A stretch of 64,000 nucleotides of DNA, from NCBI RefSeq assembly GCF_029360705.1, contig NZ_JARKMX010000014.1, forward strand, positions 310,001 through 374,000, in the 5' to 3' direction. Made by a program: the position numbers and the translations under genes. The notes below the pieces were generated by a model. It worked only from the letters and a program-made list of their open reading frames with translations. It was not told the origin of the DNA and ran no database searches. Below are positions 1 to 64,000 of the stretch, piece after piece. This DNA is from Paraflavitalea pollutisoli (lineage in GTDB: Bacteria; Bacteroidota; Bacteroidia; Chitinophagales; Chitinophagaceae). Position 1 is the first letter of the stretch. Each line of letters starts with the position of its first letter.

Positions 1-1
1 T

Positions 2-436
2 GTAAAGAACTTTATTGAAGATGGTCTGGCCTGGGAGCAATTGCCGGGGCTCGATGAACTGTCTTTTGGTATCTGGGAGGGTAAGCACAGCAAGGAAGAT
101 TGGATCAGCGCCTTCCGCGACATGAATACCAATTGGCAGGGCGGACAATGTGACCTGGCTTTTGAAAAAGGGGAAAGTCCCAACCAGGTGGCCGCACGCC
201 TGCAGGAAGCCATGGATATCATCCTTTCCAGGCCCCACGAAAAACGGGTACTCGTGTGTATGCATGGTCGTTCGTTGCTGGTACTGATGTGCCTGCTCAC
301 GCAATCACCGATCAGCCAGATGAGCAGCTTTGGTCATAGCAATACCTGTCTTTATCGTGTGTCTGTTAAGAACGGGCAGTTCACGATCATCGAGGCGAAT
401 GACATCCGTCACCTGGCGAACCCCGTGGAAGCCTAG
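2..436 (+). CDS. Histidine phosphatase family protein, 5' end outside window
   Basis: The reading frame is open from base 2, so the true start lies upstream of the window and only the C-terminal 144 residues are visible. The stretch GLDELSFGIWEGK matches the conserved 'E..fG.wEG' segment that follows the catalytic RHGE in phosphoglycerate-mutase-like phosphatases, and VLVCMHGRSLL carries the second catalytic histidine of this superfamily. The RHG motif itself would be in the missing part. Substrate cannot be told; family members act on phosphosugars, nucleotides or small phosphoesters, or on sixA/cobC-type substrates. A TTG at 41 is not a credible start because the homology continues upstream of it. 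Confidence 0.85.
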   Translation, partial: VKNFIEDGLAWEQLPGLDELSFGIWEGKHSKEDWISAFRDMNTNWQGGQCDLAFEKGESPNQVAARLQEAMDIILSRPHEKRVLVCMHGRSLLVLMCLLTQSPISQMSSFGHSNTCLYRVSVKNGQFTIIEANDIRHLANPVEA

Positions 437-567
437 CGGCATATACGCCAAAAAACTTGGCAAACCGCTGCCTGCAAGCTACCGCAGCAGCATAAACGCC
501 AATAAATAGACAAGAACATATCGCAATCAATCAGTTAGCTCTATTTTACCGCCACGTAGCCACCTCC

Positions 568-611
568 TTGCCTGCAACTTGCCTTCTTCTTGCCTGCACA
601 TTGCCTGCGCT
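568..611 (-). repeat. Four tandem 11-base repeats (TTGCCTGCNNN)
   Basis: Four consecutive 11-base units begin at 568, 579, 590 and 601. Each starts TTGCC; three of the four continue TTGCCTGC, and the second reads TTGCCTTCTTC. Read on the minus strand each unit ends AGGCAA. The third unit (TTGCCTGCACA) has a perfect 11-base inverted copy at 642-652, so a hairpin with a 41-base loop is possible. The period is close to one helical turn, which suits a protein-binding array. No function is known. Confidence 0.6.
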
Positions 612-915
612 CTCTATGTAAGACAGGCCTTTTGTAGAAGGTGTGCAGGCAATATGCAGACAATAAAGGGTAAATCAGGCGTTAATTCCGCTGCCAATCA
701 CCGCCTCATCACACAACATCGCTGCTAAATGCATTTAAAACCCGCCAGAATCTCCAAAAAAATCAAAACAGACCCAACCATTCATCCGAACATCAACTGG
801 CTAAAAAGGGCCTAGAATCGGTCTACAATTTTTAGTGAAAAAGTACCCGGTAAATTCGGGCATTTTAACCTTTTTTTTGATTAGCCAAATTATTTGGCAA
901 AACGTGTAAAAAAGC

Positions 916-948
916 AAAAAGGCCAGCAGTTAACCTGCCGGCCTTTTT
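916..948 (-). terminator. Intrinsic terminator after the DUF4374 gene
   Basis: The arms AAAAAGGCCAGCAG and CTGCCGGCCTTTTT pair with one A-C mismatch around a 5-base loop. A/T runs on both sides would let it stop transcription in either direction, and it sits 18 bases beyond the stop of the minus-strand lipoprotein gene. Confidence 0.75.
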
Positions 949-966
949 GCCCCTATCAGTAGCTAC

Positions 967-2190
967 TTATTTGATCTTTTCGAGGCGCAGGATATAGTCG
1001 ATACCACCGATGAACTCGGCTCCGGCTTTTAAACCGCCCGTAGCCGGATCATATTCCCAGATATAATCCTTGTCGGCGCTATTCACCGCAATATACGCCT
1101 TACCATCTTCCACGATCACGGCCTGTACCATACGCTCACCCTTGTCTGCAGGCAGGTCAAGTTTTTTGATAAACTGGCCGGTCTTCACGTTGATGACAGA
1201 GAAAGAATGTTCTGCATCGATCGACTCACCGGCAATACGCGTACGAACAATCGCCTGCCCATTGCCAATATACCACATCGCGGGGCCTTTACCATTGGAG
1301 GTCTTGGCAGAGAAGTCGAAATAGTAGCTGGCGTCGAGTGTCGTTTCACCGCTTTTGATGCGGTAAACCACCGAAGGAGAAGTGTAGTCGTAGTTGTACA
1401 CCGGATCGGTGATGAAATACAGGTCATTGTTCTCGTCGATGAAAGATGCCTGGGCATAGACGATCGGTCCGCCCGGTGTGGTGCTCCGAACATCGGTGAT
1501 CGTATTGTTGAGCGTCATGGCGGGATAGTTGACCACTGCAATGCTCATCTGCTTGTTGACCGGCATATTGGGGTACAGCGACCAATCGTCTGATACAAAC
1601 TGATAACCGATAAACAGTTTACCTGCCCGGTATTCGGCAAAACCAATGCTGTAGTTGGTAAAGGTGGCGCTGGGGAAGGCCGTAAAGGGCAGTTTCCCGT
1701 TGGTTACCGTCATATCCTTCACCTTCACGATCGAATAGCGGGCTTCGTTCACCTGCGTTTCTGTAGCACCCGTGCCGAAGATTACCAGTGTTTCGTTGTC
1801 CACCCATACATAAGAGCTCCAGTTGAGCCAGGTATAGGGTATCTCGCGGTCTACCACCACCGCCCCATTGGCTACATGGTATTTGCCAAAACGGCCGCTG
1901 CCGCTGTTGGCATGGTAGAAGAATCCGTCTTTCTGCAAAATATCCTGCGCGTATACCTTGCCGGTCATCTCGGCGCCATTGCCCTGTACGGTGATCGTGC
2001 CCGATGTGAGGGAAGGTACATTGGCGATATAATAGGCCGTATTGGGCCAGCTGCCTACGCAGACTACTGCAGCATATTGTCCTTCCTCTGGTTGATCACT
2101 GCCGTTGTTGTCGTCTTTTTTACAGCCAAACAGCGAAGCGACAGCCAGTGTAGCCAGCGCCAGGTTCCTGATAGCGAAAATTGGTTTCAT
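967..2190 (-). CDS. DUF4374-family lipoprotein (XusB-like)
   Basis: This 407-residue protein begins with a type II signal peptide whose lipobox ends SLFGC, so Cys23 would be lipidated, followed by an acidic, Asp/Asn-rich linker. The rest is a chain of beta-rich repeats of propeller type (SYVWVDNETLVIFGTG, AQASFIDENNDLYFITDP and similar), as in DUF4374 proteins. In Bacteroides thetaiotaomicron a lipoprotein of this kind (XusB) works with a TonB-dependent receptor and a PepSY inner-membrane protein in xenosiderophore use. Here it follows the receptor gene by 33 bases on the same strand and a terminator comes next, so it is the last gene of an iron-uptake operon. The link to siderophore binding is inferred from family and context. 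Confidence 0.82.
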   Translation of the reverse strand: MKPIFAIRNLALATLAVASLFGCKKDDNNGSDQPEEGQYAAVVCVGSWPNTAYYIANVPSLTSGTITVQGNGAEMTGKVYAQDILQKDGFFYHANSGSGRFGKYHVANGAVVVDREIPYTWLNWSSYVWVDNETLVIFGTGATETQVNEARYSIVKVKDMTVTNGKLPFTAFPSATFTNYSIGFAEYRAGKLFIGYQFVSDDWSLYPNMPVNKQMSIAVVNYPAMTLNNTITDVRSTTPGGPIVYAQASFIDENNDLYFITDPVYNYDYTSPSVVYRIKSGETTLDASYYFDFSAKTSNGKGPAMWYIGNGQAIVRTRIAGESIDAEHSFSVINVKTGQFIKKLDLPADKGERMVQAVIVEDGKAYIAVNSADKDYIWEYDPATGGLKAGAEFIGGIDYILRLEKIK

Positions 2191-2223
2191 GTTCTTGTTT
2201 ATTCAATTTATAAGTGAGCGTTG

Positions 2224-4599
2224 TTAGCGTAAGAAATAGCGGAACTTCATCGAGAAAGCCCTGCCTGGTTTTTGCAACCTGAAATTGTCGAAGGCCAGGT
2301 TGTCGGTGATGTTGCGGCATTCGGCAGAGATATTATACTTGCCTTCCTGTAGCGAATAGGTCAGTGTGGCATTGTGCACCACCTGCGTGGGGATGATCGA
2401 TTTACCGCTCGCACTGCCGAAAGCCTCCCAGGTCAGGTAAAACCAATGCACATATTGTGTATACCAGTTGAACTGCAGACGGGTGTGCTTGCCGATCAGG
2501 TCGTTTTTACCCAACCCCAGGCTCGCGTTGCCAAACAACCAGGGTTGGTTGGGTATCTTGTTCTTATAGGTAGCTTCGGGCGTATTGGAGGTCGTATTGC
2601 CAAACTTCGTCGTATTGATGGCGTGCTGGTAGGTCATGTTCACGTTCAACGACAGCAGGCTGCTGTACTCGTAGCGTACCTCGGCTTCCAGGCCGGTAAT
2701 GCGTACACTTGATTTGTTCTCGTTCTTCAAAGCCTTCGAACGCTGATCCGGCACCGGGTAAATGAAATCCACCGCCTTGCGGTAAAAGCCGGAAGCCTCC
2801 GCATAGAAGCGATGCTGTTCTTTCAGCGTCTTGCCATAATACATACCCACATTCACATTCTGGCTGTTCTCAGGGCGCAGATCCGGATTGGGTTGTACGT
2901 TGAGGCCATCCCCAAATACTTCATCCACTTCCTGCAGGCGGTACGCTTTTTCATAAGAAGCCTTTATCCCCCACTCCGGCAAGATCTTGTACCGGGTGGC
3001 AATGCCGTAGCCGTAGTTGGGCTGACTTTGGCTTACCGGGGTATATACATTGTTGATCCATTTATTGGTGGTCAGGTGCAGGCCATAGTATTTACCAAAG
3101 AAGGTATTCACCCAGCGTTTGTCGAGCAGCTCCTGTTGGTAGGCCAATCCGGCGATCTGCTTGTTGAGGATACCCGGTTGTGGATCGTCAGTCGCCACCA
3201 GCTCATTGTAACTTTCGTTCTTGATGCGATCGTACGTATAGTTGAAGTTGAGCGAGTGTTGATCATTGATGGCATAACTCAGGTTGATACGGGCAAACTG
3301 CTTGGGGCGGTTCATGCGCGACAGGCTTTTCACGCTGTTCATTTCCGAGGCGCTTTTGGTGGTCCAGCTGCCATCCCAGTAATACTGGCGAAACAGGGTA
3401 TCTGCCGTCCGGTAGCTGTCTTTCGACAGGGAGGCGAATACATTCAGGTTGAGTCCGTCGACGAACAGGTTGTTTTTCTTGTACCGCAGCGAGCCACTAT
3501 AGGCCTCACTTTCGCGGTTCACCTTACCATATACGATGGTCTGCTCGAAACCGGTTTGCAGGTCCTGCTTACCCTTCGAATAGCCACCCGCAACAAACAG
3601 CGCGTCGGCCCAGGATTTACCGGCCACTCCTACTTCCACCTGGCCCATGGCCGACTGGTATTGGTCATGAAAACGTTTGATATCGGTGCGTACGAAACTG
3701 GCGCCATTGAGATCGGTGATCTCGTCGCCTTTGCGCACACCGCCTTGCAATATCTCTACATCCTTCATCGTGTAGTTGTTGTCGGAGTAGTTGTAGAAGG
3801 CAGTGCCTTTTACCATGATACCCGTTTTGAGATGCGTGTACTGGCCGGTAAAAGAAGCGCGGTGCGTGTTGAAGGAACCAAGGCTGTAGCTGGCATCGAG
3901 GTAATTGCGCTGGTGCTGTGTGGTAATGATGTTGATGGCCCCGCCCATGGCATCCGAGCCGAGGTGCACGGGTACTACGCCTTTGTATACTTCGATACGT
4001 TCGGACAGGTTGACGGGAATATTGTTGAGCGACAGGGCGCTGCCCAATATATCGGTCGGCACCCCATCGATAAAGTATTTGACTGATTTACCAGAGAGGC
4101 CGTTGATCGAGAAATTGAAATTGGAACCTAGCCCACCCTGTTCGCGGATACGCACCCCGGTGGTGAGGTTGAGTACCTGGTTGATATCGGCCGTGGTATT
4201 GGCAAACTGTTTCGTCTCGACCACATTCACCGAAAATCCGGATTGCTTCGGCTCCTGTACCTTGCCGGCTGCGGTTACCTTCACAGTCTGCAGTTCCTGC
4301 TGCGACTTGATGAGCGTTACCGACAAGGCCGTTGTACCGGCTGCCAATATATGTGTCTGCGTAGCGTAACCCGCATAAGAAACAATGATCGTTACAGCCC
4401 CTTTGGCATCTTTAATTTCGAAGTAACCCCGTTTATCGGTCATGGTGCCCCGGTTGGTTTCGCGAATGATCACACTGGCACCTGCCACAGGGCCTTCGGC
4501 GTCCTTCACATAACCGCTGATGGTTGCCACAGTTTGTGCGTTTGTAAAAAAGGGAATACAATACAAGGCCAGTAAGCACAGGAAGGTACGTGCAGTCAT
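2224..4599 (-). CDS. TonB-dependent receptor, siderophore type
   Basis: The 791-residue product has a signal peptide ending near FFTNA, a carboxypeptidase-D regulatory-like domain (about residues 22-105, ISGYVKDAEGPVAGASV), a plug domain (about 120-225, with DGVPTDILG and a GAINIITTQ end) and a long beta-barrel ending in MKFRYFLR. It would sit in the outer membrane and import a ligand using TonB energy. The ligand is not visible from sequence. The neighbouring DUF4374 lipoprotein and PepSY-TM gene make a ferric siderophore the most likely cargo, rather than a SusD-paired glycan; no susD-like gene is present. A 186-base gap separates it from the upstream PepSY gene, so it may have its own promoter, though I could not find a clear TAnnTTTG there. 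Confidence 0.9.
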   Translation of the reverse strand: MTARTFLCLLALYCIPFFTNAQTVATISGYVKDAEGPVAGASVIIRETNRGTMTDKRGYFEIKDAKGAVTIIVSYAGYATQTHILAAGTTALSVTLIKSQQELQTVKVTAAGKVQEPKQSGFSVNVVETKQFANTTADINQVLNLTTGVRIREQGGLGSNFNFSINGLSGKSVKYFIDGVPTDILGSALSLNNIPVNLSERIEVYKGVVPVHLGSDAMGGAINIITTQHQRNYLDASYSLGSFNTHRASFTGQYTHLKTGIMVKGTAFYNYSDNNYTMKDVEILQGGVRKGDEITDLNGASFVRTDIKRFHDQYQSAMGQVEVGVAGKSWADALFVAGGYSKGKQDLQTGFEQTIVYGKVNRESEAYSGSLRYKKNNLFVDGLNLNVFASLSKDSYRTADTLFRQYYWDGSWTTKSASEMNSVKSLSRMNRPKQFARINLSYAINDQHSLNFNYTYDRIKNESYNELVATDDPQPGILNKQIAGLAYQQELLDKRWVNTFFGKYYGLHLTTNKWINNVYTPVSQSQPNYGYGIATRYKILPEWGIKASYEKAYRLQEVDEVFGDGLNVQPNPDLRPENSQNVNVGMYYGKTLKEQHRFYAEASGFYRKAVDFIYPVPDQRSKALKNENKSSVRITGLEAEVRYEYSSLLSLNVNMTYQHAINTTKFGNTTSNTPEATYKNKIPNQPWLFGNASLGLGKNDLIGKHTRLQFNWYTQYVHWFYLTWEAFGSASGKSIIPTQVVHNATLTYSLQEGKYNISAECRNITDNLAFDNFRLQKPGRAFSMKFRYFLR

Positions 4600-4785
4600 T
4601 GTTTTGATTACTGTTTAATTAGAATAGGTAGGCAGGCAAGGTTCGTGGGATAAGATCCTGATAAAATTTTTCCGGGTGCGAAGGTAATAGCACGCAAAAG
4701 TTATACAGGTACCAATCCGGAAAAACCGTTTACGCAGAAAGGAAATCTATGATCGTACAACCATCGCCATAGTATTGTGAGCCCA

Positions 4786-6390
4786 TTATACGACAGCTGG
4801 TACCGGCTTAGCCACAGCTTGCTTCACCGATGAGGTTGCCCGCGCCTGTTTCCGCTTCGCCAGCCACCAACAGATAAAGCTGCCCGATGCTACAAGGATC
4901 CAGAAGGTATCGATGAGTAGTATATCGTGGTAGTGCCGCCCATAACTCACCCAGGGCCAGTTGCCCGTCACGAGGCCATTGGTGACGGGTATACAGATAC
5001 CGATCACGGAACCTGCCAGCAGGCAATGACGGCAGATCTTATAAATGTCTTTCTGAAAGAGGAATCCGATACTGGTGGCCAGCCACAGCCAGAAATAAAA
5101 ATGATAGAGAAAAGGTTTACCGCCATCGGGGTACAACTTCACTGCAATAAACGCAGCGGCGGTCACCGGGAACATACTCATACAAACAGACAGGTATACC
5201 CGGGTAAGCCATAGATTGAATGCCCGTTTCTTCTCGGGTATATTGTTCTTTTGCCGGGCAACCAGCCAGATCAACACACCGGAGATGATGACAAAGCAAC
5301 TACAGATACCCAACAGAAAGTACATGATCTTGGTACCATAACCGCCGTACTCTCCAAAATGCAATTCGTACACAGCGTTCTCCACCACCTGCGCATAGTG
5401 GGGGCTCGAGGCGGGATCTTCTTCTTTCAGGATGGCACCGCTGGCGACGTCGAAAACCAGTTCGCCCCGGCTGTTGAACTGCTCCCCGCGTGGTAAGGCA
5501 CCACCTACATGCACCTGCATGCTGGCATCGCCGTAATTCAATACTTCTACGTGGTTGATGATGGCCCTGTCCCATTTTTTAGCAGCCAGGTCTACATAGT
5601 GGTTTAGGTCGGGTTGCGCGGCGGCTTGTTGTTTCATGGCCAGCTCGTGCGACCCATAACCCAGTGCCGACCACAGCGAATCCGTTTTACCGCCGTACTG
5701 CATCTGCACGGTCGGCTGGGTAAACAGCGGAAAACTGATGAGGAAATAAGCGCCTGTTACGGCAAAGACAAACAGGAAGGGAAAGGTGATCACACCGAGG
5801 GCGGTGTGGAGGTCGGTCCAAACGGTTTTCAGTTTCTCCCAGGGGCGAAAGATATAAAAGTTGGACACGATCTTCTGCCAATGTACCAGCAAGCCGGTAA
5901 TAAGGGCGAAGAGGAAAACAAAGGCGACACCACCCGCTATGTAGTAGCCGAGGGGAAAGCCTACCTCTGCAATATCATTTACCTGTGCGAGGAAGTGCAG
6001 GCGGTACAGGAACTCGCTCAGGTCGTATGAATCTTCGTATTTGGTAGCCTTGAAGGTTTCGGGATCGAGGTAAAAGAAGCCGCCTTCGGCTTTGTTGTGG
6101 ACGGTGTCTTTCGATTCGGACACATACACACCGATCTGGCGGGCATGTGGCTGCATACTGATCGATACCTCACGACCATAGAGGTTGTGTTTGGTAGCGA
6201 CGGTATCGATGACCTGGTTGAAATTGATGGAACGCCCCTCGAGATGTGGCATATTCTTTTGCCAGGCCGAGACTTCCGATTTAAAGAAAGAAAAAGAACC
6301 GGCAAAGAAGATCACGAACAGTACAGCGGAGATGATGATGCCGCTGATGGTATGGGTATGGAAATAAATATTGTAGCGCCTCAGGTTCAT
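4786..6390 (-). CDS. PepSY-associated TM-helix protein (XusC/PiuB-like)
   Basis: The 534-residue protein has an N-terminal membrane segment after FHTHTISG, a periplasmic PepSY region, the conserved DLHTALGV segment starting the second membrane block, and a YELHFGEYGG segment before the third membrane helix (IMYFLLGICSCFVIISGVLIW). These are the hallmarks of PepSY-TM proteins that pair with ferric-siderophore receptors and probably reduce or strip iron at the inner membrane. It is longer than minimal family members: after about residue 385 there are roughly four further hydrophobic segments. The start is 10 bases downstream of the preceding small gene's stop, which indicates co-transcription. 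The reductase role is inferred from the family. Confidence 0.85.
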   Translation of the reverse strand: MNLRRYNIYFHTHTISGIIISAVLFVIFFAGSFSFFKSEVSAWQKNMPHLEGRSINFNQVIDTVATKHNLYGREVSISMQPHARQIGVYVSESKDTVHNKAEGGFFYLDPETFKATKYEDSYDLSEFLYRLHFLAQVNDIAEVGFPLGYYIAGGVAFVFLFALITGLLVHWQKIVSNFYIFRPWEKLKTVWTDLHTALGVITFPFLFVFAVTGAYFLISFPLFTQPTVQMQYGGKTDSLWSALGYGSHELAMKQQAAAQPDLNHYVDLAAKKWDRAIINHVEVLNYGDASMQVHVGGALPRGEQFNSRGELVFDVASGAILKEEDPASSPHYAQVVENAVYELHFGEYGGYGTKIMYFLLGICSCFVIISGVLIWLVARQKNNIPEKKRAFNLWLTRVYLSVCMSMFPVTAAAFIAVKLYPDGGKPFLYHFYFWLWLATSIGFLFQKDIYKICRHCLLAGSVIGICIPVTNGLVTGNWPWVSYGRHYHDILLIDTFWILVASGSFICWWLAKRKQARATSSVKQAVAKPVPAVV

Positions 6391-6399
6391 CAGGATCGA

Positions 6400-6687
6400 T
6401 TAAAAGTAGTGTTGGTAGATATAAGGACTCATCAATACGACACAGGCCAGCAGGTACCAGCCCCAGACCTTCCAGCCATTGGTGGAGAGGAAGGCTACCA
6501 CCATCAGGGTGGCCCAGATGATATAGTTGGTGAAGTGCCCTGTCACGAACACGTCTTTCTTGGGCAGGAAGGACATGGTGCACTGCAAAAAGGCCAGTGA
6601 CACGAGATAACCGCCCAGGATGCCGGCGGAGATCTTCAGGGTTCTTTGCAGGGGCGAGGTGGTCAGGTATTTTTTATTGGCGGGCAT
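6400..6687 (-). CDS. Small membrane protein, DUF3649-like
   Basis: This 95-residue protein has three hydrophobic segments (ISAGILGGYLVSLAFLQCTM, YIIWATLMVVAFL and WGWYLLACVVLM). Short proteins of this plan lie between the receptor and PepSY genes in many iron-uptake clusters and are annotated as DUF3649 or 'iron uptake protein'. The assignment rests on position and topology rather than on a strong motif. The gene starts 3 bases after the preceding stop and ends 9 bases before the PepSY start, so the three genes form one tight operon. Confidence 0.6.
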   Translation of the reverse strand: MPANKKYLTTSPLQRTLKISAGILGGYLVSLAFLQCTMSFLPKKDVFVTGHFTNYIIWATLMVVAFLSTNGWKVWGWYLLACVVLMSPYIYQHYF

Positions 6688-6690
6688 GTA

Positions 6691-7080
6691 TCAGGCGAAT
6701 AAAGTTTCCAGTAAAATGGTTCCGGCAGCGAGCAAGGCAATATGCTTCAGTTTCAGGTATTGCAGGGGGGCGATCATCACGATGAGGGAGGCCGCCGCCA
6801 TGAGCAGCAACAGCGCCGTCAGGATGCCGACGCCGATGCCCAGCGATACAGCCAGTACGACAAAGGAAACCACGATCAGCGCCAATCCAGCGGCTTTGGC
6901 AACGGGCGGATGCGTTTGCAGCCACTGCTCAAAACGGCCGGTCGTGGATAACTTGGCTTTCCGGGAGGTATTGTACAGCATGAAGAACCCGGAGAAGCAA
7001 CTGAACATAGAGAACGAATAGATCATCAGCATTAGTAAATGGAGTGCAAAACAAGAAATGATGGCGATCAGTATTGTCAC
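6691..7080 (-). CDS. Small membrane protein, DUF3325-like
   Basis: The frame is open up to 7152, but the most sensible start is a GTG at 7080, which puts a membrane helix (VTILIAIISCFALHLLMLMI) directly at the N-terminus and gives 129 residues. Two further hydrophobic blocks follow (ALIVVSFVVLAVSLGIGVGI and ALLLLMAAASLIVMI). Size and layout resemble DUF3325 proteins, which accompany PepSY-TM and DUF3649 genes in iron-uptake clusters of other phyla. It is first in the operon. No Shine-Dalgarno or clear -7 motif was found in front, so the exact start is uncertain. Confidence 0.55.
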   Translation of the reverse strand: MTILIAIISCFALHLLMLMIYSFSMFSCFSGFFMLYNTSRKAKLSTTGRFEQWLQTHPPVAKAAGLALIVVSFVVLAVSLGIGVGILTALLLLMAAASLIVMIAPLQYLKLKHIALLAAGTILLETLFA

Positions 7081-7094
7081 ACACTTGTCAGTTT

Positions 7095-7110
7095 CCCTTA
7101 TTCGTAAGGG
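7095..7110. repeat. Perfect inverted repeat CCCTTA-TTCG-TAAGGG
   Basis: A 6-base-pair stem with a four-base TTCG loop lies 15 bases upstream of the proposed GTG start of the DUF3325-like gene, in the divergent region shared with the lipoprotein gene at 7249. It could be an operator or an RNA hairpin in a leader; nothing decides between these. Confidence 0.4.
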
Positions 7111-7196
7111 GATTTCCCGATAGCGTGTGGCAAGTGAAAGCAAGCGCAGCAATCCTCCTCCCCCATTTCACGACCCCTTTTCCCCAATTCATACCG

Positions 7197-7226
7197 ACGC
7201 GGGGTGGCCTGCAAGCCACCCCGCGT
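7197..7226. repeat. 12-base perfect inverted repeat before lipoprotein gene
   Basis: Arms 7197-7208 (ACGCGGGGTGGC) and 7215-7226 (GCCACCCCGCGT) pair perfectly around six bases. The right arm runs straight into TAATTTTG (7227-7234), which fits the Bacteroidota -7 promoter consensus TAnnTTTG for the gene starting at 7249. The hairpin therefore covers the place where a -33 box would be, as expected for an operator, but it could also be a terminator for read-through. Confidence 0.5.
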
Positions 7227-7248
7227 TAATTTTGTACAAAGTATAGTC

Positions 7249-7995
7249 GTGAACAACAAAATCGTTTTCGCCATTGCCGCCGCAGTAAGCGTCTTCGCCG
7301 CCTGCAGTAAATCGGATGGTCCTACGCAGCCTCCGGTCGCCGACCCCAAAGGCTTTACCATCGACCTGCAGTCATCGGCCGTATCCATGCCCAACATCGA
7401 TTCGGCCGACGTCATCTTCCGCCTCGTAGGCAGCAGCACGCGGGTCCAAGAGCGCCTCGTTAAAAAAGACAATAAGCTGATCGCGTCTACAAAAACTTTG
7501 ACACCGGGCACCTGGAATGCCGACGTGGAGATCTATACCAAAACGGTCAACCAACTCAGCCAGCAATACGTGCTCATCAAAGCGATCCTGATCGCCGATC
7601 AACCGCAAGACATCAGCATTGCGGGTCCCAGCGCCACCAATGGCAACGGATGGATAAAACGAAATGTAAAGTCAAGCGCCAACGGACAAGTGGTGATCCT
7701 CGTACCGGAAGATGTGTACGACAGCTGGTTTGAGTTCCGGTCGAAGACTGCAGCGAAATTATTGCTGGGCGTACAACGAGAAGCGATCAACGTGAATTAT
7801 GTAGTAGATGAGAAATCCTGGAGCTGCGCCAGCAATTGCCCGATGACGGAAGGTCGCCTGAACAACAACGCGCATTTTATGTCATTCACCGCAAACATCA
7901 TGACTTCCCCCTGGACGAGAAATTCGATCAGCATGGCCGTGATCAATGAAAAACAGGAAGTACTGCTGGAGTACGACAGAGATTGGATAAAATAA
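7249..7995 (+). CDS. Predicted lipoprotein of unknown function
   Basis: A GTG start at 7249 places a signal peptide at the N-terminus with lipobox VFAAC, giving a 248-residue lipoprotein; upstream in-frame codons from 7204 lie inside a strong hairpin and before the -7 element, so they are unlikely to be translated. The body is beta-rich (for example GFTIDLQSSAVSMPNIDSAD, AVINEKQEVLLEYDRDWIK) and shows no domain I recognise. It stands alone, divergent from the iron-uptake operon and convergent with the SRPBCC gene. Confidence 0.65.
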   Translation: MNNKIVFAIAAAVSVFAACSKSDGPTQPPVADPKGFTIDLQSSAVSMPNIDSADVIFRLVGSSTRVQERLVKKDNKLIASTKTLTPGTWNADVEIYTKTVNQLSQQYVLIKAILIADQPQDISIAGPSATNGNGWIKRNVKSSANGQVVILVPEDVYDSWFEFRSKTAAKLLLGVQREAINVNYVVDEKSWSCASNCPMTEGRLNNNAHFMSFTANIMTSPWTRNSISMAVINEKQEVLLEYDRDWIK

Positions 7996-8003
7996 ACGTA
8001 CTC

Positions 8004-8030
8004 CCGGGTGGCGGCCGTGCAGCCACCCGG
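8004..8030. terminator. Hairpin between convergent genes
   Basis: Arms CCGGGTGGC and GCCACCCGG pair perfectly over 9 bases with a 9-base loop. There is no T run on either side, so it is a weak terminator candidate. Its core repeats that of the hairpin upstream of the same gene. Confidence 0.4.
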
Positions 8031-8038
8031 CAACGCCA

Positions 8039-8476
8039 TTAGCTGGCGCCAATCATCGGCGCCAGTTTGTTTTGCAGATATTGTGTCCACGACGGCGCGC
8101 AGGAATCATAACATTCGATGTCGGGCGTCAGCCCCTCGTGCGTAAATACCAGTTCTGTTTGGCCGCCCTTTTCGGCAATGTCAAACCGCACCCTGGTGCC
8201 GGTCCACTCCGCAGGCTGCTGCAGGTAGTTGAGCGCACTGTGGGTGACCAGCCACACCACCCGCCGATCGGGTATCACTTCCACCAGCTTTTGCCGGGTC
8301 ACATGCAGCCCATCTGCCGCACTAAAAGTAAATTCATCGCCCTGCTGCTCCGTGCCCCCTTCCACATTTTCTGCATGATAGCCCGACCACCAGGCACGTA
8401 CATTCGTAATGGCTTTGAAAACTTGCTGTGGTGTTTGATCGGTCAGCAAGGTAAACGTAAAATCGGCGGTACTCAT
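8039..8476 (-). CDS. SRPBCC (START/AHSA1-like) domain protein
   Basis: The 145-residue protein opens with FTFTLLTDQTPQQVFKAITNVRAWW, the typical first strand and helix of the AHSA1/START fold, and has the expected WWSG, DRRVVW and F.I...GGQTELVFTHEGL elements. Such proteins bind hydrophobic ligands or act as chaperone co-factors; the substrate is unknown. It is a complete single-domain member, alone on the minus strand, cytoplasmic by lack of a signal peptide. Confidence 0.8.
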   Translation of the reverse strand: MSTADFTFTLLTDQTPQQVFKAITNVRAWWSGYHAENVEGGTEQQGDEFTFSAADGLHVTRQKLVEVIPDRRVVWLVTHSALNYLQQPAEWTGTRVRFDIAEKGGQTELVFTHEGLTPDIECYDSCAPSWTQYLQNKLAPMIGAS

Positions 8477-8568
8477 ACAATGTTAATTTTCGTAAAGCTA
8501 GGCTTCCTGCCCCGGTTTCACGGGGTGTGGTGTAGACATTGTTAAGGGCAGAAATGGACAATCCCGGA

Positions 8569-9534
8569 CTACCTGTTTTCCAGCCATTGAAAGGAGCCGG
8601 GAACAGCCTCCAGCACAGCCGGTGCATCCTTCACGGGTTTGAACTGCAGGTCGACCACACCTGTCGCCCTTGGCGATACCCTGGCTTCCGAACGATGCGT
8701 GTGCAGTACGTAATGCATCCCCCCTTTCGCATCGAAGTATACATCACCATGCCCCGTACCTGGGTATCCGAAGTTGTTGCGGCTGATGATGGGGTTGCCT
8801 ACGTATTTGGTCCAGGGGCCTGCCGGCGACTTGGACGTCGCATAACCCACGGCATAATCCTTATTGCGGAAATCGTTGGCCGAATAGATGAGGTAATACA
8901 CCCCCTCGCGCTTCAATACCGTAGGGCCCTCGGCCACCGGCCACTCAGCCTTGGCAGTGTTCTCCCACCCTTCCGTACTGGCGATGCATTCCTTTTCTGT
9001 ACCCGGTATCACATCCGACAGATCAGGTTTCATTTCCGTCACAAAAATGCGGTTGCCGTTTTGCAGCTTCACATGATAGAGATATACTTTACCGCTTTCA
9101 TCGAAGTACAGGAAAGGATCGATCTGCCGGCCACTGCCGCTGAGAGCTGTTAGCGTGGTTTGCTGGAATGGACCCGCCGGGCTGGCTGCCTTGGCAATCG
9201 CAATTTGCTCATTGGCGGTATAGGCCATATAATAACTGCCTTTGTATTGCACGATCTGCGGCGCCCAGAAACCGGTGGTGCCATAAGATTCCCCTTGCTT
9301 CAGGGCCAGTCGCTGCGCGGTGTCAGCCGGCTGGCGCCAGGATTTACCATTGGTAGATACATACACCGGGAAACCATGGTTATGGCCCGTACCATAGAGG
9401 TAATAGGTGCCCTTATCGGCAAAGATGGTAGGGTCGGCTAAAAAGATGGTGGGTTGCTGAGCAGCGGCGGAGGAAGCAGCAGCCAGGCAAACTGCCAGTA
9501 AGCCACCGGCAATTTGTTGTAAGGAAATGGGCAT
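8569..9534 (-). CDS. Glycoside hydrolase family 43 protein, secreted
   Basis: Start at 9534 gives a signal peptide ending AAASSAAA and a mature enzyme opening LADPTIFADKGTYYLYGTG, where the Asp of DPT is the family's general base. DPFLYFDESGKVYLYH has the second conserved Asp, and EGPTVLKREGVYYLIYSAND contains the general-acid Glu. The length (321 residues) is that of a single five-bladed propeller with no accessory carbohydrate-binding domain. GH43 members act as beta-xylosidases, alpha-L-arabinofuranosidases or galactanases; the exact substrate is not evident. The longer frame up to 9624 lacks a signal peptide at its N-terminus, so the internal ATG is preferred. No polysaccharide utilisation genes are adjacent. 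Confidence 0.88.
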   Translation of the reverse strand: MPISLQQIAGGLLAVCLAAASSAAAQQPTIFLADPTIFADKGTYYLYGTGHNHGFPVYVSTNGKSWRQPADTAQRLALKQGESYGTTGFWAPQIVQYKGSYYMAYTANEQIAIAKAASPAGPFQQTTLTALSGSGRQIDPFLYFDESGKVYLYHVKLQNGNRIFVTEMKPDLSDVIPGTEKECIASTEGWENTAKAEWPVAEGPTVLKREGVYYLIYSANDFRNKDYAVGYATSKSPAGPWTKYVGNPIISRNNFGYPGTGHGDVYFDAKGGMHYVLHTHRSEARVSPRATGVVDLQFKPVKDAPAVLEAVPGSFQWLENR

Positions 9535-9660
9535 TCGTTTACAGTTTTCAGGTAATAGTTGCACGTTACAAATTCCTGTAAACATAGTCTTTCCCTGCCT
9601 GCGCAACCAATTCCCGCGTTCCAATTTCTAGCCCAGGAATCTCATTATCGTACCAGTCTG

Positions 9661-10884
9661 CTAACAGCCCCGCGGCTTGCGCTCCAGGTAGCGCTTGCTC
9701 TTTTCCGCCATCGCCCGCCCCGGTTCATTCGCATGCCGGGCATCGAGCACGCGCAGTTCCGTTTCCAGTTCCATCAACTGCCCCAGCTGGCTGGTGAGGC
9801 AACCCAGCTTTTCCCGGGTTTTGGTACTGGTGCTGTTTTGCGCCTTGCAGATCTCCAGCTTGGTCGTCAGGATATCTTCCTGCACCACCACCAGCGGATC
9901 CATCATCGCCGCCAGGCTGCGCTGGGTGGCACTGTTCTGCTGGTGGGCATTGCCCGTGCGTGCCTGCAGCAAGGCCAGCTCCCGTTTGTTTTGTTGCTCC
10001 TTTTTGTAGTTGATCAGGGCGATCCGTTCGGTAGCGCAGGCCCCACTGGCATTCCTGGCTGCTTTGTCCAGCTTCTCTTTTTCCCGCGTGATGTTTTGTG
10101 CTTGCTGGTTATAATAGGTTTGTTCCCGCTCCACAAACTCCGCCGTGTTCAGGCAGGTATTCGTGACCTCGGTGTTCGTGACCCGGCAGCTATAGCCCGA
10201 CGTGCGAAACTCCGTCACCACATACAGTCCCTCGTCGGTAGCCAGATACCCTACGCCCATATTGCCCAGGAATTTGCGTGGGTGCAGTTTCTCGGGAAAC
10301 CGCTCGCCAAACAGGTACCAGGTCATATCCGGGTGGGTCGAGAACCGGTAGGCCATCGCCCGCATGCGTCCGTTACAATACAACTCCGTCGCATTTTTGC
10401 GTTGCAGGTCGACGGCGCCGGTAAACATACCTGCCATTTGCAGATAGGGATGCTCGTTGGTATTGCCCGTGCTCACCCATTTTTCGATCGTATTGTTCTT
10501 GCCTTTGTTGTTGTGGTAGTGATAGATATTGCCCGTCATACTCATCACCTGGAACGAGAAATCGGCCAGCTCCGGAAAAAGCATATTCACGAGTCCGTCT
10601 TCATGGGTCGGCAACAGGCCGATCACCCCGGTGCTGTTGTTGACAAACATACATTGCTCTGCCATCTTTACGGGCGTCGTGATCTTCAGGTCAAATTCCA
10701 TGTTGAAGCAAAGCCGCTCATGCGGTACAATGATACGGGGTGTCGATGCCCCTGTGAGCACCGGTGCGCGGCGCACTGCCGCCCGCCAGGCAAAGATGGC
10801 CGCGCTATCCCTAAGCTCGCCCCCCTGCCCCAACGCCTGCACCGCCACCAGCCCGAGTACCAATACCAGGTATAACTTATGCAT
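9661..10884 (-). CDS. Secreted protein of unknown function with C-terminal coiled coil
   Basis: The 407-residue protein has a signal peptide (MHKLYLVLVLGLVAVQALGQ). Residues about 45-250 are mixed beta/alpha with several cysteines (RLCFNMEFDL, AEQCMFVNN, ELYCNGRMRAMAYRF), and about 255-400 is charged and helical (EREQTYYNQQAQNITREKE, LMELETELRVLDARHANEP), likely coiled coil. I recognise no family. It follows the OmpA-domain gene by 10 bases, so the two are co-transcribed and may act together at the cell envelope. Confidence 0.65.
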   Translation of the reverse strand: MHKLYLVLVLGLVAVQALGQGGELRDSAAIFAWRAAVRRAPVLTGASTPRIIVPHERLCFNMEFDLKITTPVKMAEQCMFVNNSTGVIGLLPTHEDGLVNMLFPELADFSFQVMSMTGNIYHYHNNKGKNNTIEKWVSTGNTNEHPYLQMAGMFTGAVDLQRKNATELYCNGRMRAMAYRFSTHPDMTWYLFGERFPEKLHPRKFLGNMGVGYLATDEGLYVVTEFRTSGYSCRVTNTEVTNTCLNTAEFVEREQTYYNQQAQNITREKEKLDKAARNASGACATERIALINYKKEQQNKRELALLQARTGNAHQQNSATQRSLAAMMDPLVVVQEDILTTKLEICKAQNSTSTKTREKLGCLTSQLGQLMELETELRVLDARHANEPGRAMAEKSKRYLERKPRGC

Positions 10885-10894
10885 AGCAGCTGGT

Positions 10895-12211
10895 TTATAG
10901 TTTTACAAATTCTACCCGGCGGTTGCGGGCTTTCGCATCTGCGCTGTTGTTGGTGGCCACCGGTTGGCTTTCGCCTTTACCGTCGGTCTGGATGCGCGAC
11001 CCGGCCACCGCATAGTTTTCGGTGATATAGGTCTTCACAGCGGCTGCCCGGCGCTGCGAGAGGCTGAGGTTGTCAGCATCGTTACCATCATTGTCGGTAT
11101 GACCCACGATCCGGATCTTGAGCGCAGGTGTTTTTTGCAGGGCATCACCGAATTGGTCGATGATGGCAAAAGATTCCTTTTTGATCCGGTCACTGTTTAC
11201 ATCGAATAATATATCATTGGTTACTGCCTTGCCTTCTTCCAAGAGTTGCTTCACCAACAAGCTGCGGGCATCTGTCTCTGCCGAAGCGATGCGGACATTA
11301 CCCACCAGCATACCGGTTTCTGACGCCGGTATCACGGCATTGTTGTTGAGGAAAAACGTATTGCGCATACCGGTGGTCAGTGCCTTTGGCAGGTCTATGA
11401 GCTTTTGATCGTCGAGGTAGAGCCGGATGCGCGATTTATTCACGGCGATCGCGACATGCAGTACCTTGTTGACATAAGCCGTCAGCGGGAAATTGCTTTT
11501 GTTGCCGATCACGTCATTGCCCAGTCCATATTCCAGGGTCTTCCCATCTTCTTCGGTATAGCGGTGCAGATTGATAAAAAAGCGTGGCTGGTAAAACAGG
11601 TCTTCCCGCAGGATATCTTTTACCTGGCTCAGGCCAAACTGGATAAAGGGCGTACTGCGCCCGCCTTCCGACCGCAGGAACAGGTCGAATTCGATCGTGC
11701 AGTTGTCGGGCAAGGATCCTTTAAAGTCGGGCACGATGATACAGTTGTGCACGACATCCAGCCATTTGCCGACTTCGCCACCAATGGTCACGAGTTTGCC
11801 GCTGCCATTGGTATTCCATTGGGCGGGAAAATCGTTGAGCCGGTCTTTGTCGAAGTGGTCTTCGAACAACACCTTACCACCCGGTTCAAAATCGCTGCCA
11901 CCACTGGTAGTACCGGCGTTGCTGGGGCGCGTGCTGGTGGCTGGTCCTGTACCGGAGTTACTGGCGTTTTTTCCGTTGGCGATGGCTACATCGGTATCGC
12001 TGTTGGTTTTCTTGTCTTTCTTCTTGAAAATATTGCCGATGGCGCGGCCTGTTTTGTTGAAAGCAGAATCGAGGCCTTTGTCGATGTTGTTGTCGACACG
12101 GTTGTTGGCTTTGTCTTTGGCCCGTTGTTCCACCCGCTTGGGGATGGGTGCTTGTGCCTGCGTGAGGTAGCCGGCGATCAAAAGCCATAGCAGCAGTAGG
12201 TAGCGTTTCAT
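10895..12211 (-). CDS. OmpA-family outer-membrane protein with concanavalin-like middle domain
   Basis: The 438-residue protein has a signal peptide ending YLTQAQA, a low-complexity Asn/Thr/Ser linker (about 70-105), a beta-sandwich region starting VLFEDHFDKD and resembling a laminin-G/concanavalin domain (about 108-310), and a C-terminal OmpA domain (about 335-438) beginning LFDVNSDRIKKES and including GHTDNDG, LSQRRAAAV and AKARNRRVE. The OmpA part binds peptidoglycan; the middle domain may bind carbohydrate. It is upstream of, and probably co-expressed with, the unknown secreted protein. Confidence 0.82.
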   Translation of the reverse strand: MKRYLLLLWLLIAGYLTQAQAPIPKRVEQRAKDKANNRVDNNIDKGLDSAFNKTGRAIGNIFKKKDKKTNSDTDVAIANGKNASNSGTGPATSTRPSNAGTTSGGSDFEPGGKVLFEDHFDKDRLNDFPAQWNTNGSGKLVTIGGEVGKWLDVVHNCIIVPDFKGSLPDNCTIEFDLFLRSEGGRSTPFIQFGLSQVKDILREDLFYQPRFFINLHRYTEEDGKTLEYGLGNDVIGNKSNFPLTAYVNKVLHVAIAVNKSRIRLYLDDQKLIDLPKALTTGMRNTFFLNNNAVIPASETGMLVGNVRIASAETDARSLLVKQLLEEGKAVTNDILFDVNSDRIKKESFAIIDQFGDALQKTPALKIRIVGHTDNDGNDADNLSLSQRRAAAVKTYITENYAVAGSRIQTDGKGESQPVATNNSADAKARNRRVEFVKL

Positions 12212-12290
12212 GGTGTGGTTATTTCACCCAAACCTACTGTGCTGGTCGAAGTGCCACAACTACATATTGATGTGCTGAAGGGCGATATCC

Positions 12291-12926
12291 TTATACCAGC
12301 TTGTCGCGGATCGCCCGCGAAACGGCGCCGGCTGCAGAATGCACGTGGAGTTTATCGTAGATCTTCTTGATGTGAAAACGGATGGTATCGATGCTGACGC
12401 CCAGCTCCGTCGCCATCATTTTATAACTGTATCCCTGCACGAGTAACTGTAAAATCGCTGTTTCCTTTTCCGACAATCCGTTCGCTTCCGGTTGTGTCAC
12501 CGCTGCCCGCGGCACCATCGTCAATACTTTTTTAGCTACCGACCCCGTCATGGGCGCGCCACCTGCCAGCACCATCCGGATGGCGCCAGACAATTCATCG
12601 GTTATGTATTGCTTGAGCAGGTAGCCCGAAGCTCCGGCACAAACGGCCTGGAAAATATTGTCGGTATCATCGAAAATGGTCAGCATGATGACCGGCAGGC
12701 TGGCATCGATGGCGCGGATCCTTTGTACTGCAGTAACGCCGTTTACGACAGGCATGTCGATGTCCATCAACACCACATCGGGCTGTAGTTGCCGGATATC
12801 CGTTTCTACGGTCTCCGCATTGGGCAATGCGGCCAGCAGTTCCATACCTTCCTCGCCATCGATCAATACTCCTATGCTGGCCCGCAGCGCTTCATTGTCA
12901 TCATATACCAGTACCCGTATCGCCAT
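12291..12926 (-). CDS. LuxR/NarL-type response regulator
   Basis: The 211-residue protein has a receiver domain with acidic pair D9-D10, phosphoacceptor D55 in LMDIDMP, and the conserved Lys in GYLLKQYI. The C-terminal helix-turn-helix (LSEKETAILQLLVQGYSYKM, then SIDTIRFHIKKIYDKLHV) is that of the LuxR/NarL class. It lies 42 bases downstream of the sensor kinase gene on the same strand, so the two form a cognate two-component system. Targets are not known. Confidence 0.92.
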   Translation of the reverse strand: MAIRVLVYDDNEALRASIGVLIDGEEGMELLAALPNAETVETDIRQLQPDVVLMDIDMPVVNGVTAVQRIRAIDASLPVIMLTIFDDTDNIFQAVCAGASGYLLKQYITDELSGAIRMVLAGGAPMTGSVAKKVLTMVPRAAVTQPEANGLSEKETAILQLLVQGYSYKMMATELGVSIDTIRFHIKKIYDKLHVHSAAGAVSRAIRDKLV

Positions 12927-12968
12927 ATCGTAAAAATAAATGCCTTTGACAGATCAGCCGCTACATGA

Positions 12969-15179
12969 TCATGTAAGCGGCAGTTGCAGATCGATGACCG
13001 TACCCTTGCCGGGCGCAGTCTCCATCACCAAAACACCCTGCATCGCCCGGGCACGTTGCTGCATATTGAGCAGGCCACTGGTCGAGCGGGGCAAGGCCGG
13101 ATCGAACCCTACTCCATCATCCCTGATCTGCAGGTGCAGGTAATGGCCTTGCTGTTCCAGCTTCACCGAGACAGTGGTAGCCCGGGCATATTTGGCGATA
13201 TTGTTGATGGCTTCTTTATAGATGAGCAGCAGGTCACGGCGTTGTTGCATATCCAGGGCGGTATGAAGCAAACCTTCGTCGAGATGGATCTCCGTACGTA
13301 CCTGCCGGCTCTCCAGTGTCTGCGCTGCATACTCGCGCATGCGGATCACCATATTTTCCAGTTTATCGTTCTCTGGCTTTACGGCCCATACGATATCACT
13401 GATGCCTTGTTGGGCCGCTGCCGATTGCTCGGAGATGGTCCGGATAAACGCCAGGGCTCTACCACTATCCTGCTGCAGGCTTTTACCCGATGCTTCCGAC
13501 AGGATCTTGATGCTCGTAAGGGTTGAGCCGATCTCATCGTGCAGGTCCTGCGCAATGTGATTGCGTACCGATAGCAATGCTTCCTGCTCGCGGAGCTGCC
13601 TTTTCAACTGGTAGCGGTTGAACAGGAAATAAGCGGCGATACCCGTCACGGCCAACAGCGCCAGCAAGAAATTACGGGTAGCTCTTGACCCCTTCAACTG
13701 GCGCTCCTGCAATTGCTTTTCTTTATCTGCCAGTGCCAACTGTTGCTGTGCGTTGCTGGCCAGCAGCTGTTGCCGTTCGAGCTGCTCTTGCTGCCGGTGG
13801 ATCCGCAATGTCTGTAACTCCTTCTCTTTCGACAGCAGGTCGATCTCCTGTTGCCGCCGGCCGGCCTCCGCCAGGTTACCCGCCAGCAAGGCCTGCTGCT
13901 TTTCGAGTTGCAGCGCTTTGATGCGTTGCTCCGCATGCAGCCGGGTGATCAGGTTGTCTTTTTTCTCCGTTTCGTATTTCGTGCCCAGTTCGGCAATATC
14001 AGCCGTCGTTCTGTCTTTGATGATGCTATCGCGGTACCCCACATACTGGTTGAAGTGGGTATAGGCCGAATCGAACTGTGCCCTGCCCTTGTAAAATAGG
14101 GCCAGTTGATAATAGCAATCACGCAGGTTGAATTTGTCCTTGCGGGATAAGGCCAATTGCCGGGCCTGGTCGTAATAATGCAGGGCTTTTGCGGGGTCGG
14201 TACGGCTATAGGCCATGCCCGCGGCGATATAACGCCGCGACAACATCATGGGATCACGACCGCTGCGCTCCAACAAGGCGATGGCCTTCAATTCATACTC
14301 CAGGGCCGCAGCGGTATCCTGCTGGTCGCTGGCGATCAGCGAAGCCGTTACATACGCATGTACGATGCGTTGTTCTTCGCCCGACTGCAGGGCATATTGC
14401 ACACACAACTGCTGGTACCGCAGCGCCTCGGCCGCATTGACCCCCAGGTAAAACTGGCTCAGGTTACAACAACCCAGCGACAGGCGGGCGATATCCCCCG
14501 CTTTCTCCCGGTATAGGATAGACTGCTTGGCATATTCGATGGTCTTGTCGCTTTGTTTCAGCTCATAATACAGGGTGGCCAGGTTGTTGTAAGCGGCGGC
14601 CTTCTCCCCGTCATAACCGGCGCCCAGCGATTCATAGATGCCGACGGAGCGCAACAGGCAAGCGGCCTTGTTGGTGAGGTCGCCCTTCATGCCGTAGGTG
14701 TACCCAAAATCATTGTAGGCCAGGGCACCGTACCGGGTAGGATGCTTGGCAAAATACTCCCTGGTGCATTGCTCGAATAAAGGAATGGCTTCGTCGTACC
14801 GGCCACCATACATCTTCACCTGTGCCTGTTGCAGTTGGGCAATGGCCACCAGCAGGGGATCGGCGAGTTGCAGCCCCAATGCCTGCGTCTTGCCCGCCTG
14901 CGTGCTGGCTTTCTCCAGGTCGCCTTTATCCAGCAGGATATCGGCACGCTCGATGCCTGCATACCCCACGCCTTTCCGGTAGCCTTGCCGGCGGCTATAG
15001 GTTTCTGCAAGGTCGCAGTAGTACAAAGCTGAGTCGTATTTAGAAGCAGAGAAAAAAGATTCGGCGCGGTCGATCAGCGCAACAACGGCCAGCGAGTCGC
15101 GGACAGTGGTTTGTGCCTGTGTATCGATGGCAATCGCCATCAGCAACAATACGCTATATAAGAGCAGCCGGTATTTCAT
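12969..15179 (-). CDS. TPR-containing sensor histidine kinase (HisKA_3)
   Basis: Start at 15179 gives a signal peptide (MKYRLLLYSVLLLMAIAIDTQA) and a 736-residue protein. Periplasmic TPR-like repeats run to about residue 390, followed by a Glu/Gln/Leu-rich coiled coil (about 400-495), one membrane helix (NFLLALLAVTGIAAYFLF), a HisKA_3 dimerisation domain with the phosphoacceptor His in QDLHDEIGST, and an HATPase domain with N box KEAINNIAKYA and G box DDGVGFD. This TPR-coil-TM-kinase plan is common for Bacteroidota NarX-like sensors. The signal is unknown. It is co-transcribed with the response regulator that follows. Confidence 0.92.
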   Translation of the reverse strand: MKYRLLLYSVLLLMAIAIDTQAQTTVRDSLAVVALIDRAESFFSASKYDSALYYCDLAETYSRRQGYRKGVGYAGIERADILLDKGDLEKASTQAGKTQALGLQLADPLLVAIAQLQQAQVKMYGGRYDEAIPLFEQCTREYFAKHPTRYGALAYNDFGYTYGMKGDLTNKAACLLRSVGIYESLGAGYDGEKAAAYNNLATLYYELKQSDKTIEYAKQSILYREKAGDIARLSLGCCNLSQFYLGVNAAEALRYQQLCVQYALQSGEEQRIVHAYVTASLIASDQQDTAAALEYELKAIALLERSGRDPMMLSRRYIAAGMAYSRTDPAKALHYYDQARQLALSRKDKFNLRDCYYQLALFYKGRAQFDSAYTHFNQYVGYRDSIIKDRTTADIAELGTKYETEKKDNLITRLHAEQRIKALQLEKQQALLAGNLAEAGRRQQEIDLLSKEKELQTLRIHRQQEQLERQQLLASNAQQQLALADKEKQLQERQLKGSRATRNFLLALLAVTGIAAYFLFNRYQLKRQLREQEALLSVRNHIAQDLHDEIGSTLTSIKILSEASGKSLQQDSGRALAFIRTISEQSAAAQQGISDIVWAVKPENDKLENMVIRMREYAAQTLESRQVRTEIHLDEGLLHTALDMQQRRDLLLIYKEAINNIAKYARATTVSVKLEQQGHYLHLQIRDDGVGFDPALPRSTSGLLNMQQRARAMQGVLVMETAPGKGTVIDLQLPLT

Positions 15180-15294
15180 GGAAAGGAGATGGAGGGTGGT
15201 GGCCATCCATCTTCAAGATAGGCAGAAGTTTAAACACGCGCAATTATTTGCCGGCAACGCGCGCAGGTTCCTGCGCTGGGATTGGCTCCCACAG

Positions 15295-16398
15295 CTATTG
15301 CTTGAGCAGGCCGGCAATGCCACTGTGCTGCGCAAAAAGGTTTTTACAGAACGTGTTGCTGAAATTGACTGGCATAGATTTCAACGTGAGCAATACATCG
15401 TCTCGCAGGCCTGCCCATACACTACCGGCAACGGCACTGCCGGATTGTGTGTAGAATTGCCACATCAGGTACGACAGCAACAGGCAGTTCTTACAGTTGC
15501 TGGCAAAGCAAACCACTTTACGCTTGTTTTCGCGATTGACCGGATGCGGATTGTTCGCTTCCCGTTGCAGGAAGATCAGGGTACCACGCTCAAAATCCGA
15601 CAGCGCAAAGTTGACGCCGGAACCGGAAATGATCGTTTTGGTAACCGGGTAATCACGTTCCTCCTGTACCAGGTTCAGCGGTTGGATGGATCGACCGTAC
15701 AACAGGCTACGCATCAAGGCTTTTTCATCACTCGGCATCTTCGGATAGGCCTCCATGCTACCTTCGTACGAATTGACCGACAATAGCTGTTGCCGGAAGA
15801 TCTTGATACCGCCATCGGGTTGCGTTCCCTTTACATATACCTCTTCCCGCACCAGGTTATTGAAATGACGGAATACCTCTTTCACCGTCATGGTCGCAGT
15901 TCCGATGCGCAGGGAGAATCCGCCATTGGCGCCGCCCGCCAGCCACCCCATCAGATCGATCAGTTGGGCTTTTTTGATGTCTCCTTCCACATCGATCTTC
16001 AACTGTATCGACCAACCCATCGTGCACAGATAGATCATGGGAACGATGGAGCAGGTGATGCCAGGAGCTTCCTGGTGCAGCTGCAGGTCTGCCTTTTGGT
16101 AGCGACCCACAAAGGGGATTTGCAAGGCCCATACATCGGGGTTGTTGCCGGCCGACCGGCTATCGCACAACGATTTCCAGAAATGGCTTTTTTCCAGCTG
16201 CCTGGCCGGCATGCCTTTGAAGGAAAAGCTGGCCGTCGTCACGGGGGCTGCTGTCCAGTATTGCTGCGCATACGCCGACTTGCTGGTCAGAAAGGCAAAA
16301 TTGGTTTGCAGGAAATTCTTTTGGGGTGCCTTGACCAGCGCAATGGCCGGATGAATTTCGAAGGCAGCTACCGTAATGTGTTTGAATGCATAGGCCAT
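15295..16398 (-). CDS. Hypothetical protein
   Basis: This 367-residue protein has no signal peptide and no domain I recognise. Visible traits are a Gly-rich segment (LMGWLAGGANGGFSLRIGT), a stretch with clustered cysteines (VVCFASNCKNCLLL) that might bind metal, and otherwise mixed alpha/beta composition. A perfect palindrome lies 52 bases upstream of its start and may control it. It is transcribed in the same direction as the genes on either side but separated by about 90-190 bases, so it may be a single-gene unit. Confidence 0.6.
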   Translation of the reverse strand: MAYAFKHITVAAFEIHPAIALVKAPQKNFLQTNFAFLTSKSAYAQQYWTAAPVTTASFSFKGMPARQLEKSHFWKSLCDSRSAGNNPDVWALQIPFVGRYQKADLQLHQEAPGITCSIVPMIYLCTMGWSIQLKIDVEGDIKKAQLIDLMGWLAGGANGGFSLRIGTATMTVKEVFRHFNNLVREEVYVKGTQPDGGIKIFRQQLLSVNSYEGSMEAYPKMPSDEKALMRSLLYGRSIQPLNLVQEERDYPVTKTIISGSGVNFALSDFERGTLIFLQREANNPHPVNRENKRKVVCFASNCKNCLLLSYLMWQFYTQSGSAVAGSVWAGLRDDVLLTLKSMPVNFSNTFCKNLFAQHSGIAGLLKQ

Positions 16399-16449
16399 GG
16401 CAAAAAATTGGGACTATCTGTAAAAAAAACTACCTTTAAGATACAAGTA

Positions 16450-16466
16450 CTGTCAGCGTCTGACAG
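16450..16466. promoter_or_regulatory. Palindromic operator candidate CTGTCAG-CGT-CTGACAG
   Basis: A perfect 7-base inverted repeat with a three-base centre sits upstream of the hypothetical gene that starts at 16398. A weak -7-like TAGTTTTT (minus strand, 16424-16431) lies between the palindrome and the start, so the palindrome falls where a -33 region would be. This arrangement suits a repressor or activator site; the regulator is not known. Confidence 0.4.
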
Positions 16467-16592
16467 CAGTTATTACTACTGAAAATGCCCGATTTCCCAA
16501 AGGAGAAGACATCCCTGCAAAGGAGACGTCAGTCCCTACAAGGGTAATCTAGCTGATTAATGCATATCGGTCGCAAGGCCGGTATGCTGTTT

Positions 16593-17834
16593 TTAGTCCA
16601 ACACGATCAGTTTCATATGATCCATCACTACATGTTGCTTCAACCGGAGTTCGTCTTTGCCGATCGCATAAAACATACCCGCCTCTGCCAACTCATCGTT
16701 CTTCTGCTGTTTTACCAGGTTGCGCTCGTGCAATGTGATACCTGCTTCCTTACTATAGTCCAGCAGCTTCAACAGGTTTCTACTGGTTTGGTAAAACTGT
16801 TTACCGTCGCCGAATTGCCGGAGTTGTTCTTCTTGTTTCGGCTGTAAATCTCCCTTTGAGATTTTATAAACGCCCACCAGGATATAGTGGAGGTCTGTTT
16901 CGAAATAATGGGCACAATAATAAACCCGTTCGTCCTTGCAGGTAAACATCCAGGGGTGACCTTCATAACGCGGATTGAGCTTGAGGGCTTTCCACACCAA
17001 TTCAACCGGTTTGTCATCTTCGCGAAAAGCCAGCCGGGCCAGTTGGATGCGTTTGAAGTATTGCCGAGTTTCATAACCTCCCCAAAACATCCCACCCAAT
17101 ACCACACCGACCAGTGCCAGGTAAAACAGTTTTTCGAGACTGATGGTATTGCCCTCGTACAACTGCCGGGCAAAGCTCCAGCCGGAGGTGCTACCGATAT
17201 AATTCACCAGAAACAGACACAGTACGGAAATGAGTACACTGAATACCAGCTTCTCCTGCGTATCCAATGCCTTCGCGAAAGGCACTTTCACCAATGCCAG
17301 CAGCGACAGGAAAAACAAACCGGGCACGATGAATTGGGCAAATGCCAACGGAATACCGATGATCTTGTCGGTACCCAGCAAACCGATGTGCAGTGGTTTT
17401 TCGATCACCGCCTGGTTGTGGTACACCACGCCCTTTTGCTGCCAGGTATACGACAGGGTAAACAGCAGGTTGAAATCACCCACCAGCGCATTTTTAGCCA
17501 CGACCAGTCGCAGGCCATTGCGGTTGGTGGCTGTGAAGGGGACCAGTTCGCCCAACCGGATCGAGTCTCCAGGGGCAACATCCATACTGCGTAAGGATAC
17601 AAAGGCAGGGCCATTCAAGGATAACCGCAGGTTAGATACCGGTATGGCAGCCCCATTGGACAGCTGCACGACGAGGGGAATGGAGTCGCCGATCTCGACA
17701 GCTCCGCGCTCCAAGGTAATGGCCAAAGCCACGGCAGGTAGCTTTACATCCTTATCGGCCTGGGCCTGTAACAGACCCGGGCAGCCAATGATGTAGACGA
17801 GGAGCCAGCCAATCAGGTAGTTGAGATGACGCAT
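16593..17834 (-). CDS. Hypothetical membrane protein with N-terminal periplasmic beta domain
   Basis: The 413-residue protein has a signal peptide (LLVYIIGCPGLLQAQA), a beta-sandwich-like segment of about 130 residues (GAVEIGDSIPLVVQLSNGAA, FTLSYTWQQKGVVYHNQAV), then at least three membrane helices (IGIPLAFAQFIVPGLFFLSL, LVFSVLISVLCLFLVNYIG, LFYLALVGVVLGGMFWGGY) and a cytoplasmic C-terminal part of about 130 residues (HPWMFTCKDERVYYCAHYFE). No named family is evident. The neighbouring TlpA-like gene lies upstream by 48 bases and is on the same strand. Confidence 0.65.
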   Translation of the reverse strand: MRHLNYLIGWLLVYIIGCPGLLQAQADKDVKLPAVALAITLERGAVEIGDSIPLVVQLSNGAAIPVSNLRLSLNGPAFVSLRSMDVAPGDSIRLGELVPFTATNRNGLRLVVAKNALVGDFNLLFTLSYTWQQKGVVYHNQAVIEKPLHIGLLGTDKIIGIPLAFAQFIVPGLFFLSLLALVKVPFAKALDTQEKLVFSVLISVLCLFLVNYIGSTSGWSFARQLYEGNTISLEKLFYLALVGVVLGGMFWGGYETRQYFKRIQLARLAFREDDKPVELVWKALKLNPRYEGHPWMFTCKDERVYYCAHYFETDLHYILVGVYKISKGDLQPKQEEQLRQFGDGKQFYQTSRNLLKLLDYSKEAGITLHERNLVKQQKNDELAEAGMFYAIGKDELRLKQHVVMDHMKLIVLD

Positions 17835-17882
17835 CCTGGGGGTATATTCTACAATATACGAAACCCCAGTCAGATATGGCGG

Positions 17883-19583
17883 CTACTGCACGAGTGCCGC
17901 CAGTGCCGGCTTGTCGACCATCGAGATCCTGGTGATGGCGCCGGCCTTGTACACACCCGACCGATCGATGAATGCGTAGCCGGGATAACCGCTGAAGGAG
18001 AAGAATTTCCGGATCTCGGCATCCAGGGTATTGTCGATGAAAAAATGTACGCCGGGCTGCTCCAGTTCTGCCACCTTCCTTTTCCATTTTTCTTCGTTCG
18101 ATCCGCTGGTGGTACATACATACACAAATACCACGGGCAGCTCTTTGGAAGACAGCTGCAGCTTCTTGCTGTGCGGCATCTCACCCAGGCAGGGGGCACA
18201 CCAGGTGGCCCATAAGTCGAATACGATCGCCCTTCCCGGAAAGCTTTGTTTGAGGTTGGTCAGGAATTGCGTGGCGTTCATATTGGTCACCTTGTATAGC
18301 GAAGCGCCGAAGCCGGTTTCCAGCAGTGGCTTACCAAATGCCGCCATATTGGTTCCGGTACCGCTACCTGCCAGTGCTTTGTTGATGGAAGCGATCCTGG
18401 TGACTGTTTCGTCGTACTTGCTTTGCGCTAACTGACGGCTCCAGTTGGTTTGCATGGATGGCAACAATTGCTCGAGGGCCGCTTTGCGCTCGTCCACATC
18501 GCGGCTATCATTCAACCACAACTTCAGCACGTCGGCCTGTGGCGCCGTAAAGACGCTGTCGGTAAAACGAATGCAATTCGCCAGGGATCGCTGTTGCTGC
18601 AATGGCTGCATCAAACGCTGTAACTGGCTTACCCATCTTTGTCGCGTAGCAACGGAAATCGTATCGGTGCTGTTGGGCCATTGTACCATCTGCAGCGAGT
18701 CGATATACGATTTTTCGAAATCCGTTACACCGGGCATTGCCGCCAGCTCTTTGGGATGCACGCTTGTGCGGTTGGCTGGGTGCCACTTGATGTAATTGCC
18801 CAGGTACCTGGCCAGCAGCGTACTTGCGTTGGACATCAGATAGGTGCGGTGTTGGCGGACCTGCGCAAACAAAGGCGCTTCCATATTGTGAAACCAATAA
18901 CTTACACAAAGCTGTCCGTAATACTCCGACAACCGCTCGTTGTCCAGTATCCAGCCATAGGGAGATGGGTGGGTAGCAATATAGTCGTCCTGGATCAGCT
19001 TCAGCGAATCGAAAATAGGTCGATAGGCCGCTTCCACTTCCGCGGCGACCGGCTTGCCCGAGCGGCCCACCTGGTGCATGCGATTACCCAGTGCCAGTTG
19101 CTCTTTGCGCCGGAACAGGATATAGTTGTTCATGTATTCGTTGAGGGGGCCATCCTTGCCCAGGAAACGCACACCGGGGCCATTCCAGTTAAGGTCACCA
19201 CCCGCCGCTTTGATCTTGGCGACATCCAGCTCCAGCTCTAATGCTTCATACGCATAGATCCCTGCATAAAACAGGCTATCGATATTGAACCAGATCTGTT
19301 GATAAGGAAAGGCATAGTCCAGCGGCAGGCGAAAGCTGCCATCGGCAGCGGGGCGCGTCGTTTTCTGCTCCTGGCCCATGGGCGTTACCAGCGAGTATTC
19401 GATGACCGTTTTTTGCAATGCCTCGGGAGTTATATTGAGTAACTTACCTGTAATTACCGGTATGGGGCGGCTGGCAACGAATTGGTCGTACTCGGCATCT
19501 CCAATCGCGGGCGTACCGGCAGGTTGCGCATAGCCGGCCATATAGAGGAGGCAACAAAGGCTAAGGGAGCAGAAGTATCTCAT
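17883..19583 (-). CDS. TlpA-family thiol-disulfide oxidoreductase
   Basis: Start at 19583 places a signal peptide (MRYFCSLSLCCLLYMAGYAQ) at the N-terminus of a 566-residue protein; the upstream part of the frame overlaps the next gene and is not needed. The N-terminal two-thirds is a helical/beta extension of the kind common in Bacteroidota TlpA proteins. The C-terminal thioredoxin domain (about 425-566) has the active site WATWCAPC and the cis-Pro region GYPGYAFID. It would reduce disulfides in the periplasm. The long N-terminal region is of unknown role. Confidence 0.82.
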   Translation of the reverse strand: MRYFCSLSLCCLLYMAGYAQPAGTPAIGDAEYDQFVASRPIPVITGKLLNITPEALQKTVIEYSLVTPMGQEQKTTRPAADGSFRLPLDYAFPYQQIWFNIDSLFYAGIYAYEALELELDVAKIKAAGGDLNWNGPGVRFLGKDGPLNEYMNNYILFRRKEQLALGNRMHQVGRSGKPVAAEVEAAYRPIFDSLKLIQDDYIATHPSPYGWILDNERLSEYYGQLCVSYWFHNMEAPLFAQVRQHRTYLMSNASTLLARYLGNYIKWHPANRTSVHPKELAAMPGVTDFEKSYIDSLQMVQWPNSTDTISVATRQRWVSQLQRLMQPLQQQRSLANCIRFTDSVFTAPQADVLKLWLNDSRDVDERKAALEQLLPSMQTNWSRQLAQSKYDETVTRIASINKALAGSGTGTNMAAFGKPLLETGFGASLYKVTNMNATQFLTNLKQSFPGRAIVFDLWATWCAPCLGEMPHSKKLQLSSKELPVVFVYVCTTSGSNEEKWKRKVAELEQPGVHFFIDNTLDAEIRKFFSFSGYPGYAFIDRSGVYKAGAITRISMVDKPALAALVQ

Positions 19584-19647
19584 AAAAATAGTTAAGGTTC
19601 CTAAATCTACGAACACTTCGTAATACAACAAGTGCATTCTGAAAGAA

Positions 19648-20253
19648 TTAACAATCCTTGGAAGCAGGTACCAGATCAGCGACACGGGGGGCTGGCGGGA
19701 TGGAGGCAGCCATCGCCAGCACCTGCTGACTGAATAAATATTGCCATAAAGGGAACAGGCTCAGCACACCCACATAGAAAAAAGGGCCATGCTCCAGGTC
19801 GGGTTTATAGAATAATTGGACAACCCAGCAAGCAACGCCCGCCGGCAAAGAAGCTTTGGTACCAGTCCACAATAGCCGCATCCACCGCATATGGCCGCGT
19901 CCCTTTAATAGGAAAATATTGTAGAGCAAGATCAGGCCCACAAAAGACAATCCGCCCACGGCCAACAATTGATATGGCGTGCCTTTGGTCATCCCTGGAC
20001 CAGAACTTATCAGGAATAAGACTACAAAATAAAAGGCCATCGCCGATACCAGGAAAAAGAAAGCCCGCACCGTAGATTGTTTACCACTATAGAGCAGTAG
20101 TATGCCGCTGTAAACAGGACCGGGAAACACCCAGATGATCACCGCCGTCAGCACCGGCCCTCCACAGAAAAAGCAAATGACGCCTGCTGCAAAAATGGAA
20201 ATGCCGGAAATCAAAGAAGCCCTGATAAGCTGATTCATGGCATGAATATACAC
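19648..20253 (-). CDS. Hypothetical multi-pass membrane protein
   Basis: This protein of about 200 residues has five or six hydrophobic segments (SLISGISIFAAGVICFFCGG, AFFFLVSAMAFYFVVLFLIS, YQLLAVGGLSFVGLILLYNI, ASLPAGVACWVVQLFY, FYVGVLSLFPLWQYLF). No family is recognised. Start may be the ATG at 20253 or the one at 20238. It follows the HD-Pnk gene by about 30 bases on the same strand and could be the third gene of that transcript, but nothing in the protein suggests a role in RNA repair. Confidence 0.6.
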   Translation of the reverse strand: MYIHAMNQLIRASLISGISIFAAGVICFFCGGPVLTAVIIWVFPGPVYSGILLLYSGKQSTVRAFFFLVSAMAFYFVVLFLISSGPGMTKGTPYQLLAVGGLSFVGLILLYNIFLLKGRGHMRWMRLLWTGTKASLPAGVACWVVQLFYKPDLEHGPFFYVGVLSLFPLWQYLFSQQVLAMAASIPPAPRVADLVPASKDC

Positions 20254-20283
20254 TCATCAGGGCTTTGTTGCAAACTTGTACCA

Positions 20284-21387
20284 CTACACGATATAGGTAA
20301 CCTGGTGTGCCTCTACGGGAGAGGGCACTTCCAGTTTATTGGCCAGTTTGTCGACCACAGCAGGTGGCACTACCGCGGTACGGCCCTTGTTTTGTGCCAT
20401 CAATTGTTGAAAGGGCGCTTCCACGTACACGATATGAACCGCCGCCTTGTACGAACCAAACAGGTCGATCAGTTGCGTCCGCATCGACCGGGTGGTATTG
20501 GTGGCATTCCAGACGAAGGACCGTTGTGCACGCAAATGCTCCCTGGCTAGTTCTTTGGCAGCCTGGATCACGCGGCCATTGCCACGCTTATCATCCGGCG
20601 CGTACCCCATCTCTATCCGTAATGCATCGAGCGATACGATGGGCCAGTCTTTGTACTGCTGACGCACATAAGTATCCTTGCCGGCGCCCGGCAAGCCGCT
20701 CATCAACACCACTTCCATGGCGGGCGTAACATACGGTACATAATCCGGGTAGCTAACTTCCGCCTGCAGGTAATGCACACGGGCATGGTCTGTCACGAAC
20801 GGCCGGGTGGTACCCCAACAGCCAAGTTCCTTACAGAACTCTTCAAAACAATCGATACGGTACAGCATGTCGGGTATATCCGGGGCGATCCTGCCTTTCA
20901 TATCGGCCCGGGCCAGTAGCGCCAGCCAGGCGGTATTTACTTCCATGCTCACCTGTATCGCCAGCTTGGTGGGGTCGGGCCGTTCCAGCAACCACAGCGG
21001 AATGCTGTGGTGCTGGACCAGTCCCCAAACCTGCTCACGGATGGCAAACGGTGTTGGGATATCCTTGTACAGGAGCCGCCGCGCAGTTTGGGCGCCCTTG
21101 CGCGCATGACCGGGGCTACCGATCCGTCCATCGGGCTCTTTGACCGTCGTGCTTCTTTTCTCCACATCATGCAGCAGGGCCGCGGCCCACAGTATTTCCT
21201 GCGCCTGGGGTTCCAATGCCTGGAAAGCAGGTTCCTTGCGGAGTGCCTCGATCACCAGTTGCGTATGAATGGCCACGTCACCTTCGGCGTGGTGTATAGG
21301 GTCTTGCGGGGTAGACCGCATATCGGCTACCCACGGAAACCGCTGTTCGAGGTAGTGCCAGTCTTTATGGTCACTGAGTGTCCACAT
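20284..21387 (-). CDS. HD-Pnk: bifunctional 2',3'-phosphoesterase / 5'-OH polynucleotide kinase
   Basis: The 367-residue protein has an N-terminal HD phosphohydrolase domain with metal-ligand candidates H33, H41, H73-D74, H94, H126-H127 and D162, and a C-terminal P-loop kinase domain with Walker A GLPGAGKDT (231-239), VSLDALR and a lid-like segment with several Arg. This is the exact domain order of Runella slithyformis HD-Pnk, which removes 2'/3'-phosphates and 2',3'-cyclic phosphates and phosphorylates 5'-OH ends so that a ligase can seal them. Its start overlaps the ligase stop by 17 bases in another frame, and AAGGAGG (minus strand, 21393-21399) lies 5 bases before the ATG, a strong ribosome-binding site that is unusual for this phylum. 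Gene order and family make RNA or DNA break repair the likely role. Confidence 0.9.
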   Translation of the reverse strand: MWTLSDHKDWHYLEQRFPWVADMRSTPQDPIHHAEGDVAIHTQLVIEALRKEPAFQALEPQAQEILWAAALLHDVEKRSTTVKEPDGRIGSPGHARKGAQTARRLLYKDIPTPFAIREQVWGLVQHHSIPLWLLERPDPTKLAIQVSMEVNTAWLALLARADMKGRIAPDIPDMLYRIDCFEEFCKELGCWGTTRPFVTDHARVHYLQAEVSYPDYVPYVTPAMEVVLMSGLPGAGKDTYVRQQYKDWPIVSLDALRIEMGYAPDDKRGNGRVIQAAKELAREHLRAQRSFVWNATNTTRSMRTQLIDLFGSYKAAVHIVYVEAPFQQLMAQNKGRTAVVPPAVVDKLANKLEVPSPVEAHQVTYIV

Positions 21388-22081
21388 GCGTTCCTCCTTC
21401 CTGTTTTAACCGGGCTCTTTGCCAGTGACGGGTCCAATGCTGGTCCGTTTTGACATGCCCTTTGCGTACATACTTAAATACATTGTGCGCAAAATCATCG
21501 ACTGCATACCCCGCCGCGTTGCGCGAAACAATTCCTTCCATCGTTGCCTCCGAGCCGTCGTGGGCATTGACGGGGTCATAAGCCCCTTTGCCAGCAACGA
21601 TCTGCAACACGTCGGCTTCGAAGGCCTTGCGGTTGGCCGGCTGGTCGACCACCTTGATCACTGGCACGGTGGGCAGCTCCAGCAGGTGGGCATAGAAGGT
21701 CGTTTCTTCCCAGCTCAGCCAGCGATCGTGTTCGCGGATCGCGAACACATGAAAGTGCTGTTCGAGCGATTGATAGCGCAGCGAATGCACGGCATACAGG
21801 TTCTCGAGAAAGATCTCGAGATCGCCGAGTTTGTGGCGTATGCTATGCCAGTATTGGCGCAGCGTTTCCGTCCAGGGGCTGGTGGTCGGCGCGGCATGCG
21901 AGCGTGCGAACACGCCGTATTTCGACAGGCAGTTGTTTTCTCCGTCGAGCTTTTCGGTATGCACCAAAGTGGGTATGCACTGCACATGATCCCAATAATC
22001 GTGCAGGATGCGGTCATCGCTGGTAGTGCCCGGCGAAAAGGGGTAATGCCCCGTACGGCCATATTTTCGTGAAATAGCCAT
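21371..22081 (-). CDS. ATP-dependent RNA/polynucleotide ligase, partner of HD-Pnk
   Basis: From the ATG at 22081 the protein has 236 residues. It contains nucleotidyltransferase motif I as EKLDGEN with the adenylated Lys at residue 44, motif III-like FHVFAIREHDRWLSW, motif IV MEGIVSR and motif V VFKYVRKGHVKT. There is no BRCT, OB or DNA-ligase accessory domain, so it is a minimal ligase of the RNA_ligase type. It is the first gene of the operon, followed by HD-Pnk with a 17-base overlap, matching the known co-occurrence of HD-Pnk with a ligase. The earlier ATG at 22105 would add eight residues and is less likely, since homology begins after residue 9. Confidence 0.88.
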   Translation of the reverse strand: MAISRKYGRTGHYPFSPGTTSDDRILHDYWDHVQCIPTLVHTEKLDGENNCLSKYGVFARSHAAPTTSPWTETLRQYWHSIRHKLGDLEIFLENLYAVHSLRYQSLEQHFHVFAIREHDRWLSWEETTFYAHLLELPTVPVIKVVDQPANRKAFEADVLQIVAGKGAYDPVNAHDGSEATMEGIVSRNAAGYAVDDFAHNVFKYVRKGHVKTDQHWTRHWQRARLKQEGGTHVDTQ

Positions 22082-22116
22082 GTAAAGTTGTTTTTTGATC
22101 AGCAATAAGATTCCTT

Positions 22117-22134
22117 GCGCAACGGGCGTTGCGC
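22117..22134 (-). repeat. GC-rich hairpin in the ligase mRNA leader
   Basis: GCGCAACG and CGTTGCGC pair perfectly with only two bases between them, so the effective form is a 7-base-pair stem with a small loop. It lies in the roughly 110-base leader between the predicted promoter and the ligase ATG, about 35 bases before the start codon. It could influence translation or message stability. Confidence 0.5.
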
Positions 22135-22200
22135 GTTAACCAGGTTTCAATATGTGCGATCCATTACATGACGCAAGATTGGTAGCTTTTAAAGATGGGG

Positions 22201-22230
22201 CAAAGATAGAAAATTTACCGGATGCACAAA
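22201..22230 (-). promoter_or_regulatory. Bacteroidota-type promoter for the ligase/HD-Pnk operon
   Basis: On the minus strand TTTG (22227-22230) is followed after 18 bases by TATCTTTG (22201-22208), a near-perfect match to the TTTG-N19-TAnnTTTG consensus. Transcription would start near 22194 and give a leader of about 110 bases before the ATG at 22081. Confidence 0.7.
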
Positions 22231-22242
22231 ATGGCCCTCAGT

Positions 22243-22302
22243 TAGCTATAATTTCATGGCCAACGAAATAGCCATAAAATCATAGCTAAAGATTCTTAGC
22301 TA
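22243..22302. promoter_or_regulatory. Three TAGCTA repeats upstream of the repair-operon promoter
   Basis: The palindromic hexamer TAGCTA occurs at 22243-22248, 22283-22288 and 22297-22302, in a gap of A+T-rich DNA. Extended copies form inverted pairs: TAGCTAA/TTAGCTA around six bases at the right, and TAGCTAT/ATAGCTA with an inner ATGGC/GCCAT at the left. They begin 13 bases upstream of the -33 box of the ligase promoter, the place for an activator or repressor site. The bound factor is unknown. Confidence 0.55.
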
Positions 22303-22371
22303 TTGTAAAATATTTGAGCCGGATAAGCTATCCCCAGCAGTTTGATACCCCGTGCCGGGCAAGTACCAACC

Positions 22372-23394
22372 TCACAGCAATATGTTGTTCTTCGGCTGTA
22401 CAGGCGCTGGAATAGCTGTTTCGCCGATCATTTCAAGCAGATCGATCTCGATGGTACGGCAGATCGCCAACATTGGAATATCGTTGTGCAACCCCTCGAA
22501 TGGGTTTTCGGAATAATCGCCGATCAGTTCCATCATCACGTATACAAACCCGATGATGACGCCCACGGGCACGGACAGCCAGATCATACCCTCGCCCAGC
22601 TTGGCAAACTCACTGACAATGCCAAAGGGCAACAGGAATACAAACAGGCACACAAACACGAAACTAAGGCTCGCATACTGCCGGGGAAACGGGAAGTTCT
22701 TGATGCGCTCCGCCCTACCCTGCTCCTCATAAAAACCATTCAGCACGGCCTGCAGGTTTACCTGCTGCATCGAATTGATAAGATTGCTTTCAAACAGCCC
22801 TTGCACGGCAGCTGTTTGACGATCCAGCAATTGCGTCGCCTTATTCGTATAACGGGCAATGGCTTGCTTTTCATCGGCAGATAGATAAGGTCTTGTATCC
22901 AGTTGTTCGTGCTCTTCTTTAAACTTATTGAAATATTTATCCCGCCGGCGCTGGTTAAACCTGCCATAGATCCAGGGCAACTGCACATGCTCCCACCGGG
23001 TGGGTTTGAGCAGCTGCTCGCGCAGTTGATACAGGTAAGCAATATGGCGGAACACGATCTCTTTCCGGATCTTATCATGCCCGGTGTTATCCGCGGAGGC
23101 ACCGGCACGGAATTGTTTGATCATCGTAGCCAGTTTCCGGCTGTCGTTGACCATCGCCCCCCAGATCTTCCGCGCCTCCCAAAGCCGGTCGTACGATTGG
23201 TTGTTTTTAAAACCGACGTAGAAGGCTACGGCGGTACCGATCAACGATAGTGGTAACCAGGGGATGCGGATAAAATCCCACTGCGTGAAGTAATAAAGTG
23301 CCGGCACCACCGTCATCCAGGGGATCAGCCACAACAGGTGCTGTCCGGCAAAACGGTAGATATCTCCAATCGATAGTTGCTTTCTCGTGATCAT
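22372..23394 (-). CDS. Bestrophin-family (UPF0187) ion channel
   Basis: From the ATG at 23394 the protein has 340 residues. WLPLSLIGTAVAFYVGFKNNQSYDRLWEARKIWGAMVNDSR is the signature of bacterial bestrophins, with the conserved N-x-SYDRLWEAR; four membrane helices are visible (two near the N-terminus, two at LSFVFVCLFVFLLPFGIVSE and MIWLSVPVGVIIGFVYVMM), and the ENPFEGL..DIP segment near the C-terminus is also characteristic. Bacterial members form pentameric anion or cation channels of the inner membrane. The gene is transcribed away from the encapsulin gene and its promoter region holds the palindrome at 23424-23438. Confidence 0.9.
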   Translation of the reverse strand: MITRKQLSIGDIYRFAGQHLLWLIPWMTVVPALYYFTQWDFIRIPWLPLSLIGTAVAFYVGFKNNQSYDRLWEARKIWGAMVNDSRKLATMIKQFRAGASADNTGHDKIRKEIVFRHIAYLYQLREQLLKPTRWEHVQLPWIYGRFNQRRRDKYFNKFKEEHEQLDTRPYLSADEKQAIARYTNKATQLLDRQTAAVQGLFESNLINSMQQVNLQAVLNGFYEEQGRAERIKNFPFPRQYASLSFVFVCLFVFLLPFGIVSEFAKLGEGMIWLSVPVGVIIGFVYVMMELIGDYSENPFEGLHNDIPMLAICRTIEIDLLEMIGETAIPAPVQPKNNILL

Positions 23395-23718
23395 ACTTTC
23401 TAGCTGATTGTTGGTTAGTAGCAGGCCACCCGGTGGCCCCCGCATTCAAATTAAACATGCGTGTCTTGGTCATCCAATGTTAACCATTACAAATAAATTG
23501 GCAAAACAAATAGCATGACTTATATTTAACCTACGATCATTTCCCATCAACCATTGTAGCGCGCTGTACGAAGGAGACCCGCACCCTGCAGGTCAGGTTT
23601 ACATGGATTCTTTTTTCCGATGCAAGTTAATGGCTGTCCGCCGTTCATCCGGACAAAGACTCGGTATGCGCAACAGTGCATAGCGCAGGTATCCATATAC
23701 TTCTAAACAATACCTTCT
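23395..23718. other. Divergent intergenic region between bestrophin and encapsulin genes
   Basis: This 324-base gap must hold promoters for both genes. I found the palindrome GGCCACC-C-GGTGGCC (23424-23438) near the bestrophin start and a TGTCCG/CGGACA inverted repeat (23635-23655) 64 bases before the encapsulin ATG. No perfect TAnnTTTG could be assigned to either gene. Confidence 0.5.
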
Positions 23719-24645
23719 ATGGCAGAACAAATCACCAATTATCAGCAAACCGCCCTGGGCGATGTGGCCGCCCGGCAACTCGCGATCGCCACTCGTACCG
23801 TACCGCAAATGGTCACCATCAGTCCGCGCTGGCTTACCCGCCTGCTGAACTGGGTGCCCGTAGAATCGGGGGTATACCGGCTCAACAAGGTCAAAGATGC
23901 GGGGGCCATCGTCGTCGACTGTTCCGCCCGCGATGAACGGGTATTGCCCCAAACCTTCGTCGACTACATCGACAACCCGCGGGAATACAACCTCGCGGCC
24001 GTGCAAACGATCATCGATGTACATACCCGTGTATCCGATCTGTACAGCAAGCCGTATAACCAGATCAGCGAACAGCTGCGCCTGGCCATAGAGACCATCA
24101 AAGAACGGCAGGAAAGCGAATTGATCAACAACCAGGAATATGGACTGCTGCACAGCGTGGCGGCCAGCCAGCGCATTAAAACACGTGTGGGCGCGCCCAC
24201 CCCGGATGATTTCGATGAGTTGATCGCCCTGGTGTGGAAAGAACCTGGTTTCTTCCTGTTGCACCCAATGGCCATCGCTGCCTTTGGCCGTGAGTGTACA
24301 CGCCGTGGTGTACCACCACCCACCGTCAACCTCTTTGGCTCGCCCTTTATCACCTGGCGTGGTATTCCGTTGATCCCCTCCAATAAATTACCCATCGAAA
24401 ATGGTAAGTCCAAGATCATCTTACTGCGCACCGGCGAAAGCCGCCAGGGTGTGGTAGGCCTGTTTCAGCCTGGCCTGCAGGGCGAACAATCACCCGGCTT
24501 ATCCGTGCGGTTTATGGGCATCAATGACAAGGCCATCGCCTCCTACCTCGTTTCCCTGTATTGCTCATTGGCAGTACTGGTAGACGATGCGATCGCAGTA
24601 TTGGATGACGTTGAAATCGACAATTACCATGAGTACAAATATTAA
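23719..24645 (+). CDS. Family 2A encapsulin shell protein (SrpI-like)
   Basis: The 308-residue protein matches SrpI-type family 2A encapsulins along its length: GDVAARQLA near the N-terminus, TISPRWLTRLLNWVPVESG, VDIHTRVSDLYS-like segment (DVHTRVSDLYSKPYNQIS), AIETIKERQESELIN, GVPPPTVNLFGSPFITWRG, GVVGLFQPGLQGEQ and FMGINDKAIASYLVSLYCS, ending DDVEIDNYHEYKY. Such proteins have the HK97 phage-capsid fold and assemble into small icosahedral shells that enclose a cysteine desulfurase. The ATG of the cargo gene lies inside its last codons, so the two are translated together. No cAMP-binding domain (family 2B) is present. Identification is by sequence memory of the family, with very high similarity. 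Confidence 0.95.
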   Translation: MAEQITNYQQTALGDVAARQLAIATRTVPQMVTISPRWLTRLLNWVPVESGVYRLNKVKDAGAIVVDCSARDERVLPQTFVDYIDNPREYNLAAVQTIIDVHTRVSDLYSKPYNQISEQLRLAIETIKERQESELINNQEYGLLHSVAASQRIKTRVGAPTPDDFDELIALVWKEPGFFLLHPMAIAAFGRECTRRGVPPPTVNLFGSPFITWRGIPLIPSNKLPIENGKSKIILLRTGESRQGVVGLFQPGLQGEQSPGLSVRFMGINDKAIASYLVSLYCSLAVLVDDAIAVLDDVEIDNYHEYKY

Positions 24646-26311
24646 TCAGCCGGGGCTGCCTGATATCGCCGCACTGGACAAACTTGCCAATGCATTTTTT
24701 CACCAGGATGCGCAGCTGCATCCCGCACTACCTTCCGTGGGTGGCAGTGGTCAATCGCCGGCCGGTGTGCTGCATGGCAACAACATCAATTTCGACCATC
24801 CGCAAACGGGTTTTCCCGATCAAAACCTGCAGGGAGGGGTATCGCCTTCTGTATCCGGTGATAGCCTCTTCTCGCCTGCCTTGCGACTGACCGATTATTT
24901 ACCGTTTGAAAGCGAAACGCAACAGTTATTCAACCTGCAGGCCGCATTGGCCTTGACGCCGTCATCGCCAACCGGCTTTTCACAGCTACCTACTCATCAC
25001 GGTACCGGAAGTCTGCCTCAGCTACCTCACCTGGGCCAGTCGTGGGAGGAACCACCTGCGTATTATTTCCAGGAGCATCGTTCACCAGAGTTTCACCCGT
25101 GGGGTTTCGATGTCAATACGGTGAAGAAAGATTTTCCCATTCTTGCAGAACGGGTCAACGGCAGGCCACTCGTTTGGCTCGACAATGCGGCCACCACGCA
25201 GAAGCCGAAGCAGGTCATCGACCGGATCAGCTATTTCTACCAGCACGAGAACTCCAACATACACCGGGCTGCGCACGAGTTGGCCGCACGTGCTACAGAT
25301 GCTTATGAAAGTGCCCGTAAGAAAGTGCAAACGTATATTAATGCCGGGTCGCCCAATGAGATCGTGTTCGTACGCGGTACCACAGAAGGTATCAACCTGG
25401 TGGCCAAGAGCTGGGGCGAACAATACCTGCAGGCGGGTGACGAGATCATTGTCACGCATCTCGAGCATCATGCCAACATTGTGCCCTGGCAACAACTGGC
25501 GGCTAAGAAGGGATTGAAGTTACGTGTAGTACCGGTCGATGAGGATGGGCAGGTATTGCTGGAAGAATACACGAAGTTGCTCAATAGCAAAACAAAACTG
25601 GTGGCCTTTACCCAGGTCTCCAATGCACTGGGCACCATCACGCCTGCCAAAGCGATCATCGACCTGGCCCACCAGGCAGGGGCAAAAGTATTACTCGATG
25701 GCGCGCAGTCTGTTTCGCATCTCCGTACCGATGTACAGGGACTGAATCCCGATTGGTTTGTATTCTCGGGCCATAAGGTATTTGGTCCTACCGGTATTGG
25801 TGTGGTGTATGGCAAAGAAGTGTTGCTCAATGCCACCGATCCCTGGCAGCGCGGCGGTAACATGATCAAGGATGTCACTTTTGAACATACGCAATACCAC
25901 AATGCGCCGGGGCGCTTTGAAGCGGGTACCGGCAATATTGCCGACGCCGTAGGGCTCGGTGCAGCCATCGACTATGTCAGCAAGCTGGGCATCGACAACA
26001 TCGCATTGTATGAACATTATTTGTTGGAATATGCTACCCGGTTGTTGCAGCAGGTTCCCGGGCTACGGCTCATCGGCACCGCCAAAGAAAAAGCCAGTGT
26101 GCTGTCGTTTACCCTACAGGGCTATACCAATGACCAGGTAGGCCAGGCGCTCAACCAGGAAGGGATTGCCGTAAGAACCGGTCACCACTGCGCGCAGCCC
26201 ATTCTGCGTCGGTTTGGGCTGGAGAGTACGGTGCGTCCATCCCTGGCGTTTTACAATACCTGTGCCGATGTGGATTTGTTGGTGAAGACGTTGCATCGAT
26301 TGAAAAAATAA
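24629..26311 (+). CDS. Encapsulated SufS-type cysteine desulfurase (encapsulin cargo)
   Basis: The ATG at 24629 overlaps the shell gene's end by 17 bases and gives 560 residues. Residues 1 to about 155 are a disordered, Pro/Gly/Gln-rich extension with a short amphipathic motif (LPDIAALDKLANAFF) and a second conserved-looking patch (GQSWEEPPAYYFQEH); in family 2A cargoes this extension directs loading into the shell. The catalytic domain (about 160-560) is a class V aminotransferase fold: LDNAATTQKPKQVID, LEHHANIVPWQQ, the PLP lysine in FSGHKVFGPTG, and the active-site cysteine in RTGHHCAQPIL. It would release sulfur from cysteine as a persulfide. It is about 150 residues longer than free SufS because of the loading extension. 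Confidence 0.95.
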   Translation: MSTNINQPGLPDIAALDKLANAFFHQDAQLHPALPSVGGSGQSPAGVLHGNNINFDHPQTGFPDQNLQGGVSPSVSGDSLFSPALRLTDYLPFESETQQLFNLQAALALTPSSPTGFSQLPTHHGTGSLPQLPHLGQSWEEPPAYYFQEHRSPEFHPWGFDVNTVKKDFPILAERVNGRPLVWLDNAATTQKPKQVIDRISYFYQHENSNIHRAAHELAARATDAYESARKKVQTYINAGSPNEIVFVRGTTEGINLVAKSWGEQYLQAGDEIIVTHLEHHANIVPWQQLAAKKGLKLRVVPVDEDGQVLLEEYTKLLNSKTKLVAFTQVSNALGTITPAKAIIDLAHQAGAKVLLDGAQSVSHLRTDVQGLNPDWFVFSGHKVFGPTGIGVVYGKEVLLNATDPWQRGGNMIKDVTFEHTQYHNAPGRFEAGTGNIADAVGLGAAIDYVSKLGIDNIALYEHYLLEYATRLLQQVPGLRLIGTAKEKASVLSFTLQGYTNDQVGQALNQEGIAVRTGHHCAQPILRRFGLESTVRPSLAFYNTCADVDLLVKTLHRLKK

Positions 26312-26334
26312 ACCCGATCGGCGCCTGCTGGTTA

Positions 26335-26350
26335 GTTGGCAGACGCCAAC
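26335..26350. repeat. Small hairpin between convergent genes
   Basis: GTTGGC and GCCAAC pair around four bases in the 49-base gap between the desulfurase stop and the end of the minus-strand helicase gene. A nearby T run (26364-26371) lies 14 bases on, inside the helicase gene end. It is a possible weak terminator. Confidence 0.35.
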
Positions 26351-26360
26351 TCTTATGATA

Positions 26361-29300
26361 TTACATTTTTTTCAATAGCAGATGGGGGAGTATAATTTTT
26401 AGCTCGCGGTTATTCTCTTCTTCATTCCAATAAACCAGAAAATTCACTTTTGCCTCGACAACCTTAAAGCCCAGTCGAACTTGTTCACTTAGTTTTTCCT
26501 TGAATTTCTGAGAATATCTAACAACCAGATCACCTTTATCATTTTTAAGCCCTTCCTCCGCGACCTGTAGGCTATCCCCGCTTACCAACTCAGACACCTG
26601 GTGCTGCACGCGTGCAAAGTATCCCAGGTAAACATGCTTGAGTGTCAGATCGATTGCAATTTGAGCCGGCCCAGCATAGACACGATCATCTTTATAGTAG
26701 TTCGTATGCTCTCCTGAAAAACCTTGTAGGTAATTTCCGTAATAATGAATTGCCAGCATGAATTTAGCCCTGGTCGCTGCGACATAAAAAAGCCTCTTTG
26801 CTTCATCATTCCCGGGATAATAATCTTTTAGCAACAGGAACACATTGTTAAATTCCTTGCCCTTTGCTTTATGAATCGTAGAAACATAAATCACTTCGGA
26901 ATCAATCTTCACAAAATCCTCGATCCTGGATTCAAACAAGAAGGCGTTCAAGTCGCTTTTGTATTTCCGAACCGTATTAACCGATTCAAAGGCATTTATC
27001 ACTGAAAGAGCCAATTCTTTTTTATTACTCCCTCCTATCAGCTCCATCCATTTTCGCTTGGCTACCGCCCATTCTTCCTCCACGATTAGTGGATCGTCAT
27101 TGTGTTGATCGACTAAATCCGTAAAGCACCTCAATTCATACAGTACACTGAGATTGAATGCATCGTTGGTTTGAATGAGCTTGGCTGGCAAGCCCATCTG
27201 AGTTAATAATCCTACCAATAGTTGCGCTTCTTTATTGGTCGTCGTCAACACACAAGTCGATCCTGACAGCGGGGCCTGCTGAATGGCCGATGACAGCGGT
27301 ACAATAATATTTCCATGGAGGTATTCAACAATATCAATTACGCCGTCCGTAGTCTGGATGGCAAAGCAGGGGAAATCTTTTAGCCGATGCTCAATGGTTG
27401 ATACCCAACCATTACAAAAAGACACAATATTTTTTCTGCTACGATAATTGTCAACCAGTTCATGCTTAGTTGCCGTTTTATCGGTAATTAATCGCTGCAT
27501 GTTGGCAGCATCAGCTCCTCTGAACCCATAAATATTTTGATCATCATCCCCTACCAATATGACCCGCATATCTTCGTTCTCCTCCATCAAACAGCTGACC
27601 AGTTCGTATTCATCGGTATTTATATCTTGTGCCTCGTCAACGACCAGCACTGTTTTCGTGATTTTAGATGCCTCGATCTCTTTATTCCGGATCTTGCTCA
27701 CCGTAGTGGCTATAATTTGCTCGGCTGCCGGCAGGTTACCAACCCTCCCGAGTAAATCAAAACAATAAGCGTGAAAGGTCTTTATTTCAATATAATGCGC
27801 AGCATTAGCGATCAACTCGATTAATCGTTTTTTGAATTCAGTAGCTGCAGCGCGGGAAAAAGTCAACATCAGTAACTGCTCATGTTTAACATCTTCCGTT
27901 AGCAGAAGAGATGCCAATTTATGCACCAACACCCTGGTTTTGCCGCTTCCGGGGCCGGCAGCCACAACAATATGCTGACTGGCTGCATCATTGATAATTT
28001 TCAGTTGCGCAGGAGAAAGATCACCAAACAACCTCATAAACTTTTCCGGGGTCAGGGTTCGCCTAATCTCGCTTTGTCTGCTTCCCGGAAAATATTTCGA
28101 CAGAAAAGAAGAATAGTTTAAGCCAAAATAATCGTCTACAAATTGCAAAGCTTCTTTGTAATTCGCGATCATCTTTTTTGCGTATTCCCCAACGATGTGA
28201 ATTTGCTGCACCTTTTGTTCGTAATACAGTTTTAAGCGTTCATAATCGCTTTCCGTATATTGCTTTCGATTGTTCGTTTCGAGACGGTCGATCGTCAGTT
28301 TATTGTAGGCAACCAGGAAGCCTCCTTCAATTTTAAGGGCCTCGATCCTGGACAGGTAAAAGAGCGTATCCTCGATATCATCTATGGTGGCCTTCAACGA
28401 AAACATACCCTGACTCGCCTCGATCATTTCCTTTAACTCCTGGATGGAGAACTCAATCAATACCTCTTCCTGCTTTTCGTCGGGCCTGGTTATTTCGTTG
28501 GATTGCTTAAATAAGTATTCGACGATCAATCTCGACAACAGGTGACGTTTTTCCTGCTTCTCCTTAAATAAGCTCTTTTCGATCAATAAGGTTATTTTGA
28601 CATAATTTTTTGAGGAGGCCTGCTGCTGCCGCTTAATCCAGTTCTTAATCGCCCAGAAATTAAGGATCGTCTTCAGGTTATTCAGGGAACTATCCACCGC
28701 ACCAGCTGCAAGTAGAGATTCATTGATCTCTTTCAAGTGATAGACGTCTTCTTCTTTCAGTATGGCCAGCAACTCCTCTTCTTGCTTCTTTATGGATTCT
28801 ACTATTGATAAGGATTTGTTGACTGATTCCGTTCTTTTGATAAAAGCCGTCAGGTCTTGCGTTTTGTCAAGTATTTTCACCTCCCGCATCAATTCAATGA
28901 CCCTGATCACCTCCTCTTTCACAATCCCCAACTGGTCGGAAATATAGTCAACCCTCGATTCGGCCATTTCTTCGGTCGACAATCGCTTGCTTTTACTGGA
29001 GAATAGCTTTTTAATAATGCGAACGGCCTGTACTTTCTGATGGTCGGAAAACTTTTCTGAGCCGTTGATACGATCAATGGCTTCTTGTGCATTCTTACTT
29101 AAGATACTGCTGGCAAAAACACGTGGCATATTTTGCCCCCGCTTTAGGTATCCGGCATCCTCCAGGGCAGCGATGGCAGTTGTCACCCTCGTTTCAATCT
29201 CATTGATACTATCATCCCATCCTGCTTTTCGGGCTATTTCAAGCGCCGAGTTCGACACCTTTGTTCTCGTTCTGGTCAACTCCTTTATGGCCCTCCAGAT

Positions 29301-31160
29301 TTGATTGATCTCCTTACTGCTTATCTTAGTTTGGTTCAGGAGAATGAAGTGCTTATTCAGGTCTTCTTCGTCAAACAGGATATGACAATTTGCCTTCATC
29401 TTTTCATCACGGCCCGCCCTTCCTGCTTCCTGCATATAATTCTCCAATGAGTCCGAAATATCGTAATGTACCACAGCACCTACATCACTTTTGTCTACCC
29501 CCATTCCAAAGGCAGATGTTGCGACGATAATATCGCATTCTCCAGCCATAAAAGCCTTTTGATTTTGCGATTTCTCATCTTTATTCATCTTACCATGAAA
29601 GGGCCGCGCATCAAAACCGTCCTCAGCCAATCGTTGCGAAAGCTTGTTGGCTCTTTTTGTCCGGGAAACATATACAATGGATGCGTTGGTCTGACTTTCG
29701 AGGATACCTCGCAACTGGTTGTATTTATCCTCTTCAGTGGCGTTGGGATGGACAGCATAGGCTAAATTGGTTCTGGACGCATTGGCCCTAAACAACAGTA
29801 ACCTGAGTTGCAGCTTCTCCTGGAAATAGGTAAGAATATCTTCAATCACTTTTTGCTTGGCAGTGGCTGTAAAACAGGAAACGGGAATAGGATACTCCAG
29901 GTTTTTCTTTTCTTGCAGGGTCTTGATAAAATCTCCAATGTACAAATAGTCTACCCTGAAGTCCTGCCCCCAGGACGAAAAACAATGCGCCTCATCGATA
30001 ACAAACCGGGCAATTTTTCGCTTTAACAACAATCGTTCAATGGTAATAGACCTGAGTGATTCCGGCGATATGTACAAAAGACTGGCAAGCCCATTTTCAA
30101 CCCTTTCAATCGCCTTACTGCGCTCAATGGGATCGAGCAAGCCGTTTATGGTCACAGCAGCTGTAATGCCTTTTTTCTCGAGGTTGTCCACCTGATCCTT
30201 CATCAACGATTGCAAGGGAGAAATGACAACGGTCAACGCTCTCGCATTCTCTCCGCTCATTAAGGCGGGAATTTGAAAGGTAATGGACTTTCCACCGCCG
30301 GTAGGGAATATGGCCAATAAGGACTTTCCATGAATAGCTGCGCCAACCGCATCTGCTTGCAAGGGTTGATCGCCATAGCTTCGAAACCCATCAAACCCAA
30401 AATGCCTTTTCAGGCTGAGCAAAGGATCCAGGGCCAATTTGCAATAGCTACAACCGGTTACGCAGGGGGAATTCCCCAACAAAAAAAGATACCTTTCTAC
30501 TGCCGGATAGTTTCGCAATACCCAGGGGGGAGAAATGGAAAATCGATCTTCACAGTTCAACAGCGTTAAGGCATATGCCAGCGAAACCGGGTCGCTGGCC
30601 ATTAACGCGTCAACATCACATTGACCACAAATTTTGTTGTAAAAATATTCCCTGATGAAGCTCCCCACATCATCCGGTACCTTAGGTGCATACTGAAGGC
30701 ATTTAAAGAAGTTTCGGAAGTTTTTATCCTCCGCTAAAAGTGCGTATAGAATAGTTTTAAAAACATCGTCCAACTGGCCAAACGCGGCTATTTCATCGAA
30801 AAACAGGTCTCTTGCCTTAGCAGAATCGTTTACCGGATTGTTATTATTTTCCGGATCGAGTTTATCATCTTTAAGTAAATGGTGGTAGGGGCTTTTAGGA
30901 AACAGTAATGGAGAAAGCGGCAAGGTGTCGATGGTCCTGTCTAGGCCCCAGCCAGGGTCACCTAATTGTTTTTGTAAATAGACCAGGTCATGAGCGATGA
31001 TATTGTGTCCACAGAGAAAATCGGCAGGCTGCGTAAAGGCGACGAACTCATTGAGCATATTTCTGTGAAATACTGCCCCACTTGATAGTACGCACCCAAT
31101 GTCAAGTATTTGCTCACTTTTCGGGCTAACCTCAATATCAAAAAAAGCAGTTAGATTCAT
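26361..31160 (-). CDS. Exonuclease-RecQ-UvrD fusion helicase/nuclease, 1599 residues
   Basis: An N-terminal DEDD exonuclease domain (about 1-125) has D8-I-E10, H52-N53...D58 and D112 in NNPVNDS. A linker carries C178-GQ-C181 and C233-VTG-C237-SY-C240. A RecQ helicase follows (about 250-700): Q-motif FGFDGFR, Walker A PTGGGKS (286-292), DEAH in VIDEAHCFSSWG, TATAK and QEAGRAGRDEK, then winged-helix-like and helical regions. The last 530 residues are a UvrD/PcrA helicase with AGPGSGKTR, VVDEAQD, GDDDQNIYGFRGA, STIHKAKGKEF and YVAATRAK. Both helicases keep all key motifs, so both should be active. It is a single gene, A+T-rich relative to its neighbours. A role in DNA repair or in defence against foreign DNA is possible but not shown. 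The promoter is unclear; TTTG-N20-TACATTAG about 70-100 bases upstream is weak. Confidence 0.9.
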   Translation of the reverse strand: MNLTAFFDIEVSPKSEQILDIGCVLSSGAVFHRNMLNEFVAFTQPADFLCGHNIIAHDLVYLQKQLGDPGWGLDRTIDTLPLSPLLFPKSPYHHLLKDDKLDPENNNNPVNDSAKARDLFFDEIAAFGQLDDVFKTILYALLAEDKNFRNFFKCLQYAPKVPDDVGSFIREYFYNKICGQCDVDALMASDPVSLAYALTLLNCEDRFSISPPWVLRNYPAVERYLFLLGNSPCVTGCSYCKLALDPLLSLKRHFGFDGFRSYGDQPLQADAVGAAIHGKSLLAIFPTGGGKSITFQIPALMSGENARALTVVISPLQSLMKDQVDNLEKKGITAAVTINGLLDPIERSKAIERVENGLASLLYISPESLRSITIERLLLKRKIARFVIDEAHCFSSWGQDFRVDYLYIGDFIKTLQEKKNLEYPIPVSCFTATAKQKVIEDILTYFQEKLQLRLLLFRANASRTNLAYAVHPNATEEDKYNQLRGILESQTNASIVYVSRTKRANKLSQRLAEDGFDARPFHGKMNKDEKSQNQKAFMAGECDIIVATSAFGMGVDKSDVGAVVHYDISDSLENYMQEAGRAGRDEKMKANCHILFDEEDLNKHFILLNQTKISSKEINQIWRAIKELTRTRTKVSNSALEIARKAGWDDSINEIETRVTTAIAALEDAGYLKRGQNMPRVFASSILSKNAQEAIDRINGSEKFSDHQKVQAVRIIKKLFSSKSKRLSTEEMAESRVDYISDQLGIVKEEVIRVIELMREVKILDKTQDLTAFIKRTESVNKSLSIVESIKKQEEELLAILKEEDVYHLKEINESLLAAGAVDSSLNNLKTILNFWAIKNWIKRQQQASSKNYVKITLLIEKSLFKEKQEKRHLLSRLIVEYLFKQSNEITRPDEKQEEVLIEFSIQELKEMIEASQGMFSLKATIDDIEDTLFYLSRIEALKIEGGFLVAYNKLTIDRLETNNRKQYTESDYERLKLYYEQKVQQIHIVGEYAKKMIANYKEALQFVDDYFGLNYSSFLSKYFPGSRQSEIRRTLTPEKFMRLFGDLSPAQLKIINDAASQHIVVAAGPGSGKTRVLVHKLASLLLTEDVKHEQLLMLTFSRAAATEFKKRLIELIANAAHYIEIKTFHAYCFDLLGRVGNLPAAEQIIATTVSKIRNKEIEASKITKTVLVVDEAQDINTDEYELVSCLMEENEDMRVILVGDDDQNIYGFRGADAANMQRLITDKTATKHELVDNYRSRKNIVSFCNGWVSTIEHRLKDFPCFAIQTTDGVIDIVEYLHGNIIVPLSSAIQQAPLSGSTCVLTTTNKEAQLLVGLLTQMGLPAKLIQTNDAFNLSVLYELRCFTDLVDQHNDDPLIVEEEWAVAKRKWMELIGGSNKKELALSVINAFESVNTVRKYKSDLNAFLFESRIEDFVKIDSEVIYVSTIHKAKGKEFNNVFLLLKDYYPGNDEAKRLFYVAATRAKFMLAIHYYGNYLQGFSGEHTNYYKDDRVYAGPAQIAIDLTLKHVYLGYFARVQHQVSELVSGDSLQVAEEGLKNDKGDLVVRYSQKFKEKLSEQVRLGFKVVEAKVNFLVYWNEEENNRELKIILPHLLLKKM

Positions 31161-31332
31161 GCCAATGTGATAATTCGGTGATTTGAAATACCTCTACCTA
31201 TTCATTACCAACAATTTAAGCACACAATTACTAATGTAAGACTTTATACACGAATAATCAAACGATACCGGCCACTTTCTGTAACGGTAACCGACGGGTG
31301 CAAGCGTATTTTACAATACCAGATGCATAAAA

Positions 31333-31359
31333 AAAGGTCAGCCGCTATGGCTAACCTTT
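31333..31359 (-). terminator. Terminator of the decayed PepSY gene
   Basis: AAAGGTCAGCC and GGCTAACCTTT pair with one mismatch around five bases, and on the minus strand the stem is followed by a run of Ts. It lies 30 bases beyond the stop of the PepSY remnant and still looks intact. Confidence 0.65.
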
Positions 31360-31388
31360 AAATGCCCGTATCAGTTCAGTTCAATTCA

Positions 31389-31606
31389 TCACTTACTCCT
31401 ACTTGTACTTGTTTTCTTGCTTCCACTCCCCTTATTACTCCTCCCCCACCAGATATAAAACCCGGTGATGGGCGGTCCGGCGCAGATAAAACTCACCAGA
31501 AACATCAGGATACGGCCGGGCATACCGGCAATGGAGCCCGCATGGATATCGTAATTCATGCTGCGCAGCTTCACGCCTTTCATTCGATCCTTGTAATAAG
31601 TGGTTG
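31389..31606 (-). pseudogene. C-terminal remnant of a PepSY-TM protein
   Basis: The frame ends with about 70 residues that match the C-terminus of PepSY-TM proteins: LRSMNYDIHAGSIAGMPGRI followed by a membrane helix (LMFLVSFICAGPPITGFYIW) and a basic tail WWGRSNKGSGSKK. The frame is open to 31703 but upstream residues do not look like the family, and the remaining 400 or so residues are missing. The hydrophobic frame LFVWAGGLFVLAS (about 31678-31716) may be further debris. It is therefore a truncated gene, not a small functional one. A full-length PepSY-TM gene is present at 4786-6390, but this remnant is not a copy of its end. Confidence 0.7.
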
Positions 31607-31802
31607 ACAAGTTATTACCCGTATGTTGAAGGAGACGAAAACGGGAAAATTCAAACAGGCTAACATTTGTTAAGAAGCCAGCACAAACAGCCCTCCGGCC
31701 CACACAAACAGTTGTTGATGTAAAATCGGGGGCAGCCGATCCAGCCGAAAACCTACAGGCCCAACATTAGCTTATTTTTATCGTATCATAACCATTCCAG
31801 CC

Positions 31803-33047
31803 ATGAAGCCACTTTTGATTATCCTCTTGCTGACGCCACTCTTGCAAGTCATGGGACAAACATCCACGCCCGACTATCCGGGCTTCATGCAGGCAGCAAC
31901 AGAAAATAAATATGCAGACTGTATCCGGCTGGGAAGAGACCTTGTTCCATATACCCGGCACCCCAATATATTGTATAAGCTTGCGGAATGTTATTGCCAG
32001 GCAGACAGTATGCAACAAAGCCTTCGCCTGCTGGAGGAACTGGCGGATAAAGGGCTGCCTTACCGGGTGAATGAAAACCCCAAACTGGCGATGCTTACCA
32101 GCCGCTCAGCCTTTGCCCCTATTGCTGCCCGGTTTACCGCGAATGGTAAAGACATACACCGCAGTGCAGACGCCTTCAGGCTCAACGATGCGCAACTGAT
32201 TCCCGAAGGCATCGCTGCAACTGGTGATGGGCAGCGCTTTTTCCTTGGCAGTCTTGCGCAAAGCAAGGTGGTGGATCACACGATGAACAACGGCCAGCAA
32301 AAGGACCTGGTATCCAACGGGCAATATGGCCTGTGGATGGTGGTAGGGATGAAAGTCAGTGCCGACAACAAGACCTTGTGGCTCTGCAGTGCTTCGGAGC
32401 GGGATAGCAGTAACGGCTATGCAGGCATATTCGGCATCGAGCTGGCGACTGGTAGATTGGTGAATAAATACACCCTCGACAATAAAGCAGGTCCGCACCT
32501 GTTCAATGACCTGGTGACCACGGGAGATAGCTTGTTATATTATACAGATAGCAAGGCAGGCAACGTTTATAAGCTACAGCTGGCATCCGGTCGCATGACC
32601 GCCATCGCCAATGGGTTTACTTACCCCAATGGCATCGCCCGGAACGATTCTTCTACAGTCCTTTATATAGCAGATTTCAACGGCATCAAAAGGATCGACC
32701 TGACAAACAATACGACAGAGCCGCTCGATAGCCAGGTACCTACCTTCCTGCACCAGATCGATGGATTGTATTATTACAACAATTCGCTGATCGCGATACA
32801 GGACTCGGGCAACAACGACGATCGAATCGTTCGGTTTTACCTCGATGCCGCAGGACGACATATCATCCGTGTAGAGGTGCTGCAATCTTATCATCCCGAT
32901 TTCATCCTGCCGACGACCGGTGTGATTGTAGGTAACGACTTTTATTACATTGCCAACAGTCAACTGCGCAACCTGCAGCCAGATGGATCGCTGACCAATG
33001 CCGCGACGCTAAAGAGGCCGCTGATCAAGCGATTGAGGTTGGAGTAA
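31803..33047 (+). CDS. Secreted SMP-30/NHL-type beta-propeller protein
   Basis: The 414-residue protein has a signal peptide (MKPLLIILLLTPLLQVMGQ), a short TPR-like helical part (about 28-95, NILYKLAECYCQADSMQQSL) and a propeller domain with SMP-30/gluconolactonase-like repeats (PEGIAATGDGQRFFLGSL, GPHLFNDLVTTGDSLLYYTD, YPNGIARNDSSTVLYIAD). The Glu of PEG, the Asn of FNDL and the Asp of YIAD correspond to metal ligands in the family. It may bind or hydrolyse a lactone-like substrate in the periplasm; the substrate is not known. A TATTTTTA element (about 31774-31781) is a weak -7 candidate. Confidence 0.75.
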   Translation: MKPLLIILLLTPLLQVMGQTSTPDYPGFMQAATENKYADCIRLGRDLVPYTRHPNILYKLAECYCQADSMQQSLRLLEELADKGLPYRVNENPKLAMLTSRSAFAPIAARFTANGKDIHRSADAFRLNDAQLIPEGIAATGDGQRFFLGSLAQSKVVDHTMNNGQQKDLVSNGQYGLWMVVGMKVSADNKTLWLCSASERDSSNGYAGIFGIELATGRLVNKYTLDNKAGPHLFNDLVTTGDSLLYYTDSKAGNVYKLQLASGRMTAIANGFTYPNGIARNDSSTVLYIADFNGIKRIDLTNNTTEPLDSQVPTFLHQIDGLYYYNNSLIAIQDSGNNDDRIVRFYLDAAGRHIIRVEVLQSYHPDFILPTTGVIVGNDFYYIANSQLRNLQPDGSLTNAATLKRPLIKRLRLE

Positions 33048-33053
33048 AGACAT

Positions 33054-33845
33054 TTACCGGGCAGCTTGCGCCAGTGCCGCCACTTCTACGAACGGGGCCA
33101 CCAGGATCTGTGATTTATTTTGTTGCAGGAATTGAATCAGTGCGCGGTGTGCGGCTGCCGATACATTGATCGAGTGATCACCCCCTACACCGTGAAATAC
33201 AAAAACTAACATAGAGCGGTTAGTCATTGCTTTTTTGACGGCAGCGATCAATTGGTCGCCGGTGTTGTTGACTGCACTGAACCACTCCACCGGCACCTTG
33301 CCAAAGCCATTGACCGCGTTGGCATCGGGTGTACCATCCCGAAATGCTACAAACTGGTCTTTGAGCCCATACAGATAAGAGGAGTCCTGCACTTTTGTAT
33401 CGCCGCAGGGACAAGCCATTGTCCGCTTCTTTTTACCATCGGTGGCTTCCAGCGCCGCATTGTTCATCCGCACTTCATCCATCATGCGACGCAGCGTATA
33501 GTTGTTGAGATCATAATCCACAGGCACCCATTCGCGGCCGGGGCGTTTGCCATAACAGGGATGAAACAAGGTATGGTTGCCCAGTTCATGTCCATTGGCC
33601 GCCGCTTTGCGCCATTCGGGAATCCGTTTGGTAAAGGCAGCCGATGATCCGATCAGGTAAAAGGTTCCTTTCAGTCCGGCGGAATCCAGGGTAGGAATGA
33701 CCTGGTCGAGGTGAATATTCAAAGCATCATCGTAGCTAAGCACGACGGCACATTGTTTGTTCTTCCAGGGAGAAGGAGCCTGTGCGCAGGACAACAGGCT
33801 GTTGCCCAGCAGGCAACCGAACAGGATGGCTCTTGCAATCAGCAT
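33054..33845 (-). CDS. Polysaccharide deacetylase family protein, secreted
   Basis: The 263-residue protein has a signal peptide (ARAILFGCLLGNSLLSCAQA; the Cys could also be a lipobox). NodB motif 1 is AVVLSYDDALNIHLDQVI, with the catalytic and metal-binding Asp pair; motif 2 is HELGNHTLFHPC with the H-x-x-x-x-H metal ligands; VFHGVGGDHS is close to the last motif. It would remove N- or O-acetyl groups from a polysaccharide outside the inner membrane. It converges on the propeller gene with 6 bases between stops. Confidence 0.88.
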   Translation of the reverse strand: MLIARAILFGCLLGNSLLSCAQAPSPWKNKQCAVVLSYDDALNIHLDQVIPTLDSAGLKGTFYLIGSSAAFTKRIPEWRKAAANGHELGNHTLFHPCYGKRPGREWVPVDYDLNNYTLRRMMDEVRMNNAALEATDGKKKRTMACPCGDTKVQDSSYLYGLKDQFVAFRDGTPDANAVNGFGKVPVEWFSAVNNTGDQLIAAVKKAMTNRSMLVFVFHGVGGDHSINVSAAAHRALIQFLQQNKSQILVAPFVEVAALAQAAR

Positions 33846-33981
33846 GACATGGGGTGAATTTGATAAGTGGCTAAGTTACGGATTAGTGTCAACATAGCCG
33901 GTAGGCTTCCGGCCGCCTTGTCCGAATACGTGATAGACGCTACCGTTAAATCAATTACATTTATAGCCTCATTCAACCGCC

Positions 33982-34452
33982 ATGACCTACAACGAACAAC
34001 TCGCCGACCGGGTACGGGAAATGATCGCCGCTACCGAAAACAACATCGTGGAAAAACGCATGTTTGGCGGCCTCTGTTTTATGGTCAACGATAAGATGCT
34101 GGCTGGCATCGAGTCTGAAAGAATGATGTTGCGCGTAGGGCCCGATGCCTATGAGGAAGCACTGGAAAAAGAAGGATGTACCCCCATGGATTTCACGGGC
34201 AAGGTGATGAAAGGATATGTTTTTGTAGACGCCGATGCCCTGGCGACCAACAAACAATTGTCGTGGTGGATTGGCATCACACTCAAATTCAACAAAGTTG
34301 CCAAAGCCTCGAAGAAGAAAACACCGGCCGCCGCGAAAAGCTCCCCCGGTAAGCAGGCAACGAAATCACCCACAGCGTCGGGCAAGCAGAAGACATCCAA
34401 TAAGCACATTCAGCCAACAGCTTCCACATCAAAATCCCGCAACAAGCGATAG
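33982..34452 (+). CDS. TfoX N-terminal-domain protein with basic tail
   Basis: The 156-residue protein has a TfoX/Sxy N-terminal domain (about 1-105): VEKRMFGGLCFMVNDKMLAG, LRVGPDAYEEAL and GKVMKGYVFVDADAL. The C-terminal 45 residues are Lys/Ser/Thr/Ala-rich (KKKTPAAAKSS...), low-complexity and strongly basic, which suggests nucleic-acid binding. The TfoX C-terminal domain is absent. Full-length TfoX regulates competence in gammaproteobacteria, but stand-alone N domains in Bacteroidota have no assigned role. Confidence 0.85.
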   Translation: MTYNEQLADRVREMIAATENNIVEKRMFGGLCFMVNDKMLAGIESERMMLRVGPDAYEEALEKEGCTPMDFTGKVMKGYVFVDADALATNKQLSWWIGITLKFNKVAKASKKKTPAAAKSSPGKQATKSPTASGKQKTSNKHIQPTASTSKSRNKR

Positions 34453-34507
34453 CCATTTCCGCAAGAATCGGGTTTCCCGCACCAACACAGGCTGGTAGTT
34501 TCGCACC

Positions 34508-35221
34508 ATGGAAACCATTATCAGTACAATCAATAACGCCAACTGGGAGGCTGCCACCCAAGACCTGCACCAGCAGGGATATGCCCTGTTGCCCGGCCTG
34601 CTCGATGCGGCCGATTCCCAACAATTGATCGATCAATACCAGCAGCCCGCCTTGTTCCGTAAAACCATTGCTATGGAACGCTACCGGTTTGGCCTTGGCG
34701 AATACAAATACTACCAATACCCCCTACCCGATCTGCTGCAACAAATACGGCAATCGATCTATCCGCACCTGGCTCCTATCGCCAATGCCTGGATGAAGGC
34801 GCTAACGATCGACCAGCAATATCCAGCCACGCTGGAAGCATTGCACGTTGCCTGCCGGCAACATCAACAGATCCACCCCACCGTATTGATACTGCAATAT
34901 GGCCCGGGTGGCCACAACACGCTGCACCAGGATCTATACGGCGATGTCTTCTTTCCTATCCAACTGGTGATGTTCCTGAATGAAGCCGGCAAGGACTATA
35001 CCGGGGGTGAATTTGTATTGACCGAACAGATCCCGCGTGCCCAATCCAAAGCCATCGTACTCACCCCCAAGCGAGGCGACTTCCTCCTGTTTACCACCAA
35101 TTTTCGGCCGGTCAGGGGCAGCAAAGGGTATTATCGGGTCAATATGAAACATGGCGTCAGTGCCGTACACAGCGGTCGCCGGTATACCCTGGGCATTATC
35201 TTCCATGACGCACAAAGCTGA
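34508..35221 (+). CDS. 2OG-Fe(II) oxygenase superfamily protein
   Basis: The 237-residue protein has the double-stranded beta-helix metal-binding set HQD (in TLHQDLYGD) and a distal His in MKHGVSAVHSGRRYTLGII, where the Arg would hold 2-oxoglutarate. NEAGKDYTGGEFVLTE and PKRGDFLLFTT are typical of prolyl-hydroxylase-like members. It is cytoplasmic by lack of a signal. A TAGTTTCG element (34494-34501) ends only six bases before the ATG, so the message may be almost leaderless. Substrate unknown. Confidence 0.85.
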   Translation: METIISTINNANWEAATQDLHQQGYALLPGLLDAADSQQLIDQYQQPALFRKTIAMERYRFGLGEYKYYQYPLPDLLQQIRQSIYPHLAPIANAWMKALTIDQQYPATLEALHVACRQHQQIHPTVLILQYGPGGHNTLHQDLYGDVFFPIQLVMFLNEAGKDYTGGEFVLTEQIPRAQSKAIVLTPKRGDFLLFTTNFRPVRGSKGYYRVNMKHGVSAVHSGRRYTLGIIFHDAQS

Positions 35222-35355
35222 TGGCCCTACCCAAACTACCCAATCACCGCAGGCAGTGGCTGCGGTTCATCCTTTATTCCGACGTTCTGTACAGTAATTG
35301 CCGGGAATGCGCATCGCGTCTGTTATCTTCATAGCCTCCAAAACTACCAACAGTT

Positions 35356-37389
35356 ATGAAGACCAACGTGTTGCTCACCGCTGCACTGCTCGGCAGCCTG
35401 CTCGCTTGTAAAAATAATGAACAACCATCGGCCAAACCCGATGTGGTGGCCGCCAATATGGACACCACCGTACGCCCCGGCGATGATTTCTTTCTCTACG
35501 CCAATGGCGGTTGGATCAAACGCAACCCCATTCCCGCAACAGAAAGCCGTTGGACCATCGCACACCTCGTATTTGAAGAATTGTACAAGCGCACCCTGGC
35601 CATCAACGAAAAAGCCATTGCCGACAGTGCCAAAGGAGGAGCATCACAAAAGCTGGCCAAATTCTGGCTCAGTGCTATGGACACGGTAGCTATCGACAAA
35701 GCAGGTATTACGCCCTTGCAGCCCGAGCTGGATCGGATCAATGCCGTCGATGGTGTGCCAGCCATCCTGCAGCTCATCGCAGACTGGCAACCCAAAGGCA
35801 TTGCCCCGGCCTGGAGTGTCTACATCGACCAGGATCCCAAGAACAGTGATAAGATGGGCTTCCTGCTGTACCAGGGTGGCCTTGGCCTGGATGACCGCGA
35901 CTATTACCTCAAGACCGATGCTCGCACCGTGCAGGTCCGGCAGGAATATGTGAAGCACCTTGCCAACATGTTCAAACTGATGGGTGACGACACCACCACG
36001 GCAGCCACCCATGCAGCCAGCGTGATGCAGCTGGAGACCCGATTGGCCAAGGCATCGCGCCGCCTCGAAGACATGCGCGATCCCTATATCAACTACAACA
36101 AATTTGCCGTCACCGACCTAAAGCAACTCACCCCCGCTATCGACTGGCGAGTCTGGCTGAACCAGATCGGTGCCAAGGTGGTCGATACCGTTATTGTGGG
36201 GCAACCTGACTTCTACCGCGAACTGCAAAAGGCCCTTACCACTGTACCACTGGACCAATGGAAGGCCTATCTCCGCTGGAACCTGATCAATGCCTCCGCC
36301 AATTACCTCAGTCAGCCATTTGTTGACGAGCATTTCCACTTTTACTACACCGTGATACGTGGCACCAAAGCACTACGTCCACGGTGGAAAAGGGTGCTGG
36401 ACGAACAAAAAGACTTGATGGGAGAACTGGTGGGGCAGCTATTCGTGAAAGAATACTTCAACGAGGCAGCCAAACAACGGTACGAGCAAATGGTGGAAGC
36501 CATCCGCGATGCCCTCAAAGCCCGCATCAACCAGCTCGACTGGATGAGTGACAGCACCCGGCAAAAAGCCCTGCACAAGCTGGCGACCATGAAAAAGAAG
36601 GTAGGCTATCCCGATACCTGGAAAGATTTTTCAGCCATGGATATCGGGCATGTACCCTACGTGATCAATGTGCAGCGGGCACATGCCTGGTGGCATGAAT
36701 ACTATATCAAGAAATTGGGCAAACCGGTTGACCGCACGGAATGGGTAATGCCGCCGCAGGAATACAATGCTTATTACAATGCCTCCAACAACGAGATCGT
36801 GTTGCCAGCCGGCATCTTTACCATTCCCGGCTACCGCGATGAAGAAGTAGACGATGCCGTGGTTTATGGCTATGCCGCGGCTTCAACGATTGGACATGAG
36901 ATCACGCACGGGTTCGACGACCAGGGCCGCCAATTTGATGCACATGGTAACTTGCTGAGCTGGTGGACGAAGACCGACGAAGACAAATTCAACAAGCGGG
37001 CGGCCGTGATGGTCGATCAGTTCAACGGTTATGTTGTAACCGATACGCTTCGCATCAACGGCAAAGCGACGCTCGGCGAAAACATTGCCGACCTGGGTGG
37101 TATTCTCCTGGGATGGGATGCCTTTAAACTTACCGATCAGTACAAAAAGGGGGAAAAGATTGCCGGACTTACGCCAGCGCAACGATACTTCCAGGGGTAT
37201 GCACTCGGCTGGCTGGGGCATGCACGTCCCGAGTCACTGGCCGACCAATTGCTCACCGATGTGCATTCACCGGCTCAGTACCGTGTCAATGGCCCCATGG
37301 CCGATGTAGATGCATTTTACGAGACTTTTGGCCTGAAGCCAGGTGACAAGCTCTACCGGGCCGACAGTGCGCGGGTACGGATCTGGTAG
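35356..37389 (+). CDS. M13-family metallopeptidase, lipoprotein
   Basis: The 677-residue protein has a type II signal peptide with lipobox GSLLAC, then the M13 N-terminal helical domain opening DTTVRPGDDFFLYANGGWIK. The catalytic site is H514-EIT-H518 in STIGHEITHGFDDQGRQFDA, with the third zinc ligand in GENIADLGG (Glu575, Asp579); NAYYNASNNEIVLPAGI is the conserved substrate-binding NAYY. This is a neprilysin/PepO-type endopeptidase acting on peptides at the envelope. Length is standard for the family. Confidence 0.94.
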   Translation: MKTNVLLTAALLGSLLACKNNEQPSAKPDVVAANMDTTVRPGDDFFLYANGGWIKRNPIPATESRWTIAHLVFEELYKRTLAINEKAIADSAKGGASQKLAKFWLSAMDTVAIDKAGITPLQPELDRINAVDGVPAILQLIADWQPKGIAPAWSVYIDQDPKNSDKMGFLLYQGGLGLDDRDYYLKTDARTVQVRQEYVKHLANMFKLMGDDTTTAATHAASVMQLETRLAKASRRLEDMRDPYINYNKFAVTDLKQLTPAIDWRVWLNQIGAKVVDTVIVGQPDFYRELQKALTTVPLDQWKAYLRWNLINASANYLSQPFVDEHFHFYYTVIRGTKALRPRWKRVLDEQKDLMGELVGQLFVKEYFNEAAKQRYEQMVEAIRDALKARINQLDWMSDSTRQKALHKLATMKKKVGYPDTWKDFSAMDIGHVPYVINVQRAHAWWHEYYIKKLGKPVDRTEWVMPPQEYNAYYNASNNEIVLPAGIFTIPGYRDEEVDDAVVYGYAAASTIGHEITHGFDDQGRQFDAHGNLLSWWTKTDEDKFNKRAAVMVDQFNGYVVTDTLRINGKATLGENIADLGGILLGWDAFKLTDQYKKGEKIAGLTPAQRYFQGYALGWLGHARPESLADQLLTDVHSPAQYRVNGPMADVDAFYETFGLKPGDKLYRADSARVRIW

Positions 37390-37415
37390 TGAAGCAGATG
37401 TTGTAACTTAGTAAG

Positions 37416-38270
37416 ATGGATGCCCTCATTCATACGCTGTTCGAGTCTGGCTTTTACCGCATCATGGATTTCAAATGCCAGTGTGTGGACTGCCGTACGT
37501 CCAAACCCGAGTACAGCGAAGCATTCGCCATCAGTTTCGTACGCAAGGGCAATTTTTTGTTCAATGTGTTCCGGCGTTCGCTGGATTCCTATACCGGTTG
37601 TGTATTGATCACCAAGCCCGGCTACGAACGTACGGTGACCCATGCGCACAGCGTACCCGATGAATGCACCATCTTTCAGTTCACGCCCAGCTTTTATACA
37701 GCGCTGCTGGAACAATATGGGAAAACGACCTTCTTTAGCAATGATGACCTCCATTCTACCTTGTACAAAACCACTCCGGAGACGGAGTTCCTGCATTTCT
37801 ACATTGCCCGTTTGATCTTGAGCCGTACCGGCAGCAAACTGCAGGTGGATAACCTCGTGATGGAAATCGTACACCAGGTACTGGGCAGCATCACTGATTA
37901 CCATCCCGACCAACGCATACATACCCGCCTCAAGCAACAACACCTTACCACGATCGAAGGGGCCAAGCAATACCTCACCGAACATTATACCGATGATATC
38001 TCGCTGCAGGACCTGGCTACGCATTGCCATGTGAGTCCATTCCATTTCAGCCGTATTTTCAAGACTTTTACGCAGACCTCCCCACATCAGTTCCTGCTTT
38101 CCATCCGGCTAAAACATGCAGAATTACTGCTGAAAGACACTACCCTACCGGTATCGGATATTGCTTTTACGACCGGCTTCAACAGCATCGAACATTTCAC
38201 CGCCGCCTTCCGGCAAAAATACCATTGTCCGCCGGCCGCTTACCGCAACAAGTTCGTAGTTGCTTCCTGA
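37416..38270 (+). CDS. AraC-family transcriptional regulator
   Basis: The 284-residue protein has a cupin-like N-terminal sensing domain (about 20-110) and a C-terminal AraC helix-turn-helix pair (about 175-280): EHYTDDISLQDLATHCHVSP followed by FSRIFKTFT and DIAFTTGFNSIEHFTAAFRQ. It starts 27 bases after the M13 gene stop on the same strand, with TAACTTAG as a possible own -7 element. Ligand and targets are unknown; the nearby DinB-like gene is a plausible target. Confidence 0.92.
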   Translation: MDALIHTLFESGFYRIMDFKCQCVDCRTSKPEYSEAFAISFVRKGNFLFNVFRRSLDSYTGCVLITKPGYERTVTHAHSVPDECTIFQFTPSFYTALLEQYGKTTFFSNDDLHSTLYKTTPETEFLHFYIARLILSRTGSKLQVDNLVMEIVHQVLGSITDYHPDQRIHTRLKQQHLTTIEGAKQYLTEHYTDDISLQDLATHCHVSPFHFSRIFKTFTQTSPHQFLLSIRLKHAELLLKDTTLPVSDIAFTTGFNSIEHFTAAFRQKYHCPPAAYRNKFVVAS

Positions 38271-38383
38271 TCAGCAGGACATAACCTGGATGACGTTCGG
38301 GCCGGTTGCTGGTTGGAGCCTGGTTCTTTTTCCCCAGGTACCAATTCAGCAAGATTCCTTAACCCTGCCGGAGGGGCCCATAA

Positions 38384-38391
38384 TAGCTTTG
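38384..38391 (+). promoter_or_regulatory. -7 promoter element for DinB-like gene
   Basis: TAGCTTTG matches TAnnTTTG exactly and lies 16 bases before the ATG at 38408, giving a leader of roughly ten bases. There is no clear TTTG at -33. Confidence 0.5.
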
Positions 38392-38407
38392 TGCGAAACA
38401 AATAGAC

Positions 38408-38833
38408 ATGCAAACACAAGTAGCCATGACCACACCCTTGCTCAAGACATTGGAAACGTCCCGGGAGTACACGCTGGCGGTAGCAGAAGCCATGCCCGAA
38501 CAGGCCTATGACTCAAAACCAGCAGGCGCCGGCTGGAATTTCCGTGAGCTGTTGCAGCACATTGCCTACGGTATTGGTTGGTGGGAAGACAATTACATCA
38601 ACGGAAAAGAGACCGATTGGGCACCACCTGCTGAAACCCTGAAAAAGAAACAGGTGATCGCGTCCATCAATGATGCCTATAGCCGGTTGAAAGCAACGAT
38701 GGATGGCAGCCAGCTGAATGAGGCCGGTTTGCAGGGATTTCACGCTACATTGGATCATATTACCCACCATCGCGGTCAGGCCGTGCTGCACCTGCGGTGC
38801 CAGGGCATTGAACCACCGGCCTATACTTACTAA
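38408..38833 (+). CDS. DinB-like metal-binding four-helix protein
   Basis: The 141-residue protein has the DinB superfamily layout with three metal-ligand histidines in the expected places: LLQHIAYGIGWWEDN and LDHITHHRGQAVLHLR. The WNFRELLQHI segment and the closing HRGQ..LHLR are hallmarks. In Firmicutes relatives serve in bacillithiol transfer or maleylpyruvate isomerase-like reactions; given the bacillithiol gene bshC in this genome, a thiol-related role is possible but unproven. A second ATG at 38426 is an alternative start. Confidence 0.85.
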   Translation: MQTQVAMTTPLLKTLETSREYTLAVAEAMPEQAYDSKPAGAGWNFRELLQHIAYGIGWWEDNYINGKETDWAPPAETLKKKQVIASINDAYSRLKATMDGSQLNEAGLQGFHATLDHITHHRGQAVLHLRCQGIEPPAYTY

Positions 38834-38853
38834 GGAAAGTATCGCCCATGAAA

Positions 38854-38896
38854 AACCGGTTATCGCTGCGGCACCGTCCGCGGCAATAACCGGTTT
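38854..38896. terminator. Bidirectional terminator between DinB-like and dipeptide epimerase genes
   Basis: AACCGGTTATCGC and GCAATAACCGGTT pair with one mismatch; A and T runs flank both sides and an inner CGG/CCG stem extends the hairpin. It serves two convergent genes. Confidence 0.75.
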
Positions 38897-38916
38897 GATC
38901 ACTACGACCTATTTTG

Positions 38917-39948
38917 TTATAATGACTTCTCGTAAATTTCGGTATAGTCCACGCCCAGACCGGGTTTGTTGGTCAGCACCACCCTGCCCTGCTCGAAAGT
39001 GAGGCCGGTGGCAATATCTTCTTTCAGCAACAGCGGGCCGTCCATATCCACATAGTCAACCAGCGGCGAAAGCTGCGCAATCGCCGCAGAGCCAATCGAG
39101 CTTTCATTCATACTGCCGATCATCACCTTCAAGCCCAATGACCGGGCTTTGTCGATCATGAAACGCGCAGGCGTAATGCCACTGCACTTGGTGAGCTTGA
39201 TATTGATACCATGAAAGTGACCGGCGCATTTCTCTACATCGCCCTGCACCACACAGGATTCATCCGCTATCAGTGGCAGTGGCGACTCCTGATACAGCCT
39301 CTTCATACCTTCCCAGTTGTCTTTAGCGAGGGGCTGTTCGATAAACTCTACACCCAGGGTGGCGAGTTGCGGTATCTTCTCCAGCGCTTCTTCCACCGTC
39401 CACCCGGCATTGGCATCGATGCGGAAGACCGCATCGGTATGTTTACGCAAGGCTTGCACGATGGCAATATCTTCGTGGGTACCCAGCTTGATCTTATAGA
39501 TGGGCCAGGGCATTTCTTTCATCTTCTCTACCATCTTGTCGATGGTATCGATACCAATGGTGTAATCGGTGGGGGGAGCCTTGGTGGTATCCAGTTTCCA
39601 CAACTGGTGCAGCGGCTGACGGTAGGCCTTGCCCCACATATCCCACACGGCGATATCGAGCGCACAGACCAGAAAATTATTCTGCGGTAATAGATGATGC
39701 AGGTAATGCCAATAACGCTCCGGTTCGGTAAACGCAAATTGTTCGATCATTTGCTTTTTACGCTCCAGGTCTTCCACCATCTTCTCCACCGGGATATTGT
39801 AGTAGGCAATGGCCGGTGCTTCTCCATAGCCTATGATGCCACGATGTTCTACCTCCACCACGAGTGAAGGCTGGTGTGTTTTGGTGCCTTTGGAGATGGT
39901 GAAGGGATGGCGAAAAGGCAGGTTGTACGTCTTGTAAGTAACTTTCAT
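38917..39948 (-). CDS. Dipeptide epimerase (enolase superfamily)
   Basis: The 343-residue protein is of the muconate-lactonizing subgroup: the K-x-K general base pair is YKIKLG, metal ligands are D and N in RIDANAGW, E in FIEQPL and D in IADESC, the second base Lys is in NIKLTKCSG, and the C-terminal DMDGPLLL is the DxD signature that binds the dipeptide amino group in L-Ala-D/L-Glu-type epimerases. It would epimerise dipeptides released from peptidoglycan turnover. Substrate preference cannot be read from this alone. It is separated by 54 bases from the 4-alpha-glucanotransferase gene upstream. Confidence 0.88.
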   Translation of the reverse strand: MKVTYKTYNLPFRHPFTISKGTKTHQPSLVVEVEHRGIIGYGEAPAIAYYNIPVEKMVEDLERKKQMIEQFAFTEPERYWHYLHHLLPQNNFLVCALDIAVWDMWGKAYRQPLHQLWKLDTTKAPPTDYTIGIDTIDKMVEKMKEMPWPIYKIKLGTHEDIAIVQALRKHTDAVFRIDANAGWTVEEALEKIPQLATLGVEFIEQPLAKDNWEGMKRLYQESPLPLIADESCVVQGDVEKCAGHFHGINIKLTKCSGITPARFMIDKARSLGLKVMIGSMNESSIGSAAIAQLSPLVDYVDMDGPLLLKEDIATGLTFEQGRVVLTNKPGLGVDYTEIYEKSL

Positions 39949-40002
39949 TACTGGTTCGCAGATTTAAGTCTGCAATATACACCAGCCAGGGCCTGCTACT
40001 CA

Positions 40003-42705
40003 CTATCCGCGTCCACTTTTCTCTACCTGTTCCTTGAGGTCTTCGTTGAAAGCCTTCTCCTTGATCAATTGCTCGAGCGGAATATGCATGCGGTAACGCC
40101 AGTAATGGCCTGATATCGCTGGTATGTTGATGCGCTCGGCCTGCGGGTTATCGCTGCGCAGCGACTCGCTGGTACCGAGAATATCCTGCAACTGGAAGAT
40201 GGCCCACATTGCGGGAGCATGCAGGTGTTGCAGTACAATTGCCTTGTTTATCCAGGCTTCGCAGAAGAAAGGCGCATCGCCCCATTGTTGCAGCTCATTG
40301 TTATAAAAGCGCTGGATCTTTTCCCGGTCTTCTTCCCACCAGCCGCGGATCGTACTCATGTCGTGGGTTGATGGTGTTACCACTGAGAGATAGGGTGCTT
40401 TGGCCGGGTTGAAGAATTCGTGATTGGCATCTTTCGGCATACGCTGGATCTCGAGGCTGAGGATGCCCAACTGTTTCATCACAGTTGGTACACAACCTGG
40501 CACCAGGCCAAGGTCTTCGCCGCAGATCAGCATATTGGTAGCGCGCTTCAATGCCGGCAACCTTTTCATGGCTTCCTTCATCCAGTAAGCATCCTGGCGA
40601 CGGAAGAAATAGTCTACGTACAGCTCATTGAGTAAATACTGTGTATGCAGGTCGAGGTGCCGGAATGAGGTAGTACTGCCGATACCGAAACGGAAATGGA
40701 ATTGCTGACCGTTGGATCCGGGCTCTTCGAACAGGATGACGTTCGAAATAAGGTCATATAATCCTTGCCGGATATGCTGGTGGTCGGCAGTTGCCTCCAG
40801 CGTGCTGAAATATTGTTCTACCTGCCGCTGCGTGGTAAACTCGGGCTTCAGCTCGTAGGTACCGTCGCCGATGGCATGCAGGAAGGGTTTGAACTTATCG
40901 TTGTTGGGACCGAAGAGCTCCCAGAGTATGGCATCGTTGATACAGGGTTTGCAATAGCGGTAGTGGTCGAACCAGATGCCCCGGGCGGCAAATTCGTTCA
41001 ATGCTACCGGTATAGCGTGTACAAAGCGGCCCATGATGCCTTCTACCGCATTGATAGGAATACTCCAGATCCGGAAGAAACCCAGGATATGGTCGATGCG
41101 GAAGGCATCGAAGTAATTGCCCATCTGCACAAAGCGGCGATGCCACCATTCGAATTGATCTTCAGCCATACGGTCCCAGTTGTAGGTCGGGAAACCCCAG
41201 TTCTGTCCGCGTACCGCGAAATCATCGGGTGGTGCACCGGCCTGCATCTCCATATGGTATAGCTCGGGCTCCATCCACGCATCGACACCATAACGGTATA
41301 CACCGATGGGGATATCGCCTTTCAGGATGACGCCGTGTTTGTGCGCATACTCAGCTGCGGCTTTCAATTGCAGGTGCAGGTGGTACTGCGTGTAATAATG
41401 CCAGGCAATTTCATCATAGTGTTTGGCTTTGGGCGACACAAACTTGTCGATGGCTGCCACACTATATTGGCTATGTGTTTTCCACTGGTTGAAATCGGAG
41501 GTCTTGTATTTATCCCGCAGACAGCTGAAGGCCGCATAGGGAACCAGCCAATGTTTGTTTTGCTCGAAGAACAGGAAATAGTCCTTGTCTTTCAACAGTG
41601 CTTCTTTTTGCACCGCATACAACTCACGGATCACCCCAAGCTTGATTTTCATGACCGCCTCGTAATCCATATCGGGCAGCTCGTTGAGCTCCTTTTGTTT
41701 CTTCTTTAGCGGTTTGAGGATATCTGCATACTGCTTGCCGGCTACGGTATCGAGGTTGAGGTATAGCGGATGCAGGGCAAAAGCCGATATGGCCGCATAG
41801 GGATAGGTATCGAGCCAGGTATGGGTGGCGATGGTATCGTTGACGGGCAGGATCTGGATCAGCTTCAGACCGGTTTTGCGTGCCCAGTCTACCAACCCGT
41901 TCAGGTCGGTAAACTCACCGGTGCCGAAGGAGTTTTTACTGCGTAAGCTAAATACTGGTACGGACACGCCCGCCCCTTTCCAGGTATCGTTGGGAATATG
42001 CACAAAACCATCGTGCGAGATGGTCATACTGGCCTCTTCGTCTTTCGGCCCTTCGAGACCATACAGTATCCGGTTGTCGCCCGTCTCGAAGCGCACAAAA
42101 CGTTGTTCTTTGGTGTCGTACACACCGTATTTATAATACAGCGGAAAATCTTCGCGTGGCAAGGTCAATTTGACCGACCACCAGCCGTTCTCCCGTACCA
42201 GCAGGATGGGTTCATCGGTATTCCAGTTGCCGGTATCGGACGTATTGCCGAGCAGGCAAAGTGCTTCGTGTTTCGACAGCAACGGAGCTTTTACTTTGAA
42301 CTGGTGGGTGAACTTCTTCGGCTGTTTGGTTTTCGATTTGGCAGGCTCGGCCAGCAGCACTTCCTGATAAGGATCGGTATAGAAAACGTTCTCGAATTCG
42401 CCGGCATGGTTCCAGGTATCTACGAGCTGGAGGTAAGTGGCATTACCTGCCTGTGCAGCCTCGATCACCCGCTCACCCCATTCGAGTAAGCGGAAGCCTT
42501 CTTCGTTTTGAAAGACATAATTGTACCGGATGGCGCCCGATTCGGGAAACTCGGTCTCGATCGTGCCATGCCAGAAGTCATTGTTCAGGTGGTTCAGGGT
42601 AAATGCCTTCTCCGCATCACCATTACCCAATGCCTCGACGTTGCCGGTCACTGCCAGCAATTGGCCATATTGGGTATGAAAACGAACGTAAAAATGAATT
42701 GTCAT
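40003..42705 (-). CDS. malQ: 4-alpha-glucanotransferase with two CBM20 domains (GH77, DPE2-like)
   Basis: The 900-residue protein starts with two CBM20 starch-binding domains (about 1-110 and 125-235; for example VRFHTQYGQLLAVTGNVEAL and LLGNTSDTGNWNT) followed by a GH77 barrel. Catalytic residues are visible as nucleophile Asp in FDAFRIDHILGF, acid/base Glu in LICGEDLGLVP and Asp in VTPSTHDMSTIRG. The long barrel insertion matches the plant DPE2/Bacteroidota type, about 200-400 residues longer than E. coli MalQ. It moves glucosyl units between malto-oligosaccharides or glycogen-like polymers in the cytoplasm. Confidence 0.94.
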   Translation of the reverse strand: MTIHFYVRFHTQYGQLLAVTGNVEALGNGDAEKAFTLNHLNNDFWHGTIETEFPESGAIRYNYVFQNEEGFRLLEWGERVIEAAQAGNATYLQLVDTWNHAGEFENVFYTDPYQEVLLAEPAKSKTKQPKKFTHQFKVKAPLLSKHEALCLLGNTSDTGNWNTDEPILLVRENGWWSVKLTLPREDFPLYYKYGVYDTKEQRFVRFETGDNRILYGLEGPKDEEASMTISHDGFVHIPNDTWKGAGVSVPVFSLRSKNSFGTGEFTDLNGLVDWARKTGLKLIQILPVNDTIATHTWLDTYPYAAISAFALHPLYLNLDTVAGKQYADILKPLKKKQKELNELPDMDYEAVMKIKLGVIRELYAVQKEALLKDKDYFLFFEQNKHWLVPYAAFSCLRDKYKTSDFNQWKTHSQYSVAAIDKFVSPKAKHYDEIAWHYYTQYHLHLQLKAAAEYAHKHGVILKGDIPIGVYRYGVDAWMEPELYHMEMQAGAPPDDFAVRGQNWGFPTYNWDRMAEDQFEWWHRRFVQMGNYFDAFRIDHILGFFRIWSIPINAVEGIMGRFVHAIPVALNEFAARGIWFDHYRYCKPCINDAILWELFGPNNDKFKPFLHAIGDGTYELKPEFTTQRQVEQYFSTLEATADHQHIRQGLYDLISNVILFEEPGSNGQQFHFRFGIGSTTSFRHLDLHTQYLLNELYVDYFFRRQDAYWMKEAMKRLPALKRATNMLICGEDLGLVPGCVPTVMKQLGILSLEIQRMPKDANHEFFNPAKAPYLSVVTPSTHDMSTIRGWWEEDREKIQRFYNNELQQWGDAPFFCEAWINKAIVLQHLHAPAMWAIFQLQDILGTSESLRSDNPQAERINIPAISGHYWRYRMHIPLEQLIKEKAFNEDLKEQVEKSGRG

Positions 42706-43021
42706 CGTAGGTGTTTTCCAGTCAATCAGCCCCCATCCACGCAGGGTTTGGTTGGGCGAATTTATTACAAAGTGTACTAATTACGCGAACTATCCCCACC
42801 CGTTTGCGAACATGTTATGGAAAACATATATATCGAACCGGGTAAAGTCGGCCTGTGCTGCCTTTCAGGGCAGGCAACAACTTTGCGAAAAAAGAATGCC
42901 AACTTGTTGTAAAACGTGCGAAACGGGTCTGAAAGTGCCACTGGTAGCGGGTAAAAAATATTTACGGAACTATTTCACAATTAACTGTTTCGTCCTATTT
43001 TTGCGCAAATTCTTACGTACC
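42706..43021. other. Divergent intergenic region, malQ / small membrane protein
   Basis: This 316-base gap holds the promoter of the small gene (42973-43003) and a CTGCC/GGGCAG hairpin (about 42858-42874). An in-frame ATG at 42752 would extend the small gene upstream, but that frame is Cys-rich and runs through the promoter, so it is not used. Nothing else is seen. Confidence 0.55.
42973..43003 (+). promoter_or_regulatory. Bacteroidota-type promoter of the 50-residue membrane protein
   Basis: TTTC (42973-42976), 19 bases, then TATTTTTG (42996-43003): only one base off the TTTG-N19-TAnnTTTG consensus. Transcription would begin about 12 bases before the ATG at 43022. Confidence 0.7.
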
Positions 43022-43174
43022 ATGGCTAATAAAAGAAACAAGGGCTTATACATGATCTTATTCCTGCTCTCTTGTGTGGCATTTGGAGCAGCTATCTTTT
43101 TGCGTTGGGAATACCTGACCCTGATCATTCCTTTCGTGTGCACTTATTTCGTTTTGGCACTGGACATTATCTAA
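43022..43174 (+). CDS. Small two-helix membrane protein, 50 residues
   Basis: After a basic N-terminus (MANKRNKG) there are two membrane segments (LYMILFLLSCVAFGAAIFL and YLTLIIPFVCTYFVLALDII). It has a near-consensus promoter immediately upstream and a strong terminator immediately after, so it is a well-formed monocistronic gene. I do not know its function. It is too short for most gene finders' confidence, but its own transcription signals support it. Confidence 0.75.
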   Translation: MANKRNKGLYMILFLLSCVAFGAAIFLRWEYLTLIIPFVCTYFVLALDII

Positions 43175-43197
43175 GACCGATCCAACTCATTATAATG

Positions 43198-43225
43198 AGC
43201 CATCCTGCACAGGATGGCTTTTTTT
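43198..43225 (+). terminator. Strong intrinsic terminator
   Basis: AGCCATCCT and AGGATGGCT pair perfectly around GCAC, followed by seven Ts. It ends the small membrane protein transcript. Confidence 0.9.
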
Positions 43226-43262
43226 ATGGCTTTCCGGGTGGAAGACCGACTTCCCCAACCCA

Positions 43263-43288
43263 ACAAAAAAGCCACCCGAAGGTGGCTT
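43263..43288 (-). terminator. Intrinsic terminator of the L,D-transpeptidase gene
   Basis: AAGCCACC-CGAA-GGTGGCTT forms an 8-base-pair stem with a four-base loop, and on the minus strand it is followed by a run of six Ts. It lies 22 bases beyond the gene's stop. Confidence 0.85.
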
Positions 43289-43309
43289 CCTATAGAAGTT
43301 TGCATGTAA

Positions 43310-44527
43310 TCAGTTATTGAGTGTGGCACTGCTGGAAGGACTGCTGGTCGTGCTCGCTGCTGCTTCCGGCCGTTCGATGTAGAGGGATTGTTTCAGCCTG
43401 ATAGACACATTTTGCTCCAGGCGCACGGCGGGTACCCAATCGGGCATCGCATCGAAGGCATCCATCAGTTTATCGTTCAGTTCCTCATTACCGCCTTTCA
43501 GCACTTTGGCATAACCAGGCTTGCCGTTCTTATCGATCACGAACTCGATCATCACGTAGGCCTTCTTCTGCCCTTCGTCGAGGTACTGGGCCATCTCATG
43601 GCTCAACTTGTCGATAAAGGCCTGGAAACCGGGATTACCGCCCGGAAATACGGGCAACTTATTGACCACAGCGAAGGTTTCGCCGGTAAACTCTTTTACA
43701 GGACGGGGATCGCGTTTCTTGACCACCTTCACGGGTTTCTCCGGGGCCGGTGGTATGACGCCTTCGATCACGTAATTGCCTTTTTTAGCGACCATGACCA
43801 CGGGCAGGCGTTTGGTGGCTTCAAAATACAGGTAAGCATGCTTCAGTTCGTCGGCCAGGGCCGTATACTCGGGAAAATCCTTCACATGCTTGGCCAGGTA
43901 ATCGGAGCTCTTCTGGTTTTTGAATTGGATCGGGAAGATGTGTACGGGAATGAATTCCTGCCCCTGTGCGCGCGCGTTGGCCGCCAGGATGTACAGTTCT
44001 TCGATCTGTGCATCATTGACCGGAATACAACCGGTGGTTACACAACTGCCGTGGATGTAGATATCACCACCCGGAGCGATAGAATCACCGAGGATGCGAT
44101 CGGACGAGTTGGGATAATTGAGGCCCAGCGACAAATGGTATTGGCTGCGTGGGTTGAACTCATTGATGTAATAAAAACCTTCGGGCACCTGGTAATCGCC
44201 CTGCATACGTTTGGGACCAAGAGTACCTGCCAGCGCGCATACCTTATAGGTTTTAAATAACTGGAAAGGTTCGTTGGGCGCATTTTTTACCCACACTTCG
44301 AGCTGACTATCGTACTTGAACGAACGCAAATACATATAGCGGAAGGGCCAGGCCATGCCTTTTTCCAGGAACTGTTTGCGGAGGGTATCTTCTTTGCGTT
44401 TCCAGGCATCGCTGGTGCGGGGAAATGTCTTTTGGTACTCAACAAAGTTGAAGGTGGGGGCAGCGTTCTGCGACCACGCGTAGGTCCCGCCAAGCAAGAC
44501 CACTGCCACTAGAAGTACATATTTCAT
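43310..44527 (-). CDS. L,D-transpeptidase (YafK type) fused to TonB C-terminal domain
   Basis: The ATG at 44527 starts a signal peptide (MKYVLLVAVVLLGGTYAWSQ); 405 residues. The first two-thirds is a YkuD-fold domain of the YafK/DpaA type: GTLGPKRMQGDYQVPEGFYYI, YHLSLGLNYPN and the catalytic site IYIHGSCVTTGCIPV with His and Cys. After a Pro/Lys linker (PPAPEKPVKVVKKRDPRPVK) comes a TonB-C-like domain (about 285-385): VNKLPVFPGGNPGFQAFI and VMIEFVIDKNGKPGYAKVL. The enzyme part would form or cut bonds in peptidoglycan or to bound lipoprotein. The TonB-C domain without a membrane anchor is odd; it may dock to an outer-membrane or TonB partner. Confidence 0.88.
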   Translation of the reverse strand: MKYVLLVAVVLLGGTYAWSQNAAPTFNFVEYQKTFPRTSDAWKRKEDTLRKQFLEKGMAWPFRYMYLRSFKYDSQLEVWVKNAPNEPFQLFKTYKVCALAGTLGPKRMQGDYQVPEGFYYINEFNPRSQYHLSLGLNYPNSSDRILGDSIAPGGDIYIHGSCVTTGCIPVNDAQIEELYILAANARAQGQEFIPVHIFPIQFKNQKSSDYLAKHVKDFPEYTALADELKHAYLYFEATKRLPVVMVAKKGNYVIEGVIPPAPEKPVKVVKKRDPRPVKEFTGETFAVVNKLPVFPGGNPGFQAFIDKLSHEMAQYLDEGQKKAYVMIEFVIDKNGKPGYAKVLKGGNEELNDKLMDAFDAMPDWVPAVRLEQNVSIRLKQSLYIERPEAAASTTSSPSSSATLNN

Positions 44528-44705
44528 CTGGTAGAATCCCACGGATTGATAACGTAATTTTTTGACCTGTTATTTCGGTACTTGGGTCAAATGCAGCATT
44601 AAAATTAACACAAATGATGGCGCAAAAATCAGCCCAGATTGTTAACAATGTGAAAAACTAAGTGAAAACCCGTGTAGGAACTACGTGCAGCACCGTAAAA
44701 AATGA

Positions 44706-44768
44706 AGGCAATACGGGCAAAGGTTACGAGGCAGGAATAGGCAACGAGGCAAATAGGCAACGGAGGCA
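44706..44768 (+). repeat. Cluster of AGGCAA-like units
   Basis: AGGCA(A) begins at 44706, 44729, 44739, 44747, 44755 and 44764, with a variant GGGCAA at 44715. The last part is an imperfect direct repeat: ATAGGCAACGAGGCAA (44737-44752) followed by ATAGGCAACGGAGGCAT (44753-44769). Units are 8-10 bases apart in the dense part. The same hexamer, on the other strand, makes up the 11-base repeats at 568-611. Confidence 0.5.
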
Positions 44769-44836
44769 TCGAGTGAAATACACTGTACAAGACGCATGCG
44801 CCACCAAAATGATAAATGAGATTTTGACAAATAACA

Positions 44837-44861
44837 AAGGCTCCGGTTATGCCGGAGCCTT
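44837..44861 (-). terminator. Intrinsic terminator of hppD
   Basis: AAGGCTCCGG and CCGGAGCCTT pair perfectly over 10 bases around TTATG; on the minus strand a T-rich stretch (TTTGTTATTTG) follows. It lies 32 bases beyond the hppD stop. Confidence 0.85.
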
Positions 44862-44892
44862 GTTGTTGTAAGGTATATTGCAATTGGCTAAA

Positions 44893-46023
44893 TTACAGGT
44901 TACCTCTCAGCTCCTGCTCGCGCTCAATGGCTTCGAACAGTGCTTTGAAATTACCCTTGCCGAAGCTCTTGGCGCCCTTGCGTTGGATAATCTCAAAAAA
45001 CAAGGTGGGCCTGTCTTCAACGGGTTTGGTGAATATCTGCAACAGGTAGCCCTCATCGTCACGATCCACAAGGATGCCCAGCTCTTTTAGCGGTGTTACA
45101 TCTTCATCGATTTTGCCTACGCGATCCTGCAATTCGTCATAATATGAGGTGGGCACCTGCAGAAACTCTACCCCGCGGTCACGCAGCGCCGTCACGGTTT
45201 CAACAATATTGCTGGTAGCCAGCGCAACGTGCTGACAACCTTCTCCATTATAAAAATCGAGGTACTCTTCTACCTGCGACTTCTTCTTCCCTTCTGCCGG
45301 TTCATTGATCGGAAATTTTACAAATCCGTTTCCATTACTCATCACTTTACTCATCAGGGCCGAGTATTCGGTAGAGATATCGTTGTCGTCAAAGCTGAGG
45401 ATATTGCGGAAGCCCATGACCTCTTCGTAGAAGTTTACCCATTTGTTCATTTGATTCCAGCCTACATTGCCCACGGAATGGTCTACGTACAGTAATCCCG
45501 TTGGTGTGGGATTGTAGTGGGAGGTCCAGGCACGATAACCCGGCATGAAGGCACCCCGGTAGTTCTTGCGCTCGATGAACAGGTGAACGGTTTCACCATA
45601 GGTGTAAATGCCACTCATGATCAACTCTCCATCAGCATCCTGGAGAAGTTTGGGTTCCATAAAGCTGCGGGCACCTCTTTGGGTGGTCTCTTCCCAGGCA
45701 CTGCGGGCATCCTCCACGCGCAAGGCCAGCATTTTCACCCCGTCGCCATGTTTGTACACGTGGTCGGCGATCTCGTTGTTGGCGCGCAAGGGCGTGGTAA
45801 ACACGAAAGTCAGTTTCTCCTGGCGAACTGCATAGCTCGCCCGGTCCTTCACACCCGTCTCGGGACCTGCGTAGGCCAATGACTGAAAACCGAAAGCTGT
45901 TTTGTAAAAATGAGCCGCCTGCTTAGCATTGCCCACATAGAATTCAACGTAATCGGTGCCTTGCAGGGGCAGGAAATCGTTTTGCGTATGAACGGTCGCA
46001 GCCGTTGCCAATTGAGTAGGCAT
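44893..46023 (-). CDS. hppD: 4-hydroxyphenylpyruvate dioxygenase
   Basis: The 376-residue protein has two vicinal-oxygen-chelate domains. Iron ligands are the His of YVDHSVGNVG, the His of GCQHVALAT and the Glu of LFFEIIQRKG; the C-terminal helix with FGKGNFKALFEAIEREQ is the lid that closes the active site. It turns 4-hydroxyphenylpyruvate into homogentisate in tyrosine breakdown. Length is standard. Other genes of the pathway are not next to it. A promoter and a 30-codon ORF lie upstream on the same strand. Confidence 0.97.
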   Translation of the reverse strand: MPTQLATAATVHTQNDFLPLQGTDYVEFYVGNAKQAAHFYKTAFGFQSLAYAGPETGVKDRASYAVRQEKLTFVFTTPLRANNEIADHVYKHGDGVKMLALRVEDARSAWEETTQRGARSFMEPKLLQDADGELIMSGIYTYGETVHLFIERKNYRGAFMPGYRAWTSHYNPTPTGLLYVDHSVGNVGWNQMNKWVNFYEEVMGFRNILSFDDNDISTEYSALMSKVMSNGNGFVKFPINEPAEGKKKSQVEEYLDFYNGEGCQHVALATSNIVETVTALRDRGVEFLQVPTSYYDELQDRVGKIDEDVTPLKELGILVDRDDEGYLLQIFTKPVEDRPTLFFEIIQRKGAKSFGKGNFKALFEAIEREQELRGNL

Positions 46024-46092
46024 ATATAGACGTATTTAAAAGGTCAGTGAATAGATAACCGTAGCAAATAGTAATTCCGTAAAGCAGGTTGT

Positions 46093-46108
46093 GCAGCCAA
46101 GGGGCTGC
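46093..46108 (-). repeat. Hairpin between the leader ORF and hppD
   Basis: GCAGCC and GGCTGC pair around four bases, seven bases after the stop of the 30-codon ORF and about 70 bases before the hppD start. No T run follows. It may be part of a leader control element. Confidence 0.4.
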
Positions 46109-46114
46109 CGGGGT

Positions 46115-46207
46115 TTAGTGGAGGGAATCCATGGCCAACGCTTCCATGAGCAGGCTGTACCCTACTCTTTTGTCGTTGAATATTTTATGGTCGTAATCAG
46201 GACGCAT
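46115..46207 (-). CDS. Possible 30-residue leader peptide upstream of hppD
   Basis: An ATG at 46207 opens 30 codons ending TAA, with product beginning MRPDYDHKIFNDKRVGY and ending MDSLH. It lies just 6 bases downstream of a perfect TAnnTTTG element, on the same strand as hppD and 91 bases before it, so the peptide would start at or near the first base of the message. It includes two Tyr and one Phe, which fits an attenuation-type leader for a tyrosine-catabolism gene, but this enrichment is small. It may instead be an unused frame in a 5' leader. I do not recognise the sequence. Confidence 0.4.
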   Translation of the reverse strand: MRPDYDHKIFNDKRVGYSLLMEALAMDSLH

Positions 46208-46213
46208 GCAGCA

Positions 46214-46221
46214 CAAAGATA
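46214..46221 (-). promoter_or_regulatory. -7 promoter element for hppD
   Basis: On the minus strand TATCTTTG matches TAnnTTTG exactly; the -33 position reads TGGT within TTGGTGG, a poor fit. The hppD leader would be about 180 bases long. Confidence 0.55.
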
Positions 46222-46602
46222 ATTTTTTTTGGTTTCCACCACCAACTTCCGCCAGCTTGTTTTTAGTTCATAACTCCCTATTAATCAAACTTCTTATCCA
46301 GTTATGGCGGGAATATTTCATGCCTGCCACCCGATCGCTGTGGCCCAGGTGCCCAACAGCGCCTGGCCACACCCCCCTTTACCAGGCGTTCGACTATCTT
46401 GTTTAAAATCAGGCATCTTTTCGGCTTGCCATCTGGCCATAATGCGTATTTTAGGTTCCTGATCGACCGGCTATCGACAGCCGCCTGCTCCTCCTACGAT
46501 CTTACTGCCCACTGATTCATTCTAAGCTCCATCCATCGTTCCGAACGAATGTTCGGGACCCGTTTGCCCTAACACTATTTCAACCACCAAATCAGCTCAT
46601 CT
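46222..46602. other. Divergent intergenic region before aqpZ
   Basis: No gene is seen in these 381 bases. There is a CCGAAC-GAAT-GTTCGG inverted repeat (46541-46556) 46 bases before the aquaporin ATG that could be an operator, and a CCAGGTG/CGCCTGG hairpin near 46346-46366. Confidence 0.45.
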
Positions 46603-47301
46603 ATGAACGCCTCTTTGTCTCAGAAATGCATGGCAGAATTCTTCGGCACTTTTGTATTGGTATTTATCGGAACGGGGGCCGCCGTGCTGGCGGGTACACA
46701 CGTCGGGTTTCTCGGTATCGCCTTTGCCTTCGGCTTATCGGTGCTGACCATGGCCTATGCCATCGGCCATATTTCCGGTTGTCACCTCAACCCGGCGATC
46801 ACCATTTCCATGCTCGCCACGGGTAAGATCCCGTCTAAAGATGCCCTGGGGTATATCATTGCCCAGATTGCGGGCGCTATCGTAGGGTCGGCCCTGCTCT
46901 GGCTCATCGCGTCTGGCAAAGCCGACTACACCATCGCTGCCAATGGCCTGGGCCAGGATGGCGTGGAAGCGGGTTCTCCCGACCACTACTCCCTCACCAG
47001 CGGCCTGGTGGCGGAGATCGCCCTCACGGCCATCTTTCTGCTGGTGGTTCACGGCACCACCAGTAAAAACAACAGCAACACGGCCCACGCGGGTATTGCC
47101 ATCGGCCTGGCGCTGACGATGATCCACATCGTGGGCATCCCGGTCACCGGTGTATCGGTCAATCCGGCCCGTAGTATCGGTCCGGCCATCTTTGTGGGCG
47201 GAGCTGCCATCAGCCATCTTTGGGTGTTTATTGTGGGACCGATTATCGGTGGTTTGATCGGTGGCGGCATCTGGAAATTGGTGGATAGTTTCCGGCCATA
47301 G
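46603..47301 (+). CDS. aqpZ: Aquaporin Z
   Basis: The 232-residue protein has six membrane helices and both NPA boxes (HLNPAITIS and VSVNPARSIGPAIF). The selectivity-filter Arg directly follows the second NPA, and the His in MIHIVGIPVTG is at the aquaporin-type position, so it should pass water rather than glycerol. An insertion of about 20 residues between helices 3 and 4 (GLGQDGVEAGSPDHYS) is as in AqpZ. It ends 42 bases before purK on the same strand. Confidence 0.95.
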   Translation: MNASLSQKCMAEFFGTFVLVFIGTGAAVLAGTHVGFLGIAFAFGLSVLTMAYAIGHISGCHLNPAITISMLATGKIPSKDALGYIIAQIAGAIVGSALLWLIASGKADYTIAANGLGQDGVEAGSPDHYSLTSGLVAEIALTAIFLLVVHGTTSKNNSNTAHAGIAIGLALTMIHIVGIPVTGVSVNPARSIGPAIFVGGAAISHLWVFIVGPIIGGLIGGGIWKLVDSFRP

Positions 47302-47318
47302 GGCAAGTTGCTTTCCCT

Positions 47319-47326
47319 TATTTTTG
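47319..47326 (+). promoter_or_regulatory. -7 promoter element for purK
   Basis: TATTTTTG, exact TAnnTTTG, lies 17 bases before the purK ATG at 47344. There is no clear -33 box. Confidence 0.5.
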
Positions 47327-47343
47327 CGCCTCAACCTACAGGC

Positions 47344-48465
47344 ATGCAAAAAGTTGGTATTCTCGGCGGCGGACAATTAGGACGAATGTTATTACAGTCT
47401 GCTGCCAACTATCCCGTTGAGACCTATGTCATGGAAAATGATCCCGCCTGCCCTGCGGCGCATTTGTGCCATCACTTCGTAAAAGGTGATATTCGGAACT
47501 TTGATGATGTGTACAATTTTGGTAAAGGACTGGATGCCATTACCATTGAAATTGAGGCCGTTAACGAAGAGGCGCTGGAAAAACTGGAAAAGGAAGGCGT
47601 AAAGGTTTATCCCAAACCGTCCGCGCTCCGGACCATCAAGAACAAAATTCTCCAAAAACAATTCTATAAGGATCACCAAATCCCTACCTCTCCTTTTGTC
47701 ATTACCCAGAACAAAGCAGAACTGCGTCAGCAAACCGCCTTTTTGCCGGCGGTACACAAGATTGGTCTGGGCGGTTACGATGGCCGTGGCGTACAGGTGA
47801 TCAAAACCGCCGATGCCATCGACAGTGGGTTCGACGCCCCCTCTGTACTGGAAAAAATGGTGCCCATTCACAAAGAGATCGCCCAGATCGTAGCCATCAA
47901 CGAAAAAGGTGAGACGGCGCTGTATCCCCCGGTGGATATGGTCATGGACCAGCACCTCAACCTGCTCGACTACCAGATCAGTCCGGCCGATATTCCCGAT
48001 AAGACCTTGTGGAAGGTAGAAGCCATTGCCCTGGCGGTGGTAAAAGGGCTCAAGAGCCCCGGCCTATTTGCCGTGGAGCTTTTTGTAGACCGCAATGGTG
48101 ACGTTCTCGTTAATGAAACTGCGCCCCGCGTTCATAACAGTGGCCATCACACCATCGAAGCCAACTACAGTTCACAGTTTGATATGCTGTGGCGGGTGAT
48201 CCTGGGTTATCCCCTCGGTAATGCCGATCATATCTTACCCGCTGCCATCGTCAATGTGCTGGGGGCGGAAGGTTATAGCGGAGATGTTAAATACGACGGG
48301 CTGGATGAGGTTCTGCAGATGGACAATGTGTTTGTTCACATCTACGGGAAAAAACAAACCAAACCCGGCCGCAAGATGGGGCATATAACCATCGTCAGTA
48401 AAGATAAACACGACCTGACCTATAAAGCTCATCGCATTAAAAACGCGTTAAAAGTGATTAGTTAA
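47344..48465 (+). CDS. purK: N5-carboxyaminoimidazole ribonucleotide synthase
   Basis: Start at 47344 places the MQKVGILGGGQLGRML phosphate-binding loop at the N-terminus, as in all PurK; the open frame upstream to 47308 lies over the promoter. The 373-residue protein is an ATP-grasp enzyme, with KIGLGGYDGRGVQVI and VNETAPRVHNSGHHTIEA marking the ATP-grasp and active site. It carboxylates AIR to N5-CAIR, which PurE then rearranges. purE lies 5.8 kb downstream on the same strand, after the efflux operon. Confidence 0.95.
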   Translation: MQKVGILGGGQLGRMLLQSAANYPVETYVMENDPACPAAHLCHHFVKGDIRNFDDVYNFGKGLDAITIEIEAVNEEALEKLEKEGVKVYPKPSALRTIKNKILQKQFYKDHQIPTSPFVITQNKAELRQQTAFLPAVHKIGLGGYDGRGVQVIKTADAIDSGFDAPSVLEKMVPIHKEIAQIVAINEKGETALYPPVDMVMDQHLNLLDYQISPADIPDKTLWKVEAIALAVVKGLKSPGLFAVELFVDRNGDVLVNETAPRVHNSGHHTIEANYSSQFDMLWRVILGYPLGNADHILPAAIVNVLGAEGYSGDVKYDGLDEVLQMDNVFVHIYGKKQTKPGRKMGHITIVSKDKHDLTYKAHRIKNALKVIS

Positions 48466-48640
48466 GCTTGTTATGGCTACCACTCATACCCAATTTAACA
48501 TAGAAGCATTGGTAAAACAGTAACTTAGCCGCGCACCAAATTAACCCAGGAGCCCTAAGCACATGAGACGTAGCATGCCCACTTTTCGCCGTATTACGAT
48601 GCGACGTGTTGATCGGTCATTGTATGCCAAACAAAGAAAC

Positions 48641-49693
48641 ATGAAAGGTAAAAGCCGGTTAGCCGTATTGTTATTATTTGTATGCACGATTGCCTGCAAG
48701 GATGAAAAGAAACCTGCGAATGCACCTGCTCCGGGTGCCGGCAAAGGTAATGCGACCCTGCAGGTAGAAGCCTTTATCGTAAAGACCCAGTCACTTGGCG
48801 AACAGCTCGAAGTACCGGGCACACTGATGCCCTTCGAGCAAACAGAGATCCGTCCTGAAATCAGCGGCCGTGTAGTAAAACTCAATATACCCGAAGGTAG
48901 TTTCGTGAAGAGAGGCACTGTACTCGTCAAACTCTTCGACGAAGACCTGCAGGCACAACTCAAAAAGTTGCAGGTACAATTGCAGATCAATGCCAAGACT
49001 GCTGAACGGCAAAAAGAACTGCTCACCATCGGTGGTATCAGTCAGCAGGAATACGACCTGAGCGAACTGGCTGTCAGTAACCTTCGCGCCGACATCGACC
49101 TCATTCGTGTCAACATCACCAAAACAGAGATCCGCGCACCTTTCGATGGCCGTATTGGCCTCAAGAGCATTAGCGATGGAGCCTATATCTCCCCTACCAC
49201 TCTGGTTACTACCATTAGCCAGGTAGGTCAATTGAAGATGGAGTTTTCCGTGCCGGAAAAGTACAGCGACATGATGCGCAAGGGCCGTCCCGTGACCTTC
49301 TCTGTAGCTGGTAGCAATAAGACTTTCAACGCCAACGTACTGGCCACCGAATCGGTGATCGAATCCAATACCCGTACGTTACGGGTGCGTACCATCATCG
49401 CCAGCAAAGACCCGATCCTCGTACCTGGTGCCTTTGCCAAGGTAGGATTGAAACTGGACCAGGATGATCGCGCCCTTATCATCCCTACCCAGGCAGTAAT
49501 ACCCCAGGCGCGTAACAAACGGGTCTTCGTGTACGCCAACGGGGTGGCCAAATCACAGGTCGTGACCACGGGCATCCGTGACTCTTCCTTTGTACAGGTG
49601 ACCGATGGGTTGAAGCTGGGCGATACTGTCATCACAACGGGTCTGCTCGCCATTCGTCCCGACGCTAAAATCAAATTATCCAAAGTACAATAA
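48641..49693 (+). CDS. RND efflux periplasmic adaptor (membrane fusion protein)
   Basis: The ATG at 48641 gives a lipoprotein signal (LLLFVCTIAC) and 350 residues. The barrel-sandwich (lipoyl-like) halves are VPGTLMPFEQTEIRPEISGRV and AEIRAPFDGRIGLKSISDGA-like (TEIRAPFDGRIG), separated by a short alpha-hairpin; a beta-barrel and a membrane-proximal domain (QARNKRVFVYANGVAKSQVV) follow. It links the inner-membrane pump to the outer-membrane channel. It is the first gene of a three-gene pump operon. Confidence 0.93.
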   Translation: MKGKSRLAVLLLFVCTIACKDEKKPANAPAPGAGKGNATLQVEAFIVKTQSLGEQLEVPGTLMPFEQTEIRPEISGRVVKLNIPEGSFVKRGTVLVKLFDEDLQAQLKKLQVQLQINAKTAERQKELLTIGGISQQEYDLSELAVSNLRADIDLIRVNITKTEIRAPFDGRIGLKSISDGAYISPTTLVTTISQVGQLKMEFSVPEKYSDMMRKGRPVTFSVAGSNKTFNANVLATESVIESNTRTLRVRTIIASKDPILVPGAFAKVGLKLDQDDRALIIPTQAVIPQARNKRVFVYANGVAKSQVVTTGIRDSSFVQVTDGLKLGDTVITTGLLAIRPDAKIKLSKVQ

Positions 49694-49702
49694 GCGCTCG
49701 CC

Positions 49703-52700
49703 ATGAATATTTCAGAACTGAGTTTACGCCGTCCGGTATTGGCAACAGTACTGAACATCGTGATCGTGTTGTTCGGTATCATCGGGTTCACCTTCCTGGG
49801 TGTACGCGACTATCCGGCCATCGACCCGCCCAACGTGAGCGTGAGTACCTCTTATCCCGGCGCCAATGCCGAGATCGTTGAATCGCAGATCACCGAACCG
49901 CTGGAGAAAGCCATCAATGGTATCGCCGGGGTAAAGAATATCACCTCTACCAGCAGCCAGGGCACCAGCCGTATCAACGTAGAATTTGAATTGAGCATCG
50001 ACCTCGAGGCCGCTGCCAATGATGTACGCGATAAGGTATCACAAGCTTCCCGCTCCCTGCCCGATGACCTGCCGGCACCACCGGTGGTATCGAAGGCAGA
50101 TGCCAGCTCCGACGCCATCATCTCGATGACCGTACAGAGCAATACGCGCAACCAGCTCGAGATCACCGAGTATGCCAATAACGTACTGGTTGAAAGATTG
50201 CAAACCATTCCCGGGGTGAGTGCCATCCAGGTATGGGGCGAAAAACGCTGGGCCATGCGCATCTGGTTCAACCCCGCCAAACTTAGTGCTTACGGACTTA
50301 CGCCCGGCGACGTACAATCGGCCCTGGCCCGCGAAAACGTAGAGCTTCCCTCTGGTAAGATTGCCGGTAATGCTACTGAGCTATCTATCCGCACGTATGG
50401 GCGCCTGTTCACCGAAGATGATTTCAACAATGTCATCGTCAAGACCGTCAATGGCAATGAGATCCGCCTGAAGGATGTAGCAGAGGCTGTACTGGGCCCT
50501 GAAAATGAAGAGACCATTTTGAAGGAGAGTATGATCCCGATGATTGGCCTGGCCCTGGTACCGCAACCTGGCTCCAACTACGTGGCCATCTCCGAAGAGT
50601 TTTACAAACGCTTCGAGCAGCTCAAGAAGGAGATTCCCGACGATGTCAAGCTCAACATCGCCCTCGACCAGACGCGCTTTATCAAGCAATCGATATCGGA
50701 AGTAGAAGAAACCCTGATCATTGCCCTGATACTGGTGGTATTGATCATCTATCTCTTCTTCCGCGACTGGCTCATCTCGGTACGTCCGCTGATCGATATT
50801 CCGGTATCGCTGATCGGTGCGTTCTTCATCATGTACCTCAGTGGCTTTACGATCAACGTGCTGTCGCTGTTGGGTATCGTACTCGCTACCGGTCTGGTGG
50901 TGGATGACGGTATCGTGGTCACGGAAAACATCTTCAAGAAGATGGAGCAGGGTATGGATAAATACCGCGCTGCCAAAGAAGGTTCCAAAGAAATTTACTT
51001 TGCCGTTATCGCTACGTCGATCACCCTCGCAGTTATCTTTTTACCCATCATTTTCCTCCAGGGCTTTACCGGCCGTTTGTTTCGCGAGTTTGGAATCGTG
51101 GTAGCAGGCGCGGTATTGATCTCGGCCCTGGTATCACTGACACTGACACCGGTACTGAACGTCAAGCTGACCCGCAAGGTGCACAAGCATGGCTGGTTCT
51201 ACAATAAAACAGAACCCTTCTTCCAGGCTATGGAAAATGGTTACTTCAATTCTCTGAAGCGTTTCATGCGGGTACGCTGGATTGCCTGGTTGTTGATATT
51301 AGGTTGTTTTGCGATCATACTGTTGATCGGTAGCGGCCTTAAATCGGAATTGGCGCCGATGGAAGACCGCAGTCAGTTCCGCCTGCAGGTCTCTGCTCCG
51401 GAGGGCACCTCCTACGATGCGATGGATGCGTATATCGACCGACTCTCGCAGTTCATGCTCGACTCCATCAAACCGGAAGAACGTAAGATCGTACTCTCTA
51501 TCACTGCGCCTGGTTTCAGCGGTGCCGGTTCCGTCAACTCCGGCAACGTGCGGGTAACACTGGTGGATCCCCAAGACCGTACCCGTTCGCAGGAAGACAT
51601 CGTAAACATGGTCAACCGCAACCTCAACAAATTCTCCGAAGGACGTGCGATCGCGGTACAGGAGCAGACCATTTCCGTAAACCGTCGCGCCGGCCAACCG
51701 GTGCAATTCGTTATTCAGAACAACAACTTCGACAAGCTGAAGGAAGTATTGCCCAAGTTTATCGAAGAAGCCAATAAAAGCGGCGTGCTCATCAACGTCG
51801 ATGCCGACCTCAAGTTCAACAAACCGGAACTGAACATCGATATCGATCGTATCAAGGCCAGTCAACTGGGCGTTAGTATTGCCGATGTGTCGCAAACCCT
51901 GCAGCTGGCTTTGAGTAACCTGCGGCTGGGTTACTTCTACCGTGAAGGCAAACAATACCAGGTGATCGGTCAGGTAGCCCGCAACGACCGCGACGATCCT
52001 ACCGACCTGAAGAATATCTATGTGCGCAACAACCGCAACGAGATCATTTCGATGGACAACCTGGTGAGCATCCGCGAAGAGACCACCCCTCCTACCCTGT
52101 ATCACTTCAACCGGTACAAATCGGCGACACTGTCTGCCAGTCCGGCCAATGGTAAAACACTCGGAGAAGGCATCAAAGCGATGGAAGATATCGCCAGCCG
52201 TTTGCTGGATGATACCTATGCCACTTCATTGTCGGGTCCTTCCCGTGATTTCAAAGAGAGCTCCGGCAATATCGGCTTTGCGTTGATCCTGGCGATCGTG
52301 CTGATCTACCTGGTACTGGCCGCGCAATTTGAAAGCTTTATCGATCCTGCTATCATCATCCTGACGGTACCGATGGCCTTTGCCGGTGCGATCCTGTCAC
52401 TCTGGTTATTTGATCAAACCCTCAATATCTTCTCGCAGATCGGTATGATCATGCTGATCGGTCTGGTTACGAAGAACGGTATCCTGATCGTGGAGTTTGC
52501 CAACCAGAAACAATTGCAGGGACTGTCTAAGCGGGAGGCGGTAACAGAAGCGGCGCAGGCACGTCTGCGGCCCATCCTGATGACGAGCCTCGCCATGGCC
52601 CTCGGCGCGTTGCCGATCGCTATGTCGCTGGGCGCGGCGGCTACCAGCCGGATCCCCTTGGGTATCGTGATCGTAGGTGGTATCATGTTCTCGCTGATAT

Positions 52701-52825
52701 TGACCCTCTATGTGATCCCGGCTATTTACAGCTTCCTGTCGCGTAAAAAGAAAAAGAGTGAAATGGAATTGATGGATGAGGCATTTTTAAATGAAAAAAC
52801 GCAGTCCGAGGTTCACCATGCATAA
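49703..52825 (+). CDS. RND efflux pump inner-membrane transporter (HAE1/AcrB type)
   Basis: The 1040-residue protein has 12 membrane helices and two large periplasmic loops. The proton-relay Asp pair is in GLVVDDGIVVTENI on helix 4 and the conserved Lys in GLVTKNGILIVEF on helix 10. PxxxxPxVSVSTSYPGANAE near the N-terminus (PAIDPPNVSVSTSYPG) and ARLRPILMTSLAMALGALP are family signatures. It exports hydrophobic or drug-like compounds; substrate not evident. The start lies 9 bases after the adaptor stop. Confidence 0.96.
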   Translation: MNISELSLRRPVLATVLNIVIVLFGIIGFTFLGVRDYPAIDPPNVSVSTSYPGANAEIVESQITEPLEKAINGIAGVKNITSTSSQGTSRINVEFELSIDLEAAANDVRDKVSQASRSLPDDLPAPPVVSKADASSDAIISMTVQSNTRNQLEITEYANNVLVERLQTIPGVSAIQVWGEKRWAMRIWFNPAKLSAYGLTPGDVQSALARENVELPSGKIAGNATELSIRTYGRLFTEDDFNNVIVKTVNGNEIRLKDVAEAVLGPENEETILKESMIPMIGLALVPQPGSNYVAISEEFYKRFEQLKKEIPDDVKLNIALDQTRFIKQSISEVEETLIIALILVVLIIYLFFRDWLISVRPLIDIPVSLIGAFFIMYLSGFTINVLSLLGIVLATGLVVDDGIVVTENIFKKMEQGMDKYRAAKEGSKEIYFAVIATSITLAVIFLPIIFLQGFTGRLFREFGIVVAGAVLISALVSLTLTPVLNVKLTRKVHKHGWFYNKTEPFFQAMENGYFNSLKRFMRVRWIAWLLILGCFAIILLIGSGLKSELAPMEDRSQFRLQVSAPEGTSYDAMDAYIDRLSQFMLDSIKPEERKIVLSITAPGFSGAGSVNSGNVRVTLVDPQDRTRSQEDIVNMVNRNLNKFSEGRAIAVQEQTISVNRRAGQPVQFVIQNNNFDKLKEVLPKFIEEANKSGVLINVDADLKFNKPELNIDIDRIKASQLGVSIADVSQTLQLALSNLRLGYFYREGKQYQVIGQVARNDRDDPTDLKNIYVRNNRNEIISMDNLVSIREETTPPTLYHFNRYKSATLSASPANGKTLGEGIKAMEDIASRLLDDTYATSLSGPSRDFKESSGNIGFALILAIVLIYLVLAAQFESFIDPAIIILTVPMAFAGAILSLWLFDQTLNIFSQIGMIMLIGLVTKNGILIVEFANQKQLQGLSKREAVTEAAQARLRPILMTSLAMALGALPIAMSLGAAATSRIPLGIVIVGGIMFSLILTLYVIPAIYSFLSRKKKKSEMELMDEAFLNEKTQSEVHHA

Positions 52826-52838
52826 ATGCATTCTGATT

Positions 52839-54167
52839 ATGAAAAGAGTCCTTGTATTCTTTATCGCCATCGTATTGACGGGTGTTGCCCAGGCGCAGGA
52901 TTCACTGACGCTGCAGGAGGCGATCGAAGCGGCCCTCAAAAACAACTACGATATCCTGTTGTCGCGCAATGATGCCGAATCCTACGCCATCGATTATTCT
53001 TATTCCTGGGCAGCCTTCCTGCCACAGGTGAACGGAACTGCCGGCACTACCTGGAATAAGAACAACCAGCAGCTCAAATTCCAGAAGCGTGTTGGTGGGG
53101 GCGATAGTAGCGTTACCCGTGATGCGGTGAAGACGCACAATATGAACTATGCGCTCAACCTCAACTGGACCCTGTTTGATGGTTTGAAAATGTTTGCTAC
53201 CCGTGAGCGGCTCGAAGAGCTCGACAAACTGGGTGAGCTGGGGGTGAAAACGCAGGTGGTGAATACCGTTGCATCGGTCGTCAATAGTTATTATATCATC
53301 GTACGGCAGAAGCAACAACTGCGGGCCATCGAAGAGCAGATCTCCATCAATGAGGAGCGGGTAAAGCTGGCCGACAAGAAGATCTCCGTGGGGCTGGGCA
53401 GCAAACCCGAATTGCTGCAGGCACGTGTGGACCTCAACGCCCAGAAAGCCGCTCAGTTAACGCAATTGACGCTGATCGCGCAATTGCGCGACCGGCTGAA
53501 CCAGATGATCGGTTTTCGCACGGGTGTAGTGTACAATGTAAGCGATAGTATTCCGCTGAATATGTCGCTGCAGTTTGGCGAGTTTGCCCAAAAGTTTGAG
53601 GAAAGCAATCCCTCGCTGTTGTTTGCCAAAAAGAACATCGATATCTCCCGCATCAGTTTGCGGGAACGCAAGGCCGACCTGTTCCCCACGCTTTCGTTCA
53701 ACTCTTCGTACAACTTCACGCAAAACGACAACAGTGTGGCGGTAAACATCAACCAGCCTTTCTTCAACCGCAATAAAGGATTCAATTACGGATTTGGTCT
53801 CAATGTGCCGATCCTGAATGGCTTCAATACCAAACGACTCATCAGGCAGGCGGAGATCGATATCCGGTACAATCAACTGTTGTACGCCAACCAACGTTCG
53901 CAGATCGACATGGGCATCAGCAATGCCTTCAAGGACTATGAGCTGCAAAAGCAATTGCTGGCACTGGAGGATGACAACATCCAACTGGCCAAAGAAAACG
54001 TGATGATCGCCCTGGCCCGTTTCAAACAGGGAGTATCGACCTACCTCGAATTGCGGGAAGCGCAGATCAGTTTGCAGGATGCTTACAACCGTTTGATCGC
54101 CGCCCGGTACAATACCAAGCTGGCGGAGACCGAACTGTTGCGATTGAAGGGCGACCTGGTACGGTAG
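52839..54167 (+). CDS. TolC-family outer-membrane efflux channel
   Basis: The ATG at 52839, 13 bases after the pump stop, starts a signal peptide (MKRVLVFFIAIVLTGVAQAQ); 442 residues. Two long helical halves typical of TolC are seen, with LTLQEAIEAALKNNYDILL at the start and RFKQGVSTYLELREAQISL/ARYNTKLAETELLRLKG at the end. An upstream in-frame ATG at 52791 overlaps the pump gene and lacks a signal peptide at its N-terminus, so it is not preferred. It completes the tripartite pump. Confidence 0.93.
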   Translation: MKRVLVFFIAIVLTGVAQAQDSLTLQEAIEAALKNNYDILLSRNDAESYAIDYSYSWAAFLPQVNGTAGTTWNKNNQQLKFQKRVGGGDSSVTRDAVKTHNMNYALNLNWTLFDGLKMFATRERLEELDKLGELGVKTQVVNTVASVVNSYYIIVRQKQQLRAIEEQISINEERVKLADKKISVGLGSKPELLQARVDLNAQKAAQLTQLTLIAQLRDRLNQMIGFRTGVVYNVSDSIPLNMSLQFGEFAQKFEESNPSLLFAKKNIDISRISLRERKADLFPTLSFNSSYNFTQNDNSVAVNINQPFFNRNKGFNYGFGLNVPILNGFNTKRLIRQAEIDIRYNQLLYANQRSQIDMGISNAFKDYELQKQLLALEDDNIQLAKENVMIALARFKQGVSTYLELREAQISLQDAYNRLIAARYNTKLAETELLRLKGDLVR

Positions 54168-54266
54168 TTTTACTAAAACGACTACAGAAAATACGATGCA
54201 TACAAGTGTTTTTGTGTCGTGGGGTGATAATTTTTCCCTTTCTTTGCGGTTCAAATCAATCCTTGC

Positions 54267-54782
54267 ATGAATCCGCAGGTAGGTATTATAATGGGTAGCG
54301 ATAGTGATCTGCATGTAATGCAAGCTGCTGCCGATATTCTTTCAACATTTGGTATTACTTTCGAACTGACCGTGGTGTCGGCACACCGTACCCCTTTGCG
54401 CATGGTTGACTATGCCACCCAAGCGCGTAAAAGGGGCCTTAAAGTGATCATTGCCGGCGCCGGCGGTGCCGCTCACCTGCCTGGCATGGTGGCCTCCCTG
54501 ACCCCCCTTCCTGTTATCGGTGTTCCCGTCAAATCGTCCAATTCGATCGACGGTTGGGATTCCGTACTCTCCATTCTCCAGATGCCCAATGGCATCCCTG
54601 TGGCCACCGTGGCGCTCAATGCCGCTAAAAATGCGGGTATTCTGGCTGCTTCCATCATAGGTGCTTTCGATGAGCAGATCGGTGATAAAGTAGCCGATTA
54701 CAAAAAGAACCTCGAAGCGGAGGTCCTTGCGAAAGCTGATAAACTGAAAAAAGAAGGCTGGCATAACCAGTACGATCAATAA
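54267..54782 (+). CDS. purE: N5-carboxyaminoimidazole ribonucleotide mutase
   Basis: The 171-residue protein is a class I Pur[14 protein letters not shown] is the phosphate-binding loop with the active-site Ser/Asp, and [11 protein letters not shown] has the catalytic His. [14 protein letters not shown] and [10 protein letters not shown] are also fully conserved. It forms CAIR from N5-CAIR in purine synthesis. It has its own 99-base upstream region; a TTTCTTTG element (54239-54246) is a partial -7 match. Confidence 0.97.
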
Positions 54783-54847
54783 GGATTGCTGTTGTATTGC
54801 AGAGGACACCGTAAATCTTGCCCAGGCAGGTAGTATAAATACATTAT

Positions 54848-55720
54848 ATGAAGTTGACGCTAACAGATTTTAAGATCCTTTCGACATTTCCTTCCGGATC
54901 TGGTATCGAGTTTCATGATGACAAGGTATGGGTGGTAGGCCGTGACGCCAAAGAGGTGTTGCTCATGAACAAGCGCTGGAAAGACCTGGAACATATTTCC
55001 CTGGTCGATCTCTCCGGAATCCCGTTGACCGAATCCATCGAATCTGATCTCGAAGCTACTACAGTGGTTGTCGTCAACAGCATTCCCCGTATGCTGATCC
55101 TTGGATCGGGTACCCGCTCCCACTACCACAACAAAGCCATCCTTTTTGACCTGGACAGCTACCAGAAAGACGAGTTTGACATGACCGTGTTTTACGATCG
55201 TGTTCGGGCTGCCGGTATTACCGATCTCAATATCGGCTCTGCCGCTACCCTGGATGAAGGACATATCATTCTCGCCAACCGCGGTAGCGCCGAACGGCCC
55301 GATAATCACCTCATCATAACCCGCAGCCTGTTCTGGAAAAACCAGGCAGATGCCGAACTGCAGGTGCTGCCTATCAAGTTCCCCGGCAAGGATGAGAAAA
55401 TAAAACAAGCCGGCATTACCGGGCTTACTTATTCCCTGGTCAATGATTGGTTGATCTTTACGGCCTCTACACCCGACAATGGTATTGGTGTACCGGGCGA
55501 CAGCTATCTCGGCATCATCGAGAACGCCTCCCGTAAGATCGGCCGCAAAGACATGAAGGTAAACGAGCTGATTCCACTGGGCAGTGCGGAGAAATCGATG
55601 AAGGGCTACAAGGTCGATTCCGTGTGCCTGCAATCGGAGAAGAATAACCGGGTAAAGCTGCAACTGGCTGCCGACAACAACGATGGCGTTTGCTGTCTCT
55701 TTAAAGTAAGGATCAAATAA
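54848..55720 (+). CDS. DUF6929-like protein
   Basis: The 290-residue protein lacks a signal peptide and consists of repeated beta-rich segments (FHDDKVWVVGRDAKEVLLMN, PRMLILGSGTRSHYHNKAIL, EGHIILANRGSAERPDNHLI, NDWLIFTASTPDNGIGVPGD) that suggest a beta-propeller. It resembles Bacteroidota proteins grouped as DUF6929; this name is given from memory. Function is unknown. It starts 65 bases after purE. Confidence 0.65.
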   Translation: MKLTLTDFKILSTFPSGSGIEFHDDKVWVVGRDAKEVLLMNKRWKDLEHISLVDLSGIPLTESIESDLEATTVVVVNSIPRMLILGSGTRSHYHNKAILFDLDSYQKDEFDMTVFYDRVRAAGITDLNIGSAATLDEGHIILANRGSAERPDNHLIITRSLFWKNQADAELQVLPIKFPGKDEKIKQAGITGLTYSLVNDWLIFTASTPDNGIGVPGDSYLGIIENASRKIGRKDMKVNELIPLGSAEKSMKGYKVDSVCLQSEKNNRVKLQLAADNNDGVCCLFKVRIK

Positions 55721-55735
55721 CAAGCATAGGTGCTG

Positions 55736-55780
55736 TATAAAGAAAATCCCGCCTCTTACGAGTGCGGGATTTTCTTTATA
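55736..55780. terminator. Long bidirectional terminator
   Basis: A perfect 17-base inverted repeat (55736-55752 and 55764-55780; core AAAATCCCGC/GCGGGATTTT) with an 11-base loop lies between the convergent DUF6929-like and bshC genes. A/T tracts on each side allow termination both ways. Confidence 0.9.
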
Positions 55781-55805
55781 TACCATCGCGGATGATCCGC
55801 TCTTT

Positions 55806-57401
55806 TTATTGTTGGTGTATGATCACAAACTCCTGTTCCAGGGCCAGGGAAGCATTCAATATACAGCGGATGAAATCCTTCCCATATTGTGCGTAGTAAG
55901 GCATAAAGTTTTCGACCCGCTCCTGTAATCCGCCTGTAGGGAACAGGGCCGTCTTGATCGCGTTGATCTGGATTTGCTCCTGCTCATATTTTTTCTTTTC
56001 TGCCCGCAACATCTTTTTCTCCAGTTCCTGCAAGGGCTTCAGGGTTTTCACTTCCAATGCTTCGATATGCGGTACGAGTGTTTCATCGACATGGCCCGCC
56101 TTCTCCCGCAGGCGTTTGTACAGCTCCTCGGCGGCCTGCAGTTCCTGTTCCAGTTTTAGGTGACCATTGGATTGCCGGGTGACCAGCTGCGTCAGCAATT
56201 GCTGCTCGGTCTGGAAGAAATCGGCGATGGAGAAGTTCATCTTCTGGATCTTCTCTTCCCATTTCTCCTCGATGAGGAGGAATGAATTTCTGATCACCAG
56301 TACCGGGAAAGAAACTTTATAGTGATGGAGCAGGTCTTTCAACTCGAGCCAGTAGGCCGTTTCTCCCCCACCGCCAATAAAGGCGATGTTGGGCAGCAGG
56401 GTTTCCTGGTATATACCCCGTAAGATCACGTTGGGACTAAAGCGCTCGGGATGATCGTGTAGTTCTTTTTTCAGTGTCTCGGCCGTAAAGCGAATATCCT
56501 GTCCCACTACAACCCATTCGTCACCTTGTTTCTCGATGCGCTCGCGAATACCACCCTCCAGGTAAAACAGGTTGATGGCCCTCGGGTTGGCCTGTACTTT
56601 ATATTGTTCGCTAAGTCCTTTGATCGTTTGCTCCACAATACCAGAGGCTGTCTGGTGGAAGAGATCATCTTCAAAAACGGGCAGCATGATGCGCTTTAGC
56701 TCGGCATTGTCGGGCAACAGCACCACCAACCCATATTCGCCAAAGAGGGCATTGAGTAATTTGAACGTCGCCGTTTGAATATCGGGGCTGTTTGTATAGC
56801 AATCTTTCAGTAAGGCTACCAGCTCTTTTCCATGTGGCAATACCGACAACTCTCCTTCTATCCGGTGCAGGATAGGTTCCAGGCCTTTGGTGTTCATCCG
56901 TCCTACGGCGCCGGTCTGTTGTGTATTCCACACCAGCTTATCGCCACTCAGCCAGATATTACCCAGCTCATCGAGATCGGCATCTTCACTGCCGATCCAG
57001 AATACCGGTACAAAATCGTATTGAGGCAGCTCCTGTTTCAATTGTTGCGCCAGCCTTACCGCATGTAATGTTTTATAGACAAAGTACAGGTGGCCGGTGA
57101 AGATGGCCGGTTGATGGGCCGTGGTGATGGTAAACGTATTGCTGTTGGCCAGCAGGTTGATATTCCTGTTCACCGCCTCGTGGGTAGCTAAACCGGCGTA
57201 CTGCTGTTTAAGCGCGGTCACCAGCGCTTCGCGGTGCTGTGGCAATTGCTGCCGTTGCCGTATTGCCTCCTGTACCCCTTGCAAGGTAGGTTCGTGTTGA
57301 TAAAACGGACGTATAGACGGCGATTGCTGCAGGTAATCGGTGACTATCTTCGAGAAATAACCAGTAGCAACGTAAGGTAACTGTGTAGTATTACAATTCA
57401 T
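55806..57401 (-). CDS. bshC: Bacillithiol biosynthesis cysteine-adding enzyme
   Basis: The 531-residue protein has the BshC N-terminal Rossmann domain with TITTAHQPAIFTGHLYFVYK, FVPVFWIGSEDADLDEL and MNTKGL, and the C-terminal coiled-coil region (EALEVKTLKPLQELEKKMLR, KKYEQEQIQI). BshC joins cysteine to glucosamine-malate in the last step of bacillithiol synthesis. Bacillithiol occurs in Firmicutes, Deinococcus and many Bacteroidota. bshA and bshB are not in this window. Length is standard. Confidence 0.95.
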   Translation of the reverse strand: MNCNTTQLPYVATGYFSKIVTDYLQQSPSIRPFYQHEPTLQGVQEAIRQRQQLPQHREALVTALKQQYAGLATHEAVNRNINLLANSNTFTITTAHQPAIFTGHLYFVYKTLHAVRLAQQLKQELPQYDFVPVFWIGSEDADLDELGNIWLSGDKLVWNTQQTGAVGRMNTKGLEPILHRIEGELSVLPHGKELVALLKDCYTNSPDIQTATFKLLNALFGEYGLVVLLPDNAELKRIMLPVFEDDLFHQTASGIVEQTIKGLSEQYKVQANPRAINLFYLEGGIRERIEKQGDEWVVVGQDIRFTAETLKKELHDHPERFSPNVILRGIYQETLLPNIAFIGGGGETAYWLELKDLLHHYKVSFPVLVIRNSFLLIEEKWEEKIQKMNFSIADFFQTEQQLLTQLVTRQSNGHLKLEQELQAAEELYKRLREKAGHVDETLVPHIEALEVKTLKPLQELEKKMLRAEKKKYEQEQIQINAIKTALFPTGGLQERVENFMPYYAQYGKDFIRCILNASLALEQEFVIIHQQ

Positions 57402-57480
57402 AAGCGCTTAAACGATCGTAAAAGTACAAATTGCGGGCGGCAATTCTAACCGCCGGCCATTTTTAACAAAGTCGACACCA

Positions 57481-57536
57481 AAAGGTTCTGCCTGTCACGG
57501 CCAGGTAATGCACCGGGCCACGACAGGCAGTCCTTT
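57481..57536 (-). terminator. Composite terminator after the D-hydroxyproline dehydrogenase gene
   Basis: CTGCCTGTC (57488-57496) pairs with GACAGGCAG (57522-57530), GGCC pairs with GGCC inside, and AAAGG/CCTTT closes the base. On the minus strand the stem ends in CCTTTTGG. The T run is short, so efficiency is uncertain. Confidence 0.6.
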
Positions 57537-57640
57537 GTCAAATCGTTGTAAACACTACGTACAGTGCTATTTCCGGTGACTACCAGCCTGTTCACCTGGG
57601 TGTACAAGCTGTGCGCAAAGGAATGTTAAAGCTGTGTTCC

Positions 57641-58891
57641 TTATTTGAAGCGTTCAACACTAAACGCGGAAGTATCGATGGTGGGTTTGCTGCCCTGCAC
57701 GATCTCCTGGACAAGTTTACCGGTGCCGGCACCCAGGGCTACCCCCAGCATGGCATGGCCACCAGCCAGGCTCAGGTTGGCAAACTTGCTGTGACGGCCG
57801 ATATACGGCAGGCCATCGGGGCTCAGCGGACGTAAGCCACTCCAGATCTTTTCCGGCTTGGGAAACTCGACCGGCAGGTTGGGATAATAGGTTTTAACCG
57901 CTTTATAAATAGCGTGTGCTCTTTTTTCGAGGGTGGGTGATTGCAGTCCGCTGATCTCCATGGTACCACCCATACGGAGGTCGGCGCCCATGGGTGTCAT
58001 GGCCACGCGGTCGTCTACCAGGATCGACGGATAACGCAGGTTGCGTGCTACTTTTTCGTAGGTGATGCTATATCCTTTACCGGCCTGCAGGAGCAGGTCG
58101 ACGCCAAGCATTTTGGTGAGTTCCGGCATCCAGGAACCATTGGCGATCACCAGCTCTTCGCTCGTGAACTTGCCTTTATCGGTCAATACAGCGGTCACTT
58201 TGCCCGCCTTGGTTTCAAACCCGGTAACGGTGGTATTCAGTTGCAGGTTGACCCCGGCGGCTTGCAGATGGCTCTTCAGGCTCTTCATGAACTTGCCGGG
58301 ATGCATATGGCAATCCTGTGGGTACAATACGCCACCCCGCACATTCAATTCTACGTCGGGCTCCATGGCCTGTACTTCCTGGGCGGTCAGTATTTTGGTA
58401 TCTACTTTGAAATGGGCGGCTTCTTCGGCCAGCTCGATCTCATGTTTTTCTGTCGAAGCATTCTTGTACAACATCAGGCAACCGATCTCCTGCATGTCGA
58501 AGTTGTCGCCGAGTGCATGCTTCATCTCGATGGTGAGCTCGCGGCTCAGGTGCAGGATGTTGTTGAGGTGGGGGGCTCCATGCTCCACGTTGGCTGCATT
58601 CGCTTTTTTGTAGAAAGCGAGGCACCAGCGGATCAGGTCCCAGTTGAGGCGGGGTTTGATGTAAAAGGGACTATCCGAGCGTAACATCCAGCGCATGCCC
58701 TGGGCAACGATGCCGGGCGTAGCGAGGGGAACAAAATGGCTGGGTGACACATAACCTGCATTACCGAAAGATGTACCATCTGTAATGTCTCCTCTTTCAA
58801 TGACGGTCACCTGGTGGCCTGCCTGCTGCAGATAATAGGCACTGCTCAATCCGATGATACCACCACCAATAATTGTTACTTGCTTGCTCAT
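57641..58891 (-). CDS. FAD-dependent D-amino-acid dehydrogenase, probably cis-4-hydroxy-D-proline dehydrogenase
   Basis: The 416-residue DAO-family protein opens with the FAD-binding motif IIGGGIIGLSSAYYLQQAG. RGDITDGTSFGNAGYVSPSH and the C-terminal GLRPLSPDGLPYIGRHSKF ... GHAMLGVALGAGTGKLV are as in DadA-type enzymes. Alone it could be a general D-amino-acid dehydrogenase. Next to a hydroxyproline epimerase, a DapA-type deaminase and a semialdehyde dehydrogenase, oxidation of cis-4-hydroxy-D-proline to pyrroline-4-hydroxy-2-carboxylate is the most likely job. Confidence 0.85.
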   Translation of the reverse strand: MSKQVTIIGGGIIGLSSAYYLQQAGHQVTVIERGDITDGTSFGNAGYVSPSHFVPLATPGIVAQGMRWMLRSDSPFYIKPRLNWDLIRWCLAFYKKANAANVEHGAPHLNNILHLSRELTIEMKHALGDNFDMQEIGCLMLYKNASTEKHEIELAEEAAHFKVDTKILTAQEVQAMEPDVELNVRGGVLYPQDCHMHPGKFMKSLKSHLQAAGVNLQLNTTVTGFETKAGKVTAVLTDKGKFTSEELVIANGSWMPELTKMLGVDLLLQAGKGYSITYEKVARNLRYPSILVDDRVAMTPMGADLRMGGTMEISGLQSPTLEKRAHAIYKAVKTYYPNLPVEFPKPEKIWSGLRPLSPDGLPYIGRHSKFANLSLAGGHAMLGVALGAGTGKLVQEIVQGSKPTIDTSAFSVERFK

Positions 58892-58928
58892 AGTTAATAC
58901 AGGGATCCCTTTGATTTGATGAAATAGA

Positions 58929-58971
58929 AAAGCCGCCCGGCAAGCTTTTTACAGCCCAACCGGACGGCTTT
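58929..58971 (-). terminator. Terminator of the aldose 1-epimerase gene
   Basis: AAAGCCGCCCGG and CCGGACGGCTTT pair with one mismatch over 12 bases around a 19-base loop; on the minus strand TTTTCTATTT follows. It lies 6 bases past the stop. Confidence 0.75.
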
Positions 58972-58976
58972 CCGGT

Positions 58977-60140
58977 TTACTTGGTTGAGAACTTATAGAC
59001 TGTTGTTTGTGTATAGGTTTCGCCCGGCTTTAAGATCGTGCTGGGGAAAGAAGGCTGATTGGGTGAATCGGGGAAATGTTGTGTTTCCAGGCAAAGACCA
59101 GCATGTTTTACATACTTCTTGCCACCCTTGGTATTGGTCAATGTACCGTCCAGGAAGTTGCCGCTATAGAACTGCACCCCTGGTTCGGTGGTGAATACTT
59201 CCATGTAACGACCGCTGGCAGGATGGTACAATGCACCGATCTGCTCCAGGCCGGCACCTTTGGTCAGCACCCAGTTGTGGTCGAATCCGCCTTCTACTTT
59301 GCCGATATCGTTACCGATCTTCTTGGCGGTATTGAAGTCGAATGGTGTGCCTTTTACATCGGGCAGTTGACCCGTGGGGATCAGCTTTGCATTCACGGCT
59401 GTATACTTATCCGCTTTCAGCTGCAGCTCGTGGTCGAGCACGGTAGAGTCTGCACCAGCGCTGAGGTTGAAATAAGCATGGTTGGTGAGGTTGATCGGTG
59501 TAGCCTTGTCGGTCGAGGCTTTGTACTCGATCTTCAGCTCGTTGTTACCGGTCAGTGTGTACACTACTTCTGTATGCAGGTTGCCGGGATAACCTTCTTC
59601 ACCATCCACGCTGTGGTAAGTGAGTTGCAGGCTGCTATCGCTTAACGGATTGCCGGTCCATACCACTTTGTCGAACCCTTTGTTGCCACCGTGCAGGGTG
59701 TTGCCATTGTTGTTCAGCGCCAGGGTGTAGGTTTTGCCATCGAGGGTAAACTTACCATTGGCGATGCGGTTGCCATAACGGCCGATCAAAGAACCGAAAT
59801 AAGGATTACCAGCTTGCTGATAGCCACTCAGGGAATCATAGCCCAATACGACATCTCCGAAGGTGCCGCTTTTGTCGGGCGCCATCAGGTGGGTGATGGT
59901 ACCACCATAGTTCAGGATCTTTACACTTACCCCGTTGCCATTGGTCAGGGTGTACTCGATCACCTCTTTGCCATCGGTTGTTCCAAAAGGTACTTGCGTC
60001 AAACTCATTTTTGCGGCTGTTGCGGTTGTTGAAGAATCAGATTTTGGTTCAGCAGTAGTGCCACCATCGTTGCAGCTTACTATTGCAGCGGCCATACTCA
60101 GACTAAACAGGGAATGCGTAATCAATCGTGTTGATTTCAT
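58977..60140 (-). CDS. galM: Aldose 1-epimerase (galactose mutarotase) lipoprotein
   Basis: The 387-residue protein has a lipobox signal (SLSMAAAIVSC). Mutarotase motifs are GNPYFGSLIGRYGNRIANGK, NGNTLHGGNKGFDKVVW with the first catalytic His, NLTNHAYFNL with the second His, and GLCLETQHFPDSPNQP with the catalytic Glu. It would interconvert sugar anomers in the periplasm or at the outer membrane. It lies between the dehydrogenase and the epimerase of the hydroxyproline group, but has its own terminator and no evident link to that pathway. Confidence 0.93.
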   Translation of the reverse strand: MKSTRLITHSLFSLSMAAAIVSCNDGGTTAEPKSDSSTTATAAKMSLTQVPFGTTDGKEVIEYTLTNGNGVSVKILNYGGTITHLMAPDKSGTFGDVVLGYDSLSGYQQAGNPYFGSLIGRYGNRIANGKFTLDGKTYTLALNNNGNTLHGGNKGFDKVVWTGNPLSDSSLQLTYHSVDGEEGYPGNLHTEVVYTLTGNNELKIEYKASTDKATPINLTNHAYFNLSAGADSTVLDHELQLKADKYTAVNAKLIPTGQLPDVKGTPFDFNTAKKIGNDIGKVEGGFDHNWVLTKGAGLEQIGALYHPASGRYMEVFTTEPGVQFYSGNFLDGTLTNTKGGKKYVKHAGLCLETQHFPDSPNQPSFPSTILKPGETYTQTTVYKFSTK

Positions 60141-60231
60141 ATAGCTGGTTTATGTTTTTGAAACGGTAAGATAATCAAAGTCAGCAAAGAAGAAGTCAAA
60201 CACGTACACCATTCCCGGCCGCTGGAGCCGC

Positions 60232-61293
60232 CTACAAAACCTGGAAGCCGTGTGCGTACGGATCATCCTGCGGATCGATGGAAATACTGTTGTATCCGTG
60301 GATCCTGGCCCAACCTTCGATGCTGGGCCTGATGGCCGGCTTACCCGTACCAAACGCATTGGGTATTTCTTCTTCTATGCGGCCAATAAATTTAGAGCCT
60401 ATAATACTCTCGTGTATAAATTCATCGCCTTTTTTCAACAGTCCCTTGGTATACCACTGGGCCATACGGGCCGAGGTACCGGTACCACAGGGAGAACGGT
60501 CGATCGCTTTGTCGCCGTAGAAAACGGCGTTGCGGGCTGTGGAGGTTTTGTCCAAGACCGCACCGGTCCACAATACGTGCGAGCAGCCATTGATCGTGGG
60601 ATCTTCGGGGTGCACAAACTCGTACTTTTCGTTGATCCGTTTGCGCATCTCGCGTGCCCAAGCGATCAGCTTATCGGCCGGGTAATGCTCCAGTCCCTTG
60701 AAGTTCTTCTGCACATCGACAATCGCGTAGAAATTACCACCATACGATACGTCGATCACCAACTCGCCCAGTTCGGGACATTCCACCGTCAGTTCGGTAG
60801 CGGCAAGATACGCCGGAATATTTGTCAATTTAACACTTTTAACCTTTTCTCCCTCCTGCGTATAGGTGATCCTTACCAGGCCCGCAGGTGCTTCCATCAG
60901 GATCACGCCGGGTGTTTTTGGTTTGATCAATCCTTCTTCTACCGCGATGGTGATGGTCCCGATCGTGCCATGACCACACATGGGTAAGCAGCCGCTGGTT
61001 TCGATGAACAGTACCGCCACATCATTTTTCGGATCGTGTGGGGGATACAGGATACTGCCGCTCATCATGTCGTGCCCCCGGGGCTCGAACATGAGGCCTT
61101 TGCGGATCCAATCATATTCTTTCAGGAAGTGCTGGCGCTTTTCGCTCATGTTGCTGCCGGTGAGGGCGGGACCTCCGTCGGCTACGAGACGGACGGGATT
61201 GCCGCAGGTATGGGCATCCACACAATGGAAAACATGTCCTGTGAGTGGTTTGGCCAGGGTAACGGTATGCTTGGTAATGGGGTTGTTCGTCAT
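60232..61293 (-). CDS. 4-hydroxyproline 2-epimerase
   Basis: The 353-residue protein is of the proline racemase superfamily. Both catalytic Cys are present: SGCLPMCGHGTIG and the C-terminal DRSPCGTGTSARMA, so it is a two-base epimerase and not a Cys/Thr-type dehydratase. VDAHTCGNPVRLVADGG is the family N-terminus. Family and pathway context support conversion of trans-4-hydroxy-L-proline to cis-4-hydroxy-D-proline; proline racemase is less likely here. It starts 67 bases after the semialdehyde dehydrogenase stop, with a GTTCCGGC/GCCGGAAC hairpin (61320-61347) between them. Confidence 0.92.
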   Translation of the reverse strand: MTNNPITKHTVTLAKPLTGHVFHCVDAHTCGNPVRLVADGGPALTGSNMSEKRQHFLKEYDWIRKGLMFEPRGHDMMSGSILYPPHDPKNDVAVLFIETSGCLPMCGHGTIGTITIAVEEGLIKPKTPGVILMEAPAGLVRITYTQEGEKVKSVKLTNIPAYLAATELTVECPELGELVIDVSYGGNFYAIVDVQKNFKGLEHYPADKLIAWAREMRKRINEKYEFVHPEDPTINGCSHVLWTGAVLDKTSTARNAVFYGDKAIDRSPCGTGTSARMAQWYTKGLLKKGDEFIHESIIGSKFIGRIEEEIPNAFGTGKPAIRPSIEGWARIHGYNSISIDPQDDPYAHGFQVL

Positions 61294-61360
61294 GATGAAA
61301 GGTTGGATAGTATAGATGCGTTCCGGCCCCGGAGGGCGAGCCGGAACAGCACATAGCTTC

Positions 61361-62842
61361 TTATAGTGCGTTTTTCGTCATTTCATTGTTCACGGTTCTC
61401 CAGATGCCCAGCGGGTTGCTGCTCTTCAGCTCTTCGGGCAGCAGGCTATCGGGCCAACCCTGGAAGGACACGGGGCGGGCAAAACGTTTGATGCCATCGG
61501 CGCCTACCGAGGTAAAGCGGCTGTCGGTGGTGGCGGGGAAAGGTCCGCCGTGTTGCATACTGAGCGCCACTTCCACGCCGGTGGGTACACTGTTGAGGAT
61601 AAAGCGTCCGCAGATATTCTTCACCGCATCTACCAGTGCTTCGTTGTCGAGGATATCCTGCTCGGTCGCCATCATGGTAGCGGTCAGCTGTCCTTCGATC
61701 TTTTCGGCTACCTGCAACATTTCGGCGAGGTCGGCACAACGGATTACGATCGAGTAAGGACCAAATACTTCCTGGTGCAATACGGGATTGTTGAGGAATG
61801 CCTGGCCGGTAGCGGAAGCGATGGCTGGTACGCCCTGGTTGGCAGCGGGTGCCGTGGCCGACTCGGCTACGGTGGCTACTTCCTGTTGTGACAGGGCCTT
61901 CGCCTTGTTCTCTCCATAGGCTTTGGCGATGCCGGGGTGCAGCATGGTGCCGGGGGCAATTTTTTTAATCTCTTCACCCAGGGTATTGATAAAGGTTTGC
62001 AGTGCTTCGCCTTCGATACCGATCAGCAAACCTGGGTTGGTACAGAACTGACCGACGCCGAGGGTGATGGAACCTGCATACATTTTTGCAATGTCTGCTG
62101 CCGACTGCTCCATTTTGCCGGGCATTAACCAAACGGGGTTGATGCTGCCCATTTCGGCAAATACGGGGATGGGCTCTTTGCGTTCGTTGGCCCAGTCGAA
62201 CAGGGCTTTGCCGCCCAGGTAAGAACCGGTAAAGCCAACGGCTTTTGTATAAGGATGGGTGACGAGTGCTTTACCCACTTCGAAAGCAGCGCCATGTACA
62301 TGGGTAAAGGTTCCGTCGGGAAGATTCAGTTTTTTAACAGCCTCGTTGATGATACCGGCAACGAACTCGGAGGTGCCGGCATGGGCGGGGTGTGCCTTGA
62401 CGATCACCGGGCAACCTGCTGCGAGTGCGGTAGCGGTGTCGCCGCCGGCCGTAGAGTAGGCAAACGGGAAATTGCTGGCGCCAAAGACCACTACAGGGCC
62501 CAGGGGCACGAGCATTTTACGGATATCGGGTTTGGGAGGGGTACGTTCTGCGTTGGCGGTATCGATGCTGATCTCGAGCCACTCTCCTTTCTCACAGGCG
62601 TCGGCATAACTGGTCAGTTGAAATACGGTGCGTCCTTTTTCATTGCGCAGGCGTGCCTCGGGCAGGTTGGTTTCGCGCATGGCTGTATGGATCAGCTCAT
62701 CGGGAGCATTTTCCAGACCGGTGGCGATGGCGCGCATCAGGCCGGCACGTTGCTTCAGGGACAATTTTCTAAACTGGTGGAATGCCTTCCAGGCCTTTTC
62801 CATTACATCATTGATCTCGGCTACGGTTGCATCTTTATACAT
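61361..62842 (-). CDS. 2-oxoglutarate semialdehyde dehydrogenase (ALDH family)
   Basis: The 493-residue protein has the ALDH active-site Cys in GVGQFCTNPGL, the Glu in FAEMGSINPV and the NAD-binding GFTGSYLGGKAL. The sequence FGASNFPFAYSTAGGDTATA and the GGPFPATTDSRFTSVG end are typical of alpha-ketoglutaric semialdehyde dehydrogenase type III. It oxidises the last intermediate of hydroxyproline catabolism to 2-oxoglutarate. A -7 element (62940-62947) and a hairpin leader lie upstream. Confidence 0.9.
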   Translation of the reverse strand: MYKDATVAEINDVMEKAWKAFHQFRKLSLKQRAGLMRAIATGLENAPDELIHTAMRETNLPEARLRNEKGRTVFQLTSYADACEKGEWLEISIDTANAERTPPKPDIRKMLVPLGPVVVFGASNFPFAYSTAGGDTATALAAGCPVIVKAHPAHAGTSEFVAGIINEAVKKLNLPDGTFTHVHGAAFEVGKALVTHPYTKAVGFTGSYLGGKALFDWANERKEPIPVFAEMGSINPVWLMPGKMEQSAADIAKMYAGSITLGVGQFCTNPGLLIGIEGEALQTFINTLGEEIKKIAPGTMLHPGIAKAYGENKAKALSQQEVATVAESATAPAANQGVPAIASATGQAFLNNPVLHQEVFGPYSIVIRCADLAEMLQVAEKIEGQLTATMMATEQDILDNEALVDAVKNICGRFILNSVPTGVEVALSMQHGGPFPATTDSRFTSVGADGIKRFARPVSFQGWPDSLLPEELKSSNPLGIWRTVNNEMTKNAL

Positions 62843-62880
62843 AGTAAACTCTTTTTACATGAATTGGCTAATCATCTTTG

Positions 62881-62902
62881 CCCGGCTTCCAACAGGGCCG
62901 GG
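62881..62902 (-). repeat. Hairpin in the semialdehyde dehydrogenase leader
   Basis: CCCGGC and GCCGGG pair around ten bases within the roughly 95-base leader of the dehydrogenase gene, about 39 bases before its ATG. Confidence 0.35.
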
Positions 62903-62939
62903 TCACAGTATTGTTGCAGCAATATACAAAGCAGCGGGG

Positions 62940-62947
62940 CAAAGGTA
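62940..62947 (-). promoter_or_regulatory. -7 promoter element for the semialdehyde dehydrogenase gene
   Basis: On the minus strand TACCTTTG matches TAnnTTTG. It lies between the DapA-family terminator and the dehydrogenase start, so the gene can be transcribed independently. Confidence 0.5.
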
Positions 62948-62952
62948 AAAAG

Positions 62953-62990
62953 AACCGGGTGAGCTTCCCTGCCGGACGACTCACCCGGTT
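62953..62990 (-). terminator. Terminator of the DapA-family gene
   Basis: AACCGGGTGAG and CTCACCCGGTT pair perfectly over 11 bases; on the minus strand TTCTTTTTACC follows. It lies 8 bases beyond the stop and separates this gene from the dehydrogenase. Confidence 0.85.
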
Positions 62991-62997
62991 ATATCCC

Positions 62998-63933
62998 TTA
63001 CAGGTAGTTATTCACCACCGAAAGATTCAGGTAGTCGGGTAATACGGGGCGTGTGCGCATGCCTTCGTCGATGATGGCCTGTACGCGTGCACGCTCTTCA
63101 CCGATGATGCGGAGACGGGGGGCACGGGTGTGCTCGGAACCGATACCGGTAGCTACCGATGCCAGTTTGATGTATTGTACCAGCTTGGCATCGATATCGA
63201 GGTCGAGCAATGGCATGAACCAACGGTAGATAGCAGCCGCTTCTTCCAGCTGACCAGCCTTTACCAGGCGGTAGATCGCTACTGTTTCGCGGGGGAATGC
63301 GTCGACGAGACCAGCCACCCAGCCATCAGCGCCCATCACGAGCTCTTCCATCGCAAGCGGGTCTACGCCACACATGATCTTGTAGCGATTACCGAAACGG
63401 TTGATCATCCGGGTTACGTTACTCACGTCGCGGGTTGATTCTTTCACGGCACCGATATTGGTGCATTCGGTCAGCTCTTCGAACATGTCGAGGGTGATCT
63501 CGATCTTATAATCGACCGGATTGTTATAGAGGATGATCGGGAGGTCGGTATTCGACGCGATCGTTTTGAAGTACTCTACCGTTTCGCGGTGGTCGCTCTT
63601 GTAGCGCATCGGCGGCAGCAGCATCAAACCTTGCGCTCCCCATTTGGCAGCGAGGGTCGCCTGGTTGATGGCTTCTCTTGTTGAGCCTTCTGCAATATTG
63701 AGGAGCACAGGTACCTGGCCGGCAGCTTTCTGGAGCGCGGTCTTCACCAATGCTTCTTTTTCAGCAATTGTGATAACACTGGCTTCGCCCAGTGTGCCAC
63801 CAAGGATCAAGCCATCGACACCAGCTTCGATCTGGGCTTCGATGTTTTTCTCAAATAAGGGGAGATCCAATTCATCATCGGGTGTAAACTGTGTTGTGAG
63901 TGCAGGGAAGACACCTTTCCATTCAAAATGCAT
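62998..63933 (-). CDS. DapA-family lyase/deaminase, probably 1-pyrroline-4-hydroxy-2-carboxylate deaminase
   Basis: The 311-residue protein is a dihydrodipicolinate-synthase-like barrel with the Schiff-base Lys in GAVKEST and the Tyr in ILYNNPVDY; GGTLGEASVITIAEKEALV is the substrate-binding loop region, where DapA itself would have GTTGE. The change and the neighbours point to the deaminase that makes 2-oxoglutarate semialdehyde in hydroxyproline breakdown. A -7 element TAGTTTTG (minus strand, 63951-63958) lies 17 bases upstream of the ATG. Confidence 0.87.
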   Translation of the reverse strand: MHFEWKGVFPALTTQFTPDDELDLPLFEKNIEAQIEAGVDGLILGGTLGEASVITIAEKEALVKTALQKAAGQVPVLLNIAEGSTREAINQATLAAKWGAQGLMLLPPMRYKSDHRETVEYFKTIASNTDLPIILYNNPVDYKIEITLDMFEELTECTNIGAVKESTRDVSNVTRMINRFGNRYKIMCGVDPLAMEELVMGADGWVAGLVDAFPRETVAIYRLVKAGQLEEAAAIYRWFMPLLDLDIDAKLVQYIKLASVATGIGSEHTRAPRLRIIGEERARVQAIIDEGMRTRPVLPDYLNLSVVNNYL

Positions 63934-63950
63934 GGGCTTATAATTTTGAT

Positions 63951-63958
63951 CAAAACTA
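63951..63958 (-). promoter_or_regulatory. -7 promoter element for the DapA-family gene
   Basis: On the minus strand TAGTTTTG matches TAnnTTTG. A -33 box is not clear in the remaining bases of the window. Confidence 0.45.
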
Positions 63959-64000
63959 CGGTTGTACTGATATATTTGTTTGGCGGTATTTAATCAGTTT

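Follow-up and report, generated by a model that had tools for sequence, protein, structure and literature searches.

A patchily distributed protein combining a predicted DEDD exonuclease domain with RecQ- and UvrD-type helicase modules in Paraflavitalea pollutisoli

Nucleases and helicases are combined in several ways by the systems that most resemble the locus described here. In RecBCD and AddAB, ATP-driven unwinding is coupled to degradation through several subunits that include PD-(D/E)XK nucleases, and the Gabija helicase GajB pairs with the GajA nuclease. The eukaryotic protein WRN consists of a DEDDy exonuclease, in which a tyrosine lies four residues before the last aspartate, followed by a RecQ helicase with RQC and HRDC domains and no known UvrD module, and is an example of a helicase-linked DEDD domain with a role in repair. 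Canonical RecQ enzymes carry zinc-binding cysteines after the helicase core, and the motors of the RecQ and UvrD families both run 3'-5'. In DinG of Staphylococcus aureus, an N-terminal DnaQ-fold DEDD exonuclease precedes a helical bundle and a helicase within the same chain, which has a single motor and no known RecQ, winged-helix or UvrD parts. According to PMC12345164, this SF2 motor has 5'-3' polarity, the exonuclease is of the DEDDh type, with a histidine (H149) five residues before the last aspartate (D154), alanine at that histidine nearly abolishes activity, and deleting DinG increases sensitivity to DNA crosslinking agents. The closest architectures to that of the present protein are exonuclease-bearing DinG, by fold, and WRN, by the sequence of its RecQ part.

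The gene lies on the minus strand at 26361-31160 of the window, by which we mean the whole 64,000-nucleotide stretch of P. pollutisoli DNA that was analysed, and consists of one intact 1599-codon frame of 4800 bases by ORF calling (Table 1). It had been predicted to carry three modules in a single 1599-residue chain, which proved correct: the RecQ and UvrD modules are plain from the sequence, and the exonuclease is recognised by its predicted fold. The helicase motifs described in the same prediction as retained are kept as well, the Walker A, DEAH and DEAQD residues being present in 73 or 74 of 74 aligned proteins, a set from which six copies or duplicates, and ORFs shorter than 1400 amino acids or not spanning query residues 60-1400, had been removed (the length and span filter was passed by 78 of 102 ORFs).

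No description of an exonuclease-RecQ-UvrD architecture was found in a literature consisting mostly of non-subscription papers, in keeping with the earlier statement of knowing no experimentally described system with exactly this composition; one may exist among subscription papers. The passages of PMC5512222 on RecQ and UvrD do not concern this protein. A known PADLOC system under another name was considered and rejected, as among the 25 families listed of 67 the matches cover single modules. The models of DpdF (Dpd system) and PsyrT share the RecQ-type core (E 3.3e-99 and 3.9e-79, respectively), yet their matches are confined to residues 249-729 and 266-630. Similarly, GajB and PcrA/UvrD share the UvrD-type SF1 core (GajB structures, E 7e-17 to 1.1e-16), whereas unlike in GajB the core is here fused to other modules.

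Table 1. Positions of the gene and its parts in the window, with the evidence on which each assignment rests.
Feature	Residues	Window coordinates	Strand	Evidence
Whole gene: DEDD exonuclease, four-cysteine region, RecQ, likely winged helices, UvrD	1599 aa	26361..31160	-	ORF, Pfam, NCBIfam
DnaQ-fold DEDD exonuclease domain (predicted)	about 1-130	30771..31160	-	AlphaFold2 pLDDT 88.3; Foldseek and VIA match to S. aureus DinG
Exonuclease motif III (N107, N108 ... D112)	107-112	30825..30842	-	alignment of 74 proteins
Helical region with C178, C233, C237, C240	131-245	30426..30770	-	conservation; predicted helical
RecQ-family SF2 helicase core	250-605	29346..30413	-	TIGR00614; PF00270, PF00271; BLM, RECQ5, WRN in PDB
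RecQ Walker A	286-293	30282..30305	-	G288, K291 in 74/74; S292 in 73/74
RecQ DEAH box	389-392	29985..29996	-	D389, E390, H392 in 74/74
Middle region, three or four likely winged-helix units	606-1040	28041..29345	-	AlphaFold2 pLDDT 71.0; weak Foldseek matches
UvrD-like SF1 helicase, shortened	1045-1475	26736..28028	-	PF00580, PF13361; alignment to E. coli UvrD 3lfu
UvrD Walker A	1068-1075	27936..27959	-	K1074, T1075 in 74/74
UvrD DEAQD box	1175-1179	27624..27638	-	D1175, E1176, Q1178, D1179 in 74/74
C-terminal 124 residues, weakly conserved		26364..26735	-	block conservation 0.51-0.62 from residue 1481 on

The N-terminal domain is, by its predicted fold and four carboxylates, a DnaQ-fold DEDD exonuclease domain, with an activity that is itself a prediction. 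The best structural match of its model was S. aureus DinG (Foldseek, VIA), and the carboxylates D8, E10, D58 and D112 are invariant in all 74 proteins, distant proteobacterial copies included. A profile of the domain searched against the PDB gave E-values of 0.012 to 0.018 for proteins named exodeoxyribonuclease III, and 0.02 for a PolC-type exonuclease. Assignment through Pfam failed, its matches staying below the cut-offs: DNA_pol_B_exo1 matched 12 of the 47 members at a best E of 0.00057, and RNase_T a single one (E 0.16). Motif III corresponds to neither of the usual DEDD types. Where DinG has H149 (PMC12345164), five residues before the last aspartate, asparagine (N107) stands in 73 of the 74 proteins; the position of the DEDDy tyrosine is likewise an asparagine (N108) in 70, with aspartate in the remaining four. 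Hence exonuclease activity is not a given, and the nuclease may be weak or dead, as the usual histidine and tyrosine are absent, although another general base is possible, since H93 and K97, in the loop preceding motif III, are both invariant and the carboxylates are kept.

Between this domain and the RecQ core, a mainly helical region contains four cysteines (C178, C233, C237 and C240), each conserved in 73 of the 74 proteins, which may form a zinc or iron-sulfur site. The core that follows scored 275.3 bits against the RecQ family model TIGR00614 (cut-off 219.8), and 309.6 bits against the RecQ equivalog TIGR01389, below its cut-off of 640.2. The PDB sequences nearest to it are BLM, RECQ1, RECQ5, bacterial RecQ and WRN, the last at E 1.3e-34 (8pfl). 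The canonical RecQ zinc cysteines are absent after the core, C592 being the sole cysteine conserved in at least 60% of proteins within residues 493-820. The model of the middle region (about residues 605-1046) is of moderate quality, with a pLDDT of 71.0, and consists of repeated helix-helix-helix-hairpin units. Foldseek returned nothing below 0.001, with MarR-type and a few PadR-type winged helices recurring among the weak matches, and weak helix-turn-helix Pfam matches also recur, HTH_Crp_2 matching 13 of the 45 members, at best with E 0.008. These roughly 440 residues therefore likely comprise three or four winged helices, as judged from the predicted model; a profile search of the region against the PDB was uninformative, the single match being a crystallin (E 0.78).

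The UvrD module belongs to the UvrD/Rep superfamily (PF00580, 121.8 bits against a cut-off of 23), and falls far below the cut-off of the UvrD equivalog TIGR01075 (122.4 against 1144.45 bits). Compared with E. coli UvrD (3lfu), and as read from the alignment, it is shorter by roughly 80 residues between the TFH motif and the DEAQD box, and by roughly 85 between the NYRS and HKAKG motifs, which suggests that the 1B and 2B subdomains are reduced. The likeness to RecBCD and AddAB that had originally been proposed holds in that a helicase is joined to a nuclease domain, and the protein may work like these machines, by coupling ATP-driven unwinding to degradation. However, no PD-(D/E)XK or RecB-type nuclease was matched in Pfam at E 0.1 (the C-terminal 124 residues are without assignment or model), both motors belong to 3'-5' families, and DinG and WRN are closer.

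The gene is accessory rather than core, and is patchily distributed. Full-length relatives were found in at least seven of 36 genomes of the family, one of them with an internal stop, and in none of the 23 genomes that represent the order's other families, part of the candidates having been scored; within the genus, where all candidates were scored, the gene is present in one of five genomes. An N-terminal profile detected it in at least 26 of 395 genomes of the class Bacteroidia, and this count and those for the family and order are lower bounds, as six and nine first-look candidates per genome, respectively, were scored. The distribution thus rules out a core repair gene, including the universally conserved one that the original prediction had raised as its own counter-case. 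All seven family genomes with the gene also show RecQ-length RecQ matches elsewhere. A scan of named genomes returned at least 596 stretches, at least 570 of them encoding a relative; the best 80, ranked by N-terminal similarity, come mostly from Bacteroidota, with Clostridia, a Cloacimonadota and a Chlorobiaceae bin. At six of these 80 loci (L014, L024, L033, L042, L060 and L084) a stop or a change of frame within the contig apparently disrupts the gene, as might be anticipated either of an accessory gene that can be dispensed with or of errors in draft assemblies.

The relationships between these proteins follow taxonomy poorly, though some taxonomic clustering remains. On the tree of 74 proteins, order labels need 29 changes, with 23 rows left out (minimum 8; mean of shuffled labels 33.2; as low in 4 of 200 shuffles), and class labels need 27 (minimum 7; shuffled 34.6; as low in none of 200), numbers that the labels themselves, contaminated bins and paralogues also raise. 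We read these changes as probable signs of frequent transfer. The gene is also A+T-rich, as had been noted at the outset, its GC fraction of 0.436 being the lowest of the 44 called window ORFs, the next lowest being 0.493.

Some copies are carried by mobile DNA. The exonuclease part was found in 21 of 72,556 plasmid records, ranging from Bacteroides and Phocaeicola to Rhizobium, Cereibacter and Aliarcobacter, and eight loci lie in viral contigs; the N-terminal part had no match in 50,697 phage records. Plasmid annotations name the gene only as "RecQ family ATP-dependent DNA helicase" or "ATP-dependent DNA helicase RecQ", and in several records none is annotated. Among the twelve annotated plasmid regions that were read, the Allochromatium copy has a type I restriction system one gene away, and in the Thiothrix record about 4 kb, including a WYL regulator, separates the gene from a type I-D CRISPR locus. 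One plasmid copy adjoins parA/parB and replication genes, and those of Bacteroides, Aliarcobacter, Sulfitobacter, Rhizobium, Cereibacter, Microvirga and Croceicoccus are situated among plasmid, transposase, toxin-antitoxin or ordinary genes.

In the window itself, the gene converges on that of a cysteine desulfurase, which in turn lies 3' of a type 2A encapsulin shell gene. This pair (23719-26311, plus strand), comprising the shell gene (PF19307, SrpI-like, E 4.7e-106) and the desulfurase with its long N-terminal extension, has the known cargo arrangement, with the desulfurase as cargo. It is conserved in two genomes of the same genus (G003 and G001), which provide no clean empty site, since the genes following the pair differ. 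Insertion-marking repeats were also sought and not found at the left edge, and at the right edge one 14-nt pair 21 bases apart was present, each edge being searched singly. No known defence system adjoins this copy among the ten neighbours tested: PADLOC matched only the cysteine desulfurase, through the DndA/SspA models of its own enzyme family, and a generic 2OG oxygenase. There was no GajA among the ten, both flanking genes of more than 110 amino acids included, as would be needed for Gabija, and no other Dpd gene beside a helicase that scored 228.2 bits against the NCBIfam DpdF cut-off of 550. A PF09859 2OG-Fe(II) oxygenase, which according to Pfam acts on damaged DNA, is encoded 3.3 kb from the gene (34508-35221, plus strand). 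On the minus strand at 31389-31703 is a short ORF that we take to resemble the C-terminal end of a PepSY-type membrane protein; it may be the leftover of a rearranged flank, because a 45-residue stretch 49 percent identical to it lies about 13 kb after the desulfurase in G003 (L099).

Across homologues, defence genes are more frequent in the adjacent positions than in a control. Of the 80 loci, 78 have flanking ORFs, and taking the closest one on either side within 1500 bases yielded 139 proteins, identified by a simple longest-ORF rule such that some are spurious (the upstream "neighbour" at L014 is the gene's own first part). As a control, 139 of 151 proteins encoded around recA were used, from 40 of these genomes; they are thus not random, and three RecA proteins are among them. 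Among the homologues' neighbours, Pfam (E 1e-8) identified HNH_2 in six, ResIII in four, Fic in four, and McrBC, HSDR_N and the Schlafen group 3 helicase in two each; HNH_2, ResIII and Fic are all outside the first 25 Pfam families of the control, and hence have at most two members each there. PADLOC (E 1e-20) matched 68 families, of which 25 were listed, one protein being able to match several models such that family counts are not protein counts; these included HNH (5), SoFic (4), REase_I (2) and mREase_IV (2), with single matches to AbiEii, Hhe, PD-T4-1 and PsyrA among others. The control matched 36 families, none with more than two members: ShosA and PsyrA had two each, the former being DprA-like (Pfam finds DNA_processg_A in two), and single members included reverse-transcriptase models (probably one protein), mad3, MzaA, IetA, PDC-S05, Cas1_IIIb and a homing endonuclease. 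A class-level set comprised 146 proteins encoded no more than 4.5 kb from the gene, in 20 genomes (the 26 class genomes less G000, G008, G033, G283, G282 and G420). It matched 101 PADLOC families, and 24 of the 25 listed were single-member, including type I, III and IV restriction, reverse-transcriptase and Pycsar cyclase models, the last of which may represent an ordinary cyclase. Reading the starts of the sequences placed a defence or toxin-antitoxin gene within 4.5 kb at nine of these 20 loci, and ordinary genes at the other 11. A defence-gene context is seen beside part of the homologues, relative to the control, but not in the window.

No constant operon partner emerged among the recurrent neighbour clusters, and none of the 22 listed is, by reading, an integrase or relaxase family. 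One association is with HNH genes of several subtypes, a member of an HNH cluster lying within 10 kb at nine of 78 loci. Across 46 genomes, seven of 18 HNH_2 domains are within 5 kb of the gene, in seven genomes, against 0.061 expected (nominal P 6e-13), compared with one within 5 kb of recA, against 0.045 expected (nominal P 0.044). At three loci (L036, L057 and L079) the stop codon of the HNH gene overlaps the start of the helicase-exonuclease gene as ATGA, and a further start-stop overlap (L157) is evident from coordinates. At another locus (L028, 9129-10004) it is the stop of a putative methyltransferase, identified by reading, that overlaps the gene start, with an HNH gene 0.9 kb downstream on the opposite strand. 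As HNH_2 had been chosen after the first neighbours were seen, a second sample was needed, and 29 genomes were used, none of them among the 46, although five (G005, G006, G027, G033 and G034) had loci among the best 80. These contained 14 HNH_2 domains in 11 genomes, one of which is beside the gene (G324, overlapping by coordinates), making the linkage far weaker (1 of 29 genomes, compared with 7 of 46). Hence the HNH enzyme is an optional partner in a minority, rather than a defining part. A linkage to type I methylases (N6_Mtase) was not significant within 10 kb (2 against 0.55 expected, P 0.11), with four within 20 kb against 0.99 expected (P 0.019).

The best explanation, to which we give a probability of about 0.45, is that this helicase-exonuclease is accessory, has spread horizontally and acts on foreign DNA, either alone or after a nicking partner, with cell protection as its most likely role. 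Distribution, transfer and neighbours fit accessory defence better than a core repair enzyme, no single line being decisive. Under such a mechanism, the winged helices and the two motors would load onto single-stranded or branched DNA, such as phage or plasmid replication intermediates, or enter at a nick made by a separate nuclease, which in some genomes could be the HNH enzyme encoded just upstream, should the two cooperate. RecQ and UvrD, both presumably pulling 3'-5', would then allow one large chain to strip and unwind the duplex, and the N-terminal DEDD domain, if active, would trim the 3' end exposed by the motors, leaving an invader lost or uncopyable. Both the preference for foreign DNA and the anti-phage function in this scheme are putative. 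A bolder version, which we consider doubtful, is that the family constitutes a widespread, undescribed single-protein immune helicase-nuclease, with two 3'-5' motors of different superfamilies, a catalytically new, Asn-type DEDD exonuclease with a relocated base such as H93, a four-cysteine metal site and winged helices, one branch being fed by the nicks of a co-translated HNH endonuclease. If true, the at least 570 relative-encoding stretches would represent a separate immune or DNA-processing enzyme. Its Asn-type DEDD site would then test directly which general base this nuclease superfamily requires, and the protein would be a one-chain model for the coupling of SF1 and SF2 motors.

It is possible, if less probable, that the protein instead processes the cell's own DNA, as an accessory repair or fork-processing enzyme. 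It would then unwind and trim intermediates that are damaged or stalled, corresponding in bacteria to WRN or exonuclease-DinG, and its patchiness would reflect a niche-dependent benefit. The closest architectures, WRN by sequence and S. aureus DinG by fold, are those of repair enzymes, loss of DinG sensitising cells to crosslinking agents (PMC12345164), and the 11 of 20 class-level loci read as lying among ordinary-looking genes, like the window copy, are also compatible with such a role. It is because these two proteins exemplify DEDD-helicase fusions serving repair that we keep this explanation in contention, despite the disagreement between tree and taxonomy, the plasmid-borne copies, the excess of restriction, McrBC, Fic and HNH genes next door relative to the control, and the RecQ-length RecQ matches elsewhere in the seven family genomes. 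An unlikely alternative concerns the nuclease rather than the substrate: a degenerate domain might bind 3' ends without cutting, with the double 3'-5' motor stripping proteins, or unwinding for a separate nuclease such as an HNH neighbour. The asparagines at both the DEDDh and DEDDy positions (73 and 70 of 74), the near loss of activity on alanine substitution of the equivalent DinG histidine (PMC12345164) and the HNH linkage speak for such a domain, yet the retention of all four metal-binding carboxylates even in distant proteobacterial copies, and the invariance of H93 and K97, which makes another general base possible, speak against it. Least probable, in our view, is a gene serving the replication, transfer or establishment of mobile elements rather than their hosts. 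The plasmid copy beside parA/parB and replication genes, the other plasmid copies and the eight viral-contig loci point in that direction, but so low a frequency among plasmid records, the complete absence from the phage records searched, and the lack of an integrase or relaxase family in the 22 recurrent clusters listed all weigh against it.

More distant relatives occur on cyanobacterial plasmids. The three copies there gave no match to the exonuclease query, and are outside the 74-protein set; that of Pseudanabaena follows a WYL gene, and another helicase comes after that of Nostoc. On a Scytonema plasmid, a row of genes (L144, 309-8275) encoding helicase-like, unknown, phospholipase D and again unknown proteins precedes the distant relative, separated from it by one pentapeptide-repeat gene, and could be an unassigned defence cluster. 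Finally, a hypothetical protein on a 39.9-kb plasmid of Sulfurospirillum diekertiae (NZ_CP059996.1, 10470-11006) matches residues 5-188 of the exonuclease part, and is possibly an exonuclease without helicases.
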